A stretch of 64,000 nt of DNA from Prauserella cavernicola (GTDB taxonomy: Bacteria > Actinomycetota > Actinomycetes > Mycobacteriales > Pseudonocardiaceae). Below the pieces are notes generated by a model. That model saw only the letters and a program-made list of their open reading frames with translations. It made no database searches and had not been told where the DNA came from. Made by a program: the position numbers and the translations under genes. The stretch spans positions 930,001-994,000 of the forward strand of contig NZ_JAENJH010000002.1 in NCBI RefSeq assembly GCF_016595675.1, read 5' to 3'. This document shows positions 1 through 64,000 of this stretch, piece by piece (positions within the stretch are counted from its first letter, which is position 1; each line of letters begins with the position of its first letter).

Positions 1-605
1 AGCGCCATCTCCTCGGGATCGAGGCTCTGCTCGTGGCGCATGGTGACCGTGAGCGCCGGGATCGCGTCCGGGTCGTACCACTCAAGGCGCGCCATCAGCT
101 CGCGCATCTTGTCCCACGACGGGCCCGTGCCGCCGTAGTAGGCGTCGCGCGCGTTGCGGCCTCGGCGGGAGCCCTCCGGCAGTGGGGCGAGCGGGCCGTG
201 GAAGACGGGCATGCTGCCGGTGACCACCAGCGAACGCACGCGCTCCGGGTACTTCGCGGCCAGGTTCAGCGCGATCGTGCCGCCCCACGAGTTGCACACG
301 AAGTCGGCGCGCTCGATGCCGAGGGTGTCCAGCAGTGCCACCGTCTTGGCGGCGTGGAAGTCCCACATCGGCCCGGTGATCACGCACTTCTCGGAGCGGC
401 CGTACTGCGCGATGTCGACGAGCAGGCACCGGCGGTCGGCGGCGAACAGTGGCGCGACGGGTCCGAAGTCCGACCAGCCCGTGCAGCCGGGGCCACCGCC
501 GTGCAGGAACACCGCGGCTCGTTCGCCCTCGCCCGCCTCGAGGTAGTGGTAGGTCACCCCGTCGGCCTCGGCGAAGTGGCTCTCGAACGGCTCCGTGGTC
601 GTCAT
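1..605 (-). CDS. Meta-cleavage product hydrolase (alpha/beta fold), 3' end beyond window
   Basis: An open frame reads leftward from ATG at 605 and runs off the window edge after about 201 residues. It has the oxyanion segment HGGGPG at residues 35-40 and a nucleophile elbow CNSWGG with Ser106. This resembles the GNSxGG elbow of BphD/HsaD/MhpC-type hydrolases, which split C-C bonds in ring-cleavage products. The Asp and His of the triad would lie outside the window. It is divergent from the Rieske oxygenase across about 130 bases, so it probably belongs to the same aromatic catabolic locus. The family is clear; the substrate cannot be told. Confidence 0.85.
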   Translation of the reverse strand, partial: MTTTEPFESHFAEADGVTYHYLEAGEGERAAVFLHGGGPGCTGWSDFGPVAPLFAADRRCLLVDIAQYGRSEKCVITGPMWDFHAAKTVALLDTLGIERADFVCNSWGGTIALNLAAKYPERVRSLVVTGSMPVFHGPLAPLPEGSRRGRNARDAYYGGTGPSWDKMRELMARLEWYDPDAIPALTVTMRHEQSLDPEEMA

Positions 606-737
606 GGTCGCCGATCGTGCCGCCGCCGGGCCCGGTGCTTCAACGACCGGGGTCTGCTCAGCGAACCGAGCGCGTAGGCACGGCGGGTGGTGCGCCCCCA
701 TGATGCTGCGACACCGGCTCGTTCGGGAGGACACGCG

Positions 738-1928
738 ATGGCACGACGGCTCGAAGAGGGCGGGGTCCGCACCCGCAGGGCGCCGAAGCTGCCCGGGCGT
801 CAGGACTGGTCGTCGTGGCCGCACTACGACGGCGCGGCCAAGGGTTTTCGCGGCTACTGGTACCCGGTGACGTGGTCGAACCACATCACGGGCAAACCCC
901 AGCCGTTCACTCTCGGCGGCGACAGGATCACGCTGATCCGCGACAACGGCACCGCCTACGCGCTGCACAACCGCTGCCCGCACCGGGGAGTTCCGCTCTC
1001 GGAGGGCAACCAGCAGTTCCCCGGCACCGTGAGCTGTCCCTACCACGGCTGGACGTTCGACCTGACCGACGGCAAGCTCTGCGCCGTCATCACCGACGGC
1101 CCCGACTCGCCCATCCGCGGCAAGGTCGGGGTGGCGACCTACGCCGTCGCCGAGCGCCTCGGCATGGTCTGGGTGTACCTGCCGATCGCCGACGAGCAGG
1201 CGCCGCCGATCGACGAACAGCTGCCGGAGGAGCTCGTCGACAACGCGTTCGTGCTGGGCGGGCGGATCGACCCTAGGTCGGGCAACTGGCGCTTCGCCTG
1301 CGAGAACGGCTTCGACGAAGGCCACGCCAAGTACCTGCACCGCACGTCGCTGTGGCGGCTGTTCAAGCCCATGCCGGTCTGGAACACCACGCGCGTGGTG
1401 CCGGGCGGACGCTGGATCTACCGCGTGCAGGACGAGGTGCACTGGGAGGCCGACTTCCCCGGCGTCGGGCACTGGACGGGCAAACGCTGGTGGAAGATGC
1501 GCCCGCCCAGGGGCACGTTCAACGTCGGCAACACCGGCACGCCGAAGAAGATCGACCCGGTGATCCAGGCGCAGCGCTTTCCCGGCTTCGCGTCGCTGTC
1601 GATGCCCGGCGTGCTGCGGATCGTGTACCCGAAGTTCATCCACTACGAGTTCTACGTGCCGGTGGACGAGAACAACCACCGCTACGTGGGCGTGATGGTC
1701 AACTTCCTGAAGGGCGCGGAGACCGCGCGCTTCTACGCCAAGTACCTCGGCGCGATCCGGTGGCTGTTCCACGGCCAGTTCTCCGGCCAGGACGCGTGGA
1801 TGGTCGACATCACCGACGCCCCGCCCGAGAAGCTCTACCGCCCCGACGTCTCGCTCACGTCGTGGCGCAACCTCGCCGAGTCCACCACCAAGCGCAGGCT
1901 CGCCGAGCTGGAGGGAGATCCGTCGTGA
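738..1928 (+). CDS. Rieske non-haem iron oxygenase, alpha subunit
   Basis: 396 residues. The Rieske [2Fe-2S] site is C80-P-H82 and C100-P-Y-H103. The mononuclear iron site follows as D193-E-G-H196-A-K-Y-L-H201, the D-x2-H-x4-H pattern of ring-hydroxylating oxygenases. I start it at ATG 738 because GGGAGG lies at 725-730; a longer frame from 687 has no such site. Known members put one or two oxygen atoms into an aromatic or steroid ring using a ferredoxin and a reductase. Neither partner is encoded in the window, so electrons must come from elsewhere. It heads a run of overlapping genes with an extradiol dioxygenase and hydrolases, so it probably makes the diol that is then cleaved. Substrate unknown. 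Confidence 0.93.
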   Translation: MARRLEEGGVRTRRAPKLPGRQDWSSWPHYDGAAKGFRGYWYPVTWSNHITGKPQPFTLGGDRITLIRDNGTAYALHNRCPHRGVPLSEGNQQFPGTVSCPYHGWTFDLTDGKLCAVITDGPDSPIRGKVGVATYAVAERLGMVWVYLPIADEQAPPIDEQLPEELVDNAFVLGGRIDPRSGNWRFACENGFDEGHAKYLHRTSLWRLFKPMPVWNTTRVVPGGRWIYRVQDEVHWEADFPGVGHWTGKRWWKMRPPRGTFNVGNTGTPKKIDPVIQAQRFPGFASLSMPGVLRIVYPKFIHYEFYVPVDENNHRYVGVMVNFLKGAETARFYAKYLGAIRWLFHGQFSGQDAWMVDITDAPPEKLYRPDVSLTSWRNLAESTTKRRLAELEGDPS

Positions 1929-2038
1929 AGGTCGTGCTGTCCCTGATCGTGACAGGCACCGCCGTGGTCGCCGGGCGGTTCGCGTGGCGCGCGCTCGCCC
2001 GTCGCAGCAACACCCAGGTGCACCGGATCAACCAGTGA
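1925..2038 (+). CDS. 37-residue basic peptide with one hydrophobic segment
   Basis: GTG at 1925 overlaps the stop of the Rieske gene (GTGA), and its own stop overlaps the GTG start of the next gene in the same way. The peptide has a hydrophobic segment at about residues 3-15 (VVLSLIVTGTAVVAG) followed by an Arg-rich tail. It could be a single-pass membrane peptide, or simply a frame that keeps ribosomes coupled along the operon. I do not recognise a family. The double overlap favours a real gene over chance, but the length leaves doubt. Confidence 0.5.
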   Translation: MKVVLSLIVTGTAVVAGRFAWRALARRSNTQVHRINQ

Positions 2039-3330
2039 GTGATCGACAACGCTGGATCGCCGAGGCGTGCGCGCACGTCACGGCCGAACGGCTGCGCGAG
2101 CTCATCACCGGTATCGTCGACGTGCCGAGTCCCACCGGGTTCGAGGCACCGCTGGCCGGGCACCTCGCGCGCACGCTGACCGATGCCGGGGTTGCGGCCG
2201 AGGCGCAGCCGCTCGACGAGCACCAGGCCAACGCGCTCGGCCGGCTGCGCGGTGACGGCACCGGGGCGGACCTGATGCTGTACGCGCCGATCGACACGCT
2301 CACCACCGGCGACGCCGAGCAGGACGTGCCGTGGATCGGGCCGGAGCTGCGGCCCGACATGCGTGCGGAGGCGGCGCACGACGGCGACTTCGTCACCGGG
2401 CTCGGCGCGTCGAACCCCAAGGGCCACGTCGCGTGCGTGGCGATGGCGGCAGAGGCGATCGCCCGCGCGGGCGTGCCGCTGTCCGGCGACCTGGTGGCCG
2501 CGTTCGGCGCGGGCGGCATGCCCACCAACGCGCTGCCCGCGAGCACGCGGCGCAACACCGGGCAGGGCGCGGGCTGTTCGTTCCTGCTGGAGCAGGGCGG
2601 CTGGACCGACTTCGCCGTGATCGCCAAACCCGGCTGGACCGTGTCGTGGGAGGAGGTGGGGCTCGCGTGGTTCGACATCGAGGTGGGCGGTACCCACACC
2701 TACGTCGGTTCGCGGCACCGCCTGCCCTACGCCAACGCGATCGCGCGCGCCGGTGAGGTCGCCGTGCGGCTGGAGCGGTGGTTCGCCGGCTTCGCCGAAC
2801 GGCATACCGGCGGCACCGTGAGCCCGCAGGGCGTGATCGCCTCGATCGAGGGCGGCTGGCGGCGCATGGCGGCTACCACGCCCGCCGCGTGCAGGCTGCG
2901 CGCGGATCTGCGCCTGCCACCTGGTTTCTCGCCGCTGGCCGCGAAACGGGAACTGGCAGCGGAACTCGCCAGGATCGGCGAGGAACTGTCCATTCCGGAC
3001 ATTGGTATGGAACTGGTGCTCGCGATCCCCGGCACGCACACGCCGCCGGACTCGTGGGTCGCGCGCAGTGCCATCGCCGCGTGGGAGGAGACCGAAGGCC
3101 GCCCGCACGAGGTGATCCGCGGCAACAGCGGCGCGACCGACGCCAACATCCTGCGGGGCCGCGGTATCCCGACCGTGCGCGTCGGCATGCCCAAGGTCGC
3201 CCACGCCGCCGACGACTTCTCGCTCGGCATGAACACCGTGGACGTGCGGGAGATGGTGCGGCTGACCCGCCTGCTGGTGCGGGTGGCCGTGGACACGACG
3301 ACGAGACCGCGAAGCGAGGTGGGGCTATGA
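2035..3330 (+). CDS. M20-family peptidase/amidohydrolase homologue with substituted metal ligands
   Basis: 431 residues from GTG 2035, which overlaps the preceding stop; the upstream in-frame ATG at 1984 lies inside the small peptide gene. The fold signature of M20 metallopeptidases is present (PSPTGFEAPLAGHLA, a GxGASxxKG turn, a C-terminal GNSGATDA segment). The two-zinc ligands are mostly missing: the usual H-x-D motif reads A84-P-I-D87, the bridging Asp in the S-D-x-K-G turn is N127, and the Glu-Glu pair is replaced by F157-GAGG. A His and acidic pair remains near the C-terminus (AHAADDF). It is either a non-metal enzyme or a binding protein that kept its place in the operon. The family is clear, the activity is not. 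Confidence 0.8.
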   Translation: MSDRQRWIAEACAHVTAERLRELITGIVDVPSPTGFEAPLAGHLARTLTDAGVAAEAQPLDEHQANALGRLRGDGTGADLMLYAPIDTLTTGDAEQDVPWIGPELRPDMRAEAAHDGDFVTGLGASNPKGHVACVAMAAEAIARAGVPLSGDLVAAFGAGGMPTNALPASTRRNTGQGAGCSFLLEQGGWTDFAVIAKPGWTVSWEEVGLAWFDIEVGGTHTYVGSRHRLPYANAIARAGEVAVRLERWFAGFAERHTGGTVSPQGVIASIEGGWRRMAATTPAACRLRADLRLPPGFSPLAAKRELAAELARIGEELSIPDIGMELVLAIPGTHTPPDSWVARSAIAAWEETEGRPHEVIRGNSGATDANILRGRGIPTVRVGMPKVAHAADDFSLGMNTVDVREMVRLTRLLVRVAVDTTTRPRSEVGL

Positions 3331-4277
3331 CGGAGATCGTGCTCGGGGTGGGTGCGTCGCACTGCACGCTCATGAACACCCATTGGGAGCAGACGGTGCA
3401 CAAGGAGGAGGCGCAGCGCTTCCGCGACGCGCTCGCCGAGGCGCGCGACGAGCTTGCCGCCGCCGCACCCGACACGGTGGTGATCATCGGCTCCAACCAC
3501 TTCCGCGGCTTCTGGCTCGACCTGATCCCGAGCTTCACCATCGGTGTCGGCGAGTGCGTGGCCAGTGGCGAGTCCGGCACTCCCAAGGGCCCGCAGCCCG
3601 TTGACGTGCCGCTGTCGAGGCACCTCGCGAACTCGCTCGTGGAGGGCGGGCGCTTCGACGCCGCGTTCTCGGCGCGCCTGCAGATCGACCACGGGCAGTC
3701 GCACGCCATCCAGTACCTGCTCGACGGGCTGGACGTGGAGATCGTGCCGATCGTGGTGAACGTCTTCGCTCACCCGCTGCCCGCGCTCGCGCGCTGCGCC
3801 GATCTCGGTGCCGCCGTGCGCGAGGCCGTGCTCGGCTTCGAGGGCGACCGCAGGGTGGCCGTGATCGCCTCGGGCGGGCTGTCGCACCGGCTGCCGTGGC
3901 CCGACTGGCGCGACCCGCAGGGCGAGGACGAGGAGTTCATGGTGCGCGCGTGGCTCGACGGCCGCGACAACTGGCAGGACTACGACGCGCGCCGCCGCGA
4001 GATCATCCGCGCCGCCTCCGCCGCGATCAACCCCGAGTTCGACGACGAGTTCCTGACCCTGCTGGAGAAGGGCGAGTCCCGGAGCCTCACCCGCTACAGC
4101 ACGGAACAGCTCGAGGAGGTCGCTGGCAACGGCGCGCAGGAGATCCGCACGTGGCTCGCCATGGCGGCCGCGCTGGACAACGTGCCCGCGAGGCGACTGT
4201 CGTACGAGGTGATCCCCGAGTGGCTGACCGGCATGGGGGTCGCCGTTCTGGACCCGGCAACGAGGAGTGACGCGTGA
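3327..4277 (+). CDS. Class III extradiol ring-cleavage dioxygenase (LigB type)
   Basis: 316 residues from ATG 3327, overlapping the upstream stop. It resembles the LigB/MhpB family, which opens catechol-type rings next to the hydroxyls using Fe(II). Candidate iron ligands and acid/base residues are H12 in ASHCT, H58 in GSNHF, H122 and H126 in DHGQSH, and H187 in SGGLSHRLP; the last block closely matches MhpB-like enzymes. It follows the Rieske oxygenase and precedes a Ser hydrolase of the C-C cleavage type. The pathway order hydroxylate, cleave, hydrolyse is therefore encoded in gene order. The exact diol is not predictable from sequence. Confidence 0.92.
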   Translation: MTEIVLGVGASHCTLMNTHWEQTVHKEEAQRFRDALAEARDELAAAAPDTVVIIGSNHFRGFWLDLIPSFTIGVGECVASGESGTPKGPQPVDVPLSRHLANSLVEGGRFDAAFSARLQIDHGQSHAIQYLLDGLDVEIVPIVVNVFAHPLPALARCADLGAAVREAVLGFEGDRRVAVIASGGLSHRLPWPDWRDPQGEDEEFMVRAWLDGRDNWQDYDARRREIIRAASAAINPEFDDEFLTLLEKGESRSLTRYSTEQLEEVAGNGAQEIRTWLAMAAALDNVPARRLSYEVIPEWLTGMGVAVLDPATRSDA

Positions 4278-5131
4278 GTATCTGGACCGAACTGGCCGAT
4301 GTGGACTTCCGGCAGGCCTATGTGGACGCGGGCGGCATCCGCACCCGGTCACTGCAGGCGGGGCCGGAGGACGGGGAGCACGTGGTGTTCCTGCACGGCA
4401 CCACCGGTCACCTCGAGGCCTTCGTGCGCAACATCGAGCCGCACGCCCAGCGCTACCGCTGCCACGCCATCGACATGCTCGGCCACGGCTACACCGACAA
4501 GCCCGACAAGCCAGGCGAGATCCCGGCCTACGTCGAGCACCTGCTCGCCTACCTCGACGCCGTCGGTGCGGAGAAGGCGCACCTGGTCGGCGAGTCGCTC
4601 GGTGGCTGGGTCGCCGCGTGGACGGCCAGCGAACACCCCGAGCGCGTCGCGTCGCTACAGCTGCTGTGCATGGGCGGAACCAAGGTCAACCCCGAGGTGA
4701 TGCAGCGGCTCAAGACCTCCACCACCGCAGCGTCGCTGGAGGACGACGTGGAGCTCACGCGCAAGCGGCTGCGGCTGCTGTGGGCTGAGTGGGACGAGGC
4801 GCTGGGCGACGAGCTCACCGAGGTTCGCTACGACATCTACCACCGCCCCGAGTTCCAGCGGAACCTGCACAATCTCTTGGCACTGCAGGAGACCGAGACG
4901 CGCGAGCGCAACCTCCTGCGCCCCGACCGGATGGCGAAGATCGCCGCGCCGACGCTCGTGGTGTGGGGCAACAAGAACCCGTTCGGCGACGTGCCCGAGG
5001 CACACGCGATCGCCGACGCGATTTCCGGCGCGCAGCTCGAGATCTTCCCCGAGTGCGGGCACTGGCCGCAGCACGAGCAGGCCGAGCGCTACAACCCGCT
5101 GAGCCTGAAGTTCCTCGCCGAGGTCTCGTGA
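4274..5131 (+). CDS. Alpha/beta hydrolase, probable ring-cleavage product hydrolase
   Basis: 285 residues from GTG 4274, overlapping the dioxygenase stop. The motif HGTTG at 41-45 forms the oxyanion region and GESLGG carries the nucleophile Ser108. A late D (WGNKNPFGD) and a C-terminal ECGHWP supply the acid and base. This complete triad, and its place directly after the extradiol dioxygenase, suggest it splits the ring-opened product. It is one of three alpha/beta hydrolases at this locus, and the only one fully inside the window with an intact triad. Confidence 0.88.
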   Translation: MSIWTELADVDFRQAYVDAGGIRTRSLQAGPEDGEHVVFLHGTTGHLEAFVRNIEPHAQRYRCHAIDMLGHGYTDKPDKPGEIPAYVEHLLAYLDAVGAEKAHLVGESLGGWVAAWTASEHPERVASLQLLCMGGTKVNPEVMQRLKTSTTAASLEDDVELTRKRLRLLWAEWDEALGDELTEVRYDIYHRPEFQRNLHNLLALQETETRERNLLRPDRMAKIAAPTLVVWGNKNPFGDVPEAHAIADAISGAQLEIFPECGHWPQHEQAERYNPLSLKFLAEVS

Positions 5132-5913
5132 GAAGGATCCGCTTCGGCTACGCCGACACCTCACTGGGCCAGCTGCACTACGCCGAGTGCGGCTCGGGTG
5201 AGCCCGTGGTGCTGCTGCACCAGACGCCGCGCTCGTGGGACGAGTACCGCGAGGTATTGCCGCTGCTCGGCGCCACGCACCGCGCCATCGCCATGGACAC
5301 GGCGGGCTTCGGCAACTCGGCCCCGCCGGCCGAGCACGGCATCGAGCACTACGCCGCGGCTGTGCTGGAGCTCCTCGACGCGCTCGGGCTGGAGAAGGTC
5401 TCGCTCGTCGGGCACCACACCGGTGGCGTGGTGGCGATCGAGGTGGCGGCCTCGGCGCCCGAGCGCGTCGACCGGCTCGTGCTCTCGTCCACGCCCTGGG
5501 TCGACGCGGCCTCGCGGGAGGCCCGCGTGGACCGGCCGCCGATCGACCACGTGCCTGTGAGCGAGGACGGCTCGCACCTGCGGACCCTGTGGCAGCGCAG
5601 GCAGGGCTTCTACCCGGAGCGCAGACTCGACCTGCTCACGCGGTTCGTGCGCGACGCGCTGACGCTGGGTGACGACGTCGAGGCCGGGCACCACGCCGTG
5701 GGCCGCTACCGCATGGAGGAGCGCGCGGGCGAGGTCCGCGCGCCCGTCCTGTGCCTGGGCGCCTCGGCGGATCCGCACACGTTTCCCCAGCTCGGAGCGT
5801 TGTCATCGCGCTTTAACGCCGCAGAGGTGGTGATCGTCGAGGGCGGCATGGTTCCGTTGATGGAGGAGCACGCCGGAGAAGTCGTGCGAGTGATCGCGAG
5901 GTTCCTGACATGA
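5128..5913 (+). CDS. Alpha/beta hydrolase homologue lacking the Ser and His of the triad
   Basis: 261 residues from GTG 5128, which overlaps the previous stop (GTGA). The fold is plain: VVLLHQTP for the oxyanion strand, the nucleophile-elbow strand VSLVGHHTGG, then DRLVLSSTPW. The residue at the nucleophile position of G-x-Nu-x-G is H97 instead of Ser, and the usual GxGHxP near the end reads GGMVPL, with M241 where the catalytic His should be. An Asp in SADPHTFPQ remains. It may be a non-hydrolytic member, for example a decarboxylase-like or binding protein, or use another mechanism. It is translationally coupled to its neighbours on both sides. Confidence 0.82.
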   Translation: MRRIRFGYADTSLGQLHYAECGSGEPVVLLHQTPRSWDEYREVLPLLGATHRAIAMDTAGFGNSAPPAEHGIEHYAAAVLELLDALGLEKVSLVGHHTGGVVAIEVAASAPERVDRLVLSSTPWVDAASREARVDRPPIDHVPVSEDGSHLRTLWQRRQGFYPERRLDLLTRFVRDALTLGDDVEAGHHAVGRYRMEERAGEVRAPVLCLGASADPHTFPQLGALSSRFNAAEVVIVEGGMVPLMEEHAGEVVRVIARFLT

Positions 5914-6680
5914 GTGTCGTTCCGTCGCCGGGTCCCACCACCACGATGAACTCGGTACTCGGCAAGGCGCAGCTGATCATCGAGGCCTTCACTGTCGACG
6001 ATGAGTCGCTGTCGCTGACCGACCTGGTGCGCCGCACCGGCGTCGCCAAGGCCAGCGTGCACCGTCTGGCGCAAGAGCTGCTCACGTGGGGCCTGCTCGA
6101 ACGCGCGGGCACCGGCTACCGGCTCGGGCTCAAGCTGTTCGAGATCGGCCACCGCGTGCCGAGGCAGCGGATCGTGCGTGACGCCGCGCTGCCCTACATG
6201 GAGGATCTGCTACTCGCGACGCGGGAGACCGTGCACTTCGCGATCCGGCACGGAACCGAGGTGCTGTACCTGGAGAAGATCGTGGTGCACCGGGGCCTGA
6301 GCGAGCAGTCCAGGGTGGCGGGCAGGTTGCCGATGTACTGCACGGCGACCGGCAAGATGCTGCTCGCCCACGCCCCCGACGAGCTGTTCACCCAGGTCGT
6401 CTCGCGCGGACTGCGCCCGCTGACCAGGCACACCATCACCGCGCCCGCGGTGCTGCGCGGACAGCTCGAGAAGATCCGCGACCGCGGCGTCGCCACCGAG
6501 TGGGAGGAGACGCGGCTCGGCTATGCGAGCACCGCCGTGCCCGTGCCCGACGTCGACGGGGTTCCCATCGGTGCGTTGTCCGTCACCGCGCCCACCGCGC
6601 GCATGAACACCGCGCAGGTGGCTGGCGCCCTGCGCACGGCGGCCAACGGGATCGCGAGGACCCTGCGAGCGACCCGCTGA
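5910..6680 (+). CDS. IclR-family transcriptional regulator
   Basis: 256 residues from ATG 5910, overlapping the upstream stop. A winged helix-turn-helix covers about residues 15-75 (SLTDLVRRTGVAKASVHRL is the recognition part), and the C-terminal ligand domain has the family blocks YLEKI, LPMYCTATGKMLLA and a late LSVTAPT. IclR proteins usually sense an aromatic or small organic acid and control the adjacent catabolic genes. Being the last gene of the overlapping run, it is probably co-transcribed with, and controls, that operon. I could not identify its operator. Confidence 0.93.
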   Translation: MSVVPSPGPTTTMNSVLGKAQLIIEAFTVDDESLSLTDLVRRTGVAKASVHRLAQELLTWGLLERAGTGYRLGLKLFEIGHRVPRQRIVRDAALPYMEDLLLATRETVHFAIRHGTEVLYLEKIVVHRGLSEQSRVAGRLPMYCTATGKMLLAHAPDELFTQVVSRGLRPLTRHTITAPAVLRGQLEKIRDRGVATEWEETRLGYASTAVPVPDVDGVPIGALSVTAPTARMNTAQVAGALRTAANGIARTLRATR

Positions 6681-6707
6681 GCAGGTTCGGTGCCCGGACC
6701 TGAGCGG

Positions 6708-6735
6708 TTGACGGAGGGGCACCCGGCATTAAAGG
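6708..6735 (+). promoter_or_regulatory. Possible promoter before the P450 gene
   Basis: TTGACG at 6708-6713 and TAAAGG at 6730-6735 are separated by 16 bases in the 63-base gap after the IclR gene. The P450 start at 6744 would lie only a few bases after the transcription start. This fits the weak ribosome site there but is only a pattern match. Confidence 0.35.
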
Positions 6736-6743
6736 GTTGGACC

Positions 6744-7961
6744 ATGAGCGACGACTGGTCCGTCACCTCCGTGATTCGCAAGCTGCTCAGTCCTGACGGA
6801 CTCGCCGACCCCTACGCGATCTACTCCGAGATCAGGGCCGCGTCCGACGCCGGGCTGCCGACGGGACGGTTCCTGTTCCGCTACCCCGACGTGCGCGAGG
6901 CGCTGTTCGACAAGGAGCTGAGCTCCGACCGCGTGTCGGCCATCCTGCGCCCGTTGCCGGAGGAGGCCAGGCTCGCGGCCGCGCCGCTCGAGGAGACGAT
7001 GCGCGACATCGTCGTGTTCTCCGACCAGCCCGACCACCGTCGCCTGCGCAGGCTGATGCTGCGCGCGTTCACTCCGCGCATGGTGCAGCAGGCCAAGCCG
7101 ACGATCGAGAAGCTCACCCGGTCGCTGCTCGACTCGCTGCCCGCCGACGGCGACGCCTTCGACCTGCACCGCGGCCTCATGTACCCGATGCCTGCGCTGG
7201 TGGTGTCGGCCCTGCTCGGCATCCCCGAGGAGGAACACGAACAGTTCCAGGGCTGGGCACTGGACCTGGTGCTCGTCGTCGGCTCCGGCCGCATCAGCCC
7301 CGAGCTCGCGAGTCGCGCGTCCGACAGCGCGCTGCGGATGCGCGAGCTGCTGGGACGGCTCATCGAGCAGCGCCGCGCCGCGCCGGGCCCGGACCTGCTG
7401 AGCGCCATGATCGAGGCCGCCGACGAGGGCGAGCGACTCAGCGAGAACGAGCTCTACGCCAACGCGCTGTTCCTGATGACCGCGGGCCACGAGACCGCGA
7501 CGAACATGCTGAGCAACGGCCTGCTCGCGCTGCTGCGGCACCCCGAGCAGCTGGCGCTGCTGCGCGAGGACCCGTCGCTGCTCGGCTCCGCCACCGAGGA
7601 GATGCTGCGCTACGAGGGTCCCGTGCAGATCGCGGCCAGGATCGCCGACCGCGACCGGCAGCTGTGTGGCCTGGACCTCAAGCAGGGCCAGGCCGTGATC
7701 CTGTTGCTCGGCGCCGCCAATCGCGACCCGGACGTCTTCGATGATCCGGACCGGTTCGACATCACGCGCTCGCCCAACCAGCACCTCGCGTTCTCGCACG
7801 GCATGCACTTCTGCCTCGGCGCCGCGCTGGCGAGGGCCGAGATGGAAGTGGTGCTGCCGCTGGTGTTCGATCGGTTCCCGCGGCTGCGGCTGGCGGAGGA
7901 GAAGGTGGAATGGCAGCCGACGCTGGACTTCCGTGGTCCGAACCGGTTGCTGGTGAGGTGA
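6744..7961 (+). CDS. Cytochrome P450
   Basis: 405 residues from ATG 6744. It has the I-helix motif A247-G-H-E-T251, the K-helix E286-M-L-R289 and the haem loop FSHGMHFCLG with Cys357 as thiolate ligand. The length and motifs match soluble bacterial P450s that accept electrons from a ferredoxin. No ferredoxin gene is adjacent. It sits between the aromatic operon and a CoA ligase, so it probably hydroxylates or demethylates a related substrate; that link is by position only. Confidence 0.95.
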   Translation: MSDDWSVTSVIRKLLSPDGLADPYAIYSEIRAASDAGLPTGRFLFRYPDVREALFDKELSSDRVSAILRPLPEEARLAAAPLEETMRDIVVFSDQPDHRRLRRLMLRAFTPRMVQQAKPTIEKLTRSLLDSLPADGDAFDLHRGLMYPMPALVVSALLGIPEEEHEQFQGWALDLVLVVGSGRISPELASRASDSALRMRELLGRLIEQRRAAPGPDLLSAMIEAADEGERLSENELYANALFLMTAGHETATNMLSNGLLALLRHPEQLALLREDPSLLGSATEEMLRYEGPVQIAARIADRDRQLCGLDLKQGQAVILLLGAANRDPDVFDDPDRFDITRSPNQHLAFSHGMHFCLGAALARAEMEVVLPLVFDRFPRLRLAEEKVEWQPTLDFRGPNRLLVR

Positions 7962-7965
7962 GTCG

Positions 7966-9195
7966 ATGACTGGGGTAGATGTGCTCGACGTATCGGTGTC
8001 CGCGCTGGACGAGGCCATCGGCAGGGCTCGGGCTGGCTCGTCGTTCCTGCGCGCCAAGCTCGGTGACGCGCCCGTTCGCGACGCCGAGGACTTCGCGAGG
8101 TTGCCGTTCACCACCAAGCAGGAGCTGCGCGAGACGCCGTTCCTCGACTACGCGGCCGTGCCCGCGGAGCGGATCGTGCGCATCCACTCCTCGTCCGGTA
8201 CCACGGGCAAGCGCACCATCTGCGCCTACTCGGCCAAGGACATCGAGGACTGGACCGAGATGTTCGCCCGCTGCTACCGGTTCGCGGGCGTGACCGAGGC
8301 CGACCGCGTGCAGCTGATGGTCGGCTACGGCATGTGGACCGCGGGCGTCGGCTTCCAGGCGGGCTCGGAGCGGCTGGGCGCCATGACCATTCCCAGCGGT
8401 CCAGGCAACACCGAACTGCAGCTGGAACTGATGCGCGAGGCCGGTACCACCGTGTTCGGCGCGACGTCGTCGTTCGCGCTGCTGATCGCCGAGCTGGTGG
8501 AGCGCGAGGCACTGCGCGACGAGTTGTCGTTGCGCGTCGGCATCATCGGCTCCGAGCGCTGGGGCGACGCCACGCGCAGGCGCATCGAGTCCGGGCTCGG
8601 CATCGAGACCTTCGACGTCTACGGCATGACCGAGCTGTGGGGCCCCGGCACGGGTGTCGAATGCTCCCTGCACGAGGGCATGCACGTGTGGTCCGACCAT
8701 TACCACGTCGAGATCGTCGACCCGGAGACTCTGGAGCCGGTGCCGGACGGGACTCCCGGCGAGGTCGTGGTGACCACGCTGACGAAGGAGGCCACGCCGC
8801 TCGTGCGCTACCGCACGCGCGACCTGTCCTTCCGCTACGCGCAGCCGTGTCCGTGCGGCAGCCCGTACCCGCGCATCGGGCGCATCGAGGGCCGCTCCGA
8901 CGACCAGGTGAAGGTGCGCGGCGTGATCTTCCTGCCCGCGCAGGTCGACACCGTGCTCGCCGATGTCGAGGGCGCGGGCTCGGAGTTCCAGGCCCACGTC
9001 GACCGCGACGAGGCGGGACGCGACTCGCTGGTGATCCGCGTCGAGGGCGGCGATCGCCCCGGCCTCGCGGCCGAGCTGGCGCAGCGCTTCCAGGCCCAGA
9101 TCGGCGTCCGCGTCGACGTCGACCTGGTGCCGATGGGCGAGCTCCCCCGCAACGCGGGCAAGACGAAACGAGTCTTCGACCACCGCGACCACTAG
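7966..9195 (+). CDS. Phenylacetate-CoA ligase-like AMP-forming enzyme (PaaK type)
   Basis: 409 residues from ATG 7966, five bases after the P450 stop. The ATP-binding loop is S75-SSGTTGK82, the adenylate motif is Y219-GMTELWG, and the hinge/C-terminal domain has the pattern GRSDDQVKVRGV and a late K in NAGKTKR. PaaK-type ligases activate aryl or acyl acids as CoA thioesters. Here it probably activates an acid formed by the catabolic cluster. A CPCG motif at about residues 303-306 is typical of the PaaK group. Substrate not known. Confidence 0.92.
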   Translation: MTGVDVLDVSVSALDEAIGRARAGSSFLRAKLGDAPVRDAEDFARLPFTTKQELRETPFLDYAAVPAERIVRIHSSSGTTGKRTICAYSAKDIEDWTEMFARCYRFAGVTEADRVQLMVGYGMWTAGVGFQAGSERLGAMTIPSGPGNTELQLELMREAGTTVFGATSSFALLIAELVEREALRDELSLRVGIIGSERWGDATRRRIESGLGIETFDVYGMTELWGPGTGVECSLHEGMHVWSDHYHVEIVDPETLEPVPDGTPGEVVVTTLTKEATPLVRYRTRDLSFRYAQPCPCGSPYPRIGRIEGRSDDQVKVRGVIFLPAQVDTVLADVEGAGSEFQAHVDRDEAGRDSLVIRVEGGDRPGLAAELAQRFQAQIGVRVDVDLVPMGELPRNAGKTKRVFDHRDH

Positions 9196-9203
9196 CGGCC
9201 AAC

Positions 9204-9258
9204 TGCGGTGAAGGGCACCTTTACCGCGTTCAACGCGGTAAAGGTGCCCTTCACCGCA
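9204..9258. repeat. 55-bp intergenic palindrome, copy 1
   Basis: Two 27-base arms pair perfectly around a single central base. The left arm begins TGCGGTGAAGGGCACCTTTA. It lies between the convergent ends of the ligase gene and the LLM gene, where it could stop transcription from both sides, though there is no T-run. Two more copies lie at 21957 and 57287. Confidence 0.92.
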
Positions 9259-9268
9259 CGCGGGGTGC

Positions 9269-10258
9269 TCAGACCTGCTGCAGGGCCTCGCCAAGGAGTT
9301 CCAGGGCGACCTCCGGTTCGGGGCCGAGTTCGCCGCTGAACGACACCGCGTCGAACCCGGCCTCGCGCCAGCGCTTGAGCCCGGCCACGAGGTCGCTCAG
9401 GTCACCCGCCGCCATGAACAGGTCCAGCGTGCGGTCGCTGATCTCGGCGAGGCGCTCGGTCTGGCCGTCGCGCGTCGCCGCGCGGGCCGCGTCCACCTCG
9501 GCCTGCGGCACGTCGTGGAACTTCAGCAGCGGGCCCAGGTGCGGCAGGAACGTCGCCATGATGCGGCGCGCGCCCTGGCGGGCCAGCTCGCGATCGGGGT
9601 GCACGTAGGTCCAGTTCTCCGCCACGAAGTCCACGTCGGACGGCGCGCGGCCGGCCTCCTCGGCTCCTGCGTGGAGTTCCTTGCGCAGCATCGTTGCGTA
9701 GGCGGGGTCCCACTGCGCGGCCAGGCGCAGACCCTCGCAATGCGCGCCCGCGAGCCGTGCGCCCTTCGGACCGTGCGCGCCGAGGTACACCGGGACGCGG
9801 CGGCCCGTGCCGAAATGCAGCTTGGCCGACTTGCCCAGCTTGAAGACGTCGCCGTGGTACTCGGACCCGTCGCCCGTAATGACCGCGCGGATCACGTCCA
9901 CGGCCTCGCGCACGCCCTTCAACGTGGACGGATTGGTCTGGCCCACCAGCTCGTACATCGAACCGCGGCCGATGCCCAGCACGGCGCGTCCACCGGAGAG
10001 CTCGTCGAGGTGCGCGACGTTCGCCGCGATCTGCACGGGGTGGCTCAGGTAGGGATGCGTGACGTTCGGCCCCACCTGGATGCGCGACGTGGCGCGCGCG
10101 ATGTCGCACAGCACCGGCCACACCGGCCTGCGCAGCAGGACGTCGTGCACCGTGACGTCCTCGAAGCCGAGCTCCTCGGCCCTCGCGGCGACGGCCGGGT
10201 AGGTCTCGATCGGCAGATTTCCGTGCAGCTGCAGCAGATAGCGCATGGGTGTCGTCAC
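9269..10258 (-). CDS. LLM-class flavin/F420-dependent oxidoreductase
   Basis: 329 residues. The GTG start at 10258 overlaps the stop of the upstream gene (GTGA). The luciferase-like barrel is recognised from the N-terminal ARAEELGFEDVTVHD, then VAHLDELSGGRAVLGIGRG and a C-terminal domain ending in a dimer helix. Family members oxidise or reduce alcohols, hydropyrimidines or saturated bonds with F420 or FMN. I cannot decide the cofactor from the sequence. An internal ATG at 10246 is an alternative start. It forms a two-gene operon with the dehydrogenase. Confidence 0.88.
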   Translation of the reverse strand: MTTPMRYLLQLHGNLPIETYPAVAARAEELGFEDVTVHDVLLRRPVWPVLCDIARATSRIQVGPNVTHPYLSHPVQIAANVAHLDELSGGRAVLGIGRGSMYELVGQTNPSTLKGVREAVDVIRAVITGDGSEYHGDVFKLGKSAKLHFGTGRRVPVYLGAHGPKGARLAGAHCEGLRLAAQWDPAYATMLRKELHAGAEEAGRAPSDVDFVAENWTYVHPDRELARQGARRIMATFLPHLGPLLKFHDVPQAEVDAARAATRDGQTERLAEISDRTLDLFMAAGDLSDLVAGLKRWREAGFDAVSFSGELGPEPEVALELLGEALQQV

Positions 10259-11319
10259 GCCGCGAGCATAGTCATGCCCTCGCGGGCCTTCCGGCGGAGT
10301 TCGTCGGGGTCCTCGGTGCCGAGCGAGTGTGGAGTCCGGCCGGTGACGAGCAGGTCCTCGCCCAGCGCGGTGCCCACCAGCGTGAGGATCGCGGCGCCGA
10401 CCGGGGCCTCCACGCCGGCGAGCCGGGCGAGCGCCACGTTGAACGCCAGGCCGCGTCGGATGTCCTCGTGGACGTAGCGGTGGTCGATGGTCACCGACTC
10501 GCGCCAGAGGTCCGAGGCCAGCAAGCGCGCCTTCGCGTCCGGCGGGTACATCGAGGTGTCGCGGCCCTGGTAGTAGTCCTCCAATGGCCAGTGCGGGTCG
10601 CCGAAACCGAGTGCCCTGCGCAGCGCGATCCGCTCGGTGTCCAGCGCGCGCGTGGTGGCGAGCACCGACGGCGAACTGCCCTCGGCGTGGATGTCGAACC
10701 GCTCGGCGAGCGACTCGATGGCGCCGAGGTTGTGCGCGATCAGCGGCGGGTGGATCACCGGCCCCCAGTTGCTCAGCGCGGCGTCGAGCCCGTCGCTCAC
10801 GCGCACGGCCATCGGGTACGCGGCGGCGAAGCGGGCGTGCGCGTCGTCGGCGAGCGCGCCGGTTCCGGGGATGGAGCCGACGGGCAGGCGGCCGGAGATC
10901 ACCGGGATGCTCACCTCGCCGGGCGCGGTGACCCTGGTGAGGTAGGGCAGCGTGCCGGTCTCGAGGAAGGCGACGTCGGGCCTGCGGAGCGCGCCGAGCC
11001 AGGTGCCGAACGTGCCCGGCGTGAACGCGACGGCCTGGCCGGGCGCGAGCACGGGCGTGAGCGCGTCGAGCAGCTCGGTCTGCACGGTGGCGGGTACGGG
11101 CGCGACGATCAGGTCGCTGCCCTCGACGGCGGCGCCGAGGTCGTGGGTGGTCAGCGCGGCGGTGACCTCACCGGAGTCGTCGTGGGTGCGGTACCGCAGG
11201 CGGCCACCGTCGGGGAACTTGGCTCCGCGCCGCCACCAGCGCACCTCGTGCCCGCCGAGGCACAGGTCCACCACCGCCGCGTGTGATCCGTTCCCGCCGC
11301 CCAGCACCGTGACGATCAC
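10255..11319 (-). CDS. Opine/ketopantoate-type NAD(P)-dependent dehydrogenase
   Basis: 354 residues from GTG 11319, with GGAGG about eight bases upstream on the coding strand. The Rossmann start is VTVLGGGNGSHAA, and the helical C-terminal domain (NWGPVIHPP to DHRYVHEDI) is that of the octopine/nopaline dehydrogenase family. Such enzymes form or break C-N bonds between a keto acid and an amine, or reduce keto acids. It is translationally coupled to the LLM oxidoreductase. The two may act on one metabolite in succession; whether that belongs to the aromatic pathway opposite is unknown. Confidence 0.85.
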   Translation of the reverse strand: MIVTVLGGGNGSHAAVVDLCLGGHEVRWWRRGAKFPDGGRLRYRTHDDSGEVTAALTTHDLGAAVEGSDLIVAPVPATVQTELLDALTPVLAPGQAVAFTPGTFGTWLGALRRPDVAFLETGTLPYLTRVTAPGEVSIPVISGRLPVGSIPGTGALADDAHARFAAAYPMAVRVSDGLDAALSNWGPVIHPPLIAHNLGAIESLAERFDIHAEGSSPSVLATTRALDTERIALRRALGFGDPHWPLEDYYQGRDTSMYPPDAKARLLASDLWRESVTIDHRYVHEDIRRGLAFNVALARLAGVEAPVGAAILTLVGTALGEDLLVTGRTPHSLGTEDPDELRRKAREGMTMLAA

Positions 11320-11862
11320 CCGCGTACCTCCAAGCCGGTAGGGACTCCTGCGCCCGCAGTAGACAACCCCGCCGAGCCCGAATCAACCCCCGAAGTCCAC
11401 TCACCAAACCCACCCCGCGCCCAAGCAACCCACGCCCAACCCCGCGAGTCCCCCGCCCGGGCGCGCGAGTCCCCCGCTCCGGCGCGCGAGTTCCCCGCCC
11501 GGGCCCGCGAGTTCCCCGCTCGGGCGCGCGAGTTCCCCGCTCCGGCGCGCGAGTTCCCCGCTCGGGCGCGCGAGTCCCCCGCTCGGGCGCGCGAGTCCCC
11601 CGCTCCGGCCCGCGAGTCCCGCTCCCGGCCGCGAGTCCCCCGGTCCGGCCCGCGAGTCCCGCACTACGGGCCGCGAACTCCCCACCCGAGTCCCGCTCCG
11701 GCAACCCCGGCAGCCCCGGTCACCCGACCGCAAGTCAGCAGCCCGAACCAGAGCCCTCCGGGCACACCTGACGACCGACCTCCCCCGCGATCTTGACCGT
11801 GTTCCCACAACACACGTTCCAGTGAGGCGGAAACCGCAGGCAAGACCGATCTGGGAGTGGAC
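11320..11862. other. Gap holding a 21-bp repeat array and the peptidase upstream region
   Basis: There is no convincing gene. Bases 11441-11690 are the tandem array described separately. The rest is the divergent upstream region of the dehydrogenase (left) and of the exported peptidase (right), where GGGAG at 11853-11857 serves the ATG at 11863. Frames crossing the array give only seven-residue Arg/Gly/Pro/Glu repeats and are not credible proteins. Confidence 0.7.
11441..11690 (+). repeat. 21-bp tandem array 1 (about 12 units, forward orientation)
   Basis: The motif CGCGAGTYCCC recurs at 11443, 11464, 11485, 11506, 11527, 11548, 11569, 11590, 11611, 11630, 11651 and 11672, that is every 21 bases with one 19-base step. 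The unit reads roughly CGCGAGTCCCCCGCTCCGGC plus one base. Variation sits at a few positions (C/T at base 8, C/G near base 18). The last two units are degenerate. There are no spacers between units. It lies upstream of the exported peptidase gene, and the same unit in reverse orientation lies downstream of that gene. Confidence 0.95.
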
Positions 11863-13359
11863 ATGAAACGACAACGCAGCGCGGGCAGAGGCCTGGCGGT
11901 GCTGGCCGTACTCGGGCTGTTCGGCACGCTGGCCACGGCCCCCGCGACGGCCGACGAGGGCAGCGCACCCACGGCGCAGGTCGAGTGGGGCGAGTGCCCG
12001 GAGGACACCGTGGCCGCGGCCGCGCCGACCGTCCTGCAGTGCGCCACCGTGCCGGTGCCACTGGACTACGCCGACCCGGACGGCAACCGGATCGACATCA
12101 TGATCTCCAAGCTGGCCAGCCAGAACCCGGACAAGCGGCGCGGCGTGCTGATGCTCAACCTGGGCGGCCCCGGGAGCCCGGGGCTGTCGCTCCCCGCGGA
12201 CCTCGTCTCCCGTGGAATCCCCGCGAGCGTGCTGGACAGCTACGACCTCATCGGTATGGACACCCGCGGAGTCGGGCACTCGGCTCCGGTGAGCTGCCGC
12301 TTCACCGCCGATCAGGACTATGGCGCCAACATCCCGCCGTACGCGGTCGACGACGCGGCGGTGCTCGAACAGGCCAGGATCGCCGAGTCGGTGGCCGAGC
12401 AGTGCGCGCGCAACGACGACGACGGGCGCCTGCGCCACCTGACGACGGCGAACACGGCCCGTGACCTGGACCGGATCCGCGCCGCGCTCGGTGAGGAGAA
12501 GGCCAGCTTTTTCGGGCTGTCCTACGGTTCGGCGCTGGGTGCGGCGTACGCGTCGATGTTCCCCGACACCTCCGACCGGGTCGTGCTCGACAGCAACATC
12601 GGCGACACCGCCCTCGGCCAGGAAGGCATGCGCAGGTTCGCGCTGGGTATGGAGGAGACCTTCCCCGACTTCGCGAAGTGGGTCGCCGAGCGGCACGGCA
12701 GCTACGGCCTCGGCCGGACGCCCGCACAGGTGCGCGACACCTACTTCGAGCTCGCCGGGCGGCTGGACGAGCAGCCCGTCGCGGGGCTGGACGGCGGCAT
12801 GTTCCGGTTCGGCACCCTGGTGAGCCTCTACGGCGAGTCGAGCTATGCCGCGATGGCGCAGCTCTGGCAGTCGCTGGACACCTACGACGTGGACGCCGTC
12901 AAGGCACAGCTCGACGCCGACGAGTTGGCGCCCGCCGACAACAACTGGTCGGTGTTTCTCGCGGTCACCTGCAACGACAGCGAGTGGTCCGAGGACGTCG
13001 ACACCTACCGGCAGGCCGTAGCCGAGGACCGCGAGCAGTTCCCGCTGTTCGGCGCGGCCAGCGCGAACATCTCGCCCTGCGCGTTCTGGCCGCACGAGCC
13101 TGCGGAGCCTCGCGTGGAGATCACCGACGAGGGGCCGAGCAACGTGCTGCTCGTGCAGAACCAGCGCGACCCGGCGACCCCGCACGTGGGCGCGGAGATG
13201 CTGCGCGAGGAGTTCGGCGACCGGTCCCGGTTGCTGAGCGTCGACGGCAGCGGCCACGGCGTCTACGTCTTCGGCGACAACCCGTGCGCGTCGAACGTGA
13301 CCACGCGCTACCTGGTCGACGGCGAGATGCCGGCGAGGGACAAGTTCTGCCGGGCGTGA
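11863..13359 (+). CDS. Secreted S33 tripeptidyl aminopeptidase-type hydrolase
   Basis: 498 residues from ATG 11863 (a GTG two codons earlier overlaps the ribosome site). A signal peptide with a hydrophobic core ends near APATADE. The triad is visible: S220 in GLSYGS, D436 in NQRDPATP and H465 in GSGHGVY; the oxyanion strand is LNLGGPGSPG. C-terminal cysteines, as in KFC at the end, fit the extracellular disulfides of the SlpD/Tap group. These enzymes trim short peptides from the N-terminus outside the cell. It stands alone between two 21-bp repeat arrays and a hairpin. Confidence 0.93.
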   Translation: MKRQRSAGRGLAVLAVLGLFGTLATAPATADEGSAPTAQVEWGECPEDTVAAAAPTVLQCATVPVPLDYADPDGNRIDIMISKLASQNPDKRRGVLMLNLGGPGSPGLSLPADLVSRGIPASVLDSYDLIGMDTRGVGHSAPVSCRFTADQDYGANIPPYAVDDAAVLEQARIAESVAEQCARNDDDGRLRHLTTANTARDLDRIRAALGEEKASFFGLSYGSALGAAYASMFPDTSDRVVLDSNIGDTALGQEGMRRFALGMEETFPDFAKWVAERHGSYGLGRTPAQVRDTYFELAGRLDEQPVAGLDGGMFRFGTLVSLYGESSYAAMAQLWQSLDTYDVDAVKAQLDADELAPADNNWSVFLAVTCNDSEWSEDVDTYRQAVAEDREQFPLFGAASANISPCAFWPHEPAEPRVEITDEGPSNVLLVQNQRDPATPHVGAEMLREEFGDRSRLLSVDGSGHGVYVFGDNPCASNVTTRYLVDGEMPARDKFCRA

Positions 13360-13386
13360 TCGGCTGACCGGGCCGGACGGGTACCG

Positions 13387-13418
13387 CCGGGTGGGATGGC
13401 TTCGGCTGCCCCACCCGG
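13387..13418 (+). terminator. Hairpin after the peptidase gene
   Basis: CCGGGTGGG at 13387-13395 pairs with CCCACCCGG at 13410-13418 across a 14-base loop, 28 bases after the stop. There is no clear T-run, so termination strength is uncertain. Confidence 0.45.
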
Positions 13419-13429
13419 TGGCGCGTCCG

Positions 13430-13525
13430 GGTGAGTCGGGAGCGTGCGACTCGCGTGCCAGAGCGGGGGACTCGCGTGCCAGAGCGGGGGACTCGCGCGC
13501 CGGAGTGGGGGACTCGCGCGCTGGC
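13430..13525 (-). repeat. 21-bp tandem array 2 (four units, reverse orientation)
   Basis: ACTCGCG recurs at 13449, 13470, 13491 and 13512, exactly 21 bases apart. The unit is the reverse complement of that in array 1 (GGGGGACTCGCGYGCC). Together the two arrays bracket the exported peptidase gene as inverted blocks. Confidence 0.92.
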
Positions 13526-13548
13526 CGCCGACGCTCTGCGTGGGGCCG

Positions 13549-14046
13549 CTACCCTGCTGAGTTCGGCTTTTTCGGTGGCAGCACGGATTTCTTGGTGCGC
13601 ACCGTCGCCTCGATGCTCACCGTCAGGAAGCGCTCGATGATCCGCCGCTCCTCGGGCCCGAACTCGGTCCAGGTGCGCGCGAACTCCTCGCCGAGCGGCG
13701 TGAACAGCCCGCGGGCGAGCTCCAGCGCCTGATCCTCGACGTGCAGTTCGACGCGCCTGCGGTCGGCCGCGCTGCGGGTGCGGTGCACGTGGCCCGCCGA
13801 CTCGAGCCGGTCGAGCAGCGACGTCGTGGCCGAGGCCGACAGGTGCAGCGCCTCGGCGAGTTCGCCGGGGCTCGGTGCGTGGCCCTGCGTCCTGGTGGCG
13901 TCCATGATCACGGCGAGCGCGTTGAGGTCCGTGCGGTGCATGCGATGGGACTGTCGCAGGATCTCGACGAACTCCCCGTTCTCCACGGTCAGCTGGCGCA
14001 GTAGCCGGATCAGCACGCCGTCGCCGGGCGCTTGCTCCGATGTCAC
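13549..14046 (-). CDS. MarR-family transcriptional regulator
   Basis: 165 residues from GTG 14046, which has GGAGGAG nine bases upstream; an ATG at 14079 has no such site. The winged helix is recognised by LAEALHLSASATTSLLDRLESAGHV followed by the wing RTRSAADRRRVELHV. It is divergent from the MMPL exporter across under 100 bases that hold two short inverted repeats. It is therefore probably a repressor of that exporter and of itself. Ligand unknown. Confidence 0.92.
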   Translation of the reverse strand: MTSEQAPGDGVLIRLLRQLTVENGEFVEILRQSHRMHRTDLNALAVIMDATRTQGHAPSPGELAEALHLSASATTSLLDRLESAGHVHRTRSAADRRRVELHVEDQALELARGLFTPLGEEFARTWTEFGPEERRIIERFLTVSIEATVRTKKSVLPPKKPNSAG

Positions 14047-14094
14047 GTTTGTCTCACTCCTCCAGTTTGCCGCCTCCATCTACCCAGCTTAGTA

Positions 14095-14124
14095 TTTCGA
14101 CCACCGAAACATTCGATGATCGAA
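14095..14124. promoter_or_regulatory. Paired inverted repeats, likely MarR operator
   Basis: TTTCG-ACCAC-CGAAA at 14095-14109 and TTCGAT-G-ATCGAA at 14112-14124 lie side by side between the MarR gene and the exporter. The second is a perfect 13-base palindrome. It overlaps an ATG at 14116, which argues for the exporter starting at GTG 14140. Confidence 0.65.
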
Positions 14125-14139
14125 ACAACTGGGAGAAAC

Positions 14140-16155
14140 GTGCGCAGGCTCCGTTGGGTCTTACCCGCTCTGATCATGATCGGCTGGCTGGCGCTCGGCG
14201 GGTTCGGCGGACCCTACGCGGGCAAGCTGAGCGAGGTCTCCGAGAACGACAACTCGTCGTTCCTGCCGGCCTCCGCCGAGTCCACGCAGGTCCAGGAGCT
14301 GCAGCAACAGTTCACCCAGGACGAGGCCGTACCCGCGATCGTCGTCGCCGAACGCGAGGGCGGGGTCACTCCCGACGACCGTGCGTTCCTGCAGCAGCGA
14401 GCCGAGGAGGCCACCTCGATCGAAGGCGTCGTCGAGCCGCTCTCGCCGGTGATCCCGTCGCAGGATGGCAACGCGTTGCAGCTCGTCGTGCCCATCGAGG
14501 GCGAGCCGAACGATGCCGTCGAGGCCCTGCGCGAGGTGCTCGACCGGGACCGGCCGGACGGGCTCGACGTGTACGCCGCCGGGCCTGCTGGCCAGATCGC
14601 CGACCTCTCCGAGGCCTTCGGCGGCATCGACGGCTTGTTGCTGCTGGTCGCGGGCGCCGTGGTCGCGCTGATTCTCGTCATCGTCTACCGCAGTCCGTTG
14701 CTGCCGCTGCTCGTGCTGCTCTCCGGCGTCTTCGCGCTCGGCCTCGCGAGCCTGTCCGTGTACCTGCTCGCCGACGCGGACGTGCTCGCGCTCAACGGCC
14801 AGAGCCAGGGCATCCTGTTCATCCTCGTCTTCGGGGCCGCGACGGACTACGCGTTGTTGCTGGTCTCGCGGTTCCGGGAGGAACTGCGAGACACCGAGGA
14901 CCGCTACGTCGCGATCCGCAAGGCGCTGCGCGGCACCATCGAACCGATCGCCGCCTCGGCCGGGACAGTGATCCTCGGCGTGCTCTGCCTGCTGTTCAGC
15001 GACCTCAACTCCAACCGGGGGCTCGGTCCGGTCGCCGCCATCGGCATCGGTGCCTCGCTGCTGGCCTCGGTGACGTTCCTGCCCGCCGTGCTCGCACTCT
15101 TCGGCCGCGCCGCGTTCTGGCCGTTCCGCCCGAAGCACGGCTCGCCGCATCCCGAGTCGACTGGTGTGTGGGGCCGCATCGCGGGTGCCGTCGACCGCAA
15201 GCCGAGGGCGATCTGGGTGGTCACCGCGCTGGTGCTGCTGGTCGGCGCGGCGTTCCTGCCGCAGCTCAAGGCCGACGGCACGTCGCAGACCGACGTGTTC
15301 CTCACCGAGGTCGACTCCGTGGCAGGCCAGGAGGTGCTCACGCGCCACTTCCCCGGCGGCGTCGGCTCGCCCGCCATCGTGATCGCCAACGAGGGGGCCG
15401 CCGACGCGGTGCTGGAGGCGACGCGCATCGACGGGGTGTCCAGCGCCGAACCCGCGGGCACGGCAGGCGGACTGGTGCTGATCGAGGCCGTGCTCGACGC
15501 GCCCGGTGACTCGGAGGAGGCCGTCGGCGCGGTGCGGGAGCTGCGCGAGTCCGTGCACGCGGTGCCCGACGCCGACGCGATGGTCGGCGGGCGCACGGCG
15601 GTCACGCTCGACACGCAGGAAACGTCCAAACGCGACCGTGCGGTGATCATTCCGATCGTGCTCGTGGTGGTGCTGGCCGTGCTCATGCTGCTGCTGCGCT
15701 CGCTGCTCGCACCGTTGCTGCTCGTGGCCACCGTGGTGCTGTCGTTCGCGGCCACGATGGGTGTGTCCGCGTTGGTTTTCAACCACGTCCTGGGCTTCCC
15801 AGGGGCCGATCCCGTGGTGCCGTTGTTCGGTTTCGTCTTCCTGGTGGCACTCGGGATCGACTACAACATCTTCCTGATGACGAGAGTCCGGGAGGAGGCG
15901 CGGACCCGGGGCACCCGAGAGGGCACGCGCTACGGGCTCACCGTCACCGGTGGGGTGATCACGTCGGCGGGTGTGGTGCTGGCGGCGACGTTCGCGGCGC
16001 TCGCGGTGCTGCCGATCCTGTTCCTGGCGCAGCTGGCGTTCATCGTGGCGTTCGGTGTCCTGCTCGACACGCTCATCGTCCGCTCGCTGCTGGTGCCCGC
16101 GCTGACCGTGGACATCGGCAAGTTGGTGTGGTGGCCCTCGCGTCTTTCACGCTGA
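14140..16155 (+). CDS. MMPL/RND-family membrane transporter
   Basis: 671 residues from GTG 14140, preceded by GGGAG. The layout is the usual two repeats of one helix, an extracytoplasmic domain and a helix bundle. The bundles carry the proton-relay signatures GAATDYALLLVSRFREELR and ALGIDYNIFLMTRVREE, each with an Asp-Tyr. MMPL proteins export lipids, siderophores or drugs using the proton gradient. With a divergent MarR gene and operator, drug or lipid-stress export is likely. The substrate cannot be read from sequence. Confidence 0.93.
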   Translation: MRRLRWVLPALIMIGWLALGGFGGPYAGKLSEVSENDNSSFLPASAESTQVQELQQQFTQDEAVPAIVVAEREGGVTPDDRAFLQQRAEEATSIEGVVEPLSPVIPSQDGNALQLVVPIEGEPNDAVEALREVLDRDRPDGLDVYAAGPAGQIADLSEAFGGIDGLLLLVAGAVVALILVIVYRSPLLPLLVLLSGVFALGLASLSVYLLADADVLALNGQSQGILFILVFGAATDYALLLVSRFREELRDTEDRYVAIRKALRGTIEPIAASAGTVILGVLCLLFSDLNSNRGLGPVAAIGIGASLLASVTFLPAVLALFGRAAFWPFRPKHGSPHPESTGVWGRIAGAVDRKPRAIWVVTALVLLVGAAFLPQLKADGTSQTDVFLTEVDSVAGQEVLTRHFPGGVGSPAIVIANEGAADAVLEATRIDGVSSAEPAGTAGGLVLIEAVLDAPGDSEEAVGAVRELRESVHAVPDADAMVGGRTAVTLDTQETSKRDRAVIIPIVLVVVLAVLMLLLRSLLAPLLLVATVVLSFAATMGVSALVFNHVLGFPGADPVVPLFGFVFLVALGIDYNIFLMTRVREEARTRGTREGTRYGLTVTGGVITSAGVVLAATFAALAVLPILFLAQLAFIVAFGVLLDTLIVRSLLVPALTVDIGKLVWWPSRLSR

Positions 16156-16189
16156 GTTTCGCCGGTGAGCCATGCGGGAACGCTCATAC

Positions 16190-16444
16190 ATGGCTACTTG
16201 CGAAGTGTGTGGCAACGACTACGACATGGCCTTCGAGATTCACACCAAGGGCGGTGACAGGCACACTTTCGACTCGTTCGAGTGCGCCATCCACAAGCTC
16301 GCCCCGGTGTGTGAGCACTGCGGTTGCAAGGTGTCGGGGCACGGCGTCGACGTCGGTGGGCAGTTCTACTGCTGCGCCCACTGCGCCAGGGAGTCGAGCG
16401 AGTTGGGCGCTCAGGCTCGCGACGCCGTGCCCGCCGGGCGCTAG
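16190..16444 (+). CDS. Small cysteine-rich zinc-binding protein (prokaryotic metallothionein-like)
   Basis: 84 residues from ATG 16190; ATG 16172 would add six residues. Cysteines come in a CEVC pair, a lone Cys in FECA, then CEHCGC and CCAHC, with several His. This looks like one or two small zinc sites of the type in short actinobacterial metallothionein-like proteins. It ends one base before the convergent proline dehydrogenase gene. Role unknown; metal handling is an inference from the cysteines. Confidence 0.75.
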   Translation: MATCEVCGNDYDMAFEIHTKGGDRHTFDSFECAIHKLAPVCEHCGCKVSGHGVDVGGQFYCCAHCARESSELGAQARDAVPAGR

Positions 16445-17368
16445 CTAGCGCCCCACCAGGGCCCTGGCGAAGAAGGCCAGGTTCGCGGGCCGCTCGCCGA
16501 GCCGCCGCACGAAGTACGGGTACCACTCGCCGCCGTAGGGCACGTAGACGCGCATGCGCAGGCCCCGTGCGGCGAGCCGCTGCTGCTCGTCGGCGCGGAT
16601 GCCGAACAGCATCTGGTGCTCGTACTCCGCGGCGGCGCGGCCGGAGCGGGCCGCCAGGTCCTGTGCGATCTCGATCAGCCGGGGGTCGTGGGTGGCGACC
16701 ATCGGGTAGCCCTGCCCGGCCATCAGGATTTTCAGGCAGCGCACGTAGGAGGCGTCGACCTCGGCCTTGTCGCGGTAGGCGACCGAGGCGGGCTCGTCGT
16801 AGGCCCCCTTGCACAGCCGCACGCGGGAGCCGGGGCCGGAGAGGTCGGCGCAGTCGCCCTCGGTGCGGTGCAGGTAGGCCTGTAGCACCGCGCCCACCCA
16901 CGGGAAGTCCACCCGCAGCTCCCGCACGATCGACAGGGTTGCGTCGACCGTGGTGTGGTCCTCCATGTCCACGGTCACCGTGGTGCCCGCGCTCGCCGCG
17001 GCCTCGCAGATCGCGCGGGCGTTCTCCAGCGCGATCTTGTCGCCGTCGCCGGGCAGCGACCTGCCCAGCGCCGACAACTTCAGCGACACCTCCGCCCGCG
17101 CCGCGAGCCCGCCGTCGGCCAGCGCGCCGAGCACCTTCCGGTACGCCTCGACCGTCGCGTCGGCGCTGGCCCGGTCCGTGGTGTCCTCGCCGAGGTGGTC
17201 GAGGGTCACCAGCCGGTCGCGGGTCAGCTCCCGCGTGGTGTCCAGTGCCTTGCCGAGCTGCTCGCCCGCGACGAAGCGGTCGACGATCGGCCTGGCGAGG
17301 GGCAGGTTCTCCACGAGCGAGCGGGCTCGAGGCGAACGGGACGCGGCGATGATGGCCGAGCGGAGCAT
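16445..17368 (-). CDS. pruB: Proline dehydrogenase
   Basis: 307 residues from ATG 17368, with AGGAGGT just upstream. The FAD barrel of PRODH is recognised from VSLKLSALG, VTVDMEDH, RLCKGAYDEP and the family signature YVPYGGEWYPYFVRRLGER, whose Tyr and Arg residues hold proline. It oxidises L-proline to pyrroline-5-carboxylate. It lies nine bases after the pyrroline-5-carboxylate dehydrogenase gene, so the two form an operon of separate enzymes, as in mycobacteria, not a PutA fusion. Confidence 0.96.
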   Translation of the reverse strand: MLRSAIIAASRSPRARSLVENLPLARPIVDRFVAGEQLGKALDTTRELTRDRLVTLDHLGEDTTDRASADATVEAYRKVLGALADGGLAARAEVSLKLSALGRSLPGDGDKIALENARAICEAAASAGTTVTVDMEDHTTVDATLSIVRELRVDFPWVGAVLQAYLHRTEGDCADLSGPGSRVRLCKGAYDEPASVAYRDKAEVDASYVRCLKILMAGQGYPMVATHDPRLIEIAQDLAARSGRAAAEYEHQMLFGIRADEQQRLAARGLRMRVYVPYGGEWYPYFVRRLGERPANLAFFARALVGR

Positions 17369-17377
17369 GACGACCTC

Positions 17378-19003
<1,626 letters not shown>

Positions 19004-19062
19004 GAGGGAAGTGTGGGTCCGGGACGGCGGCTACGGGATGTTCGAGCGGCTAACGTTGAACC

Positions 19063-20670
19063 ATGACGGTTGGCCGATCGAACAACGGGATCGGGTTGCG
19101 CAGCCTGCTGGTGGCGATCGGGCTGCCGCTGGTGGAGCTGCGCACGGACCACACCGACCCGGTGGTGCGCGGGGTGGCGATCCTGGATCCCGACGACGAG
19201 CCCGGCAGCTACCAGGGCGAGCTCGTACTGATCATCGGTGTGCGCGGGCGGGAGGCGGCGCGGTCCGTGCGGGCGGCCGCCCGCCGGGGCGCCTCGGCCG
19301 TCGCGGTCAAGGAGGCGCCCGACGAGCTGGCGGGCGTGGCGGCCGAGGCCGGGGTCGCGCTGCTCGGCGTCGCCGCGGCGGTGCGCTGGGACCAGCTGGA
19401 GACCGTGGTGCGCCAGGTGCTCGACAGCGCGACGCTCGCGGAGGGCTTCACCGACGAGCCGGGTGACCTGTTCTCGCTGGCGCAAACGCTTGCCACGCTC
19501 ACCGGGGGCAGCGTGAGCATCGAGGACGCGGGCAATCGCGTGCTCGCCTACTCGCGCTCGGACAGCGACGCCGCCGAGGTGGACGAGCTGCGCAGGCTCT
19601 CGATCCTCGGCTGGCAGGGCCCCGAGAGCTATCTGGCGCTACTGCGCGAGTGGGGCGTCTTCGAACGCCTGCGCGCGGGCGAGGAGGTGGTGCGCATCGA
19701 GCAGCATCCCGAGCTGGGTATCCGGCGCAGGCTCGCCGTCGGCATCAGGGCGGGCACCCACCACCTCGGCACCGTGTGGGTGCAGCAGGGCAGGGAGCCC
19801 TTCACCGACCGGGCGGAGAGCGCGCTGCTCGGCGGGGCGAGGCTCGCGGCGGTGCACCTGCTGCGCCAGCGCAGCGACCAGGGCCGCTCGCGCGAGGAGC
19901 TGGTGACCGGGCTGCTCACCGGGCACACCAGCCCCGACCTGGTCGCGGGGCAGCTCGGGCTCGACCCCGCCGCGCCCGCGGTGGTCGTGGCCTTCACCGC
20001 GCGCGAGTCGACGCCCGACGAGCCGGTGCGCGAACTGCGCCTCGCCGAGATGCTCACGATGGTCTCGGTGCACATGGCCTCGTTCCGCAGGGCCGCGCTG
20101 GTGGGCACCGACGGTTCGCGCGTCTACGCGGTGCTGCCCGAGGCTCGCCAGCTCACGGGCCTCGCCCCCGAGCTCGCCGACGTCGCCGAGGTGCTCACCA
20201 GGCGCACCGGCGTGCGGGTGCAGGCCGGGATCGGGTCGGCGGTCGCGTCGCTGCGCGAGGTCGGGGCGTCGCGGGCGGAGGCCGACCGGGTGCTCGACGC
20301 GATGGGCACGGCCCGCTCGGTCGCGAGCATCGCCGACCTGCGGGCCGAGGTGCTGCTCTCTCAGACCCTGTCGCTGCTGGAGGCCAACCCCGATCTGCGC
20401 GACCCCGCCGTCGGCGCGCTGAGCGCCCACGACGCCGAGCACGGCTCCGAGCTGGTGCCCACGCTGCTCGCCTGGCTCGACGCGATGGGTGACGTGCGTG
20501 CGGTCGCCTCCGCGCTGCACGTCCACCCCAACACGGTTCGCCACCGGGTGCGCAGAGCGAGCGAGGTCAGCGGCGTCGATCTAGCCGATCCGCGCGAGCG
20601 TCTCTCCTGCCATCTCCAGCTGTTGCTGGCGGTCACAACGGGGGTCACGTCCTCGGGGGTTCGTGGTTGA
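19063..20670 (+). CDS. PucR-family regulator, probable activator of proline catabolism
   Basis: 535 residues. An N-terminal PucR-type sensor domain with a GGDEF-like middle part is followed by a C-terminal helix-turn-helix (VRAVASALHVHPNTVRHRVRRASEVSGVDL). In mycobacteria a PucR-like protein divergent from the proline dehydrogenase operon (PruC) activates it. The same arrangement here suggests the same role; that is inference from position and family. Confidence 0.88.
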   Translation: MTVGRSNNGIGLRSLLVAIGLPLVELRTDHTDPVVRGVAILDPDDEPGSYQGELVLIIGVRGREAARSVRAAARRGASAVAVKEAPDELAGVAAEAGVALLGVAAAVRWDQLETVVRQVLDSATLAEGFTDEPGDLFSLAQTLATLTGGSVSIEDAGNRVLAYSRSDSDAAEVDELRRLSILGWQGPESYLALLREWGVFERLRAGEEVVRIEQHPELGIRRRLAVGIRAGTHHLGTVWVQQGREPFTDRAESALLGGARLAAVHLLRQRSDQGRSREELVTGLLTGHTSPDLVAGQLGLDPAAPAVVVAFTARESTPDEPVRELRLAEMLTMVSVHMASFRRAALVGTDGSRVYAVLPEARQLTGLAPELADVAEVLTRRTGVRVQAGIGSAVASLREVGASRAEADRVLDAMGTARSVASIADLRAEVLLSQTLSLLEANPDLRDPAVGALSAHDAEHGSELVPTLLAWLDAMGDVRAVASALHVHPNTVRHRVRRASEVSGVDLADPRERLSCHLQLLLAVTTGVTSSGVRG

Positions 20671-20703
20671 ATTTCGGCAGGCGGACTTGCAGAAGGGGTG
20701 GAC

Positions 20704-21060
20704 GTGGCGAGGCTCGGAGAACTGGAGCGCGCGGTGATGGAGGTGCTCTGGGCGCGACCGGAGCCGGCCAGCGTCCGTGCGGTGCACGCGGCGCTCGCCG
20801 ATCGAGGTCTCGCCTACACGACCGTGATGACGGTGCTGACGCGGCTGGCCGCCAAGAACGTGGTGCGTCGCGAGCGCGAGGGCAGGGCATGGCTCTACGC
20901 TCCCGCCGCCACGCGTGAGGAGTACGTGGCCGAGCTGATGCTGGAGGCGCTCGAGCTGACCGGCGACCGTGGCTCGGCTCTGGTCCGGTTCGCGCAGTCG
21001 GTGACCAGCGACGAGGCGGACGCTCTGCGGCAGGCGCTGGAACGGGGCGAGAAGACGTGA
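20704..21060 (+). CDS. BlaI/MecI-family repressor
   Basis: 118 residues from GTG 20704, chosen because AGAAGGGG ends about six bases upstream; a GTG at 20698 touches that site. The winged helix LGELERAVMEVLWARPEPASVRAV and the segment YTTVMTVLTRLAAKNVVRRERE are typical. Family members bind TACA-n-TGTA-type operators as dimers and are inactivated by proteolysis after a membrane sensor fires. The next gene is the matching M56 peptidase. A near-perfect operator lies 1 kb downstream before a membrane protein gene. Confidence 0.94.
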   Translation: MARLGELERAVMEVLWARPEPASVRAVHAALADRGLAYTTVMTVLTRLAAKNVVRREREGRAWLYAPAATREEYVAELMLEALELTGDRGSALVRFAQSVTSDEADALRQALERGEKT

Positions 21061-21944
21061 TCCTCGTGGGGCACCAGCTCGCGGCAGCGACGGTGGCGGT
21101 GCTCGTGGCGGTCTGGCTGCTGCGCAGCCGCTGGACGCACACGCACCCGAGAGCGGCACTGATCCTCTGGCAGATCAGCATGCTCACGCTGGTCGTCTCG
21201 GCGATCGGTGCCCTGCTCGGCTTCGGGCTCGCGCCCTACCGGCGCGGCCTGCTGCCCGCCCTGCTCGATCTGCCGCCGGTGTTCCACGAACTCGACATCT
21301 GGCACGCGGCCGCGGTGCTGGCCGGACTCGCACTCGCGGGCTGGCTGGTCGTGAACCAGCTGCTGTGCCTGCGCAGCACCGCCCGCGCACGGGCGCGGCA
21401 CCGGCTGCTGCTCCAGCTCGTCGCGCGGCACGACACTGACGCGCTCGTGGTGGACCACCCCGTCGCGGTCGCGTACTGCCTGCCGGGACGCACCCCGAGG
21501 ATCGTGGTGAGCCAGGGCGCTCGCCGCCTGCTCACCGACGCGGAGCTGGACGCCGTGCTCGCCCACGAGCGCGCGCACGCGAGCGAGCGGCACCACCTCG
21601 TGGTGGCGCCGTTCCAGGCGTTGCGCAGGCTGCTGCCGAGCAGCGGGTTGCTCACGCGCGTGTGCGCGACGATCGAGCTGCTGGTGGAGATGTGCGCCGA
21701 CGACAAGGCCGTCCGCCAGCACGGCAGGGAGACGCTGGCGAGCGCTCTCGAACGCTTCCACGCCAACGGAACGGGCGGTACGCCTGCGGGTGCGCTCGCG
21801 GTGGCCGACACCCCGGTGCAGGCGCGGATCCGCCGCCTGCGCGACCCCGACCGCTTCGCCTTCCCCCTGGCGTGGCCCGTTGCGTGCCTGCTGGTCCTGA
21901 CGGCCCTGAGCACCTCGGCGGCACTCTTCGCGGTCCCGCTCTAG
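21057..21944 (+). CDS. M56-family membrane metallopeptidase (BlaR1-like, no sensor domain)
   Basis: 295 residues from GTG 21057, overlapping the repressor stop. The zinc motif is H170-E-R-A-H174, flanked by several membrane helices, two near the N-terminus and one at the C-terminus. It lacks the extracellular penicillin-binding domain of true BlaR1. It probably cleaves the BlaI-type repressor in response to an unknown signal. The pair form a self-contained switch. Confidence 0.9.
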   Translation: MILVGHQLAAATVAVLVAVWLLRSRWTHTHPRAALILWQISMLTLVVSAIGALLGFGLAPYRRGLLPALLDLPPVFHELDIWHAAAVLAGLALAGWLVVNQLLCLRSTARARARHRLLLQLVARHDTDALVVDHPVAVAYCLPGRTPRIVVSQGARRLLTDAELDAVLAHERAHASERHHLVVAPFQALRRLLPSSGLLTRVCATIELLVEMCADDKAVRQHGRETLASALERFHANGTGGTPAGALAVADTPVQARIRRLRDPDRFAFPLAWPVACLLVLTALSTSAALFAVPL

Positions 21945-21956
21945 CGGCCAGCCAAT

Positions 21957-22011
21957 TGCGGTGAAGGGCACCTTTACTGCATTGAACGCAGTAAAGGTGC
22001 CCTTCACCGCA
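21957..22011. repeat. 55-bp intergenic palindrome, copy 2
   Basis: Arms of 24 bases pair perfectly around a seven-base centre (ATTGAAC). It is identical to copy 3 at 57287 and differs from copy 1 at 9204 only in the inner arm bases. It follows the M56 gene by 12 bases. Copies 1 and 2 also share CTAGCGGCCA just upstream, including the stop codon of the preceding gene. Confidence 0.93.
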
Positions 22012-22016
22012 GTAGC

Positions 22017-22033
22017 TACTACAAGGTGTAGTA
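22017..22033. promoter_or_regulatory. BlaI-type operator
   Basis: TACTACA-AGG-TGTAGTA is a perfect seven-base inverted repeat ending 10 bases before the ATG at 22044. Its TACA/TGTA halves match what BlaI/MecI/CopY repressors bind. The nearby BlaI-type gene is the obvious regulator. Confidence 0.72.
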
Positions 22034-22043
22034 AAGTTCCGAC

Positions 22044-22391
22044 ATGGAAATCGTCTACGACGCGTTGGTCGTGCTGCACCTGCTCGGTATGGCCGGAATC
22101 GTCAGTGGCGTGGTCGCGCGCAGCGTCGCACCGGCCGGACCAGCTCCCGCGATCACGATGTACAGCGCGGGAACCCAGGTCCTCACCGGAGTCGCTCTCG
22201 TCGGCATCGCCTCTGCGGGCCTGGTCGCCGCGGAACCCGACAACACCAAGGTCGCCGTCAAGCTCGCCATCGCGGTGGTCGTGCTCGTGCTGGCCCACAT
22301 CCTGTGGCGCCGCCCCGAGTCCGGCAAGGGCGTCTTCTACGGCCTGGCGGGCTTCACGCTCGCCAACGTCGTCATCGCGGTGTTCTGGTAG
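22044..22391 (+). CDS. Small integral membrane protein
   Basis: 115 residues, four predicted membrane helices (about 5-25, 38-58, 69-88 and 96-113) with short loops. I do not recognise a defined family; similar unnamed proteins exist in actinobacteria. The BlaI-type operator immediately upstream makes it a likely target of the repressor at 20704. Its last 20 bases overlap the end of the convergent gene. Confidence 0.8.
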   Translation: MEIVYDALVVLHLLGMAGIVSGVVARSVAPAGPAPAITMYSAGTQVLTGVALVGIASAGLVAAEPDNTKVAVKLAIAVVVLVLAHILWRRPESGKGVFYGLAGFTLANVVIAVFW

Positions 22392-22803
22392 GCGCCGTGC
22401 GTCGCAGCCAGAGCAGCCCGATGACGGGCAGCACCAGCGGAATGAACAGGTAGCCCATCCCGAAGTTCGACCACACGGCGGCGTCAGGGAACGCCGCCTG
22501 GTCGAACACACTCAGCAGTCCCACCACGAGCACGCCCGCCAGCTCCACCGAGCAGGCGGCGAGCGCGACGCGCCACCACGTCCTGCCGGTGCGCGCGAGC
22601 GCGAACGTCGCGAGCAGGTACACCAGCGCGGCGAACGCGGAGAGTAGGTAGGGCACCGGGGCCTCGTCGAACCGCGTGGCGATCTGCACCGCCGCGCGGG
22701 AGGTCGCGGCCACGGCGAAGATCGCGTACACCGCCACCAGGATGCGGCCGGGTCCACTCGCCGTGGCCGGCCGTTCCGCCGCTGGTTCAGGCACTCGCGC
22801 CAC
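22372..22803 (-). CDS. Integral membrane protein, second gene of a two-gene unit
   Basis: 143 residues from GTG 22803; a second GTG at 22794 is possible. There are four hydrophobic segments and a basic C-terminus (WLRRTAPTRTPR). It overlaps the end of the upstream gene by 17 bases, so the two are co-translated. Function unknown. It may belong to the same BlaI-controlled group as its neighbours. Confidence 0.78.
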   Translation of the reverse strand: MARVPEPAAERPATASGPGRILVAVYAIFAVAATSRAAVQIATRFDEAPVPYLLSAFAALVYLLATFALARTGRTWWRVALAACSVELAGVLVVGLLSVFDQAAFPDAAVWSNFGMGYLFIPLVLPVIGLLWLRRTAPTRTPR

Positions 22804-23152
22804 CCCAGACCTCCGACAGTCGCAGGATCAGCACCGGCACGGTCACGCAGGTGATGCCGAGGATCACCGTGCTGGAGCGGGTGCGCTCGGCCAGCGCCCA
22901 CGCCGCGCCGAGCGGCAGGATCAGTAGCGAGCCGACCAGGTAGGCGATGAAGGTGACCATGCTGCCCGGCCGGTCGCCGCCGATCAGCAGCACCACCGCG
23001 ATCACCACCTGCACCAGCAGCAGGGCCTCCAGCGCGACGAGCCCGATCAGCAGCGGTTTGCCGGGCTCGCGGTTGCGCGCCGCCGACACGAACGCCCATG
23101 CCGCGACGGCCAGCGAGCACAGCGCCACCGCGACCGAATACCCAGTGATCAC
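22787..23152 (-). CDS. Integral membrane protein, first gene of a two-gene unit
   Basis: 121 residues from GTG 23152, with GGAGG five bases upstream. Four membrane helices cover most of the protein. No catalytic motif is visible and I cannot name the family. A TACTAC/GTAG-type imperfect inverted repeat lies just upstream, so repression by the BlaI-type protein is plausible. Confidence 0.8.
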   Translation of the reverse strand: MITGYSVAVALCSLAVAAWAFVSAARNREPGKPLLIGLVALEALLLVQVVIAVVLLIGGDRPGSMVTFIAYLVGSLLILPLGAAWALAERTRSSTVILGITCVTVPVLILRLSEVWGGASA

Positions 23153-23172
23153 CGGTCCTCCAGCACCCCTAG

Positions 23173-23191
23173 TACTACTAGCCGTAGCGTA
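23173..23191. promoter_or_regulatory. Imperfect BlaI-like operator
   Basis: TACTAC-TAGCC-GTAGcGTA is an imperfect inverted repeat with one extra base in the right half. It lies 20 bases upstream of the start of the minus-strand membrane gene pair. It resembles the perfect site at 22017 but is weaker evidence. Confidence 0.45.
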
Positions 23192-23224
23192 CGGGGCCCG
23201 TGGGTGACCGTCGCGGGCGGTCCG

Positions 23225-23650
23225 TTAGTCCTTTATGGACTCGATCTGAAGGCGCTCCAGCGCGGCCCTCAGGTCTTCGGTGATCGGTTCGGGGCGGCGC
23301 GAGTGCCTGTCCACGAACACGTGCACGAAGTGTCCCTCGGCCAGTAGTTCGGAGCGGTCCTCGCGGTGGATGCCGAGTTCGTACCGCACGCTCGACGTGC
23401 CCAGCCTGCCCACTCGCAGACCGATCGCGAGCTTCTCGGGAAATTCAGCGGCGGCCCGGTAATTGCAGTGTGATTCGACACAAAGGCCGATCATCGGACC
23501 CTGGTGAATATCCAGTCCACCCTCTGAGATCAACCAACGGTTGACCGTCGTGTCCATGAACTCGTAGTAGACGACGTTGTTGACATGCCCGTACACGTCG
23601 TTGTCCCGCCATCTGGTCGCGATCAGTTCCCAATGCGCAAAGGTCACCAC
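23225..23650 (-). CDS. Acyl-CoA thioesterase (4HBT hotdog fold)
   Basis: 141 residues. The hotdog active segment WRDNDVYGHVNNVVYYEFMD is present, with the Asp, His and Asn used by 4-hydroxybenzoyl-CoA thioesterase-type enzymes. It would release a fatty or aromatic acid from CoA. It is divergent from a fatty-acid desaturase across 168 bases, which suggests a role in lipid turnover. Substrate not known. Confidence 0.88.
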   Translation of the reverse strand: MVTFAHWELIATRWRDNDVYGHVNNVVYYEFMDTTVNRWLISEGGLDIHQGPMIGLCVESHCNYRAAAEFPEKLAIGLRVGRLGTSSVRYELGIHREDRSELLAEGHFVHVFVDRHSRRPEPITEDLRAALERLQIESIKD

Positions 23651-23670
23651 GGCAATCTAGTCGGCGGCTG

Positions 23671-23697
23671 GATTCTGTGGCTTCTCACAGCAGAATC
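23671..23697. promoter_or_regulatory. Inverted repeat between thioesterase and desaturase genes
   Basis: GATTCTGTG and CACAGCAGAATC face each other across GCTTCT, an imperfect palindrome with a short bulge. It lies in the divergent promoter region, about 20 bases from the thioesterase start. It could be an operator for a lipid-responsive regulator. Confidence 0.45.
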
Positions 23698-23818
23698 GGG
23701 TAGCGTCCGAAGCCAGACATCGCGAGCGTACGGGTCAGTGTGAATTCGGCGTTTGCTCTAATTCGGCAATTTTTCTTGCCCGTCCGAGATCCTTTCGATC
23801 CGACCACGCGAGGTGTTG

Positions 23819-24772
23819 ATGAGCACGTCACCGAGCCCTGCCGCCACGCCGAAGGAGCGCAGGCCGAAACCGATCGTCTCCGGACGCAAGTCGATGCCGG
23901 AGCACATCACCGTCAAGGTCTTCGTGCTGGCCCCGATCGTCGCTCTGGCGATCGCCGTTCCCTTCGCGTGGGGCTGGGGACTGACCTGGGTCGACGTCGG
24001 TCTCGCCGCGCTCTTCTTCGTGGTCAGCGGACTCGGCGTCACCGTCGGCTACCACCGCTACTTCACGCACGGCTCGTTCAAGGCGGGCAGGCCGCTGCGG
24101 GTCGCGCTGGCCGTCGCGGGCAGCCTCTCCGCGCAGGGCCAGGTGATCCAGTGGGTCGCCGACCACCGCAGGCACCACGCGTTCTCCGACCGGGCAGGCG
24201 ACCCGCATTCGCCGTGGCTGTTCGGCACCGGGCCGAAGGCACTGGCCAAGGGCTTCTGGCACGCGCACATGGGCTGGCTCTTCGAGCGCGACATCACCAA
24301 CGCGGAGCGGTTCGCCCCCGACCTGCTCGCCGACCGCGACATCCGGCGCGTCGACGCGCTGTTCCCGCTGTGGGTGGGCCTGAGCCTGCTGCTGCCCGGC
24401 GTGCTCGGCGGGCTCATCACGTGGTCGTTCTGGGGCGGCGTCACGGCGTTCTTCTGGGCCGGTTTCGTGCGCATCGGCGTGCTGCACCACGTGACGTGGT
24501 CGGTGAACTCGATCTGCCACATGATCGGCGACCGCCCGTTCACCAGCAGGGACAAGGCGGCCAACTTCTGGCCGCTGGCGATCTTCTCCTTCGGCGAGGC
24601 GTGGCACAACCTGCACCACGCCGACCCGACGTGCGCCCGGCACGGCGTGTTGCGCGGCCAGATCGACATCTCGGCGCGGCTGATCTGGATGTTCGAGAAG
24701 CTCGGCTGGGCCCGCGACGTGCGCTGGCCGACCACGGCACGCCTCGACCGGCTGGCCACGGCCAAGTCCTGA
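23819..24772 (+). CDS. Membrane fatty acyl-CoA desaturase
   Basis: 317 residues from ATG 23819, with GAGG just upstream. The three His boxes of the delta-9 desaturase family are present: GYHRYFTHGS, DHRRHHAFSD and WHNLHHADP. Four membrane helices flank them. It puts a double bond into saturated acyl chains with a di-iron centre and needs an electron donor not encoded here. An imperfect palindrome upstream may regulate it together with the divergent thioesterase. Confidence 0.94.
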   Translation: MSTSPSPAATPKERRPKPIVSGRKSMPEHITVKVFVLAPIVALAIAVPFAWGWGLTWVDVGLAALFFVVSGLGVTVGYHRYFTHGSFKAGRPLRVALAVAGSLSAQGQVIQWVADHRRHHAFSDRAGDPHSPWLFGTGPKALAKGFWHAHMGWLFERDITNAERFAPDLLADRDIRRVDALFPLWVGLSLLLPGVLGGLITWSFWGGVTAFFWAGFVRIGVLHHVTWSVNSICHMIGDRPFTSRDKAANFWPLAIFSFGEAWHNLHHADPTCARHGVLRGQIDISARLIWMFEKLGWARDVRWPTTARLDRLATAKS

Positions 24773-24830
24773 GCCTCGCGGGCGGTGACTCCGCCCACAC
24801 GGAGCCGCTGTCCGAAGTGGAGCGGTCAGA

Positions 24831-24862
24831 AACCCTCGGCAGCCGGTCGGCCGCTGAGGGTT
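24831..24862 (+). terminator. Hairpin after the desaturase gene
   Basis: AACCCTC at 24831-24837 pairs with GAGGGTT at 24856-24862, with further inner pairing of AGCC/GGCC. It is 58 bases after the desaturase stop and is followed by CCTTCC. Only moderately convincing. Confidence 0.4.
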
Positions 24863-24890
24863 CCTTCCGAACGGCAGGCTTGCGACACTC

Positions 24891-26165
24891 GTGGGCGTGC
24901 GCCAGGAGCACCTCGAGGCAGCGGTGCCCGTCGGGACGGACCCCCGGCGGTACGCGCGCGTGCTCGCTCGGATGCACGAGGCCGCGCTGTCCGGCACCAG
25001 TCCGCCCGCGCAGCCACGGGCCGTCATCGGCGCGTCGTGGCAGCGCATGCGCAGGCTCGGCCTTGATCCCGACCACGGCCGCGACGGCAGCCCGCTGTCC
25101 GCGGCCGAGCTGGAGGCCAGGCGCAGGGCCAGCCGGCTGGCCGAGGCGCTGCCGATCCTGCGCGGCGGGCTCATGAGCGTCGCCGAGGAGGCGGCGCACA
25201 TCATGGTGGTGGTCGACGCCGACGCGTGCGTGCTGTGGCGCGACGGCAGCAACCCCGTGCGTCATCGCGCCGACCGGCTCGGCTTCACCGAGGGCGTCTC
25301 GTGGGACGAGCGGCACGTGGGCACCAACGCCATCGGCACCGCTCTGATCGCGCGCAGGCCCATGCAGGTGTACTCCGCGGAGCACTACGTGCGCAGCCAC
25401 CACGCGTGGACGTGCGCGGCGGCCCCGCTGCACGATCCCCGCGACGGCAGCCTGCTCGGGGTCGTCGACCTCTCCGGGCCGGCCGCGACGGTGCACGCCA
25501 CCACCCTCGCGCTGGTCGACACCGTCGCGAGGCTCGCCGAGTCGCAGCTGCGCAACGCCCACCTCGCCGAACTGGAGCGCCTGCGGGCCGCCGCGTTGCC
25601 GGTGCTGGCCAAGGTGGGTGAGCGCGCGCTGGTCACCGACGAGCACGGCTGGGTAGCCGCCGTGTCGGGCGTCGAACCTCTCGACCGCGTCGCGTTGCCG
25701 CGCGGCTGCGCGCCCGGCGAGGTGTGGTTGCCCGCATTGGGCGGCTGCCGGGTGGAACCCGTTCCAGGTGGCTGGCTGGTGCGCCTGTCCGGCGACTCGG
25801 TTCAGGAACCGACCAGGGCCGTACTGGACGTGCGCTCGCCGAGGAACTGCACGCTCACCGTCACCGCGCACAGCGGCACGTGGTCGTATCCGCTCAGCCC
25901 CCGCCACGCGGAGATGCTGTTCGTGCTGGCCACCCACCGCGACGGCCGGTCGGCGGCAGGGCTCGCGCTGGACCTGTTCGGCGACGCCGAACGCACCGTG
26001 ACGGTCAGGGCCGAGATGTCGCGTCTGCGCAGGCGACTCGGCGCGATCCTCGCGCCGAGGCCCTACCGTTTCGCCGACGACATCGAGGTGGTGCTCGAAC
26101 GACCGGAGGCGCCGGAGCTCGTGCTGCCGCACTCCACGGCGCCCGCGTTGAGGGCACCGCGCTAG
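24891..26165 (+). CDS. GAF-domain transcriptional regulator with C-terminal winged helix
   Basis: 424 residues from GTG 24891 (GTG 24897 also possible; neither has a clear ribosome site). A GAF sensor part spans about residues 90-215 (HVGTNAIGTALI, VYSAEHYVRSHHAWTCAAAP). The C-terminus (LSPRHAEMLFVLATHRDGRSAAGLALDLFG, then AEMSRLRRRLG) looks like a winged DNA-binding domain. The N-terminal half resembles AcoR-type activators, but the AAA+ domain is absent. The target is probably close by, but I see no operator. Confidence 0.8.
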   Translation: MGVRQEHLEAAVPVGTDPRRYARVLARMHEAALSGTSPPAQPRAVIGASWQRMRRLGLDPDHGRDGSPLSAAELEARRRASRLAEALPILRGGLMSVAEEAAHIMVVVDADACVLWRDGSNPVRHRADRLGFTEGVSWDERHVGTNAIGTALIARRPMQVYSAEHYVRSHHAWTCAAAPLHDPRDGSLLGVVDLSGPAATVHATTLALVDTVARLAESQLRNAHLAELERLRAAALPVLAKVGERALVTDEHGWVAAVSGVEPLDRVALPRGCAPGEVWLPALGGCRVEPVPGGWLVRLSGDSVQEPTRAVLDVRSPRNCTLTVTAHSGTWSYPLSPRHAEMLFVLATHRDGRSAAGLALDLFGDAERTVTVRAEMSRLRRRLGAILAPRPYRFADDIEVVLERPEAPELVLPHSTAPALRAPR

Positions 26166-26286
26166 CCGGTACCGCCCGCCTGGTTACGGCAGCGGCACGA
26201 TCTTGGTCCGTTCGTGGACACCGTGCTTGCCGTTACCCGCATTCGGCTACGGTCATGCGGGTGCTGGAACTGGGTGGAGGAACGCG

Positions 26287-27708
26287 ATGACGAGCACCGT
26301 GACCCCTCGTGGTCCGGGTGTGCCCGCAGTGCCCCCTGGGCAGCCCGTGCCCCCGGTTCCGCCGGAGGAGCCGCGTGGCCCGCGCTCGGGACTCGCCTGG
26401 CTGCTCGAACTGCCGGGCAACGCGATCCGCAACATCACCAAGTCGGCGGCGACGACGCCCGGCCGGTTCTCGCTCATCGCCACCGGCCTCATCGTGCTCT
26501 CTCTGCTCGTCGGCCTGCTCGGCACCGTGTCCGTGCAGAACCGCGCGAACACGATCGACGACCTGATCGACCACCGCGAACCCCTCGCCGCCGCGGCGCA
26601 GGAGGTCTTCCGTTCGCTGTCCGACGCCGACGCGACGGCGGCGAGCGCGTTTCTCTCCACCGGTTCGGAACCGCCGGAACTGCGCGAGCGCTACGAGCTC
26701 GACATCGCCAAGGCCGGGGTGGCGCTCGCCAGGGCGGCCTCGGACTCGGGCGGCAGCGAGGCGGCGCGCCAGGTCGAGATCCTCAGCCAGCAGATGCCGG
26801 TCTACACGGGGCTCGTGGAGACCGCGAGGTCCAACAACCGCCAGGGTTTCCCCGCGGGCGCCGCCTATCTGCGCGAGGCCTCCGAGCTCATGCGGGCCAA
26901 GATCCTGCCGGCCGCGCAGGAGCTCTACGAGATCGACACCGAGCGGCTCGTCGAGGAGCAGGACGACGCCGCCGGCGTACCGTGGCTGATCGCGCTGCTC
27001 GTGCTCGGCCTGCTCGGCGCGCTCATCGCCGCGCAGATCCACCTCAAGCGCAAGACCAACCGCGTCTTCAACGTCGGTCTCGTCGTGGCCACGGTCGCGG
27101 TGGGCATCGCGGTCCTGTGGACGGCGGTGGCCATCACGGTGCAGAGCGTGCTCGTCGGCAGCGGTAGCGGCGACGGCACCGAGCAGTCGGATCTGTTGGT
27201 GCGAGCCAGGATCGCCGCGCTGCAGGCCCGCGCGGACGAGACGCTGACACTCGTCGCCCGCGGCGGTGGCGAGGCATACCAGGAGGAGTTCGACGAGCTC
27301 TTCGGCCAGCTGGCGGGACCGGACGGCAACTCGGGACTGCTCGCCGAGGCCGCGAGCAGCACCGAGGGCCTCGACTCGGCAGGCCACGTCGACTCCGCGA
27401 TCACGCACGCCACCGCGTGGCGGGAGGCGCACGAGCAGGTGCGGGAGCTCGACGGCACCGGCGACTACGACGCCGCGGTGGCGCTGGCGATCGACGCCTC
27501 CGACGAACAGAGCGCGGCCGCCGCGTTCAACCGGCTCGACCAGGAGCTGGCCGCGGCGATCGAGTCGGGCAGGCAGGTCTTCGTCGACGACACGACCAAC
27601 GGCTCACGCGCGCTGACATTGCTGGCGCCCGGGTTCGCGGTGCTCGCCGTGATCGCCGCACTGGGCACTACGCTGGGATTCCGGGACAGGTTGCGGGAGT
27701 ACCGCTGA
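26287..27708 (+). CDS. glnX: GlnX-type membrane protein of the PknG signalling operon
   Basis: 473 residues from ATG 26287, with GGAGG upstream. A Pro-rich cytoplasmic start is followed by a helix at about 60-82, an extracytoplasmic helical domain, two helices near 235-280, a second extracytoplasmic domain and a last helix near 445-465. In corynebacteria and mycobacteria GlnX passes the signal from the amino-acid-binding GlnH to the kinase PknG. Those two genes follow directly, so the assignment rests on gene order plus topology. Confidence 0.88.
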   Translation: MTSTVTPRGPGVPAVPPGQPVPPVPPEEPRGPRSGLAWLLELPGNAIRNITKSAATTPGRFSLIATGLIVLSLLVGLLGTVSVQNRANTIDDLIDHREPLAAAAQEVFRSLSDADATAASAFLSTGSEPPELRERYELDIAKAGVALARAASDSGGSEAARQVEILSQQMPVYTGLVETARSNNRQGFPAGAAYLREASELMRAKILPAAQELYEIDTERLVEEQDDAAGVPWLIALLVLGLLGALIAAQIHLKRKTNRVFNVGLVVATVAVGIAVLWTAVAITVQSVLVGSGSGDGTEQSDLLVRARIAALQARADETLTLVARGGGEAYQEEFDELFGQLAGPDGNSGLLAEAASSTEGLDSAGHVDSAITHATAWREAHEQVRELDGTGDYDAAVALAIDASDEQSAAAAFNRLDQELAAAIESGRQVFVDDTTNGSRALTLLAPGFAVLAVIAALGTTLGFRDRLREYR

Positions 27709-28667
27709 TGAAACACAGGACACGCCTCGGCGTCGCGTTGTCGACGTTCGCACTGCTGGTGGCCGGCTGCGGCTCGCCGGGAAAGCCGGTCGACCCCGCC
27801 CCCGTTGGCTCCGTCGAACGCCCACAGCCCGCGAACGCCGCGCTGGAGAACGACGTCCAGGGCGGCGGCACCGCCGACCAGAGCTGCAACCCCACCGCGA
27901 GCCTCTCGCCGAACGGCTCGATCCCGTCGGGGTCCACGATGGACGAGATCCGCGAACGCGGTCACCTGAGCGTCGGCGTCGACCAGAACACGTTCCTCTT
28001 CGGGTTCCGCAACCCGACCTCGGGCGCGCTCGAGGGCTTCGACATCGACATCGCAAGGGAGGTCGCGCGCGAGATCTTCGGTGACCCGAACGCCGTGCAG
28101 TTCCGCGCGATCACCTCGGCGCAGCGCATCCCGGCACTGCAGAACGGCGACGTCGACATCGTCGTGCGCACGTTCTCGATCACCTGCGAGCGGCTGGAGG
28201 ACATCAGCTTCTCCACGGTGTACTACGTGGCGGGCCAGAAGGTCCTCGTCGGCGTCAACTCCGACGTCGAGGGCATCGGGGACCTTGGCGGCAAACGGGT
28301 GTGCGCCGCCAAGGAGTCGACGTCGCTGAAGAACATCGCTGCCGCGGACCCCGCGCCGGTCCCGATCTCGGTCGACGACTGGTCGGACTGCCTGGTGATG
28401 TTGCAGCAGGGCCAGGTCGACGCCGTGTCCACCGACGACACGATCCTCGCGGGCATGGCCGAACAGGACCCGACGGTCAAGATCGTGGGCGAGCGGTTCA
28501 CCGACGAGCTCTACGGCATCGGCGTGCCCAAGGAGAACGAGGACATGGTGCGCTTCGTCAACGCCGTGCTCGACCGCGTGCGTGGCGGTGCGTGGCAGCA
28601 GAGCTACAACCGGTGGCTGCTCGAGCGCCTCGGTCCCGCGAGCCCGCCGTCCCCCGACTACCAGTGA
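27708..28667 (+). CDS. glnH: GlnH amino-acid-binding lipoprotein
   Basis: 319 residues from ATG 27708, which shares a base with the glnX stop (TGATG). A lipobox LLVAGC anchors it to the membrane. The periplasmic-binding fold of polar amino acid receptors is seen from LSVGVDQNTFLFGFRN to DDTILAGMAEQDP. There is no ABC permease or ATPase nearby. This fits its known role as a sensor of aspartate/glutamate for PknG rather than an importer component. Confidence 0.92.
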   Translation: MKHRTRLGVALSTFALLVAGCGSPGKPVDPAPVGSVERPQPANAALENDVQGGGTADQSCNPTASLSPNGSIPSGSTMDEIRERGHLSVGVDQNTFLFGFRNPTSGALEGFDIDIAREVAREIFGDPNAVQFRAITSAQRIPALQNGDVDIVVRTFSITCERLEDISFSTVYYVAGQKVLVGVNSDVEGIGDLGGKRVCAAKESTSLKNIAAADPAPVPISVDDWSDCLVMLQQGQVDAVSTDDTILAGMAEQDPTVKIVGERFTDELYGIGVPKENEDMVRFVNAVLDRVRGGAWQQSYNRWLLERLGPASPPSPDYQ

Positions 28668-28689
28668 CGTCTTTTCGGAGGTAGCAGCA

Positions 28690-31245
28690 GTGTCGGATGA
28701 GCAACGCCGTCCTCGGCACGCCGCGCCGGACGAGCCGGAGAGCAGCGGCTGGCAGCAGCCACCGGAGGTCCTCACCGGCTCGCAGCCGGCCCCGGCCGAC
28801 CCGCCGGCCCGTCCCGCGGCGCGGCCCGGGCCGCCGCCCGGGCCGCCGGTCGCGCCCAACACCCAGGTCATGACGCCGCACTGGCAGGCAGCTCCTGAGC
28901 CGCAGCCCACCAGCGTCCTCGCCACGCCGGCGCCGCTCACGGAGAGCATCCGCCCGCCAGCCCCGCCGTCAGAGCCCTCCGGCCCCGGAGTGCTGCCCGA
29001 CCCTGGCACCGAGAGTGTGCTGCCGCGCAGCACCTCCGGCGGCATCGTGCCGGGAACGGGCTCGGGCACGGGGCCAGGCACCGGACCTGGCACGGGATCC
29101 GGCACCGGCTCGGGCGCGTTCCCCGGCACGTCGCGGCGCACGGGCTCGCGGACCGCCCGGCGCGGCAGGCTCGGCGCCGGTCTCGTCGAGGTACCGCAGG
29201 TGCCCTACCGCGACCCGGCGTCGGCGGTGCTGTCCGACCCGAAGGTCTCGGAGGAGAAGCGCTTCTGCGGCAACTGCTCGGCCAAGGTCGGCAGGGGCAA
29301 GGACGGCAGGCCCGGTGAGCCCACGGGCCGTTGCGAGAAGTGCGGCACGTGGTTCTCGTTCGTGCCGAAGCTGCGGCCGCACGAGCTCGTCGGCGGTCAG
29401 TACGAGGTGCTCGGCGCACTCGCCTACGGTGGGCTCGGCTGGATCTATCTGGCACAGGACCACAACGTCAACGAGCGCTGGGTCGTCCTCAAAGGACTGA
29501 TTGACACCGGCGACGCCACCGCGATGGCCGCCGCTGTGAACGAGACCCGGTTCCTCGCCGAGGTCGAGCACCCCAACATCGTCCGCATCTACAACTTCGT
29601 GCAGCATCCCGATCCCGACACGGGCACCTCCGTCGGCTACATCGTGATGGAGTACGTCGGCGGTCAGTCGCTGCGCCAGCTCGCACTCGCGCACCACCGG
29701 GAGACCGGGCGCGCCGAGCCGCTGCCCATCGGCCAGGTGATCGCCTACGGGCTGGAGATCCTGCCCGCGCTGGGTTATCTGCACGGGCAGGGGCTGCTGT
29801 ACTGCGACCTCAAGCCCGACAACGTGATCCAGACGCACGAGCAGCTCAAGCTCATCGACCTCGGTGCGGTGCGCCGCAACGACGACTACACGAGCCCGCT
29901 GTTCTTCACCACCGGCTACAGCGCACCCGAACTGCCGACGCGCGGTGCGTCGGTGGCCTCTGACCTGTTCACCGTCGGGCGGACGCTCGCGGTGCTGAGC
30001 TTCGAGTTCACCGGCTACACCACCAAGTACAAGACGACGTTGCCGAGCCAGGACGACGTCCCGCTGTTCAAGCTCTTCGGCTCGTACCACCGGTTCCTGC
30101 GCCGCGCGACGCATGCCGACCCCGACCGCCGGTTCATCTCGGCCGAGGACATGGCCGACCAGCTCACCGGTGTGCTGCGCGAGATCATGTCGCTGGGCAC
30201 CGGAAAACAGCGGCCCGCACCGTCCAATGTCTACGGTCCGGAGACCAACACGTTCGGTGTGGACATGGTGGTGCCGGAGCCGGGCCAGAACGTGCCGCTG
30301 CCCGACCCGGCCGAGGTCGTGGCGGGCCTGCCCATCCCACAGGTGCACACGGACGATCCCGGCGCGGGTGTCCTCGCGACCACGGCGTCGGCCGACCCGA
30401 GAACCGCCATCGAGGCGCTGTCCAACGCTCCGCGCGAGTCGATCGAGGTGCGGCTGCGCATTGTGCGCGCCCGGATCGAGCTCGGCGAGCTGGCCGAGGC
30501 CAACCGGCAGCTGCAGGCCGCGCAGTACCTGGCGATCAAGGCCGGCTACCCGCACGACTGGCGTATCGACTGGTACCGAGGGCTCATCGAGCTCGCGGGC
30601 GGACGCCCGAGGGTCGGGCACGTCGCCTTCGACGCGGTGTACGACGAGCTGCCCGGCGAGATCGCGCCGAAGCTCGCGATGGCGTTCAGCGCCGAGAGCG
30701 TCGGCGACTACTTCAACGCCTCGCGGCTCTACGAGCTCGTGTGGCGCTCCGACCGTTCCTACGTCAGCGCGGCGTTCGGCCTGGCGCGGGTGTATCTCGC
30801 GCAGGGGGCCAGGGCGAGCGCGATCGAGGTGCTGGAGTCGGTTCCGGTGTCGTCGACGCACCACGTCGCCGCGCAGGTGGCCGCCATCAAGATCAAGACC
30901 AGGATCACCGGCGGCGCGGCGCAGCACACGAGGGAGCGCGACATCGTCGAGGCGGGCGCGCGGCTCGAGCGGCTGACGCTCGACGCCGAGAGCCGCACCA
31001 GACTCTCGGCCGAGGTGCTGGAGTCCGCGTTCCAGTGGGTGGTCTCCGACGGGGCCAACCCCAACGGCGGGCAGGGCAGGCAGCTGCCGGGTGCGAAGGT
31101 GCTCGGCTGCGACCTCTCCGAACGGGAGCTGCGGTTCGGGCTGGAGCGGTGCTACCGGGCGCTCGCGCGCCTCGCGGGTTCCGCGGAGCGGCGGATCGCG
31201 CTGGTGGACAAGGCCAACGAGATCCGCCCGCGCACGCTCACGTAG
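28690..31245 (+). CDS. pknG: Serine/threonine protein kinase G
   Basis: 851 residues from GTG 28690, with GGAGG upstream. In order: a long disordered N-terminus rich in Pro and with Gly-Thr/Gly-Ser repeats (about 115-140), a rubredoxin-like zinc/iron knuckle (C193-x2-C196 and C215-x2-C218), a kinase domain (ATP lysine K268, catalytic D373 in DLKPDNV), and a C-terminal TPR domain. PknG phosphorylates OdhI/GarA and so controls 2-oxoglutarate dehydrogenase and glutamate metabolism. Mycobacterial PknG is about 750 residues, so the extra length lies in the N-terminal tail. Its end overlaps the convergent gene by eight bases. Confidence 0.97.
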   Translation: MSDEQRRPRHAAPDEPESSGWQQPPEVLTGSQPAPADPPARPAARPGPPPGPPVAPNTQVMTPHWQAAPEPQPTSVLATPAPLTESIRPPAPPSEPSGPGVLPDPGTESVLPRSTSGGIVPGTGSGTGPGTGPGTGSGTGSGAFPGTSRRTGSRTARRGRLGAGLVEVPQVPYRDPASAVLSDPKVSEEKRFCGNCSAKVGRGKDGRPGEPTGRCEKCGTWFSFVPKLRPHELVGGQYEVLGALAYGGLGWIYLAQDHNVNERWVVLKGLIDTGDATAMAAAVNETRFLAEVEHPNIVRIYNFVQHPDPDTGTSVGYIVMEYVGGQSLRQLALAHHRETGRAEPLPIGQVIAYGLEILPALGYLHGQGLLYCDLKPDNVIQTHEQLKLIDLGAVRRNDDYTSPLFFTTGYSAPELPTRGASVASDLFTVGRTLAVLSFEFTGYTTKYKTTLPSQDDVPLFKLFGSYHRFLRRATHADPDRRFISAEDMADQLTGVLREIMSLGTGKQRPAPSNVYGPETNTFGVDMVVPEPGQNVPLPDPAEVVAGLPIPQVHTDDPGAGVLATTASADPRTAIEALSNAPRESIEVRLRIVRARIELGELAEANRQLQAAQYLAIKAGYPHDWRIDWYRGLIELAGGRPRVGHVAFDAVYDELPGEIAPKLAMAFSAESVGDYFNASRLYELVWRSDRSYVSAAFGLARVYLAQGARASAIEVLESVPVSSTHHVAAQVAAIKIKTRITGGAAQHTRERDIVEAGARLERLTLDAESRTRLSAEVLESAFQWVVSDGANPNGGQGRQLPGAKVLGCDLSERELRFGLERCYRALARLAGSAERRIALVDKANEIRPRTLT

Positions 31246-32392
31246 TCCGGAGCTCGACGATCGTGATGTCGGGCGGGGCCCCCACCCGCACGGGCGGGCC
31301 CCAGAACCCGGCGCCCCTGGTGACGTACATGCGCGTGTCGCCGAACTCGTAGGAACCGGCGACCGCGCCCTGCTGGAGGTTCACGATCAGCTCGAACGGC
31401 GAGAGCTGCCCGCCGTGCGTGTGTCCCGCGAGCACCAGGTCCACGTTCGCGTCGACCGCGCTCGGCAGGTCCCGGGGCTGGTGGGCGAGCAGCACCACCG
31501 CGTTGCCGGGGTCGCGGCCCCGCACCGCCGCGGCGACGTCGCCCTCGTCCTGCCACTGGTAGGCGGTGTGGTCGTTGACCCCGGCCAGGTGGAACGTGCC
31601 GCCGTTGTGTGTGATGTCCACGTGCTCGTTGCGCAGCGGCCGTACGCCCAGCGACGGCAGGTGGTCGATCCACTGCTGGTAGCCCGAGTAGTACTCGTGG
31701 TTGCCCGTCACGAAGAACGTGCCGTGCGTGCTGCGCAGGTCCGCCAGCGGCGCGGCGGCCTCGGCGAGGTGGGCCACCTCGCCGTCCACCAGGTCGCCCG
31801 CGATGGCCACGAGGTCCGGGCGTTCGGCGTTGATCAGCTCCACGATCCGCTCGGTGTGCGAGCGGCCGATGATCGGTCCGAGGTGGACGTCACTGATCAG
31901 CGCGATGCGGCATCCCTCGGCCCGTGGGTCCAGCCTGCGCAGGGCCATCGGCACCCGCGTGACCGTCGGCGAGCCCATGGCCACCGAGACGCCGTAACCG
32001 ACGAACCCGGTGGCCACCACTCCCGCGACCGCGGCGCTGCCGCGCGCGAGCACGGTCCGCCTGCTCACCCCGGAGGGCTCGTCGTCCGCGGGTTCCTTCG
32101 CGGCCCACCGGCGCAGGAACAGCCGTGGGAGCTCCAGCACCAGCAGCGTGATGGCCAGGTAGAAGAACGCCGCGAGCCACAGGTAGCCCGGCCACGCGAA
32201 CCACTGCGCGATGGCCGGATCCACGCCGGTGCCCAGCGCGAGTGCCGCGACCGTCAGCAGCATCAGCACCACGAGCGCGGCGGTGCCGGTCCGGCGTGCC
32301 GTGCTCCCGCGCGCCGTGGTGTCGGCCACCAGGCGCTTCCACATGTAGAGGTGTGCGAGAACGAGGAAGCTGACGACCAGCAGGATGAACAT
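31238..32392 (-). CDS. Membrane-anchored metallophosphoesterase (YkuE-like)
   Basis: 384 residues from ATG 32392, which shares a base with the upstream stop. Four helices in the first 150 residues are followed by a TAT-like RR segment and the calcineurin fold: LISDVHLGP, IAGDLVDGE, VTGNHEYYSG and LAGHTHGGQ give the D-x-H, G-D-x-x-D, G-N-H-E and G-H-T-H metal ligands. Such proteins cleave phosphate esters at or outside the membrane, for example in lipid or wall precursors. Substrate unknown. Confidence 0.9.
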   Translation of the reverse strand: MFILLVVSFLVLAHLYMWKRLVADTTARGSTARRTGTAALVVLMLLTVAALALGTGVDPAIAQWFAWPGYLWLAAFFYLAITLLVLELPRLFLRRWAAKEPADDEPSGVSRRTVLARGSAAVAGVVATGFVGYGVSVAMGSPTVTRVPMALRRLDPRAEGCRIALISDVHLGPIIGRSHTERIVELINAERPDLVAIAGDLVDGEVAHLAEAAAPLADLRSTHGTFFVTGNHEYYSGYQQWIDHLPSLGVRPLRNEHVDITHNGGTFHLAGVNDHTAYQWQDEGDVAAAVRGRDPGNAVVLLAHQPRDLPSAVDANVDLVLAGHTHGGQLSPFELIVNLQQGAVAGSYEFGDTRMYVTRGAGFWGPPVRVGAPPDITIVELRTT

Positions 32393-32970
32393 CAGGGGTT
32401 GATGTCCCAGTCCTTGGGTCTCTCCTTGTCGGACACCCCGAACTTGTGCAGTGCGTCCTTGTCGCCGTGCGTGGTGAAGTGCTCGAAGCCGACCGTCACG
32501 AACAACGCCCTCGCGCGCACCGCGACGGGGCCGTCGGCGGCGTCCAGCCTGCCGTCGGCGCTCACGTAGATCTTGCGGCCCGACACCCCGTCCAGCTCGG
32601 CCGCGATGTGCAGCGTCGAGCCGACGGGGACCGGGCGCACGAAGTCGGTCTCCAGCTTCGCCGTCACCGATGGCTTGCGCAGCAGGTTGCCGACCGCCGA
32701 GCCGAGCGCCTCGTCGAAGGCGCACGCCAGCAGCCCGCCGTGGGCGAGCCCCGGCGCACCCTGGTGGGCCTCGGTGACGGTGAACTGCGAGACCACCACG
32801 GGACCCTCGGCGACGGACGACTGGATGTGCAGGCCGGCTTCGACCTCATCGCCACAACCGAAGCAGTGGGAGTAGTGCACGCCCAGCTTGCTGCCCGGCG
32901 CCGGGGCGTCCTCGTGGGGGACCGCCGGTTCCGTGTCGGTCGGCGGCCAGCTCTGTCCAGGTTTGGTCAC
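32392..32970 (-). CDS. PaaI-like hotdog thioesterase
   Basis: 192 residues from GTG 32970. The hotdog core AHGGLLACAFDEALGSAVG and the N-terminal HYSHCFGCG motif match actinobacterial PaaI-type thioesterases. It probably hydrolyses an acyl-CoA. It is coupled by TGATG overlap to the phosphoesterase gene downstream and lies nine bases after the transporter gene upstream. Confidence 0.85.
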   Translation of the reverse strand: MTKPGQSWPPTDTEPAVPHEDAPAPGSKLGVHYSHCFGCGDEVEAGLHIQSSVAEGPVVVSQFTVTEAHQGAPGLAHGGLLACAFDEALGSAVGNLLRKPSVTAKLETDFVRPVPVGSTLHIAAELDGVSGRKIYVSADGRLDAADGPVAVRARALFVTVGFEHFTTHGDKDALHKFGVSDKERPKDWDINP

Positions 32971-32979
32971 CTGGACAAA

Positions 32980-34377
32980 TTATCCCGTGGTCGGCGCGGA
33001 GGGGTTGGTGGTCTCGCTCTCACACTCCGTCGAGCTGACGATCGTGCGCAACGACACGCCCTTGGTCTCCGGCAGGATCAGCACCGGGATCGTCGCGATC
33101 GCCGCCGCGCCCATCAGGTAGAACGCAGGCCAGAGGTTGTTGCCGGTGGCGTCGACGAGCGAGCCGACGATGTAGGGAGCGGTACCGGCGAACAACGCCG
33201 TCGACACGTTGTAGCCGATGGAGAAGGCGCCGTAGCGCACCTGTGTGGGGAACATCGCCGGCAGCGTGGACGCGACCACGGCGAGGAACAGCACCAGGCA
33301 CGCGCCGATCAGTGCCAGACCGCCGGCCAGCATGGGCACGTTGATACTGCCGCCCTCGCCGACGCTGTTCTCCATGAGCGTGAACGCGGGTATCGGCAGC
33401 GCGAGGAAGCCAGCGCAACACGCGATCAGGATCGGCTTGCGGCCCACCCGGTCGGAGAGACTGCCGATCGGCACGATCACCACGAGCATCGCGAGGATCA
33501 CGCCCATCACGATCAGCAGTGGCGTGTCACCCTCCATGCCGAGCACGTCCTTGAGGTACGTCTCGACGTAGGCGAGCATGATCCAGTCACCGACATTGAG
33601 CAGGATCACCAGGCCGATCAGGTGCAGGATCGACTTCCAGTGCTGGCTGAACAGCTCCTTCAGCGGCGACTTGGCGACCTTCTTCTGGTTCTCGATCTCG
33701 CGGAACACCGGGGTGTCCTCGAGCTTGTTCCGCAGGTACAGACCGACGAGGCCGAGCGGACCCGCGATCAGGAACGGGATGCGCCAACCCCACTCGAGCA
33801 TGGCCTCGTCGCCGAGGATCACGGTCGAGACCGTCACCACGCCCGCGCCGAGGAAGAACCCGACGAGCGTGCCGAACTCCAGCCAGCTGCCGAGGAAACC
33901 GCGCTTCCTGTCGGGCGCGTACTCGGCGATGAACGTGGCCGCGCCGCCGTACTCACCGCCCGCGGAGAAGCCCTGCAGCGCACGCAACAGGATCACGAGC
34001 ACCGCCGCGGCAGGCCCGATCTGTTCCCAGGACGGCAGGAGGCCGATCGCGAACGTCGAGCCGGACATGAGGATGACCGTCAGGGCCAGTACCTTCTGCC
34101 TGCCCAGCTTGTCGCCGAGCGGGCCGAGCACGAAGCTGCCGAAGGGCCGGATCACGAACGTCACGGCGAGCAGCGCAAAGGTCGCCAGCGCGCCCTCCGA
34201 CGTGCTGCCCGCGTTGAAGAAGACCTGGCCGAGGATCGCGGGCATGAACCCGAAAACGCCGAAGTCGTACCACTCGATGCAGTTACCCATCGCCGATCCG
34301 GCGACGGCTTTGCGAACGTCTTTCGGCTCGGGTTCGTAGCGGGCACCCTCTGGTCTGGGTGCTGCGTCCTCCGCCAT
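32980..34377 (-). CDS. MHS-family (MFS) proton symporter, ProP/ShiA-like
   Basis: 465 residues from ATG 34377, with GGAGGT upstream. It has twelve membrane helices, the MHS signature GNCIEWYDFGVFGF near the N-terminus, the loop GDKLGRQKVL and the helix GGEYGGAATFIAEYAPDRKRG. Members take up osmolytes, shikimate, citrate or other organic acids with protons. There is no adjacent catabolic gene to fix the substrate. Confidence 0.93.
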   Translation of the reverse strand: MAEDAAPRPEGARYEPEPKDVRKAVAGSAMGNCIEWYDFGVFGFMPAILGQVFFNAGSTSEGALATFALLAVTFVIRPFGSFVLGPLGDKLGRQKVLALTVILMSGSTFAIGLLPSWEQIGPAAAVLVILLRALQGFSAGGEYGGAATFIAEYAPDRKRGFLGSWLEFGTLVGFFLGAGVVTVSTVILGDEAMLEWGWRIPFLIAGPLGLVGLYLRNKLEDTPVFREIENQKKVAKSPLKELFSQHWKSILHLIGLVILLNVGDWIMLAYVETYLKDVLGMEGDTPLLIVMGVILAMLVVIVPIGSLSDRVGRKPILIACCAGFLALPIPAFTLMENSVGEGGSINVPMLAGGLALIGACLVLFLAVVASTLPAMFPTQVRYGAFSIGYNVSTALFAGTAPYIVGSLVDATGNNLWPAFYLMGAAAIATIPVLILPETKGVSLRTIVSSTECESETTNPSAPTTG

Positions 34378-34473
34378 TGGGGACCTCCAGGCACTGGCTT
34401 ACGTTGTCAAGTCAGTGTCGGAAAGTTTCAGTCAACCTGCCACTTGGGCAACGTCTTTTGTCCGGAACAGGAA

Positions 34474-34505
34474 AAGCGCCGCGAGAACCGAGTCTCGCGG
34501 CGCTT
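34474..34505 (-). terminator. Strong hairpin terminator after the L,D-transpeptidase gene
   Basis: Thirteen-base arms (AAGCGCCGCGAGA and its complement) close a six-base loop. On the minus strand the stem is followed by TTTTCC, 22 bases after the gene's stop. It looks like a good intrinsic terminator. Confidence 0.8.
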
Positions 34506-34526
34506 CCTTTGTCTGATTCGCCTTTT

Positions 34527-35735
34527 TTATCCTTCTAGCGCCGACATCGAAAGCCAGTCCTGCCACGAATAGGTCCAGTCGTGGTAGTCGCCGTCCTTCG
34601 GGCCGAGCTGCTGCGTGCTGCCCTCAACCTCCACCGGGTCGCCCATGAGCGCGCTGTCGTAGTACTCCTTGGCGTCGGAGTCGGAGAGGTTGACACAGCC
34701 GTGCGAGACGTTGGTGTTGCCCTGGTCGCCGACCGACCACGGCGCCGCGTGCGTGAACTCGCCGTTGTTCGAGATCCGCACAGCCCAGGCCACCTCGAAG
34801 TCCGTGTACCCGTAGCCGGGGTTGTTCATGAAGTACTGCGAGTGCTTGCTCATCACGACGTGCGTGCCGCTGCGCGTGACCCGGCCCGGGTCCGAGTCGA
34901 GCCCGAAGCTGGCCGGGTAGTCCGCCACCTGCTGGCCGTCGCGGAACACCTGCATCCGGTGGGTCTGGGTATTGGCCTTGACCACCTGCGACCGGCCGAT
35001 GGTGAAGTTGGAGGTCACGTCCGCCTCGCCGTAGGCGCCGTCACCGATCGGGACGCCGTAGATCATCGCCTTGACCGACACCTCGGTCCCCGGCTGCCAG
35101 TAGTCCTTCGGCCGCCAGTGCACCGACGTGTCGCCCTCGAGCCAGGCCCACGAACCTTCGGTCTTCGGCGTCGTCTCCACCGTCAGCGCCTTCTCCACCT
35201 CGGCCTTGTCCTTCACCGGCTCGTCGAAGGTCAGGCTGATCGGCATCGCGATGCCGTAGGTGTTGCCGTCGCCGACGTTGAGCCGTCCGCCCAGCGTCGT
35301 CGCCGGCGCCACCGTGTCGAACGAGCCGGTGATCGGCGTGGCCTTGCCATCGGTGTTCACCGCGCTGCCCGACCACGTGTAGGTCTTGTCGTAACCGAGC
35401 GGCTCGGTGATGGTCCAGCTGCGCTTGTCCTCCGAGAGCTCACCCTCGACCCCGTCCCCGGCCGGGTTGGTGAGCAGGACCTGCTCGATCGTTCCCTCGG
35501 TCACCGAGATCGTGACGGGATCGCGCGGCGCGACGTCGGTCGCGCCGTCTCCGGGCTGTGCCTCGACCTTCGCCGCGGGTGCGGCCGGGTCGCTCGGTCG
35601 TTGCTGCGGGTCGCCTTCGGCTCCATCGCTCGAGCAGGCGGTGAGCGTCAGCAGGATTGTCGTTGCGAGCGCCACTAGCCCGCCGGCGCGCCCGCGTCCC
35701 CTCCTCGACGTCCCCAGTAGTTGTTCCACGTCCAT
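34527..35735 (-). CDS. L,D-transpeptidase lipoprotein (LdtMt2 type)
   Basis: 402 residues from ATG 35735, preceded closely by AAGGGG. A signal peptide with lipobox LTLTAC, an acidic Pro-rich linker, two Ig-like domains (about 60-250) and a YkuD catalytic domain with the active cysteine in VSHGCVNLSDSDAKEYYD. It makes 3-3 cross-links in peptidoglycan, a main wall linkage in mycobacteria and relatives. A CRP-like box lies about 70 bases upstream, so its expression may follow a cAMP-type regulator. Confidence 0.94.
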   Translation of the reverse strand: MDVEQLLGTSRRGRGRAGGLVALATTILLTLTACSSDGAEGDPQQRPSDPAAPAAKVEAQPGDGATDVAPRDPVTISVTEGTIEQVLLTNPAGDGVEGELSEDKRSWTITEPLGYDKTYTWSGSAVNTDGKATPITGSFDTVAPATTLGGRLNVGDGNTYGIAMPISLTFDEPVKDKAEVEKALTVETTPKTEGSWAWLEGDTSVHWRPKDYWQPGTEVSVKAMIYGVPIGDGAYGEADVTSNFTIGRSQVVKANTQTHRMQVFRDGQQVADYPASFGLDSDPGRVTRSGTHVVMSKHSQYFMNNPGYGYTDFEVAWAVRISNNGEFTHAAPWSVGDQGNTNVSHGCVNLSDSDAKEYYDSALMGDPVEVEGSTQQLGPKDGDYHDWTYSWQDWLSMSALEG

Positions 35736-36183
35736 AGCCCCTTTTGATCTCCCCATACAAACCCACTGACGTCCGGCGGGAGCCATTCGTTGCACCGCGA
35801 AATTTGTGACTGCCATCACAAGGTTGAGGTGTTGATTGTGCCGTGCCGACGGGGCGGTTCCGGGGTCCGTGGGCGAACCCGGGCTGCTTGACGACACTGC
35901 CGGCTCGCTGTGCTGGTAGATCGCTCGAAGCGCCCATAGCGCAACCACTTCCACGAGAGTCCGCCCGGTTGGACCAACCTGGGACTGCGGGGTTCGAAAT
36001 CGGCCCGGAGCCGGTAGGCTGCCGAGTGGCCGTCGTTTTGCGTGTTAGTGGCTTCACACTCGCGGAACTTCTGACGCGAGCCGTGAGCCGCCGCGCTCGT
36101 TGCTCGTCTCGTTGGAACCGCCCGGGACGGCCAGGACATCGCTTCGGCGACGTTCATGCGGAACAGCAACGAGGAGTAAAACG
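35736..36183. other. Divergent intergenic region with CRP-like box and cold-shock leader
   Basis: No gene is supported here. It holds the upstream region of the transpeptidase gene, with a CRP-like palindrome at 35804. On the right it probably holds a long 5' leader of the cold-shock gene, ending in GAGGAG about nine bases before GTG 36184. Long leaders are usual for csp genes. Confidence 0.6.
35804..35821. promoter_or_regulatory. CRP/GlxR-like operator
   Basis: TTGTGA-CTGCCA-TCACAA is a perfect inverted repeat matching the TGTGA-N6-TCACA consensus of CRP-family regulators. It is 69 bases upstream of the transpeptidase start. A second copy sharing TGTGACTGCCATCAC lies at 40913. Confidence 0.7.
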
Positions 36184-36387
36184 GTGGCGCAAGGCACTGT
36201 GAAGTGGTTCAACGCCGAAAAGGGCTTCGGCTTCATCGCCCAGGACGGCGGCGAGGGCGACGTGTTCGTCCACTACTCGGAAATCGAGGGCCGCGGTTTC
36301 CGCACGCTCGAGGAGAACCAGCGAGTGGAGTTCGAGGTCGGCCAGGGTCAGAAGGGGCCGCAGGCTCAGAAGGTTCGCGCTCTCTAA
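36184..36387 (+). CDS. Cold-shock protein (CspA family)
   Basis: 67 residues from GTG 36184, with GAGGAG upstream. The RNA-binding motifs KGFGFI and DVFVHYS are intact, within a five-stranded OB fold ([15 protein letters not shown] at the start). It acts as an RNA chaperone that melts secondary structure. It stands alone, with a long leader and a strong terminator. Confidence 0.96.
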
Positions 36388-36410
36388 GGGCGTCACCCAC
36401 TGACAGCGAC

Positions 36411-36441
36411 GAGCCCCCGGCGGATTTTCCGCCGGGGGCTC
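36411..36441 (+). terminator. Hairpin terminator after the cold-shock gene
   Basis: GAGCCCCCGGCGG and CCGCCGGGGGCTC form a perfect 13-base stem with the loop ATTTT, 23 bases after the stop. It could also serve the convergent gene that ends at 36460. Confidence 0.85.
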
Positions 36442-36459
36442 GGTCGTTGTCGGGGTAGG

Positions 36460-36927
36460 TCAGCGCGGAGCTGTCTGCTCCCACTGCTGTGCGTCGAAGC
36501 GGAACTGGTCGGTCTGCTCGATGTCCTGCCGCCGGGCCCGCTCGGGCCTGCGGATCTCGGACGCGGCCTGCGCCTCCCACGCGAGACGCTCGAGGACCCA
36601 TTCCTGGGCCAGCGCCTGCGGAGAGGTGCCGCGCTCGATGGCGAGGTCCTTCAGTTGCTGGCTCGCGATCAGGCTCATGCGGAGCTGGTAGACCTGCGCG
36701 TCGCCGAAGCGCCTGCCGGACCCGGTGGTCTCCGGGTCGGCCTCGGGCGCAAGAGCCGCCAGGTAGCTGGTGAGCTCGTGGTCCTCGGCGGCGGGGTCCG
36801 CGTCCTGTGTGGCGGCGCCGCGGTGACGACCGCCGTTCACTGCCTTGAGGTTGGTGCGGCTGCTCAGCCGTCCGAATGAGGGAAGAGGCACCCCGACACG
36901 ATAACGGTTGTGTCTCGGCCGCGACAT
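36460..36927 (-). CDS. Hypothetical protein with ribbon-helix-helix-like segment
   Basis: 155 residues from ATG 36927; GTG 36945 is possible but lies inside a CRP-like palindrome, which favours the ATG. The N-terminal half is basic and probably unstructured. Residues about 80-125 (VYQLRMSLIASQQLKDLAIERG, then SPQALAQEWVLERL) look like a ribbon-helix-helix DNA-binding fold of the CopG type. There is no toxin gene beside it. It may be a small DNA-binding regulator. Confidence 0.7.
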   Translation of the reverse strand: MSRPRHNRYRVGVPLPSFGRLSSRTNLKAVNGGRHRGAATQDADPAAEDHELTSYLAALAPEADPETTGSGRRFGDAQVYQLRMSLIASQQLKDLAIERGTSPQALAQEWVLERLAWEAQAASEIRRPERARRQDIEQTDQFRFDAQQWEQTAPR

Positions 36928-36930
36928 GTC

Positions 36931-36946
36931 TGTGACTGTAGCCACA
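36931..36946. promoter_or_regulatory. CRP/GlxR-like operator with one mismatch
   Basis: TGTGA-CTGTAG-CCACA differs from the perfect inverted repeat by one base. It lies directly upstream of ATG 36927. It shares TGTGACTG with the sites at 35804 and 40913. Confidence 0.4.
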
Positions 36947-37369
36947 CGGCGTGTCGCGGTAATTCGGTCGAAGTTGTGCCGTTCGGCCTAGCCGCCAACC
37001 CGCCTGGCGCAGGAGTCGAACACCATGAGTAATTCGATAGCTGTCGTAACGACTGACCCCACGCATGGAGAGGCCCCCGCGCCAGGGGGAGGAACGCGGG
37101 GGCCGGAGGGGATCTCCACAGGCGCTGACCGGGGGTGTGTCAGCACGTTGATTGTTACATGACATCGCCGCGACTTGCGAGTGTTGCGCCGGAAAATGCG
37201 CTCCGACCTGTCATTTCTTCGTTGTCGAAGCGACATTGTTGAACTGGCCCCGAATGGCCGCTCAAGTGAACGCAGCGTGCTGAGAGCTTCACTCTCCGGG
37301 GGGCTGTCAGCGCGTTCTCACGCTCGCTAGCCTCGCGGCCAAGGTGATCCAAAAGCCCTTGGAGGAACC
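36947..37369. other. Divergent intergenic region with a central hairpin
   Basis: No protein gene is supported in these 423 bases. The hairpin at 37072-37104 stands in the middle, which is odd for a region between divergent genes and could mark the end of a small RNA. The right end carries GGAGG at 37361 for the next gene. Confidence 0.5.
37072..37104. terminator. Isolated hairpin, possible end of a small RNA
   Basis: GGCCCCCGCG at 37072-37081 pairs perfectly with CGCGGGGGCC at 37095-37104 across a 13-base loop. No gene ends here on either strand, so it may terminate an unannotated short transcript or be part of a 5' leader. Confidence 0.4.
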
Positions 37370-37612
37370 ATGAGCGGGTCTGTGGAAGTGCGGCAGTTCC
37401 TCCTTCGATACGAGGGAGAAGGCCAGGGCGGCGGTGGCGTTCCCGCGCAGCGGTCCGGGCACGCCGAGGCCCCGCGGGTCTCCGACGACCAGGTGCGAAG
37501 GGCGCGGCTCGCGGTGGCGCGAGGAGCCCATGGGGTCGAAGACTGCGCCCAGTTGCTCGACATGCTGGGCCTGAAGCCGGACGACGACGGAACGGCGCCG
37601 GTACAGCGCTAG
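37370..37612 (+). CDS. Hypothetical 80-residue protein
   Basis: 80 residues from ATG 37370, with GGAGG five bases upstream. A Gly-rich linker at about 15-25 is followed by a compact helical part (VSDDQVRRARLAVARGAHG, then CAQLLDMLGLKPDDD). I do not recognise a family. The good ribosome site and a strong terminator after it support a real gene. Confidence 0.75.
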   Translation: MSGSVEVRQFLLRYEGEGQGGGGVPAQRSGHAEAPRVSDDQVRRARLAVARGAHGVEDCAQLLDMLGLKPDDDGTAPVQR

Positions 37613-37635
37613 GCGTTGTGTGCCGGGCCCCCAGA

Positions 37636-37674
37636 CTGCCCAGGTGCACACCCCCTGGTCGTGCACCTGGGCAG
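37636..37674 (+). terminator. Hairpin terminator after the hypothetical gene
   Basis: CTGCCCAGGTGCAC and GTGCACCTGGGCAG form a perfect 14-base stem with an 11-base loop, 23 bases after the stop. GGGCC and GGCC flank it. Confidence 0.75.
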
Positions 37675-37988
37675 CACGAGGGCCAAGTTACTGGTCCAGA
37701 CCGTGCGGAGGCAATCGATTGCCGGTGACAACGGCGTTTCGCCAGAAGGTCTTTCGCTTTCGTAAATGTGACGACAAGGTTTTCGTAACGCTGTTGCCGG
37801 CTGCCCCCGGGCGCCGGATGATGGAGATCGACGCCGAGCGGCCCAGTGGGCCGTGAGGCAAGGTTTGCGCAGGTCAGAGCAAATGGGGTACCCGCTGTGA
37901 AAGCGGTTGAGAGGGTGTCCTAGACTAGCTATCGCTCCCAGGGAACGACCTGAGGGCGCGGTCGGGTCGGTTCGCCGAACTGAACCGG
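37675..37988. other. Region upstream of the tRNA cluster
   Basis: No gene is supported. The left part is AT-richer than its surroundings, and one frame through it has no start or ribosome site. The right part carries a candidate promoter for the tRNA genes (next entry). Confidence 0.5.
37907..37935 (+). promoter_or_regulatory. Possible promoter of the tRNA cluster
   Basis: TTGAGA at 37907-37912 and TATCGC at 37930-37935 are 17 bases apart, about 54 bases before tRNA-Glu. This is a pattern match without further support. Confidence 0.45.
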
Positions 37989-38061
37989 GCTCCCATCGTC
38001 CAGCGGCCTAGGACTCCGCCCTTTCAAGGCGGCAACGCGGGTTCGAATCCCGTTGGGAGTA
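37989..38061 (+). tRNA. tRNA-Glu (anticodon TTC)
   Basis: A 73-base cloverleaf: acceptor GCTCCCA with TGGGAGT (first pair G-U), anticodon loop CTTTCAA reading GAA, and T-arm GCGGG-TTCGAAT-CCCGT. CCA is not encoded. It is the first of three tRNAs that probably form one transcript. Confidence 0.95.
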
Positions 38062-38074
38062 CGCAACACATTTT

Positions 38075-38151
38075 GGCCCTGTGGCGCAGTTGGTTAGCGC
38101 GTCGCCCTGTCACGGCGAAGGTCGCGGGTTCGAGTCCCGTCAGGGTCGCCA
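38075..38151 (+). tRNA. tRNA-Asp (anticodon GTC)
   Basis: Acceptor GGCCCTG pairs with CAGGGTC with one G-U. The anticodon loop CTGTCAC reads GAC, and the T-arm GCGGG-TTCGAGT-CCCGT is intact. The discriminator G is followed by an encoded CCA. Confidence 0.95.
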
Positions 38152-38178
38152 AGCGTTCGGCTCCTAGCCGGCGTTTCC

Positions 38179-38252
38179 GGCCAGGTAGCTCAGTTGGTAC
38201 GAGCGTCCGCCTGAAAAGCGGAAGGTCGCCGGTTCGACCCCGGCCCTGGCCA
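38179..38252 (+). tRNA. tRNA-Phe (anticodon GAA)
   Basis: Acceptor GGCCAGG pairs perfectly with CCTGGCC. The anticodon loop CTGAAAA reads TTC, and the T-arm is GCCGG-TTCGACC-CCGGC. CCA is not encoded. It is followed by a terminator and then an integrase remnant, as at a former island insertion site. Confidence 0.95.
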
Positions 38253-38266
38253 CGCTAATACCTTCG

Positions 38267-38300
38267 AAACGCCCCGACTTCCAGCGGAGTCGGGGCGTTT
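38267..38300 (+). terminator. Terminator of the tRNA cluster
   Basis: AAACGCCCCGACT and AGTCGGGGCGTTT form a 13-base stem with an eight-base loop, running into TTTT. It is a typical intrinsic terminator 14 bases after tRNA-Phe. Confidence 0.88.
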
Positions 38301-38315
38301 TCGCGTGTCAGGGGC

Positions 38316-38511
38316 TCAAATGGGTTCTCGGTTGGTGTTCCGGAAGTACCCGTTGAGCTGGTCGGCGACGTCTCTTCGGATGTCCTCCGTCACATGCATG
38401 TACCGCGCTTCGTCTCGGTGGTGGACCGCCACATCATGTCCACGACGGTCCGGTCGGGCCCCCGAGGATCAGCAGCACGGTCGCGGCCGGGTGGCGCGCG
38501 TCGTGGAGCCG
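38316..38511 (-). pseudogene. C-terminal remnant of a tyrosine recombinase (integrase)
   Basis: Read on the minus strand and joined across two frameshifts, the sequence gives RLHDARHPAATVLLILGG, then PDRTVVDMMWRSTTETKR, then YMHVTEDIRRDVADQLNGYF and a stop at 38316. This is the end of a phage-type integrase, with the H-x-x-R box (HDARH) and the nucleophile Tyr at the start of YMHV. The rest of the gene is absent. It lies 64 bases from tRNA-Phe, a usual integration target, so it is probably the scar of a lost island. Confidence 0.82.
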
Positions 38512-38546
38512 GGCCTATCGCACGTCGTGGAGCCGGGCCTATCGCA
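38499..38546. repeat. 24-bp tandem duplication
   Basis: The unit that begins CGTCGTGGAGCCGGGCCTAT is repeated exactly once in tandem, at 38499 and 38523. It sits at the upstream edge of the integrase remnant and adds to its decay. Confidence 0.85.
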
Positions 38547-38635
38547 CGTCGGCTTCGGTGAGGGAGTGCGCCACTCCTCGTAGTCGGCGGACTGGAGTCG
38601 ACCTTGTCCCACCCGCCCACGTGTCCGGGGGCGGG

Positions 38636-39235
38636 TCACCTACTCCTGAACAGCCGGTCCAGCTGCACGTCGATCGCGGCGAGCGCGTCCTGGGGCTCGA
38701 TCACGTCGAGTTCGATCAGGGAGGTGAAGCCGGTGAGGGCGAGGAGCAGGTTGGTCTCGGTCGCCGGGTCGCGGCCGGAGTCGATGTGCCCGTCGGCGAT
38801 CGCCTGGTGGACCAGCCGCTCGACGAGGGCCCGTCCTTGGACGAGGCCGCGGCGCGCCTGCTCGTGCACGGCCTCGTCGTGCAGCGCCTCCAGGACGTAG
38901 GCGGCGCTCATCCGGCTGGTCGCGCGGGCGTCGGCATGCAGGGGGAGCATTTCCGCGAGCGTCAGCCGGAGCACGTCACGTGGGTGCGGACGGTCACCGA
39001 GCTTGTCGAGCCCCTGGTGTACGCGCACCGAGGTCTGCTCGGACGCGAAGTCCATGGCGAAGGAGAGCATCGCGGTCCGGGAGGCGAAGTAGTGCTGCAG
39101 CTGCCCGAGTGACATGCCCGCCTCCTGCGCCACCACGCGCATCGTCAGCTGTGTGACGCCGCGCTGCTCCACCACCCGCCAGAGTGCGCGGGCGATCGCT
39201 TCGCGGCGTCCGCGGTGATCCACCTGTTTCGGCAT
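38636..39235 (-). CDS. TetR-family transcriptional regulator
   Basis: 199 residues from ATG 39235, with GGGAGAGG upstream. The helix-turn-helix is GVTQLTMRVVAQEAGMSLGQLQHYFASR. The C-terminal ligand domain is typical in length. It is divergent from a type-B carboxylesterase across 97 bases, so it probably represses that gene. The shared region carries TAATACA twice, 14 bases apart. Confidence 0.9.
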   Translation of the reverse strand: MPKQVDHRGRREAIARALWRVVEQRGVTQLTMRVVAQEAGMSLGQLQHYFASRTAMLSFAMDFASEQTSVRVHQGLDKLGDRPHPRDVLRLTLAEMLPLHADARATSRMSAAYVLEALHDEAVHEQARRGLVQGRALVERLVHQAIADGHIDSGRDPATETNLLLALTGFTSLIELDVIEPQDALAAIDVQLDRLFRSR

Positions 39236-39332
39236 CGCCGGCCTCTCCCTCGTGCCCCGGAACTGTTCTAATACAGTTGACATAATACACCTGACCCATA
39301 ATCCTGGGGGCCACTGGAGGGAAGGGATCGTC

Positions 39333-40823
39333 ATGTTCGAACAGCCACAGGTGCGGACCACGGAAGGCGTGGTGCAGGGGTGCAGGCGGCAGAGGCACGC
39401 GGTGTTCCGCGGCATCCCCTATGCCCAGCCCCCGGTCGGAGCGCTCCGCTTCGCCGCGCCCGCACCGCCGCACCGCTGGGAGGGGACGAGGCAGGCGGTC
39501 GAGTTCGGCCCCGTGGTGCCGCTGTCCCTGCCGATCGACGTGCCCCCGCAGGGCACCGACTGGCTGACGCTCAACGTCGGCACGCCGGATCCCGGCGCGG
39601 CGGGACTACCGGTGCTGGTGTGGTTCCCCGTGGGCGGTTACCTCTCGGCGGCGTCGAGCGACCCGATGTTCGACCCGGCAGCGCTGGCCGAGGCGGGAGT
39701 CGTCGTGGTGACCATCAACTGCCGCGTGGGCGCGGAGGGATTCGCGTTCCTCGACGACGTGCCGCCCAACCGCGGATTCCTCGACCAGATCGCGGCGCTG
39801 GAGTGGGTGCAGCGCAACATCGCCGCCTTCGGAGGCGACCCCGGTCAGGTCACCGTGGCCGGGGTGTCCGCAGGGGCGGGCTCGGTCGCCGCCCTGCTGA
39901 CGATGAAGTCCGCGCGCGGACTGTTCCGGCGGGCCATCGCCCACTCGGTGCCGGGGCTGCACAGCACCCCCGTGCTGGCACGGCAGGTCACCGCCGCGTT
40001 CGCGGACCGGCTCGGCGCGGCGGCCCCCACCGCCGAGGCCCTGTGCGACATCGAACCGTGGCACCTGGCCGCCGAGCTCACCTCCTTCAACGCCGACCTC
40101 CACGCGCACCGGGCGAGCTGGGGACGCCTCACGGAGACCGGCACCGCGCTGTGTCCCGTCGTCGACGGCGAGGTCCTCCCGGAAACGCCCTGGCCCGCGC
40201 TGACCGGCGCGCGCGCGAGCGGGACCGAACTGCTCGTCGGCCACACCCGGGACGAGTTCCGGTACTTCAGCGTCGCGAGCGGACGGTACGGCACCTTCAC
40301 CGAGGAGGACGCCCAGGCGGCCCTGGAACTGCTCGCCCCGCAACCGGACGGCGCGCGGGCCTACCGTGCCGCGTTCCCGCAGGCAGGCCCGGAGGAGCTG
40401 GTGGAGACGGTGTACTCCGACGCCCTGTTCCGCATGCCGTCACAGAAGCTGGCCGAGGCGAACGCCGCAGCCGGCGGCACCTCGTACCTCTTCGAACTGT
40501 GCTGGGCTGCCCCGGCCCTCGGCGGCATCATGGGCGCCTGCCACAGCCTCGACGTGCCCCTGGCGTTCGGCACGCTGGACAGCCCTGTCGGCACCCAGCT
40601 CATCGGCGAGGAGCCCACTCCCGAGGCCGTCGCGCTCTCCCGCGAACTCCAGGAGGCATGGGTCCGCTTCGTCACCACCGGCGACGCGGGCTGGTCCGCC
40701 CACCGGCCCGGCGAGCACCTCACCCGCGTCCTGGACACCGAGTCGAAGACTCTGCCCTACCCCGAACAGGCATCCCGCCGGATCTGGGAAGGCCACTCCC
40801 TCGCCCCCTTCGATCTCTCGTAG
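39333..40823 (+). CDS. Type-B carboxylesterase (para-nitrobenzyl esterase family)
   Basis: 496 residues from ATG 39333, with GGAGGGAAGGGA upstream. The signature VTVAGVSAGAGSVAALL holds nucleophile S179. A Glu in GHTRDEF and His in GACHSLDVPLAFG complete the triad. The usual oxyanion motif HGGG reads PVGG (99-102), which is unusual. There is no signal peptide, so it acts in the cytoplasm on an ester. It pairs with the divergent TetR gene. Substrate unknown. Confidence 0.9.
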   Translation: MFEQPQVRTTEGVVQGCRRQRHAVFRGIPYAQPPVGALRFAAPAPPHRWEGTRQAVEFGPVVPLSLPIDVPPQGTDWLTLNVGTPDPGAAGLPVLVWFPVGGYLSAASSDPMFDPAALAEAGVVVVTINCRVGAEGFAFLDDVPPNRGFLDQIAALEWVQRNIAAFGGDPGQVTVAGVSAGAGSVAALLTMKSARGLFRRAIAHSVPGLHSTPVLARQVTAAFADRLGAAAPTAEALCDIEPWHLAAELTSFNADLHAHRASWGRLTETGTALCPVVDGEVLPETPWPALTGARASGTELLVGHTRDEFRYFSVASGRYGTFTEEDAQAALELLAPQPDGARAYRAAFPQAGPEELVETVYSDALFRMPSQKLAEANAAAGGTSYLFELCWAAPALGGIMGACHSLDVPLAFGTLDSPVGTQLIGEEPTPEAVALSRELQEAWVRFVTTGDAGWSAHRPGEHLTRVLDTESKTLPYPEQASRRIWEGHSLAPFDLS

Positions 40824-40912
40824 TTGTCCGGGTCGGCTCCTGCGACTGCGACGCCGCCACTCGCCTGCCCATCCGTGTTCGGGGTTCGATGCCTCCAGTT
40901 CTCGTTTCCACC

Positions 40913-40928
40913 TGTGACTGCCATCACG
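40913..40928. promoter_or_regulatory. CRP/GlxR-like operator
   Basis: TGTGACTGCCATCACG matches TGTGA-N6-TCACA except for the last base, and is identical over 15 bases to the site at 35804. It lies 84 bases before the start of the SnoaL-like gene. Confidence 0.55.
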
Positions 40929-41011
40929 GGGCGGTCACAGGCGATGACTCAGACTTGGCGCGCGAGTCCTACCCGTGATCGCATCCGCGCGCTATGTCAA
41001 AGGAGCCCGAC

Positions 41012-41368
41012 ATGCCAGAGAGCATCCGCGCCCGCGCCGTTCGCACGTTCGCCGCCGCGTTCGCCACCTGCGACGTCGACACCATCGTCGGCTTCGTCGA
41101 CGAGAACCTCGTCTGGGAGTTCAACGGCGAGAAGGTCGGCGAAGGCCGAGCCGCGTTCGAGGAACGCATGCGCGCTGACCTCGCCCAGGGCAGCGCCGAA
41201 GTCAGCATCGAGCAGCTCATCGAGGATCCGGACAGCGATACCCTCGTCGCTCTCAACCGCGGGCGCTTGGTGCCTAACGAGGGCGAGCCCATGCCCTTCG
41301 TCAGCGCCGAGGCCTACACGTTCACCGGCGACAAGATCAGTCGGATGCAGACCTACCAGCCCAGCTGA
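41012..41368 (+). CDS. SnoaL/NTF2-like small protein
   Basis: 118 residues from ATG 41012, with AAAGGAG seven bases upstream; an ATG at 40994 lies before that site. The pattern (ARAVRTFAAAFATCDVDTIVGFVDENLVWEF, an acidic middle, then FTGDKISRMQTY) is the NTF2-like fold used by polyketide cyclases, isomerases and many proteins of unknown role. No catalytic residue assignment is safe. It stands alone. Confidence 0.82.
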   Translation: MPESIRARAVRTFAAAFATCDVDTIVGFVDENLVWEFNGEKVGEGRAAFEERMRADLAQGSAEVSIEQLIEDPDSDTLVALNRGRLVPNEGEPMPFVSAEAYTFTGDKISRMQTYQPS

Positions 41369-41379
41369 GCTGCTGAGGT

Positions 41380-41428
41380 GCTCAGACGAAAACCGCCCCG
41401 ACAGAGGTCAGGGCGGTTTCGTCTGAGC
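41380..41428. terminator. Bidirectional hairpin terminator
   Basis: GCTCAGACGAAAACCGCC pairs with the segment ending GTTTCGTCTGAGC at 41428, with one bulged A. It stands between the convergent SnoaL-like and protease genes and has A and T runs near the stem on either strand. Confidence 0.82.
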
Positions 41429-41442
41429 GCGGCGTCAGTCCG

Positions 41443-42216
41443 TCACGGCAGGCGGACGTGCTTCGCGATCCAGTCGTAGAGCACGTCGGTCCTCGCGGCG
41501 CTCTCGTCCTCCGCGTGCGGGCAGTCCGGGCCGCCGACCTCGGTCGCGACGAGGCTGTAGGTGCCGTCCTCCGACTCGGAGAAGAACGGGGCGCCCGAGT
41601 CGTACGGGCAGGCGCTGACGTCGCGCTGCGGCGCGTGGCCCGTCACGTTGACGGCCAGATCCTCAACCCCCGTCACCACGAACTCGCCGGTCTGCATGCG
41701 GTCCGGCCGGTTGTCGACGTCGGCCGTGGCGTCGGACGAGCCCCAGCCCACGAGCCGCACGATGTCGTCCTTGGCGGGCGCGTTCTCGCCCACCTGGAGC
41801 GGCTCGATGCCCTCGACCGGCTTGGCGAGCTTGGCGATGGCGATGTCCGCGTTCTCGCCCTGCACGACATCGGCGACATCGACCTTGACGCCCTCGTCAC
41901 CGGAGCGCGTGGCCTGGCCGATGGTCGCGGTCACCTGGTAGCGCGGCGGACCGCTGACACGGTTGCGGTCGCCGTCGTGGAAGCAGTGACCCGCTGTGAT
42001 GATCCACTGGTCCGCGATGAGCGCGCCCGAGCACGCGCTGGCGTAGGTGGTGCCGTCTCCCCTGGTGATCTCGGGCATCGACAGCGAGGCGGAGAAGGTG
42101 TACTCGCCGTCGGCGACGTCCTCCCCGTTCGCGATGGCGTTGGCGGGGGCGGCCTGCAGGAGCGAGAGCACGGTGAGGCCGGCGAGTGCGGTCACGATGC
42201 GGAAAGGTCGAAACAA
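41443..42216 (-). CDS. Secreted trypsin-like serine protease (S1)
   Basis: 257 residues from TTG 42216, preceded on the coding strand by GGGGA. The signal peptide ends near APANAIANG, and IANGEDV replaces the usual IVGG mature start. The triad is His in ITAGHC, Asp in NADIAIAKL and Ser in CPYDSGAPF. The canonical GDSGGP is altered to YDSGAP. It probably cleaves proteins outside the cell or serves a narrower role. A frame starting with ATG 42223 is out of phase and not the gene. Confidence 0.88.
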   Translation of the reverse strand: MFRPFRIVTALAGLTVLSLLQAAPANAIANGEDVADGEYTFSASLSMPEITRGDGTTYASACSGALIADQWIITAGHCFHDGDRNRVSGPPRYQVTATIGQATRSGDEGVKVDVADVVQGENADIAIAKLAKPVEGIEPLQVGENAPAKDDIVRLVGWGSSDATADVDNRPDRMQTGEFVVTGVEDLAVNVTGHAPQRDVSACPYDSGAPFFSESEDGTYSLVATEVGGPDCPHAEDESAARTDVLYDWIAKHVRLP

Positions 42217-42391
42217 GTTTCATCCCCAATTGGTGGCTTCCTGGCGATGGCAACCGTATCGAGCGATGATCAACCCCGCTTGGTCTCTTGCCCGCGAGGC
42301 TTGAATCCGGTAGCCGTTTGCTCAGTTGATCAGCTCACAGGCAACTGTTCAGCCGTTGCTGTAGTACATCCATTGCTGTACTGTTCCGCTC

Positions 42392-42730
42392 ATGCTGACC
42401 TGTGAGATGCGGGAGTCGGCGCTGGCCCGGCTGGGGCGAGCGCTCGCCGATCCGACGCGGTGCCGGATCCTGGTGGCCCTGCTCGACGGCGTGAACTACC
42501 CCGGGCAGCTGGCGACCAAGCTCGAGTTGTCCCGCTCCAACGTGTCGAACCACCTCGCCTGCCTGCGCGGTTGTGGGCTGGTGGTGGCGACCTATGAGGG
42601 GCGGCAGGTTCGCTACGAGCTGGCGGACGCCCACCTCGCGCGGGCGCTCGGAGAGCTGGCGCAGGTCGTGCTCGCCGTCGAGACCGACGAGCCCTGCGTC
42701 GACGACGAACCGTCGGTCGCCGCCCGGTGA
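42392..42730 (+). CDS. cmtR: Cd(II)/Pb(II)-responsive repressor CmtR (ArsR family)
   Basis: 112 residues. It is very close to mycobacterial CmtR: the segment MLTCEMRESALARLGRAL and the recognition part LSRSNVSNHLACLRGCGLVV are nearly the same. The metal-site cysteines C57, C61 and C102 are all present. It releases DNA on binding cadmium or lead. The next gene, overlapping by four bases, is a CDF metal exporter, the expected target. There is no ribosome site upstream; TGTACT just before the ATG would fit a leaderless transcript. Confidence 0.95.
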   Translation: MLTCEMRESALARLGRALADPTRCRILVALLDGVNYPGQLATKLELSRSNVSNHLACLRGCGLVVATYEGRQVRYELADAHLARALGELAQVVLAVETDEPCVDDEPSVAAR

Positions 42731-43380
42731 GCGAGCCCACCTGCGCCGACGCGTGCTGCGCGGCTCCCGAGTTGGAGGGGCCCGACGCTGCTCGGCGCGC
42801 CGTGTTGTCGCGTCGCATTCGGCTGTTCGTCGCCGCGACGATCACCTACAACGTCATCGAGGCCGTCGTCGCGATCACCGCGGGCACGATCGCGTCCTCG
42901 ACCGCGTTGATCGGATTCGGGCTGGACTCGGTGATCGAGGTGGCTTCGGCCGCAGCCGTCGCCTGGCAGTTCTCGGGCAAGGATCCGCAAGCACGTGAGC
43001 AGGCCGCGTTGAAGGTGATCGCGGTGTCGTTCTTCGCGCTCGCGGCCTACGTGTCCGTCGAATCCGTCCGGTCGCTGTTCGGAGGCGAGGCCGCCTCGCA
43101 TTCGACGGTCGGCATCGTCCTGGCGGCCGTGTCGCTGGCGATCATGCCCTTCCTGTCCTACGCGGAACGGCGCGCGGGGCGCGAGCTCGGTTCGGCTAGC
43201 GCGGTCGCCGACTCCAAGCAGACGTTGTTGTGCACCTACCTTTCCGCGGTGTTGCTCGTCGGCCTGCTGCTCAATTCGCTGTTCGGCTGGGCATGGGCCG
43301 ACCCGATCGCCGCTTTGGTCATCGCCGCGGTGGCGGTGAAGGAGGGCCGCGACGCCTGGCGCGGCAACCACTGCTGCTGA
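42727..43380 (+). CDS. CDF-family heavy-metal exporter
   Basis: 217 residues from GTG 42727, overlapping the cmtR stop (GTGA). It has six membrane helices, with metal residues in GLDSVIE (helix 2) and WADPIAAL (helix 5). A Cys-rich N-terminus (CADACC) and a HCC end may gather soft metals. It has no long C-terminal cytoplasmic domain. It probably exports cadmium, lead or zinc with protons under CmtR control. Confidence 0.92.
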   Translation: MSEPTCADACCAAPELEGPDAARRAVLSRRIRLFVAATITYNVIEAVVAITAGTIASSTALIGFGLDSVIEVASAAAVAWQFSGKDPQAREQAALKVIAVSFFALAAYVSVESVRSLFGGEAASHSTVGIVLAAVSLAIMPFLSYAERRAGRELGSASAVADSKQTLLCTYLSAVLLVGLLLNSLFGWAWADPIAALVIAAVAVKEGRDAWRGNHCC

Positions 43381-43611
43381 ATGAAACGCGTATCTCGCAT
43401 TTCTATTCAGGACCTCGAGTGGGAAGATTTCGAACCGATGCGAGGACCGTCAATTTCCGACCAACTGTAATTCCGGAAATTGAACAGCGTTACAAAATCT
43501 GGTCATGATTCATGTCATGAAGTATCAATTACCCTTTCGGGTGATTTGTCGGGCAAGATCATGCGGTCCCGATCTTTCTTTCACCGACATTTGTCCTTCT
43601 GGGGAGCAGTC

Positions 43612-44379
43612 TTGAGAAAGCCTTTGCGCCGCATCGCTGGTGCGGCGCTTGCCAATGTTCTCGCCCTGGCCGTGTTCGCAGCACCCGCAGTCGCCCAGGA
43701 CGAGGAGGGCCTGACGTCGCCCGAGGTCACCACCTCGACGAGCGCCGAGCCCACCGATGACGCCGAGGAGCCCACCACCGAGCCGTCGGAGCCCGGCGAC
43801 GAGCCTGCTCCGTCGGACCCGAGCGACGAGCCCTCGCCCACCACCGATCCCGAGCCCGAACCCGAGGACCCCGGCACGTCGGAGCCCGACGAGCCGACCA
43901 CCCCGCCGACCTCGGACACGGACGAGCCCAGCGAGCCCGAGCTCCCGCCGTTCGAGGACAACGCCGGATATGGCTTCGACATCGACCCCGAGACGGGTCT
44001 GGGCATGCTGATCATCGCGTGTGTCGCCGGTGAGCCCACCGGGCTGACCTCGCCGCACTTCGACGTGCTCGAGGGCCCGTGGCAGGACGAGGTCGACGGC
44101 CGCTACTGGGGCTACATGGTCCAGCTGCGGGACGGCATGACCTTCGAGAGCGGCAACGTGCTGGGCGAGTGGGTCTGCGGCGGCGACGACACCGACCACG
44201 GCGACGGCGGCACGGACAACGGCGACGGCGGCACCATCGGCGGCGGCAGCACGCCGATCGCACCGGTGCCCGGCGCCGCGGACGCCGGCTCGTGGCAGAG
44301 CGACAACGGCGGCGACGCCCAGGTCGGCTTCGCCCCGAAGGGCGGCGTGGAGACCGGTGCGGGCGGAGCGCGGGGCTGA
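43612..44379 (+). CDS. Secreted acidic protein, probable sortase substrate
   Basis: 255 residues from TTG 43612, chosen because GGGGAG lies five bases upstream and it gives a clean signal peptide ending APAVAQ; ATG 43561 is further from any good site. A long Pro/Glu/Ser/Thr/Asp linker (about 30-120) leads to a small domain with two cysteines, then a Gly/Asp-rich tail and the end FAPKGGVETGAGGARG. There is no LPXTG and no final helix. A sortase gene follows five bases later. The end motif may be its recognition site; that is inference. Confidence 0.78.
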   Translation: MRKPLRRIAGAALANVLALAVFAAPAVAQDEEGLTSPEVTTSTSAEPTDDAEEPTTEPSEPGDEPAPSDPSDEPSPTTDPEPEPEDPGTSEPDEPTTPPTSDTDEPSEPELPPFEDNAGYGFDIDPETGLGMLIIACVAGEPTGLTSPHFDVLEGPWQDEVDGRYWGYMVQLRDGMTFESGNVLGEWVCGGDDTDHGDGGTDNGDGGTIGGGSTPIAPVPGAADAGSWQSDNGGDAQVGFAPKGGVETGAGGARG

Positions 44380-44383
44380 CTCG

Positions 44384-44974
44384 ATGCGCCTGCCGCTTCG
44401 CCGGGGCGGCCGCTTCGTCGCGGCCGCCCTGCTCGCCTCACTCGCACTGACCGGCTGTGGCTCGGCCCCCGAGCCGCAGGCCGCCCCGGCTCCGACCACG
44501 TCGGTGCCGGTGACCAAGCCCTACGACAAGCTCCGGCCCACCGAGGTCCGGATCCCGAAGATCGACGCCGACTCGTCGTTGATCTCGGTCGCCGTCACCA
44601 AGGACGGCGCCATCGCCGTGCCTTCGGTGGAGGAGCCGATGCAGGCAGCGTGGTACCGGTTGTCGCCGGTTCCCGGTGAGATCGGACCCGCGATCCTGCT
44701 CGGCCACGTCGACGGCAACAGTCAGCCCGGCATCTTCTACAAGCTGCACGAGCTGGCGCCCGGCGACGAGATCATGGTGGATCGCAGCGACGGCGAGGAG
44801 CTGACGTTCGTCGTCGAGCGTTCCATCCAGGTGCCGAAGGACGAGTTCCCGACCGAAGCCGTGTACGGCAACACGGACAAGGCGCAGCTGCGTCTGATCA
44901 CCTGCGGCGGAGTCTTCGACGACGCCGAACACAGCTACGAGGACAACGTCGTCGTGTACGCGAACCTCGTGTGA
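44384..44974 (+). CDS. Class F-type sortase
   Basis: 196 residues from ATG 44384. An N-terminal hydrophobic segment with lipobox-like LALTGC is followed by a sortase barrel with H108 in LLGHVD and C174 in LITCGG. I cannot place the usual catalytic Arg at the YxDNVVV segment, where Glu occurs. Actinobacterial class F sortases often pair with an exported Pro/Gly-rich protein, as here. The role is probably anchoring or processing that protein at the cell surface. Confidence 0.88.
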   Translation: MRLPLRRGGRFVAAALLASLALTGCGSAPEPQAAPAPTTSVPVTKPYDKLRPTEVRIPKIDADSSLISVAVTKDGAIAVPSVEEPMQAAWYRLSPVPGEIGPAILLGHVDGNSQPGIFYKLHELAPGDEIMVDRSDGEELTFVVERSIQVPKDEFPTEAVYGNTDKAQLRLITCGGVFDDAEHSYEDNVVVYANLV

Positions 44975-44977
44975 TCG

Positions 44978-45017
44978 CAGGGGCTTCCCGTTCTGGTCCA
45001 GGAGCGGGGAGCCCCTG
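44978..45017 (+). terminator. Hairpin terminator after the sortase gene
   Basis: CAGGGGCTTCCCG pairs with CGGGGAGCCCCTG with one T-G pair, and TTCTT follows. It is directly after the stop. Confidence 0.8.
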
Positions 45018-45060
45018 TTCTTGCGTCGGGTAATCGAGTTGTCCGCCGCCGCGTGGCGCG

Positions 45061-45891
45061 GTAGGACCCGACTTCTCCTGGCTCGGCGAGCCCATCGACA
45101 CCCGCGAGCTGTTCCGCCCCGAGCGCGACGAGCTACTGGCCTGCCTGCGCGGCGTCGCCGCCGGGGACTGGGCGCGGCAGGCCGTTCCCGGGTGGAGCGT
45201 GCGCGATGTCGCCGCTCACCTGCTCGGCGACGACTACGGGCGGCTGGCCCGCGACCGCGACGGCCACGGCGGTCCCGGCCCGCTGGAGGGCGAGACCCTG
45301 CCCGCGTTAATCCACCGCAGCAATCAGGAATGGGTCGACGCGTGCGCGCGACTCAGTCCACAGTGTCTGATCGACACACTCGCGCTGACCGGAGAGCAGA
45401 TCGCCGCGCTGTGGCGCGACAGCGATCCCGACGGCCACAGCCTCGGAGTGTCGTGGGCAGGCGCCGAGGACGCGCCGTTGTGGCTGGACTGCGCCAGGGA
45501 TTTCACCGAGTACTGGGTGCACCGGCAGCAGATCAGGCAAGCCGTGGGGCTCGCGCCCGACCTGCGGGAGGAGTTCCTGGTGCCGGTGCTCGACACGTTC
45601 CTGCGCGCGTTGCCGTTCACGTTGCGCGGCGTGCGTCGCTCGCCGGGCACGTGGTTGCTGGTGAGCACGCCGGTCCGTTCCTGGGACGTGACGGCGACCG
45701 GGCACGGCTGGTCGCTGGGTGAACCGGGCGACGGTGTCGCCGCCGCGGTGGTGCACGTCGACGTCGACACGTTGTGGCGGTTGTGCTCACGAGGCATCGA
45801 GCCCGCGCAGGCCGTCGGGCGCGCCCGGATCGAGGGCGACGAGGGACTGGGCCGGGCCGCGCTGCGGATGGTGTCGATCATCCACGAGTGA
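45061..45891 (+). CDS. DinB/maleylpyruvate isomerase-type (mycothiol-dependent) protein, start unresolved
   Basis: The coding frame clearly includes FSWLGEPIDTRELF and GWSVRDVAAHLLGDD, the usual N-terminus of this actinobacterial family. The metal-site residues are His in VAAHLL and Glu/His in DFTEYWVHRQQIR. From the in-frame stop at 45031 to GTG 45199 there is no ATG, GTG or TTG in this frame. So the gene uses a rare start, has a small frameshift near its beginning, or starts at 45199 and lacks its first helix and ligand region. Such proteins transfer mycothiol or isomerise small molecules; the role here is unknown. Confidence 0.75.
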   Translation, partial: VGPDFSWLGEPIDTRELFRPERDELLACLRGVAAGDWARQAVPGWSVRDVAAHLLGDDYGRLARDRDGHGGPGPLEGETLPALIHRSNQEWVDACARLSPQCLIDTLALTGEQIAALWRDSDPDGHSLGVSWAGAEDAPLWLDCARDFTEYWVHRQQIRQAVGLAPDLREEFLVPVLDTFLRALPFTLRGVRRSPGTWLLVSTPVRSWDVTATGHGWSLGEPGDGVAAAVVHVDVDTLWRLCSRGIEPAQAVGRARIEGDEGLGRAALRMVSIIHE

Positions 45892-45903
45892 GCGGCGCGA
45901 GCC

Positions 45904-46905
45904 TCACCTCGTGAGGCGCGTCGAGGCCCTGACCACCAGTTCCGGCTCGAACACCACCGTCTGCCGCTCGGGGACGCGCTCACTCTCTCCGGTTTCGGCG
46001 ATCAGCAGTTCGGCCGCGGCCTTGCCGAGCCGTCTGGCGGGCTGGCGGACCGAGGTCAGCGGCACCGCGGCGGCGCCGGCGAACTCGATGTCGTCGTAGC
46101 CCACGATCGCCAGTTCGTCGGGCACGCGCACGCCCGCGGCCACCATGCCCTGCAGCACGCCGAGCGCGAGCAGGTCGTTGGCGCAGAACACCGCGGTCGG
46201 CCTCGGGCTCATGCCGAGTAGTCGCGCTGCCGCGTCGCGGCCGGAGGCCACGTCGAGCTCGGAGGTCTCCAGCACCGACAACCTCGCGGCGGAGGCGTCG
46301 AGCACCGAGCGCACGCCCGCCTCGCGGTCGCGGCACTGCGCCAGGATCGCGGGCCCGTTGACGAACGCGATCTCCGTGTGTCCCGTCTCCACCAGGTGCC
46401 GCGCCGCGAGAGCTCCGCCGGTGACGTCGTCGACGGACACGGAACTGGCCTCGTCAGCGGGCACCCTGCGGTCGACGAAGACGTACGGGATCTCGCTGCG
46501 CCGGAACGTCTCCAATGCGGCTCCCGAGGTGTCGACCGGGCTGAGCAGCACACCGCGCACCCGCTGCTCGGCGAGCATGGACAGGTACGACACCTCGCGC
46601 TCGGCCTGGTGGCCGCTGTCGCACGTGATCACGTGCAGGCCCTCGTCCTGCGCGGTCTCCTCGGCGCCGCGGGCGATATCGACGAAGAAGGGGTTGCCGA
46701 GGTCGAGCACGAGCAGTGCCATGATGCGACTACGGCCTGCGCGCAGCTGCCGGGCGGACTCGTCGCGTACGTAGCCGAGCTCTTCGATTGCCGAGAGGAC
46801 CCTCGCTCTGGTGCTGGCCGAGACCACCTGCGGGCGGTTGACGACGTTGGACACCGTGCCGATCGAGACCCCGGCGCGACGCGCCACGTCCTTGATGCCG
46901 ACCAT
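45904..46905 (-). CDS. LacI-family transcriptional regulator
   Basis: 333 residues from ATG 46905. The helix-turn-helix IKDVARRAGVSIGTVSNVVNRP and hinge RVLSAIEELGYV are typical, followed by a sugar-binding-type ligand domain (LLVLDLGNPFF to IVGYDDIEFA). It closely resembles the second LacI protein at 47848, so the two are probably paralogues. A TGAAACGATTCA site lies 43 bases upstream and probably serves for self-repression. Its sugar is unknown; it may act on the rhamnose operon or on genes outside the window. Confidence 0.93.
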   Translation of the reverse strand: MVGIKDVARRAGVSIGTVSNVVNRPQVVSASTRARVLSAIEELGYVRDESARQLRAGRSRIMALLVLDLGNPFFVDIARGAEETAQDEGLHVITCDSGHQAEREVSYLSMLAEQRVRGVLLSPVDTSGAALETFRRSEIPYVFVDRRVPADEASSVSVDDVTGGALAARHLVETGHTEIAFVNGPAILAQCRDREAGVRSVLDASAARLSVLETSELDVASGRDAAARLLGMSPRPTAVFCANDLLALGVLQGMVAAGVRVPDELAIVGYDDIEFAGAAAVPLTSVRQPARRLGKAAAELLIAETGESERVPERQTVVFEPELVVRASTRLTR

Positions 46906-46947
46906 GTGTCCCCTCGGTGCCGAACTCGCCGTACCGTACCACCGCCG

Positions 46948-46959
46948 TGAAACGATTCA
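46948..46959. promoter_or_regulatory. LacI-type operator
   Basis: TGAAACGATTCA differs by one base from the perfect palindrome TGAAACGTTTCA found before the rhamnose operon. It lies upstream of the LacI gene that ends at 45904. Confidence 0.65.
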
Positions 46960-47032
46960 TGCGCGGCTGGCACGGTCACCGCAGTTGGCGCGGCCGCGCC
47001 GCCGCCGATCGAGCGTGATTCGGGAGTCAAGC

Positions 47033-47044
47033 TAATACGTTTCA
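47033..47044. promoter_or_regulatory. Possible LacI-type operator half-site
   Basis: TAATACGTTTCA keeps the right half of the TGAAACGTTTCA operator. It stands directly against the start of the repeat array. Confidence 0.4.
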
Positions 47045-47047
47045 ACC

Positions 47048-47420
47048 CGCGAGTCCCCCGCTCCAGCGCGCGAGTCCCCCGCTCCGGACCGCGAGTGGCG
47101 CGCTCAAGCCCGCGAGTTCCCCATTCAGGCGTGCGAGTCCCCGCTCAAGCCCGCGAATCCCGCACTCCCGACCGCGAGTCCCGCACTCAGGCGCGCGAGT
47201 CCCGCACTCAGGCGCGCGAGCCCTCGCGAGTCCCCCGCTCAGGCACGCGAGTCCTGCGCTCCCGACGGCGAGTCCTGCGTTCCCGACCGCGAGTTCTTCG
47301 CTCGGGCGTGCGAACTGCGCGTTCGAGCTCGGGAGTTGTGCGCTCTTGGTCGCGAGTCGTGTGTGGGCGTGGGTTCCACGCCGGAGACGCGAGTTGTGCA
47401 CTCGTGGCCGCAGGTTGCTC
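47048..47420 (+). repeat. 21-bp tandem array 3, left arm (about 17 units, forward)
   Basis: CGCGAG or close variants recur at 47048, 47069, 47090, 47111, 47132, 47152, 47173, 47194, 47215, 47246, 47267, 47288, 47309, 47330, 47351, 47388 and 47409, mostly 21 bases apart. Units drift from CGCGAGTCCCCCGCTCC on the left to CGCGAGTTGTGCACTCG near the middle. Orientation is that of array 1. Confidence 0.93.
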
Positions 47421-47540
47421 GGCTCCGGTTCCGAGGGTGTGGTTCGGACGGCGTGGAGTGCGGGGTGTGGTGATTCGGATCGGAACCTGCCCTCCGGGGC
47501 GGGCAAGTCGTGAACCCCGGCCGGCGGGCGGAGGGTGAGC

Positions 47541-47840
47541 CGCGGGACTCGCGCGTCGGAGTGCACGACTCGCGGTCGAGAGCGCACGATTCGCAAACCG
47601 AAGTGCATGACTCGCGATCTGGCGTGCACGACTCCTGGTTGGAGTGTGCAACTCACGTGCGTGAGCGGGGGACTCGCGCGCTCGAGTGCGCAACTCACGT
47701 GCCTCGGCGGGGGACTCACGTGCCTCGGCGGGGGACTCGCGCGCCCGAGTGGGGGACTCGCGTGCCTGAGTGCGCAACTCGCGTGCCTGAGTGCGGGACT
47801 CGCGCGCTGGAGCGGGGGACTCGCGCGTTCGGGTGCGCGG
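47541..47840 (-). repeat. 21-bp tandem array 3, right arm (about 14 units, reverse)
   Basis: ACTCGCG or close variants recur at 47547, 47568, 47589, 47610, 47631, 47651, 47672, 47693, 47714, 47735, 47756, 47777, 47798 and 47819. All steps are 21 bases except one of 20. Units are the reverse complement of those in the left arm, so the arms face each other across about 120 bases. The array stops just before the end of the rhamnose LacI gene. Confidence 0.95.
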
Positions 47841-47847
47841 CTTGCTT

Positions 47848-48858
47848 TTATTCGGGGGTTGTGGAGTCTCTGGTTACCAGTTCTGGTTTGAACATCACTT
47901 GTTGGTGCGCGTGCGTTTCGGGGTTGTCGCACTCCTCCACGAGCAGTTGCGCCGCCGCCCTGCCGATCTGCTGCGTGGGCTGGCGGATCGACGTGAGCGG
48001 CACGGCCGCGTCGGCGGCGAACTCGATGTCGTCGTAGCCGACGAGCGCGAGGTCGCCCGGCACCCGCCTGCCCGTGGACAGCGCGGCACGCAGGACACCC
48101 AGCGCCATGAGGTCGTTGGCGCAGAACGCGCCGGGCGTGTCGTCGCCGTCGGCGAACCTGGCGCGCGCGAGGTCGTGGGTGCTGCGGGCGTTCATCACCG
48201 GCACCTCCACGACCTCCACCGCCTCGTCGGGGTCGAGGCCCGCCGACGCGACCGCGCGCCGGAGCCCGGTGAGTCGGTCGGCGCACTGGCTCAGGTTCGG
48301 CGGGCCGGAGTAGTAGACGATGCGCTCGTGGCCCTGCGCCACCAGGTGCGCGCCGGCGAGCTCGCCGCCCGCGACGTCGTCCACGGCCACCGAGCAGCAG
48401 TTCACCCTCGGGTCGTGCCGGTCGACCAGCACGGCCGGGGTGCCGCGCCTGCGCAGCGCGTCGAGCCGGTCGGAGCTCACCTCGATGGGCGTGATCAGCA
48501 CGCCGCGCACGCGCTGTTCCTCGAGCACCTGCAGGTAGCGGTTCTCGCGGGCGGTCTGGTCGTCGGAGTTGCACAGCACCACCGCGTAACCCAGCTCGTC
48601 GGCGACGTGCTCCACGCCGCGCGCGACGTCGTGAAAGAACGGGTTGCTCAGGTCGAGCACGATGAGGCCGAGCGAGCGGCTCGTGCCCGCGCGCAGTTGC
48701 GCCGCCGAGGAGTTGCGGACGAACCCGAGCGTCGAGATCGCCGACAGCACCGCGGCGCGCGTGTTCTCCGTGACGCGTTCGGGATGGTTGAGCACGTTGG
48801 AGACGGTCCCGACGGAGACTCCCGCGCGGACGGCTACGTCCTTGATGCTCGGCGACAT
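47848..48858 (-). CDS. LacI-family regulator, probable rhamnose repressor
   Basis: 336 residues from ATG 48858. The DNA-binding part is IKDVAVRAGVSVGTVSNVLNHP and the ligand domain runs from LIVLDLSNPFF to LVGYDDIEFAADAAVPLTSIRQP. It is divergent from the rhamnose operon across 216 bases. TGAAACGTTCA lies 20 bases upstream of its start and TGAAACGTTTCA lies before the operon, so it probably represses both. The inducer is expected to be rhamnose or a pathway intermediate. Confidence 0.93.
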   Translation of the reverse strand: MSPSIKDVAVRAGVSVGTVSNVLNHPERVTENTRAAVLSAISTLGFVRNSSAAQLRAGTSRSLGLIVLDLSNPFFHDVARGVEHVADELGYAVVLCNSDDQTARENRYLQVLEEQRVRGVLITPIEVSSDRLDALRRRGTPAVLVDRHDPRVNCCSVAVDDVAGGELAGAHLVAQGHERIVYYSGPPNLSQCADRLTGLRRAVASAGLDPDEAVEVVEVPVMNARSTHDLARARFADGDDTPGAFCANDLMALGVLRAALSTGRRVPGDLALVGYDDIEFAADAAVPLTSIRQPTQQIGRAAAQLLVEECDNPETHAHQQVMFKPELVTRDSTTPE

Positions 48859-48877
48859 AACGTGCCCCGCTCCGCTG

Positions 48878-48888
48878 TGAAACGTTCA
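48878..48888. promoter_or_regulatory. LacI-type operator before the repressor gene
   Basis: TGAAACGTTCA is the operator palindrome with one base missing from the right half. It stands between the repressor start and its likely promoter. Confidence 0.6.
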
Positions 48889-48993
48889 ACCGGACGGCTG
48901 AACACCAGGAACAATGCGATCGCAAGCAAGCTAACACGACCGGACCGCCCGGCCCGCGCCGGATCGTTACCAAATGGCACGTCAACCAGGGTC

Positions 48994-49022
48994 TTGACGA
49001 CGCGCGCAGAACGGCCTAACTT
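48994..49022 (+). promoter_or_regulatory. Promoter of the rhamnose operon
   Basis: TTGACG at 48994-48999 and TAACTT at 49017-49022 are 17 bases apart. The expected transcription start near 49029 lies just before the operator at 49039, so a bound repressor would block elongation. Confidence 0.6.
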
Positions 49023-49038
49023 GAGCGCCACTCGTGAA

Positions 49039-49050
49039 TGAAACGTTTCA
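49039..49050. promoter_or_regulatory. LacI-type operator of the rhamnose operon
   Basis: TGAAACGTTTCA is a perfect 12-base palindrome, 24 bases before the first gene's start. It is the best match among four related sites in the region. Confidence 0.8.
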
Positions 49051-49074
49051 CGATCTCCAACGAAGGAGGACATC

Positions 49075-50592
49075 GTGGCAGCACCGGACCACACCGGCGT
49101 GCCGCTGCTCGAGCTCCGCGACGTCACCAAGTCGTTTCAGGCCGTGCGCGCCCTGCGCGGCGTCTCCCTCGCATTGCGGTCGGGGGAGGTGCACGCACTG
49201 GCGGGCGAGAACGGGGCAGGCAAGTCGACCGTCGTCCGGATCATCGGCGGCGAGCACCAGCCCGACAGCGGCGACGTCCTCCTCGACGGGGAGCACGTGC
49301 GGTTCTCCTCGCCACGAGAGGCGCAGCAGCGCGGGGTCGCCGTGATCCACCAGGAACCCATCCAGTTCCCCGATCTCTCCGTCGCCGAGAACGTGTTCAT
49401 GGGCCGCCAGCCACTGCGCACCGGACGTCGCATCGACCGCAAGGCCATGCACCGCAGGGCTTCCGAGGTGTTCGACCAGCTCGGTGTCCCCATCGACCCG
49501 GCCCGCCAGACGCGCGGTCTCTCGATCGCCGACCAGCAGATCATCGAGATCGCCAAGGCGCTGGTGGCCGACGCGCGCATCATCGTGATGGACGAGCCCA
49601 CCGCGGCACTGTCCGCCGTGGAGGCCGAGCGCCTGTTCCGGGTCGCGCGCGGCCTCGCCGACCGTGGTGCCGCGCTGCTGTTCATCTCCCACCGCCTCGA
49701 CGAGATGTACACGCTGTGCGACCGCGTCACGGTGCTGCGCGACGGCGCGTTCGTGGTCACCGAGCGGATGGCCGACATCGACAACGACACGCTCGTGCGC
49801 AGGATGGTGGGCCGCTCCGTCGAGCAGCTCTTCCCCAAGCGCGACACCGAGATCGGCGAGGAGGTGCTCGTCGTCGACGGGCTCACCCGCGCCGGGGTCT
49901 ACCGCGACATCTCCTTCTCCGTGCGCCGCGGCGAGATCGTGGGGCTGGCCGGTCTGGTCGGCTCGGGCCGGTCCGAAGTGGTCAGAGCCGTGTTCGGCGT
50001 CGACGACCGCGACTCGGGCACCGTCACCGTCGACGGCAAGGCTCTGCCGAAGGGCAAGCCGCGCAACGCGATCGAGTCCGGCGTCGCGCTGGTGCCCGAG
50101 GATCGCAGGGAGCAGGGCCTGGTGCTGGAGCTCTCCATCGAACGCAACGCGAGCCTGGCGCGGCTGCGGCAGGTGTCGCCTGGCGGGCTCACCCGGCAGT
50201 CGCGGGAGCGCGCGCTCGCGGGCACGTGGGGTGAACGACTCTCGCTGAAGTTCGGCAGCCTGTCCGATCCGGCGGCCACGCTCTCCGGCGGCAACCAGCA
50301 GAAGATCGTGCTCGGCAAGTGGCTGGCCACCGAGCCGTCGGTGCTGATCGTCGACGAGCCGACCCGCGGCATCGACATCGGCGCCAAGGTCGAGGTCCAC
50401 GCGCTGCTGTCCGATCTGGCGGCACAGGGCATGGCGGTGCTGCTGATCTCCTCCGAGCTGCCCGAGGTGCTGGGCATGGCCGACCGCGTGCTGGTGATGC
50501 ACGAGGGCCGGATCACGGCGGAGCTGTCCAGGGACGAGGCCGACGAGGAGTCCGTCATGTACGCCGCGACGGGGAACGGGAGCGCCGCATGA
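49075..50592 (+). CDS. rhaT: Rhamnose ABC importer, ATPase (two ABC domains)
   Basis: 505 residues from GTG 49075, with AAGGAGGA upstream. The first domain has Walker A G44-ENGAGKST and Walker B IIVMDEPT. The second has a degenerate P-loop (VGSGRSE), the signature LSGGNQQK and VLIVDEPTRGID. This double-domain form with a weak second P-loop is usual for sugar importers of the ribose/rhamnose type. It begins the operon and powers uptake with the two permeases and the binding protein that follow. Confidence 0.94.
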   Translation: MAAPDHTGVPLLELRDVTKSFQAVRALRGVSLALRSGEVHALAGENGAGKSTVVRIIGGEHQPDSGDVLLDGEHVRFSSPREAQQRGVAVIHQEPIQFPDLSVAENVFMGRQPLRTGRRIDRKAMHRRASEVFDQLGVPIDPARQTRGLSIADQQIIEIAKALVADARIIVMDEPTAALSAVEAERLFRVARGLADRGAALLFISHRLDEMYTLCDRVTVLRDGAFVVTERMADIDNDTLVRRMVGRSVEQLFPKRDTEIGEEVLVVDGLTRAGVYRDISFSVRRGEIVGLAGLVGSGRSEVVRAVFGVDDRDSGTVTVDGKALPKGKPRNAIESGVALVPEDRREQGLVLELSIERNASLARLRQVSPGGLTRQSRERALAGTWGERLSLKFGSLSDPAATLSGGNQQKIVLGKWLATEPSVLIVDEPTRGIDIGAKVEVHALLSDLAAQGMAVLLISSELPEVLGMADRVLVMHEGRITAELSRDEADEESVMYAATGNGSAA

Positions 50593-51590
50593 ACCGCATC
50601 CGCGCGCTGCTGTCCGGGCGCGAGCTGAGCATCGTCCTCGCGCTGGCGGCGGTGGTGCTGGTGACCACCGCGACCAACCCGTCTTTTCTGAGCGCACAGG
50701 GCATCCACGACCTCTTCCTCAACGCCTCGATCATCGCGCTGCTCGCCATCGGTCAGACGCTGCTGGTGATCACCCGCAACATCGACCTCTCCGTGGGTTC
50801 GGTGATGGGGCTGACGGCGTACATGTCGGGGCAGATGTTCATCGCCGACCACGAGACGCCCACGATCCTCGTGGTGCTGGCAGGCATGGCGCTCGGCGCC
50901 GCGTGCGGTGCGTTCAACGGCGCGCTCGTGGCCATCGCGAAGGTACCCGCACTGGTGGTCACGCTGGGCACGCTGTACGTCTACCGCGGCCTCACCTACG
51001 GCTGGGCCAGCGCGACGGGCGTGCACCAGATCAACGCCGACCAGATGTCGCAGGGGTTCCTGTCGTTCGGCAGCGGGTCGGTGCTGGGCATCCCGCACCT
51101 GACGCTGATCGCGGTGGTCGCGCTGGCGATCGCGGCGTACGCGTTGCACAACTGGCGCTCGGGCCGGGAGCTGTACGCGATCGGCTCCAACCCGCAGGCC
51201 GCGCGGCTGGCCGGCATTCCCGCCGGCAAGCGGGTGCTGACCGCGTTCGTCGTGTCGGGCGCGCTCGTGGGGCTGGCCGGGGTGCTGCACGCGTCGTACT
51301 TCGGCACGATCAACGCCTCCGTCGGCACCGGGCGCGAGCTCGCCGTGGTTGCGGCCGTCGTGGTGGGCGGGGTCGCCATCTTCGGTGGCAGCGGCACGGT
51401 GCTGGGCGCGGTGCTCGGCGCGTTGCTGCTGACCACGATCACCAGCGCACTGCCCATTCTCGGGGTGCCCGCCTTCTGGCAGCGAGCCGTCGACGGCGCC
51501 GCGCTGCTGCTCGCGATCTCGCTGGACCGGGCGGTGATGGTGCGACTAGCCGAGCGCCTGCGGAAGGAAAGGAGCCTGCGCCGTGCGTGA
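50589..51590 (+). CDS. rhaP: Rhamnose ABC importer, permease 1
   Basis: 333 residues from ATG 50589, overlapping the previous stop. It has eight to ten membrane helices and the sugar-permease blocks ITRNIDLSVGSVMGLTAY and the cytoplasmic loop AIGSNPQAARLAGIP that touches the ATPase. It pairs with the next permease. The substrate is assigned by the surrounding rhamnose genes. Confidence 0.92.
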   Translation: MNRIRALLSGRELSIVLALAAVVLVTTATNPSFLSAQGIHDLFLNASIIALLAIGQTLLVITRNIDLSVGSVMGLTAYMSGQMFIADHETPTILVVLAGMALGAACGAFNGALVAIAKVPALVVTLGTLYVYRGLTYGWASATGVHQINADQMSQGFLSFGSGSVLGIPHLTLIAVVALAIAAYALHNWRSGRELYAIGSNPQAARLAGIPAGKRVLTAFVVSGALVGLAGVLHASYFGTINASVGTGRELAVVAAVVVGGVAIFGGSGTVLGAVLGALLLTTITSALPILGVPAFWQRAVDGAALLLAISLDRAVMVRLAERLRKERSLRRA

Positions 51591-52635
51591 GAAACTGCTC
51601 CGCTGGGAGTCGATCCTCCTGCTGCTGTGCATCCTCGTGTTCGTGTGGGGCTCGGCGAGCACCCCGGGTTTCGCGGAGACCGACAACGTCAGCTTCCTGC
51701 TGCTTGACTACACCGAGGTGGCGCTGCTCGCGCTGGCGTTGCTGCCGATCATCCTCACCGGCGAGATCGACCTGTCCGTGGCGTCGGTGCTCGGCTTCTG
51801 CTCCGCGCTCACCGGTGTGCTGTGGGACGCCGGGATGTCGTTCGAGACCATCGTGCCGCTCGTGCTCGTCGCGGGTGCGGTGCTCGGCTCGCTCAACGCG
51901 ACGCTGATCGTGAGGTTCGGCCTGCCCGCGCTCGCGGTCACCATCGGCACGCTCGGCCTCTACCGGGGGCTGGCGTACGTGGTGCTGGGCGACGGTGCGG
52001 TCACGGGCTTTCCCGACACCTACCGTCCGATCGCGACGGACACGATCCCCGGCACGTTCCTGCCCTACTCGACGCTCGTGGTGCTGGTACTCGGGATCCT
52101 CGTCGCCGTGGTCGTGCACTACACCCCGATCGGCCGATCGCTGTACGCCATCGGGCTCGGCGAGCAGACCGCGCGGTTCTCCGGGATCCGGGTGCAGCGC
52201 ATCAAGTTCGTGCTCTACATCGTGTCGGGCATCCTGTGCGCGCTCGCCTCGCTGGTCTACACGCTGCGCTACAACAGCGCCCGCGCCGACAACGCCAACG
52301 GCCTCGAGTTGATCGCCGTGGCGGCCGTGCTGCTCGGCGGAGTGTCGATCTTCGGCGGCAAGGGCACGGTCGTCGGTGTCGCGAGCGCCCTGCTGCTGAT
52401 GGCGGGGCTGCGCAACGTGCTGTTCCTCAACGACGTGACCAACGAGATCCAGAACGTGATCAACGGCCTGCTGCTGATCATCTCCGTGCTGGTGCCGGTG
52501 GTCGCGAACCTGGTGCGCAGGCGGCGGTCCCCGGCCGCCGTGGGGATACCGGAGCCACCACCGCAGGAAACCCTGCCAGACCCCGTGGGGGCGACCGCCG
52601 CCTCCCACGCCACCCCCGAGGAGGACCAACGATGA
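51583..52635 (+). CDS. rhaQ: Rhamnose ABC importer, permease 2
   Basis: 350 residues from GTG 51583, overlapping the first permease by eight bases. It has the same RbsC-type core (LTGEIDLSVASVLG, then AIGLGEQTARFSGI). The C-terminus has a Pro-rich cytoplasmic tail after about residue 300. Two different permeases per importer is usual for rhamnose systems. Confidence 0.92.
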   Translation: MREKLLRWESILLLLCILVFVWGSASTPGFAETDNVSFLLLDYTEVALLALALLPIILTGEIDLSVASVLGFCSALTGVLWDAGMSFETIVPLVLVAGAVLGSLNATLIVRFGLPALAVTIGTLGLYRGLAYVVLGDGAVTGFPDTYRPIATDTIPGTFLPYSTLVVLVLGILVAVVVHYTPIGRSLYAIGLGEQTARFSGIRVQRIKFVLYIVSGILCALASLVYTLRYNSARADNANGLELIAVAAVLLGGVSIFGGKGTVVGVASALLLMAGLRNVLFLNDVTNEIQNVINGLLLIISVLVPVVANLVRRRRSPAAVGIPEPPPQETLPDPVGATAASHATPEEDQR

Positions 52636-53720
52636 TCCACCACCGAAGGAGCGGGAAGCGGGCTCTGCTCGCGCTGACCAGCATCGGCCTCGCGGCCACG
52701 CTGGTGGCCGGTTGCGGCGGCACGACCAAGGACAACGCCGAGTCCGGCAGCGGCTCAGGGCCGAACGCCGACAAGGTGGCCGACCCCGACGCGCCGATCA
52801 AGGAGGGCCTGCAGATCGCCTTCCTGCCCAAGGAGATCGACAACCCGTACGAGAACATCGTCGACGAGGGCGGCATCTCGGCTGTCGAGGAGCTCAAGGG
52901 CAGTGGCAAGGAGGTCGGCCCGTCCGACGCGTCGGCGTCGTCGCAGGTCTCCTACATCAACACCCTGGTGCAGCAGAACCAGGACGCCATCGTGATCGCG
53001 GCCAACGACCCCAACGCCGTGGCGCCCGCGCTCAAGGAGGCGATGGACAAGGGCATCGCGGTGGTCAGCTACGACTCCGACGCCGCGGTGGACGCCCGCC
53101 AGGTGTTCGTCAACCAGGCCGACTCGGAGTCGATCGGCCGCTCGCAGATCCAGATGGTGTCCGAGCAGATCGGCGGCAAGGGCAAAATCGCGATCCTGTC
53201 CGCGACGCCGAACGCGACGAACCAGAACACCTGGATCGAGTTCATGAAGGACGAGCTGAAGAAGCCGGAATACTCCGACATCGAGTTGGTCACCACGGCC
53301 TACGGCGACGACGACGACCAGAAGTCGTTCCAGGAGACCCAGGCGCTGCTCAGCTCCACCCCGGACCTCAAGGCGATCGTCTCGCCCACCACGGTGGGCA
53401 TCGCGGCGGCCGCGCGTTACATCTCCTCGTCGCCGTACAAGGGCAAGGTGGTGCTCACCGGGCTCGGCACGCCGAACCAGATGCGCCAGTTCATCAAGGA
53501 CGGCACGGTGAAGGAGTTCGCGCTGTGGGACCCGGAGCAGCTGGGCTACCTGGCCGGCTACGCCGCGGCGGCGCTGGCCTCGGGCCAGATCACCGGCAAG
53601 GAGGGCGAGGTCCTCAAGGCGGGCGAGCTCGGTGAGCGCGAGATCGGCAAGAACGGCGAGATCATCCTCGGCCCGCCGACGACGTTCAACGCCGACAACA
53701 TCGACGACTTCGACTTCTGA
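52632..53720 (+). CDS. rhaS: Rhamnose-binding lipoprotein
   Basis: 362 residues from ATG 52632, overlapping the permease stop, with GAGGAGGA upstream. The lipobox is LVAGC. The RbsB-like fold begins LQIAFLPKEIDNPYENIVDEGG and has the later VSPTTVGIAAAARYI part found in rhamnose and autoinducer-2 binding proteins. It delivers the sugar to the importer outside the membrane. Confidence 0.92.
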   Translation: MIHHRRSGKRALLALTSIGLAATLVAGCGGTTKDNAESGSGSGPNADKVADPDAPIKEGLQIAFLPKEIDNPYENIVDEGGISAVEELKGSGKEVGPSDASASSQVSYINTLVQQNQDAIVIAANDPNAVAPALKEAMDKGIAVVSYDSDAAVDARQVFVNQADSESIGRSQIQMVSEQIGGKGKIAILSATPNATNQNTWIEFMKDELKKPEYSDIELVTTAYGDDDDQKSFQETQALLSSTPDLKAIVSPTTVGIAAAARYISSSPYKGKVVLTGLGTPNQMRQFIKDGTVKEFALWDPEQLGYLAGYAAAALASGQITGKEGEVLKAGELGEREIGKNGEIILGPPTTFNADNIDDFDF

Positions 53721-54049
53721 TGGCCACCGGATCTCGGCGTGTCTGCTTCCTGCTCAGGGTGAAGCCGGACCGCATGGAGGAGTACCGGCGGCGGCACGCC
53801 GAGGTCTGGCCGGAGATGCGGGCGGCGTTGCGGGAGACCGGCTGGGGCAACTACTCGTTGTTCCTCGCCCCGGACGGTCTGCTCGTCGGTTACTTCGAGA
53901 CCGACGACCTCGACGCCGCACGCGACGGCATGGCAGCACGGGAAGTCAACGCGAGGTGGCAGGCCGAGATGGCCGAGTTCTTCGAGGACCTCGACGGCGC
54001 ACCTGACGAGGGCATGGTGCCGCTCGCCGAGGTCTTTCATCTCGACTGA
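53720..54049 (+). CDS. rhaM: L-rhamnose mutarotase
   Basis: 109 residues from ATG 53720, sharing a base with the rhaS stop. The family pattern is plain: [20 protein letters not shown] at the start, [20 protein letters not shown] in the middle and a final FHLD. It interconverts alpha and beta rhamnopyranose so that the isomerase gets the right form. It lies directly before rhaI, as expected. Confidence 0.95.
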
Positions 54050-54074
54050 TCCACACCACAAGAGGGAGGGCTCC

Positions 54075-55241
54075 ATGTCCGACTACTCCGCCGTCAAGGC
54101 AGCACTGCGCAGGCAGCACATCGAGACCCCCTCGTGGGCCTTCGGCAACTCCGGCACGCGGTTCAAGGTGTTCGAGCAGGAGGGTGTTCCGCGCGACGCC
54201 TACGAGAAGATCGCCGACGCGGCGACGGTGCACCGCTTCACCGGCGTCGCGCCGAGCGTGGCCGTGCACATCCCGTGGGACCGGGTCGACGACTACTCCG
54301 GGCTCGCCAAGCACGCCGAGGACCTGGGGGTTCGGCTCGGCGCCGTGAACCCCAACGTGTTCCAGGAGGACGAGTACCGGCTTGGCAGCGTCTGCAATCC
54401 CGATCCGGCGGTGCGCAAGAAGGCGGTCGCGCACCTGCTGGAGTGCGTCGACATCATGGACGCCATCGGTTCGCGCGATCTGTCGGTCTGGCTGGCCGAC
54501 GGGCTGAACTACCCGGGACAGGACTCCATCGCCGACCGGCAGGCGCGGCTGGAGGAGGCGCTGGCCGCGGTGTACGAGCGGCTGGGCGAGAACCAGCGGA
54601 TGCTGCTGGAGTACAAGTTCTTCGAGCCGGCCTTCTACGCCACCGACGTGCCCGACTGGGGCACCAGCTACGCGCACTGTGTCGAGCTCGGTGACAAGGC
54701 GCAGGTGCTCGTGGACACCGGCCACCACGCGCCGGGCACCAACATCGAGTTCATCGTCGCGTTCCTGTTGCGCAAGCACCGGCTCGGCGGCTTCCACTTC
54801 AACTCGCGGTTCTACGCCGACGACGACCTGATGGTGGGCGCGGCCGATCCGTACCAGCTCTTCCGGATCATGGTGGAGATCGTGCTCGGCGGCGGACTGG
54901 ACTCGGCGAGCGGCGTGGCGTTCATGCTCGACCAGTGCCACAACATCGAGCCGAAGATCCCGGCGCTGATCCGTTCGGTGCAGAACGTGCAGGAGGCGAC
55001 GGCCAAGGCGCTGCTGGTCGACGTCGACGCCCTGCGGTCGGCACAGCGCGACGGGGACGTGCTGGGCGCCAACGGGGTGCTCACCGACGCGTTCGCCACG
55101 GACGTGCGCCCGCTGCTCGCCGAGCTGCGCGAGGAGATGGGGCTCGACCCCGATCCGATCGCCGCCTACCGGCGCTCAGGGTATGCGGAACGGATCGTCG
55201 CCGAGCGGGTCGGCGGCGCGGCGGCCGGCTGGGGAGCATGA
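54075..55241 (+). CDS. rhaI: L-rhamnose isomerase
   Basis: 388 residues from ATG 54075, with AGGGAGGG upstream. It resembles the RhaI type from Pseudomonas and rhizobia, not E. coli RhaA. The metal ligands lie in LLEYKFFEP (Glu), LVDTGHH (Asp, His) and [12 protein letters not shown] (Asp). It converts rhamnose to rhamnulose using Mn or similar metals. It overlaps the start of the aldolase/dehydrogenase gene. Confidence 0.94.
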
Positions 55242-57280
55242 GCATGACCGAGAGGGCCGTGACCGATCTGCTCGCGCGCTCGCACGCGCTCGGAGCCGAT
55301 CGGCGCAACACGAACTACGCGGGCGGCAACACCTCCGCGAAGGCCACCACGACGGACCCGGTGACCGATTCCGACGTGGAACTGATGTGGGTCAAGGGAT
55401 CCGGCGGCGACCTCGGCACCCTGACCGAGCCGGGACTCGCGGTGCTGCGGCTCGACCGCATGCGCGCGCTCGTGGACGTCTACCCGGGCGAGGACCGCGA
55501 GGACGAGATGGTGGCGGCGTTCGACTTCTGCCTGCACGGCAAGGGCGGCGCGGCGCCGAGCATCGACACGGCGATGCACGGACTCGTCGACGCGCCGCAC
55601 GTCGACCACCTGCACCCGGACTCGGGCATCGCCATCGCCACGGCGGTGGACGGCGAGGAGCTGACCCGCAAGGCGTTCGGCGACCGCGTGGTCTGGGTGC
55701 CGTGGCGGCGGCCCGGGTTCCAGCTCGGACTGGACATCGCCGCGATCAAGGCGGCGAACCCGCAGGCCATCGGCTGTGTGCTCGGCGGGCACGGCATCAC
55801 GGCGTGGGGCGCGACGAGCGAGCAGTGCCAGGCGAACTCGCTGGAGATCATCCGCACCGCGGAGGCCTACCTCGCCGAGCACGGCGACCCGGCTCCGTTC
55901 GGCGAGCCGCTGCCGGGCTACGAGGCGCTGCCCGACGAGGAGCGTCGTGCGCGGGCCGCGGCGCTGTTCCCGGTGCTGCGCGGGCTCGCGTCCACCGACT
56001 TGCCGCAGCTGGGCCACTTCACCGACAGCCCCGAGGTGCTGGAGTTCCTCGCCCACGCCAAGCACCCCGCGCTCGCCGCGCTCGGCACGTCGTGCCCAGA
56101 CCACTTCCTGCGCACCAAGGTCTCGCCGCTGGTGGTGGATCTGCCGGGCACCGCGCCGGTGGAGGACGTGCTGGCGCGGGTCAGGCAGCTGCACGCGAGC
56201 TACCGCGAGGACTACGCCGCCTACTACCAGCGGCACGCGAGCGCTGACTCGCCGCCGATGCGCGGCGCCGACCCGGCGATCGTGCTGGTGCCCGGTGTCG
56301 GGATGTTCAGTTTCGGCAGGGACAAGCAGACCGCGCGCGTGGCGGGCGAGTTCTACGTCAACGCCATCAACGTGATGCGCGGCGCCGAGTCGGTGTCGAC
56401 CTACGCACCCATCGCGGAGTCGGAGAAGTTCCGCATCGAGTACTGGGAGCTTGAGGAGGCCAAGCTGCGGCGGATGCCGAAGCCCAAGCCCCTCGCCACG
56501 CGCATCGCGCTGGTGACCGGCGGCGGCTCGGGCATCGGCAAGGCCATCGCGCTGCGGCTGGCCGCCGAGGGCGCGTGCGTGGCCGTGGCCGACCGCGACC
56601 TGGCCGCGGCCACCGCGGTCGCCGACGAGATCGGCACTACCGACCGGGCCGTCGCGGTGGCGGTGGACGTCACCGACGAGGACGGCATCGCCTGGGCGGT
56701 CGCGGCGACCTCGCTGGCGTTCGGCGGCGTGGACCTGGTGGTGAACAACGCCGGGCTCTCGGTGTCGAAGCCGCTGCTCGAGACCAGCGCGCAGGACTGG
56801 GACCTGCAGCACGACGTGATGGCGCGCGGTTCGTTCCTCGTCTCGCGCGAGGCGGCGAGGGCGATGGTCGCGCAGGGCCTCGGCGGCGACATCGTCTACA
56901 TCGTCAGCAAGAACGGCGTGTTCGCCGGTCCCAACAACATCGCCTACGGTGCGACCAAGGCCGACCAGGCGCACCAGGTGCGGCTGCTCGCGGCGGAGCT
57001 CGGCGAGCACGGCATCCGCGTCAACGGCGTCAACCCCGACGGCGTGGTGCGCGGCTCCGGGATCTTCGCGTCCGGCTGGGGCGCCAAGCGCGCCGCCGTC
57101 TACGGGGTGCCCGAGGAAGAGCTCGGCGCCTTCTACGCCAAGCGCACCCTGCTGGGCAGGGAGGTGCTGCCCGAGCACGTCGCGAACGCCGTGTTCGCGC
57201 TGACCGCGGGCGAGCTCTCCCACACCACCGGCCTGCACGTCCCGGTGGACGCCGGGGTGGCAGCCGCGTTCCTGAGGTGA
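55238..57280 (+). CDS. rhaEW: Bifunctional rhamnulose-1-phosphate aldolase / lactaldehyde dehydrogenase
   Basis: 680 residues from ATG 55238; ATG 55244 is better spaced from GGGGAG and could be the start. Residues 1 to about 415 are a class II aldolase with zinc His in HVDHLHPDS and HGITAWG. From about 420 a short-chain dehydrogenase begins with VTGGGSGIG, with the Tyr/Lys of AYGATKADQ. The first part splits rhamnulose-1-phosphate into dihydroxyacetone phosphate and L-lactaldehyde; the second oxidises the aldehyde to lactate. The fusion is known in actinobacteria and bacilli. Confidence 0.93.
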
Positions 57281-57286
57281 GGTGAC

Positions 57287-57341
57287 TGCGGTGAAGGGCA
57301 CCTTTACTGCATTGAACGCAGTAAAGGTGCCCTTCACCGCA
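57287..57341. repeat. 55-bp palindrome, copy 3, inside the rhamnose operon
   Basis: It is base-for-base identical to copy 2 at 21957, with 24-base arms and the centre ATTGAAC. It lies six bases after the aldolase stop and 35 bases before the next start, and so interrupts an otherwise overlapping operon. Confidence 0.93.
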
Positions 57342-57376
57342 GCGGACCGGCTTTTCCTGGGTGAGTGGAGGAGATC

Positions 57377-58792
57377 ATGAGCAAGCGCAGGCCGAAGATC
57401 GGGCTCGTCGCCGGAGGGCTGGGCGCCTACTGGCCCCAGTTCCCCGACCTGCTGCCCACACTGCGGCGGTCCTCGGAGTACGTGAGCCAGCGCATCGCCG
57501 CCCACGGGAACGGTGCCGCCGAGATCGTGGACGTCGGGTTCATCTCCGACGCCCAGGAGGGCGCGGCCGCCGCGGAGAAGCTGCGGGCGGCTGACTGCGA
57601 CCTGATCGTCGGGTTCCTCACGACGTACATGACGGCCACGATGCTCATGCCGATCGCGCAGCGCAGCGGCGCTCCGGTGCTGCTGATCAACCTGCAGCCC
57701 ACCGAGTCGATGGACCACGCGACCGTCGACACCGGACAGTGGCTCGCCTACTGCGGCGCGTGCCCGCTGCCGGAGATGGCGAACACGTTCCGCCGCGCGG
57801 GCGTGGAGTTCCGCAGCGTGTCCGGCTACCTGCGCGACGAGCGCGCCTGGGCCAAGATCGGCGGCTGGATCTCGGCGGCGTCGGTGCGCACGGCGCTGCG
57901 CCACGGCAGGCACGGGCTCATGGGGCACCTCTACCCCGGCATGTACGACGTCTCCACCGACCTCACGATGGTCAGCGCCCACTTCGGCGGGCACGTGGAG
58001 GTGCTGGAGTTCGACGACCTGCGCGTGCGCGTGGAGCAGGTCGGTGACGCCGAGGTGGCCGCCAAGGTCGAGGAGGCGGAGTCGATCTTCGAGCTGGACG
58101 CGTCGGTGAACCGCGAGGACCTGGACTGGGGAGCCAAGGTCGCGGTGGGCCTCGACCGGCTCGTCGCCGACTTCGACCTCGACAGCCTCGCCTACTATCA
58201 CCGCGGGCTCGACGGGGAGACCCACGAGCGGCTCGGCGCGGGGATGATCCTCGGGGCGAGCCTGCTCACCGCGCGCGGCATCCCGGCCGCGGGCGAGTAC
58301 GAGCTGCGCACGAGCCTCGCGATGCTGATCATGGACGTGCTCGGCGCCGGCGGGTCGTTCACTGAGTTGCAGGCGCTCGACTTCGAACGCGGGCACGTCG
58401 AGATGGGTCACGACGGCCCGGCGCACCTGGCGATCAGCGCGAAGAAGCCGCTGCTGCGCGGCCTCGGCGTCTACCACGGCAAACGGGGCTGGGGCGTCTC
58501 GGTCGAGTTCGACGTGGCGCACGGGCCGGTGACGCTGTGCGGCCTCGGCCAGGACCGCGACGGCCGGTACTCGCTGATCGTGTCGGAGGGCGAGGTGGTG
58601 GACGGCCCGCTGATGCGCATCGGCAACACCACGAGCCGCGTCGACTTCGGCCGCGATCCCGGTGAGTGGACCGACGAGTGGTCCGCCAGCGGGGTCGCTC
58701 ATCACTGGGCGCTCGGCGTCGGGCACCGCGCCGTGGAGCTGCGCGCGGTGGCGAGTCTGCTGGGCGTGCCGCTGGTCGAGGTGGGCCGGTGA
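57377..58792 (+). CDS. L-fucose/L-arabinose isomerase-family protein of unknown role
   Basis: 471 residues from ATG 57377, with GGAGGAG just upstream. The fold is that of the AraA/FucI group: a first domain (KIGLVAGGLGAYWPQF to LMHLYPGM-like segments), then a later part with Glu and His in HVEMGHDGPAHLAI that could bind metal. The operon already has rhaI, so a second rhamnose isomerase is not needed. It may work on another deoxy sugar or on the other anomer. It overlaps rhaB by four bases. Confidence 0.8.
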   Translation: MSKRRPKIGLVAGGLGAYWPQFPDLLPTLRRSSEYVSQRIAAHGNGAAEIVDVGFISDAQEGAAAAEKLRAADCDLIVGFLTTYMTATMLMPIAQRSGAPVLLINLQPTESMDHATVDTGQWLAYCGACPLPEMANTFRRAGVEFRSVSGYLRDERAWAKIGGWISAASVRTALRHGRHGLMGHLYPGMYDVSTDLTMVSAHFGGHVEVLEFDDLRVRVEQVGDAEVAAKVEEAESIFELDASVNREDLDWGAKVAVGLDRLVADFDLDSLAYYHRGLDGETHERLGAGMILGASLLTARGIPAAGEYELRTSLAMLIMDVLGAGGSFTELQALDFERGHVEMGHDGPAHLAISAKKPLLRGLGVYHGKRGWGVSVEFDVAHGPVTLCGLGQDRDGRYSLIVSEGEVVDGPLMRIGNTTSRVDFGRDPGEWTDEWSASGVAHHWALGVGHRAVELRAVASLLGVPLVEVGR

Positions 58793-60189
58793 CGGCGTTC
58801 GTCGCCGTCGACCTCGGCGCCACGAGCGGGCGCGTCATGCTCGGCCGGGTGCGCGAGGGGACCATCGACCTCACCGAGATCCGCCGCTTCCCGACCGGTC
58901 CGCGCGAGCGGCCAGGCGGAGGGCTTCGCTGGGACTTCGAGGAGCTGTCCGGCGAGGTCCTCGCGGGCCTGCGCGAGTGCGAGAGCGCGGAGCCGGTGTC
59001 GATCGGCATCGACTCGTGGGCGGTCGACTACGGGCTCGTCGACTCCGACGGCAGGCTCGACGGCGACGTGCGCAGCTACCGCGACCCGCGCACCGAGGGC
59101 ATGGCGCGGCGGCTGCGTGAGCGCGTCGACGACGAGACCCTCTACGGCATCACGGGCCTGCAGTACCTGCCGTTCAACACGATCTACCAGCTGCTCTCCG
59201 AGCCGGAGGGGCGGCTGGAGCACAGGACGATGCTGCTGCTGCCCGACCTGCTCGCCCACCGGCTGACGGGCGAACTCGGCGCCGAGGTGACCAACGCGTC
59301 CACCACCGCGCTGCTCGATGCCACCACGCGCACGTGGTCGGCGGAGCTGGTCGCCAAGGCGGGGCTGCCGCCGGGACTGCTGCCGCCGCTGCGGCAGCCA
59401 GGTGAGCGCATCGGCACCGCTCCCGGTGGTGTGCCGGTGCTGGCCGTCGCCTCGCACGACACGGCATCGGCCGTCGCCGCGGTGCCCGCCTCCGGCGACC
59501 GGTTCGGCTACGTCTCGTGCGGCACGTGGTCGCTGGCGGGGCTCGTCCTTCCCGCTCCCGTGCTGAGCCCGCAGGCGCGGGCCGCGAACTTCACCAACGA
59601 GGCCGGGATCGACGGCACGGTGCGCTTCCTGCGCAACACGATGGGACTGTGGTTGCTCAGCGAGTCGATGAAGGTATGGCGCGCACACGGGCGCGACACT
59701 AGGCTCGACGACGTGCTGACGGCGGCGATGCGGGAACCCGCATTCCGGTCCATTGTGGATGCGGACGACCCGGTTTTCCTGCCACCGGGCGACATGCCCG
59801 CGCGCATCGCACAGGCCTGCAGGGACTCAGGCCAGCCCGTTCCGGAGACACCGCCCCAGGTGGTGCGCACGATCCTGGAGTCGTTGGCACTGGCGCACGC
59901 GAACTCGCTGCGCACCGCGGCCGGGCTCGCCGACCGCGAGCTGGACGTGGTGCACCTGGTCGGCGGTGGCGCGCTCAACGAGCCGCTGTGCCGGCTGACC
60001 GCCGACGCCTGCGGCCTGCCGGTGCTCGCCGGACCGGTGGAGGCCAGCGCGCTCGGCAATGCGTTCGTGCAGGCCAGGGCCGCGGGGGTGCTGGAGGAGG
60101 TGCCGGCCAGCACGCCACTGGCTCGCTACGAACCCGAAGGAGATCCGATGGCCTGGCGCCGCGCCGGGGAACGGGTGGGGCAGGCATGA
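58789..60189 (+). CDS. rhaB: Rhamnulokinase
   Basis: 466 residues from GTG 58789, overlapping the previous stop. The FGGY-kinase start FVAVDLGATSGRVMLG and the motif VSIGIDSWAVDYGLVDSDG are typical of rhamnulokinases, as is the late VHLVGGGALNEPLC. It phosphorylates rhamnulose at C1 for the aldolase. The length is close to that of known RhaB. Confidence 0.94.
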   Translation: MTAFVAVDLGATSGRVMLGRVREGTIDLTEIRRFPTGPRERPGGGLRWDFEELSGEVLAGLRECESAEPVSIGIDSWAVDYGLVDSDGRLDGDVRSYRDPRTEGMARRLRERVDDETLYGITGLQYLPFNTIYQLLSEPEGRLEHRTMLLLPDLLAHRLTGELGAEVTNASTTALLDATTRTWSAELVAKAGLPPGLLPPLRQPGERIGTAPGGVPVLAVASHDTASAVAAVPASGDRFGYVSCGTWSLAGLVLPAPVLSPQARAANFTNEAGIDGTVRFLRNTMGLWLLSESMKVWRAHGRDTRLDDVLTAAMREPAFRSIVDADDPVFLPPGDMPARIAQACRDSGQPVPETPPQVVRTILESLALAHANSLRTAAGLADRELDVVHLVGGGALNEPLCRLTADACGLPVLAGPVEASALGNAFVQARAAGVLEEVPASTPLARYEPEGDPMAWRRAGERVGQA

Positions 60190-60920
60190 GCGCACCGCGC
60201 GTGGCGCTGTTCGCGACCTGTCTCACCGACACGCTCTACCCCGACACCGGCAAGGCCGTGGTCCGCCTGCTGGAACGACTCGGCTGCGACGTCGACTTCC
60301 CGCTCGCGCAGACGTGTTGCGGGCAGATGCACTTCAACACCGGCTACCAGGAACACGCCAAGCCACTGGCCCGCGACTACGCCGAGGTGTTCGGTGGCTA
60401 CGACTACGTGGTGGCGCCCTCGGGCTCCTGCGGCGGCATGGTCCGCGAGATCCACCCGGACCTGTGCGGCACGAGTCCCGCCGTGGAGCGCACCTACGAG
60501 CTGAGCGAGTTCCTGGTCGACGTCCTCGGCCTGACCGATGTCGGCGCGTACTTCCCCCACCGCGTCACCTACCACCCGACGTGTCATTCGCTGCGCATGC
60601 TCGGTGTCGGCGAGAAACCGCTCGACCTGTTGCGTGCTGTGAAGGGCCTCGAGCTGGTGGAGCTGCCACAGGCCGAACAGTGCTGCGGCTTCGGCGGCAC
60701 GTTCGCGCTCAAGAACGCGGAGACCTCCACGGCGATGCTGGCCGACAAGATGCGGTGCGTGCAGGACACCGGAGCGCAGGTGCTCAGCGCTGGCGACAAC
60801 TCGTGCCTCATGCACATCGGCGGCGGACTGTCGCGGCTGCGCACGGGCGTGCAGACGGTGCACCTGGCGGAGATCCTGGCGAGCACGGAGGAGGAGCCAT
60901 GGGCGGCCGCAACCCGGTGA
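60186..60920 (+). CDS. lutA: L-lactate oxidation protein LutA
   Basis: 244 residues from ATG 60186, overlapping the rhaB stop. It has the two CCG-domain clusters CCGQMHF and CCGFGGTF that bind iron-sulfur clusters. With LutB and LutC it forms the complex that oxidises L-lactate to pyruvate. Its place here means lactate from lactaldehyde is used at once. Confidence 0.93.
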   Translation: MSAPRVALFATCLTDTLYPDTGKAVVRLLERLGCDVDFPLAQTCCGQMHFNTGYQEHAKPLARDYAEVFGGYDYVVAPSGSCGGMVREIHPDLCGTSPAVERTYELSEFLVDVLGLTDVGAYFPHRVTYHPTCHSLRMLGVGEKPLDLLRAVKGLELVELPQAEQCCGFGGTFALKNAETSTAMLADKMRCVQDTGAQVLSAGDNSCLMHIGGGLSRLRTGVQTVHLAEILASTEEEPWAAATR

Positions 60921-62335
60921 CCTGGCTGGGGAGCCCGGTGTTCCCCAAGGCCGCGCGTGAGGCGCTGACCGACACGCAGCTGCGCCGCAACCTGCGCAAG
61001 GCCACCACCACGATCCGCACCAAGCGGGCCGGGGTCGTCGCCGAGCTCGACGACTGGGAGCGGCTGCGGGTCGCCGGCGAGGCCGTCAAGGACGACGTGC
61101 TCGCCAACCTCGACACCTACCTGGTGCGACTGGAGGAGGCGGTCACCGCGCGCGGCGGCGTCGTGCACTGGGCGCGCGACGCCGAGGAGGCCAACCGCAT
61201 CGTGCTCGACCTCGTGCGCGCCGAGGGCACCGACGAGGTCGTGAAGGTCAAGTCCATGGCCACCGCCGAGATCGGTCTCAACGAGGCGCTCGAGGCCGGT
61301 GGGGTGAAGGCCGTGGAGACCGACCTCGCGGAGCTGATCGTGCAGCTCGGCGACGACCGGCCCTCGCACATCCTGGTGCCCGCGATCCATCGCAACCGCG
61401 CCGAGATCCGCGACATCTTCCGGAAAAAGATGGCCGAGGAGCCCGCCTCCGACGAGCCGCCCGACCTCGCCGAGGCCGCGCGCAAGCACCTGCGGCGCAA
61501 GTTCCTCTCGGCGAAGGTCGCCATCTCCGGCGCCAACTTCGCGGTCGCCGACACGGGCTCGATCGTGGTGGTGGAGTCCGAGGGCAACGGCCGCATGTGC
61601 CTGACCCTGCCCGAAACGCTGATCACTGTGATGGGTATCGAGAAGCTGGTGCCGAGCTGGCAAGACCTCGAGGTCTTCCTGCAGCTGCTGCCGCGTTCGT
61701 CCACGGCGGAGAGGATGAACCCCTACACCTCGGTGTGGTCCGGAGTGACGCCCGGCGACGGGCCGCGGAAGTTCCATCTGGTGCTGCTGGACAACGGGCG
61801 CACCGCCACCCTCGCCGACGAGGTGGGGCGGCAGGCGCTGCGCTGCATCCGCTGCTCGGCGTGTCTCAACGTGTGCCCGGTGTACGAGCGCACCGGCGGC
61901 CAGGCGTACGGCTCGGTGTACCCGGGTCCGATCGGTGCGATCCTGGCGCCGCAGCTCGTGGACGACCCGCACGACGAGCAAGCGGCGTCGCTGCCGTATG
62001 CCTCGTCGCTGTGCGGCGCCTGCTACGAGGTGTGCCCGGTGCGGATCAACATCCCCGAGGTGCTCACCCACCTGCGCGCGGAAGCCGTGCAGGCCAAGGG
62101 AAAGCGGACTCCCGAGGCGATCGCGATGGCCGCGGCGGCGTGGGTGTTCGGCGACGCGAAGCGGTACGAGGCCGCGCAGAAGGCGGGGTCGCTGTCGCGC
62201 CTGCTCGCCCGCGACGGCCGGATCAAACGACTGCCCGGACCAGGTGCGAAGTGGACGGACTCGCGCGACGCGCCCGCGGTGCCGAAGGAGTCCTTCCGTG
62301 CGTGGTGGAGGAAGAACCGTGTTCAGCGCCCGTGA
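60899..62335 (+). CDS. lutB: L-lactate oxidation protein LutB
   Basis: 478 residues from ATG 60899, with GGAGGAG upstream, overlapping lutA by 22 bases. An N-terminal LUD domain leads to two 4Fe-4S motifs, CIRCSACLNVCPVY and CGACYEVCPV. It passes electrons within the LutABC complex. The length and motifs are as in other LutB/YkgF proteins. Confidence 0.94.
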   Translation: MGGRNPVTWLGSPVFPKAAREALTDTQLRRNLRKATTTIRTKRAGVVAELDDWERLRVAGEAVKDDVLANLDTYLVRLEEAVTARGGVVHWARDAEEANRIVLDLVRAEGTDEVVKVKSMATAEIGLNEALEAGGVKAVETDLAELIVQLGDDRPSHILVPAIHRNRAEIRDIFRKKMAEEPASDEPPDLAEAARKHLRRKFLSAKVAISGANFAVADTGSIVVVESEGNGRMCLTLPETLITVMGIEKLVPSWQDLEVFLQLLPRSSTAERMNPYTSVWSGVTPGDGPRKFHLVLLDNGRTATLADEVGRQALRCIRCSACLNVCPVYERTGGQAYGSVYPGPIGAILAPQLVDDPHDEQAASLPYASSLCGACYEVCPVRINIPEVLTHLRAEAVQAKGKRTPEAIAMAAAAWVFGDAKRYEAAQKAGSLSRLLARDGRIKRLPGPGAKWTDSRDAPAVPKESFRAWWRKNRVQRP

Positions 62336-62927
62336 CGAGATCCTGGCCCGCATCCGGGCCATCGACCGGCCGTCGGCGGCGCCGATCCCGAGGGACTACG
62401 AGCGCACGCGCACCGTGGCCGACCCGCTGGACCTGCTGGACGAGCGCGTCGCCGACTACAAGGCGATCGTGCACCGGGTCACCGAGGCCGAGGTGCCGGA
62501 CTCCATCGGAGAGTGCCTCGCGCGGCGCTCGGTGTCGACGGTCGCGGTGCCAGCCGACGTCCCGCCGCGGTGGCGCGTGCCCTCGGTGACGTGGGTGCCG
62601 GACGACCCGCCGCTGCCGCTGGGCGAACTGGACACTGTGGACGGTGTGCTGACTGGCTGCGCGGTGGCCATCGCGGAGACGGGCACGATCGTGCTCGACG
62701 CGGGCGTCGCGCAGGGGCGACGGATCCTGAGCCTGGTGCCCGACTACCACCTGTGCGTGGTGCGGGCCGACCAGGTGTCGGTGAGCGTGCCGGAGGCGCT
62801 GGCGCGGCTGGAGCCCGGGCGGCCCCTGACGTTCATCAGCGGACCGTCGGCGACCAGTGACATCGAGCTGGATCGCGTGGAGGGTGTGCACGGCCCGCGC
62901 ACGCTCGAGGTGCTGATCGTCGGCTGA
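62319..62927 (+). CDS. lutC: L-lactate oxidation protein LutC
   Basis: 202 residues from GTG 62319, overlapping lutB by 17 bases, with GGAGG upstream. The LUD domain shows GCAVAIAETGTIVLDAG and the end LTFISGPSATSDIELDRVEGVHGP. It completes the lactate complex and ends the operon. Confidence 0.94.
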   Translation: MFSARDEILARIRAIDRPSAAPIPRDYERTRTVADPLDLLDERVADYKAIVHRVTEAEVPDSIGECLARRSVSTVAVPADVPPRWRVPSVTWVPDDPPLPLGELDTVDGVLTGCAVAIAETGTIVLDAGVAQGRRILSLVPDYHLCVVRADQVSVSVPEALARLEPGRPLTFISGPSATSDIELDRVEGVHGPRTLEVLIVG

Positions 62928-62967
62928 GCCGCTGGCCCGAGCCCGGTTCCAGGCGGACACTGGGCTG

Positions 62968-64000
62968 ATGGACCGGCGCGTGCGGACCGCGGTGCGGGTC
63001 GAGGGTGTGGTGCAGGGCGTGGGGTTCCGGCCCTTCGTCCACACACTCGCGGGCCGGCTCGGTCTCTCCGGGCTCGTCGGCAACGACCCGGCCGGGGTGT
63101 TCATCGAGGTCGAGGGCTCGCCGGAGCAGCTGAGCACCTTCCTCGCCGCGCTCGAGTCCGAGGCCCCGCCGCTCGCCGCGATCGACGCGGTGACCGTGCA
63201 CGAGGTCCCGGTGGCGGGCGACGGCGGGTTCCGCATCGTGCCCAGCCGGGGCGGTGCCGCGGCCACCCTGGTCTCGGCCGACAGCGCGACGTGCGCCGAC
63301 TGTCTCGCCGAGTTGGCCGACCCAGGCGACCGCAGGTATCGCTATCCGTTCGTCAACTGCACCAACTGTGGCCCCCGCTTCACGATCGTGCGCGGCGTTC
63401 CCTACGACCGCCCGCTCACCACGATGGCGGGGTTCCCGATGTGCGCGGACTGCGCGAGGGAGTACGTGGACCCCGAGGATCGCCGGTTCCACGCCCAGCC
63501 CGTGTGCTGCCCGGTGTGCGGCCCCCGGCTGCGTCTCGGCGACGCGTACGGAGAGGCCGCGCTCGCCGCCGCGGTCGACCTGCTCGGCGCGGGTGGGGTA
63601 CTCGCGGTCAAGGGGCTCGGCGGCTACCACCTGGCCGTCGACGCCGGTGACGAGCGCGCGGCGACGACGCTGCGCAGCCGCAAACACCGCGAGGACAAGC
63701 CGTTCGCCGTGCTCGTCCCCGATCTCGCCGCGGCCCGCGAGCTGTGCGAGGTGGACGTGCTCGCCGAACGCGTGCTCACCAGCCGCCGCGCGCCGATCGC
63801 GCTGCTGCCGCGCAGGCCGGGCGCACCGGTGGCCCGCGACGTCTCTCCAGGCAACCGCAGCCTGGGGCTGCTGCTGCCGTACACGCCGCTGCACCATCTG
63901 CTAATCGGTGATGTCGGCAGGCCGATCGTGCTGACCAGCGCCAACGTCTCGGACGAACCGATCGTCCACCGCGACGAGGACGTGGCCGACCGGCTCGGTG
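62968..64000 (+). CDS. hypF: Carbamoyltransferase HypF, 3' end beyond window
   Basis: 344 residues are visible from ATG 62968. An acylphosphatase domain (VEGVVQGVGFRPFVH) is followed by paired zinc fingers (CADCLAEL, CTNCGP, CADCARE, CCPVCGP) and the start of a YrdC-like domain (GVLAVKGLGGYHLAVDA). HypF makes the carbamoyl group used for the CN ligands of [NiFe] hydrogenase. Hydrogenase genes are expected beyond the window. No terminator is evident after lutC. Confidence 0.95.
   Translation, partial: MDRRVRTAVRVEGVVQGVGFRPFVHTLAGRLGLSGLVGNDPAGVFIEVEGSPEQLSTFLAALESEAPPLAAIDAVTVHEVPVAGDGGFRIVPSRGGAAATLVSADSATCADCLAELADPGDRRYRYPFVNCTNCGPRFTIVRGVPYDRPLTTMAGFPMCADCAREYVDPEDRRFHAQPVCCPVCGPRLRLGDAYGEAALAAAVDLLGAGGVLAVKGLGGYHLAVDAGDERAATTLRSRKHREDKPFAVLVPDLAAARELCEVDVLAERVLTSRRAPIALLPRRPGAPVARDVSPGNRSLGLLLPYTPLHHLLIGDVGRPIVLTSANVSDEPIVHRDEDVADRLG

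Follow-up and report, generated by a model that had tools for sequence, protein, structure and literature searches.

The array and its flanking genes

In the genome of Prauserella cavernicola, two LacI-family genes on the minus strand border a tandem array with a 21-bp period, which runs in two mutually inverted arms. Period and inversion were found with TRF and with a repeat search of the window, the whole stretch of 64,000 nucleotides that was analyzed. The features of the locus are as follows, together with another two arms that the repeat forms elsewhere in the window.

11443 to 11666, plus strand: further arm of the repeat, 11 called units, on the start side of the gene at 10255-11319
13440 to 13518, minus strand: further arm of the repeat, 4 units, 30 nt from the stop of the gene at 13549-14079
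45904 to 46905, minus strand: first LacI-family gene (Pfam), its start 142 nt from the left arm
46947 to 46961, no strand: GTGAAACGATTCATG, upstream of the first lacI gene, identical in P. cavernicola (G000) and the relatives G001 and G002
47032 to 47045, no strand: CTAATACGTTTCAA, upstream of the first lacI gene, identical in the same three genomes
47048 to 47403, plus strand: left arm, CGCGAGT-N5-RYTC units with a 21-bp period
47404 to 47537, no strand: centre separating the two arms, with one extra degenerate reverse unit at 47497
47538 to 47825, minus strand: right arm, outer loops CCCCC, inner loops CGTGC/CATGC
47848 to 48858, minus strand: second LacI-family gene (Pfam), its 3' end toward the right arm

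In a unit scan, the forward units span 47048-47403 and the reverse units 47538-47825, with a gap of about 134 bp; counted by eye in register, degenerate units included, there are about 17 forward and about 14 reverse units. In the repeat search the arms (47044-47142 and 47731-47829) are 86% complementary. The loops of the left arm are CCCCC mostly in the outer units and CCTGC, TCTTC and TGTGC in the inner ones, and the inner loops of the right arm belong to the dominant dialect of the relative G001. The outer end of the right arm lies 22 nt from the lacI stop codon. GTGAAACGATTCATG and CTAATACGTTTCAA are, by their look, what we take to be operator-like elements, that is, candidate sites.

An earlier note on this DNA had described a two-armed 21-bp array of about 30 units between LacI genes, and TRF, the repeat search, the unit scan, and Pfam bear this out. 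As the note had also claimed, the array is noncoding and keeps its period; it is real and intergenic. The note knew of no named element of this design, and we likewise found no Rfam match for the array at E values up to 1 and no description of the repeat in open-licence PMC papers.

The arms at 11443-11666 and 13440-13518 flank, and face each other across, a predicted alpha/beta-hydrolase (TAP-like) gene at 11899-13359. An unrelated short tandem repeat with a 24-bp period lies at window positions 38486-38551.

A repeat family of the Pseudonocardiaceae

The unit is CGCGAGT-N5-RYTC-N5 with a 21-bp period; the frame is common to the genomes that carry it, and the N5 loop varies. Besides the source genome G000 and the Prauserella relatives G001 and G002, the comparison included G003 from the same genus and G137 from another genus. 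A two-unit CCCCC-type pattern with at most 2 mismatches gave 80 + 62 matches in G000 and its reversed-pattern control gave none, so chance is excluded. The spacing between units in G000 is 21 bp in 387 cases, the next most frequent being 20 bp with 8 cases. Arms occupy at least 46 gaps of G000, 44 in the fetched loci and two more at loci from a looser search.

The strict pattern, CGCGAGT-N5-RCTC twice, occurred in 12 of 150 Pseudonocardiaceae genomes (6 of 46 genera) and in a single one of 396 genomes sampled from the phylum, that of P. cavernicola itself; across these two samples no genome outside the Pseudonocardiaceae showed the repeat. With GAGT and RYTC alone fixed, a three-unit pattern matched 19 of the 150 family genomes (10 of 46 genera), some of the single matches among them being possibly unrelated (G148:C147 resembles a different repeat). 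Among the three-unit matches listed, the free bases ahead of GAGT still read mostly CGC. Exact two-unit matches in a named collection, from which own-genome records are possibly absent, came from Prauserella endophytica and P. shujinwangii.

Two candidate identities were rejected. The right arm had no match in phages or plasmids at an E value of 1e−5 (BLAST, low-complexity filter on) and the two-unit pattern none in viral contigs, which speaks against carriage by phages or plasmids. A CRISPR array does not fit, since the 5-nt spacers and 5-nt loops recur across units and arms and are thus not unrelated sequences.

Arms are placed between genes and point into the gap

The search for the unit in the genome and its relatives that the earlier note had proposed was run, and position, orientation, and flanking genes were tabulated; loci of G001, G002, and the other genomes came from among the matches listed, not from whole genomes, and genes were called by a codon-usage script, not by annotation. 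The repeat is neither absent from relatives nor scattered inside genes, the two outcomes that the note had named against a functional array: relatives carry arrays, and none of the 74 placed G000 arms lies in a predicted gene. By the nearest-gene criterion, 70 of these 74 point inward. Two-armed gaps have a forward arm followed by a reverse arm in 29/29 cases in G000, 16/16 in G001, 28/30 in G002 (the remaining two carry an extra arm), and 2/3 in G003. The order is reversed in both two-armed gaps of G137; at these loci (L158 and L159) the reversed arms stand back to back, 5 bp apart, and each keeps its position-8 polarity (see below). Arms of fewer than three or four units were left out of the polarity, arm-pair, and two-armed-gap/stop-distance analyses and of part of the ortholog analysis.

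Among the 185 outermost arms of G000 to G002, 100 begin, in sense, no more than 15 nt past a stop codon; another 37 are stop-side at a greater distance, and 48 are start-side. Over all genomes except G137, the 152 stop-side arms start at a median of 7 nt past the stop, and the 50 start-side arms lie at a median of 88 nt from the gene start. In other genera, starts this close to a stop were seen in 7/9 arms of G051, 7/11 of G054, 4/8 of G030, 2/8 of G137, and 1/3 of G086; in G003 they were seen in 2/8.

The tally of gaps, which leaves out arms without a called neighbor and low-score 2-unit arms, comprises 125 gaps: 59 convergent, 60 tandem, and 6 divergent. Both arms are present in 39 of the convergent gaps, one arm in 19, and three arms in 1. 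After normalization, 19 of the tandem gaps have only the arm at the upstream gene's stop, 33 have both arms, 6 have only the other arm, and 2 are odd. Altogether, 47 of the 125 gaps are single-armed. In Prauserella the arms face each other because either side of a gap can carry one. The 21-bp array is one member of a family of polar tandem arms in the Pseudonocardiaceae; each arm has its 5' end toward a gene, and its units run into the gap.

Each arm is an element of its own

Is a pair of arms in one gap a single palindrome? In G000, arms of the same gap are no more alike than shuffled pairs (identity of.758 versus.756 at all positions, compared from the outer end). The spacers of same-gap arms are even less alike than in shuffles (.434 versus.512 in G001 and.498 versus.538 in G002, outer end); in the outer and inner comparisons, 98.9 to 99.9% of shuffles reach or exceed the observed value. 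Perfect palindromes may be selected against. Since sharing a gap does not make two arms more alike, the cruciform reading is removed, and the arm, a separate polar element, becomes the unit of analysis. At the RNA level, three units fold with −3.1 to −4.1 kcal/mol (z of −1.0 to +0.94), and arm RNAs beat shuffles clearly in one of four arms (L150, z of −2.5); an RNA hairpin per unit was rejected on these grounds. The large cruciform or hairpin that the earlier note had suggested as a purpose of the array was thus lost to the arm-shuffle test and the RNA folds.

History of the locus

G001 and G002 have an additional gene at this locus, between the first lacI gene and the left arm, which is absent from the window.

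L086:3199-4140 and L085:2755-3696: alpha/beta hydrolase gene (Abhydrolase_3) in the relatives, convergent with the second lacI gene

The last 39 nt of the hydrolase gene, including its stop codon, are array units (L086:4102-4140 and its L085 counterpart), and the arm may have overwritten the end of the gene in the relatives. CTAATACGTTTCAA lies upstream of the hydrolase gene in G001 and G002; in the window the left arm begins 2 nt past it. The gene that faces the second lacI gene in G003 is a different one, which has a styrene-monooxygenase substrate domain; a sense arm of its own lies 11 nt past its stop. The simplest reading of these alignments would be that the hydrolase gene was lost in P. 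cavernicola and its arm left as an orphan; alternatively, the gene was possibly gained in the other lineage. The two-armed form that the earlier note described is in part the product of a gene that is present in two relatives and missing in the window. The orphan reading fits the left arm at 47048-47403. It was rejected as a general rule for start-side arms, 11 orthologous arm pairs being start-side in both species.

Loop dialects differ between genomes that share the same sites

The 39 G000 loci and most G002 loci were picked by the CCCCC-type pattern, and their loop counts lean toward CCCCC. An unbiased comparison of dialects is given by whole-genome counts of this pattern against a loop-free pattern. 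The CCCCC-type pattern matched 2 + 2 times (4) in G001, 84 + 92 times (176) in G002, and 80 + 62 times (142) in G000, and the loop-free pattern 171 + 187 (358), 188 + 131 (319), and 94 + 72 (166) times, respectively. Further dialects occur in G003, G051, and G137.

Of 41 places in G000 (39 loci and two window regions, with the L038 pairing included), 31 correspond to a place in G001 or G002 that also carries at least one arm; the direct search of the relatives covered all places but L008, L018, L019, L024, L031, L037, and L039, and the partner of L008 came from the fetched loci. Ortholog counts use a stricter same-place rule, by which L010/L137 and L034/L102 are not the same place and the outer flank of L015/L132 is not orthologous. 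This rule fixes the stop or start kind by construction, so the 11 start-side pairs show persistence of start-side arms, not agreement of kind. Flank identity is mostly 80 to 90% between G000 and the other two genomes and mostly 90 to 95% between G001 and G002. At window position 11443 (G001 L125) and at L017 (G002 L112), synteny with a relative is kept on just one of the two sides of the array, so that arms may sit at rearrangement breakpoints.

In 16 orthologous arm pairs of G001 and G002, the G001 units have GTRC loops in 68/89 and xxCCC loops in 11/89 cases, and the G002 units in 8/94 and 74/94 cases, respectively. Loops of another dialect sit toward the inner end: in G000 they occur in 24/130 units of the inner two positions versus 3/130 of the outer two, and in G002 in 17/136 versus 2/136; the difference in G001 (17/68 versus 8/68, p = 0.075) is not significant. 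Aligned nonloop identity of orthologous G001-G002 arms is.752, versus.671 for random pairs, and G000 arms align with their G001 or G002 orthologues no better than random. The units of orthologous arms have mostly turned over. Where units of G001 and G002 match well (18 units, with about 5 expected by chance), the loop is the same in 3, and likewise in 3 of 7 units with identical nonloop positions; the loops differ, for example, in three units in a row of L135/L101 and in unit 2 of L165/L166. Part of the loop change seems to occur in place, judging from these small numbers. Local duplication occurs as well, since adjacent units in G000 are more alike in their loops than units from different arms (.757 versus.656).

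Polarity within the arms and a probable mutation trail outside them

The arms are also polar at position 8, which is C in the gene-facing unit and mostly T in the innermost unit. T8 was found in the first versus the last unit in 1/65 versus 39/65 arms of G000, 1/34 versus 18/34 of G001, and 3/68 versus 44/68 of G002. The trend from C8 to T8 extends to G003, G051, G137, G054, and two of three arms of G086; it was seen in none of five arms of G030. Unit 1 is C-rich in G000 (.51 C,.29 G).

Outside the arms, the G000 flanks are rich in A and C and poor in G and T. Read toward the array, the adjoining 30 nt contain A.20, C.46, G.25, and T.10 at 48 stop-side arms and A.23, C.47, G.20, and T.10 at 21 start-side arms. 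The bias is seen at third codon positions (the first bin includes the stop codon) and has faded by about 100 to 150 nt. Array genes of G000 end with TAA in 26/46 cases versus 1/32 control gene ends (Fisher p = 4e−7); the TAA shares of array genes and controls hardly differ in G001 (.17 versus.14) and G002 (.15 versus.10), the controls being drawn from the same loci (n = 32, 14, and 31). At 27 reciprocal gene ends, G000 and G002 differ at.225 of sites in the last 30 nt and at.11 to.13 beyond 150 nt, with a lean toward G>A (43:10), T>C (8:1), C>A (36:18), and G>C (35:20). In the comparison with G001 (11 ends), G>A leads by 25:5; between G001 and G002 (9 ends) it stands at 6:1, numbers too small to judge. 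A lean of C over G in the first 30 nt also appears in G051, G054, G086, and G030 and fades by 30 to 60 nt; the trail is strong only in G000.

We read the flank skew as the result of a mutation process at the outer boundary of the arm, because its sign follows the array and not the direction of the gene. A sense RNA (Rho-like) as the cause of the A+C-rich flanks is weakened by the same skew outside start-side arms, where this strand is antisense. Pure cytosine deamination is insufficient alone, as C>A and G>C lean as well.

What maintains the arms?

The explanation that we favor, and hold about as likely to be right as wrong, is a REP-like, largely self-maintaining family of arrays that is renewed at its gene-facing end. 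New units or loop versions would enter mainly there, with other arms as their source and ectopic recombination, gene conversion, or templated copying as the mechanism. One loop dialect would thereby spread through the genome, and older dialects would survive at the inner ends. DNA transactions would recur at the gene-facing end and leave behind a trail of strand-asymmetric mutations that reaches as far as about 100 nt, and growth of the arm would halt where a coding sequence or promoter begins. The conserved CGCGAGT and RYTC blocks could be recognized by the copying machinery or by a bound protein. A self-maintaining repeat is favored by the low occupancy of gaps, the patchy distribution, the turnover of dialects, start-side arms that persist, and the trail at the boundary. 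The explanation is further supported by the inward orientation, the genome-wide dialect, the other-dialect loops in inner units, the position-8 polarity, and the independence of the arms, and further by the flank trail on both stop and start sides, the TAA excess, and the directional changes against G002 and G001. The earlier note had listed a parasitic repeat among its options; that part of its interpretation has become the leading reading, and its interpretation as a whole is supported only in part. Another of its options, a protein bound along one face of the DNA, may also prove right.

Several results count against this explanation. No copying enzyme was identified, and no Y1 transposase was found in 20 genomes. 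Arms shared in place at 31/41 sites and a core common to several genera are features that would not be required of a purely selfish repeat. Also against the explanation are the nonsignificant inner excess in G001, a flank trail that is strong in G000 alone, the reversed arrangement in the two two-armed gaps of G137, and the lack of position-8 polarity in G030.

We rank second, as possible and on the whole doubtful, a role of the arms as boundaries at gene 3' ends. A sequence-specific protein bound on every second helical turn would block or terminate RNA polymerase as it leaves the gene or, in another form of this tentative proposal, a C-rich sense RNA would bring about factor-dependent termination, and facing arms would insulate the gap from both sides. 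The sense placement of arms directly after stops, in G000 to G002 as in G051, G054, and G030, favors such a role, together with sites kept across species and the fixed 21-bp spacing; the C-rich unit 1, the core common to genera, and the make-up of the 125 gaps (59 convergent, 60 tandem, and 6 divergent) agree with it. However, arms occur in few gaps (at least 46, or about 0.7% provided that the gene density of the window, 56 per 64 kb, holds), presence in the Pseudonocardiaceae is patchy, start-side arms exist (48 of 185 in G000 to G002) and persist between species (11 orthologous pairs), the flank skew is independent of gene direction, and starts close to stops are few in G003, G137, and G086.

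Ordinary slippage of a tandem repeat, tolerated in gene-poor spaces at gene ends and nowhere else, would explain why neighboring units resemble each other more than they resemble units from other arms, yet slippage alone gives neither one dialect in dozens of dispersed arms nor inward orientation nor starts after stops; the dialect agreement points away from it as the sole cause, and we consider it quite unlikely. A palindrome whose arms pair in DNA or RNA, the hairpin being the functional form, would suit the mutual inversion of arms in nearly all two-armed gaps and centres between facing arms that can shrink to 9 to 13 bp, but it is largely refuted by the arm-shuffle test, by spacers that are less alike in G001 and G002, by 47/125 single-armed gaps, and by folds not above shuffles in three of four arms, and we give it hardly any credence.

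As for the favored self-maintaining repeat, we speculate, with clear reservations, that it rewrites itself at a fixed end: an activity at the gene-facing boundary of each arm would install the current loop dialect of the genome in dispersed arms, partly by an exchange of the 5-bp loop in place, mutate the adjoining 50 to 100 nt in a strand-specific manner, and convert stops to TAA.

In these arrays, the concerted evolution of dispersed repeats becomes tractable in a bacterium. G001 and G002 have arms in the same places with different dialects, and this pair lets the spread of a new repeat version over a chromosome be tested directly. The one-sided trail around the arms points to a localized DNA transaction, for which no precedent in the literature is known to us. 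The Pseudonocardiaceae are known for antibiotic producers, and should the arms also act on 3' ends, this family would possess a novel type of gene-end element.

Comparison with known systems

The repeat resembles REPs and BIMEs, which are short, dispersed, oriented intergenic repeats in many copies, in that none of 74 placed arms is intragenic and 44 gaps of the fetched G000 loci carry arms. E. coli REPs often lie 1 to 20 nt past the gene end, according to excerpts from PMC12306157. Unlike REPs, the present repeat forms tandem 21-bp arms with inward polarity and genome-specific loop dialects and has no strong unit hairpin. The REP-associated Y1 tyrosine transposase (PF01797) was found in 0 of 20 genomes, 12 of them array-bearing (4 of the genus and 8 others, all by the strict pattern except G003), and in 5 of 14 known genomes used as a positive control; the REP-transposase model was rejected on this result. 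Membership among the REPs fails because there is neither the transposase nor a stable unit hairpin. Hence, the repeat works somewhat like a REP and is not filed as one.

The DNA uptake sequences of Neisseriaceae are a dispersed repeat with species-specific versions, as stated in excerpts from PMC3630211. The 21-bp repeat shares with them species-specific dialects of a common core; uptake sequences are single sites, and the present units form tandem arms in gaps.

In foldback elements, inverted ends made of tandem repeats face each other across a centre. Our facing arms look similar; they are, however, independent, single arms are common, and coevolution of the arms as complements is contradicted by the arm-shuffle test. 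Mycobacterial MIRU repeats are likewise actinobacterial, intergenic, tandem, and near stop codons. Compared by description only, they agree with our arms in this placement and differ in their longer units. Eukaryotic rDNA terminators are oriented tandem sites directly behind genes that are bound by TTF-I or Reb1. The 21-bp arms are like them in standing in oriented tandem behind genes and unlike them in being bacterial and dispersed.
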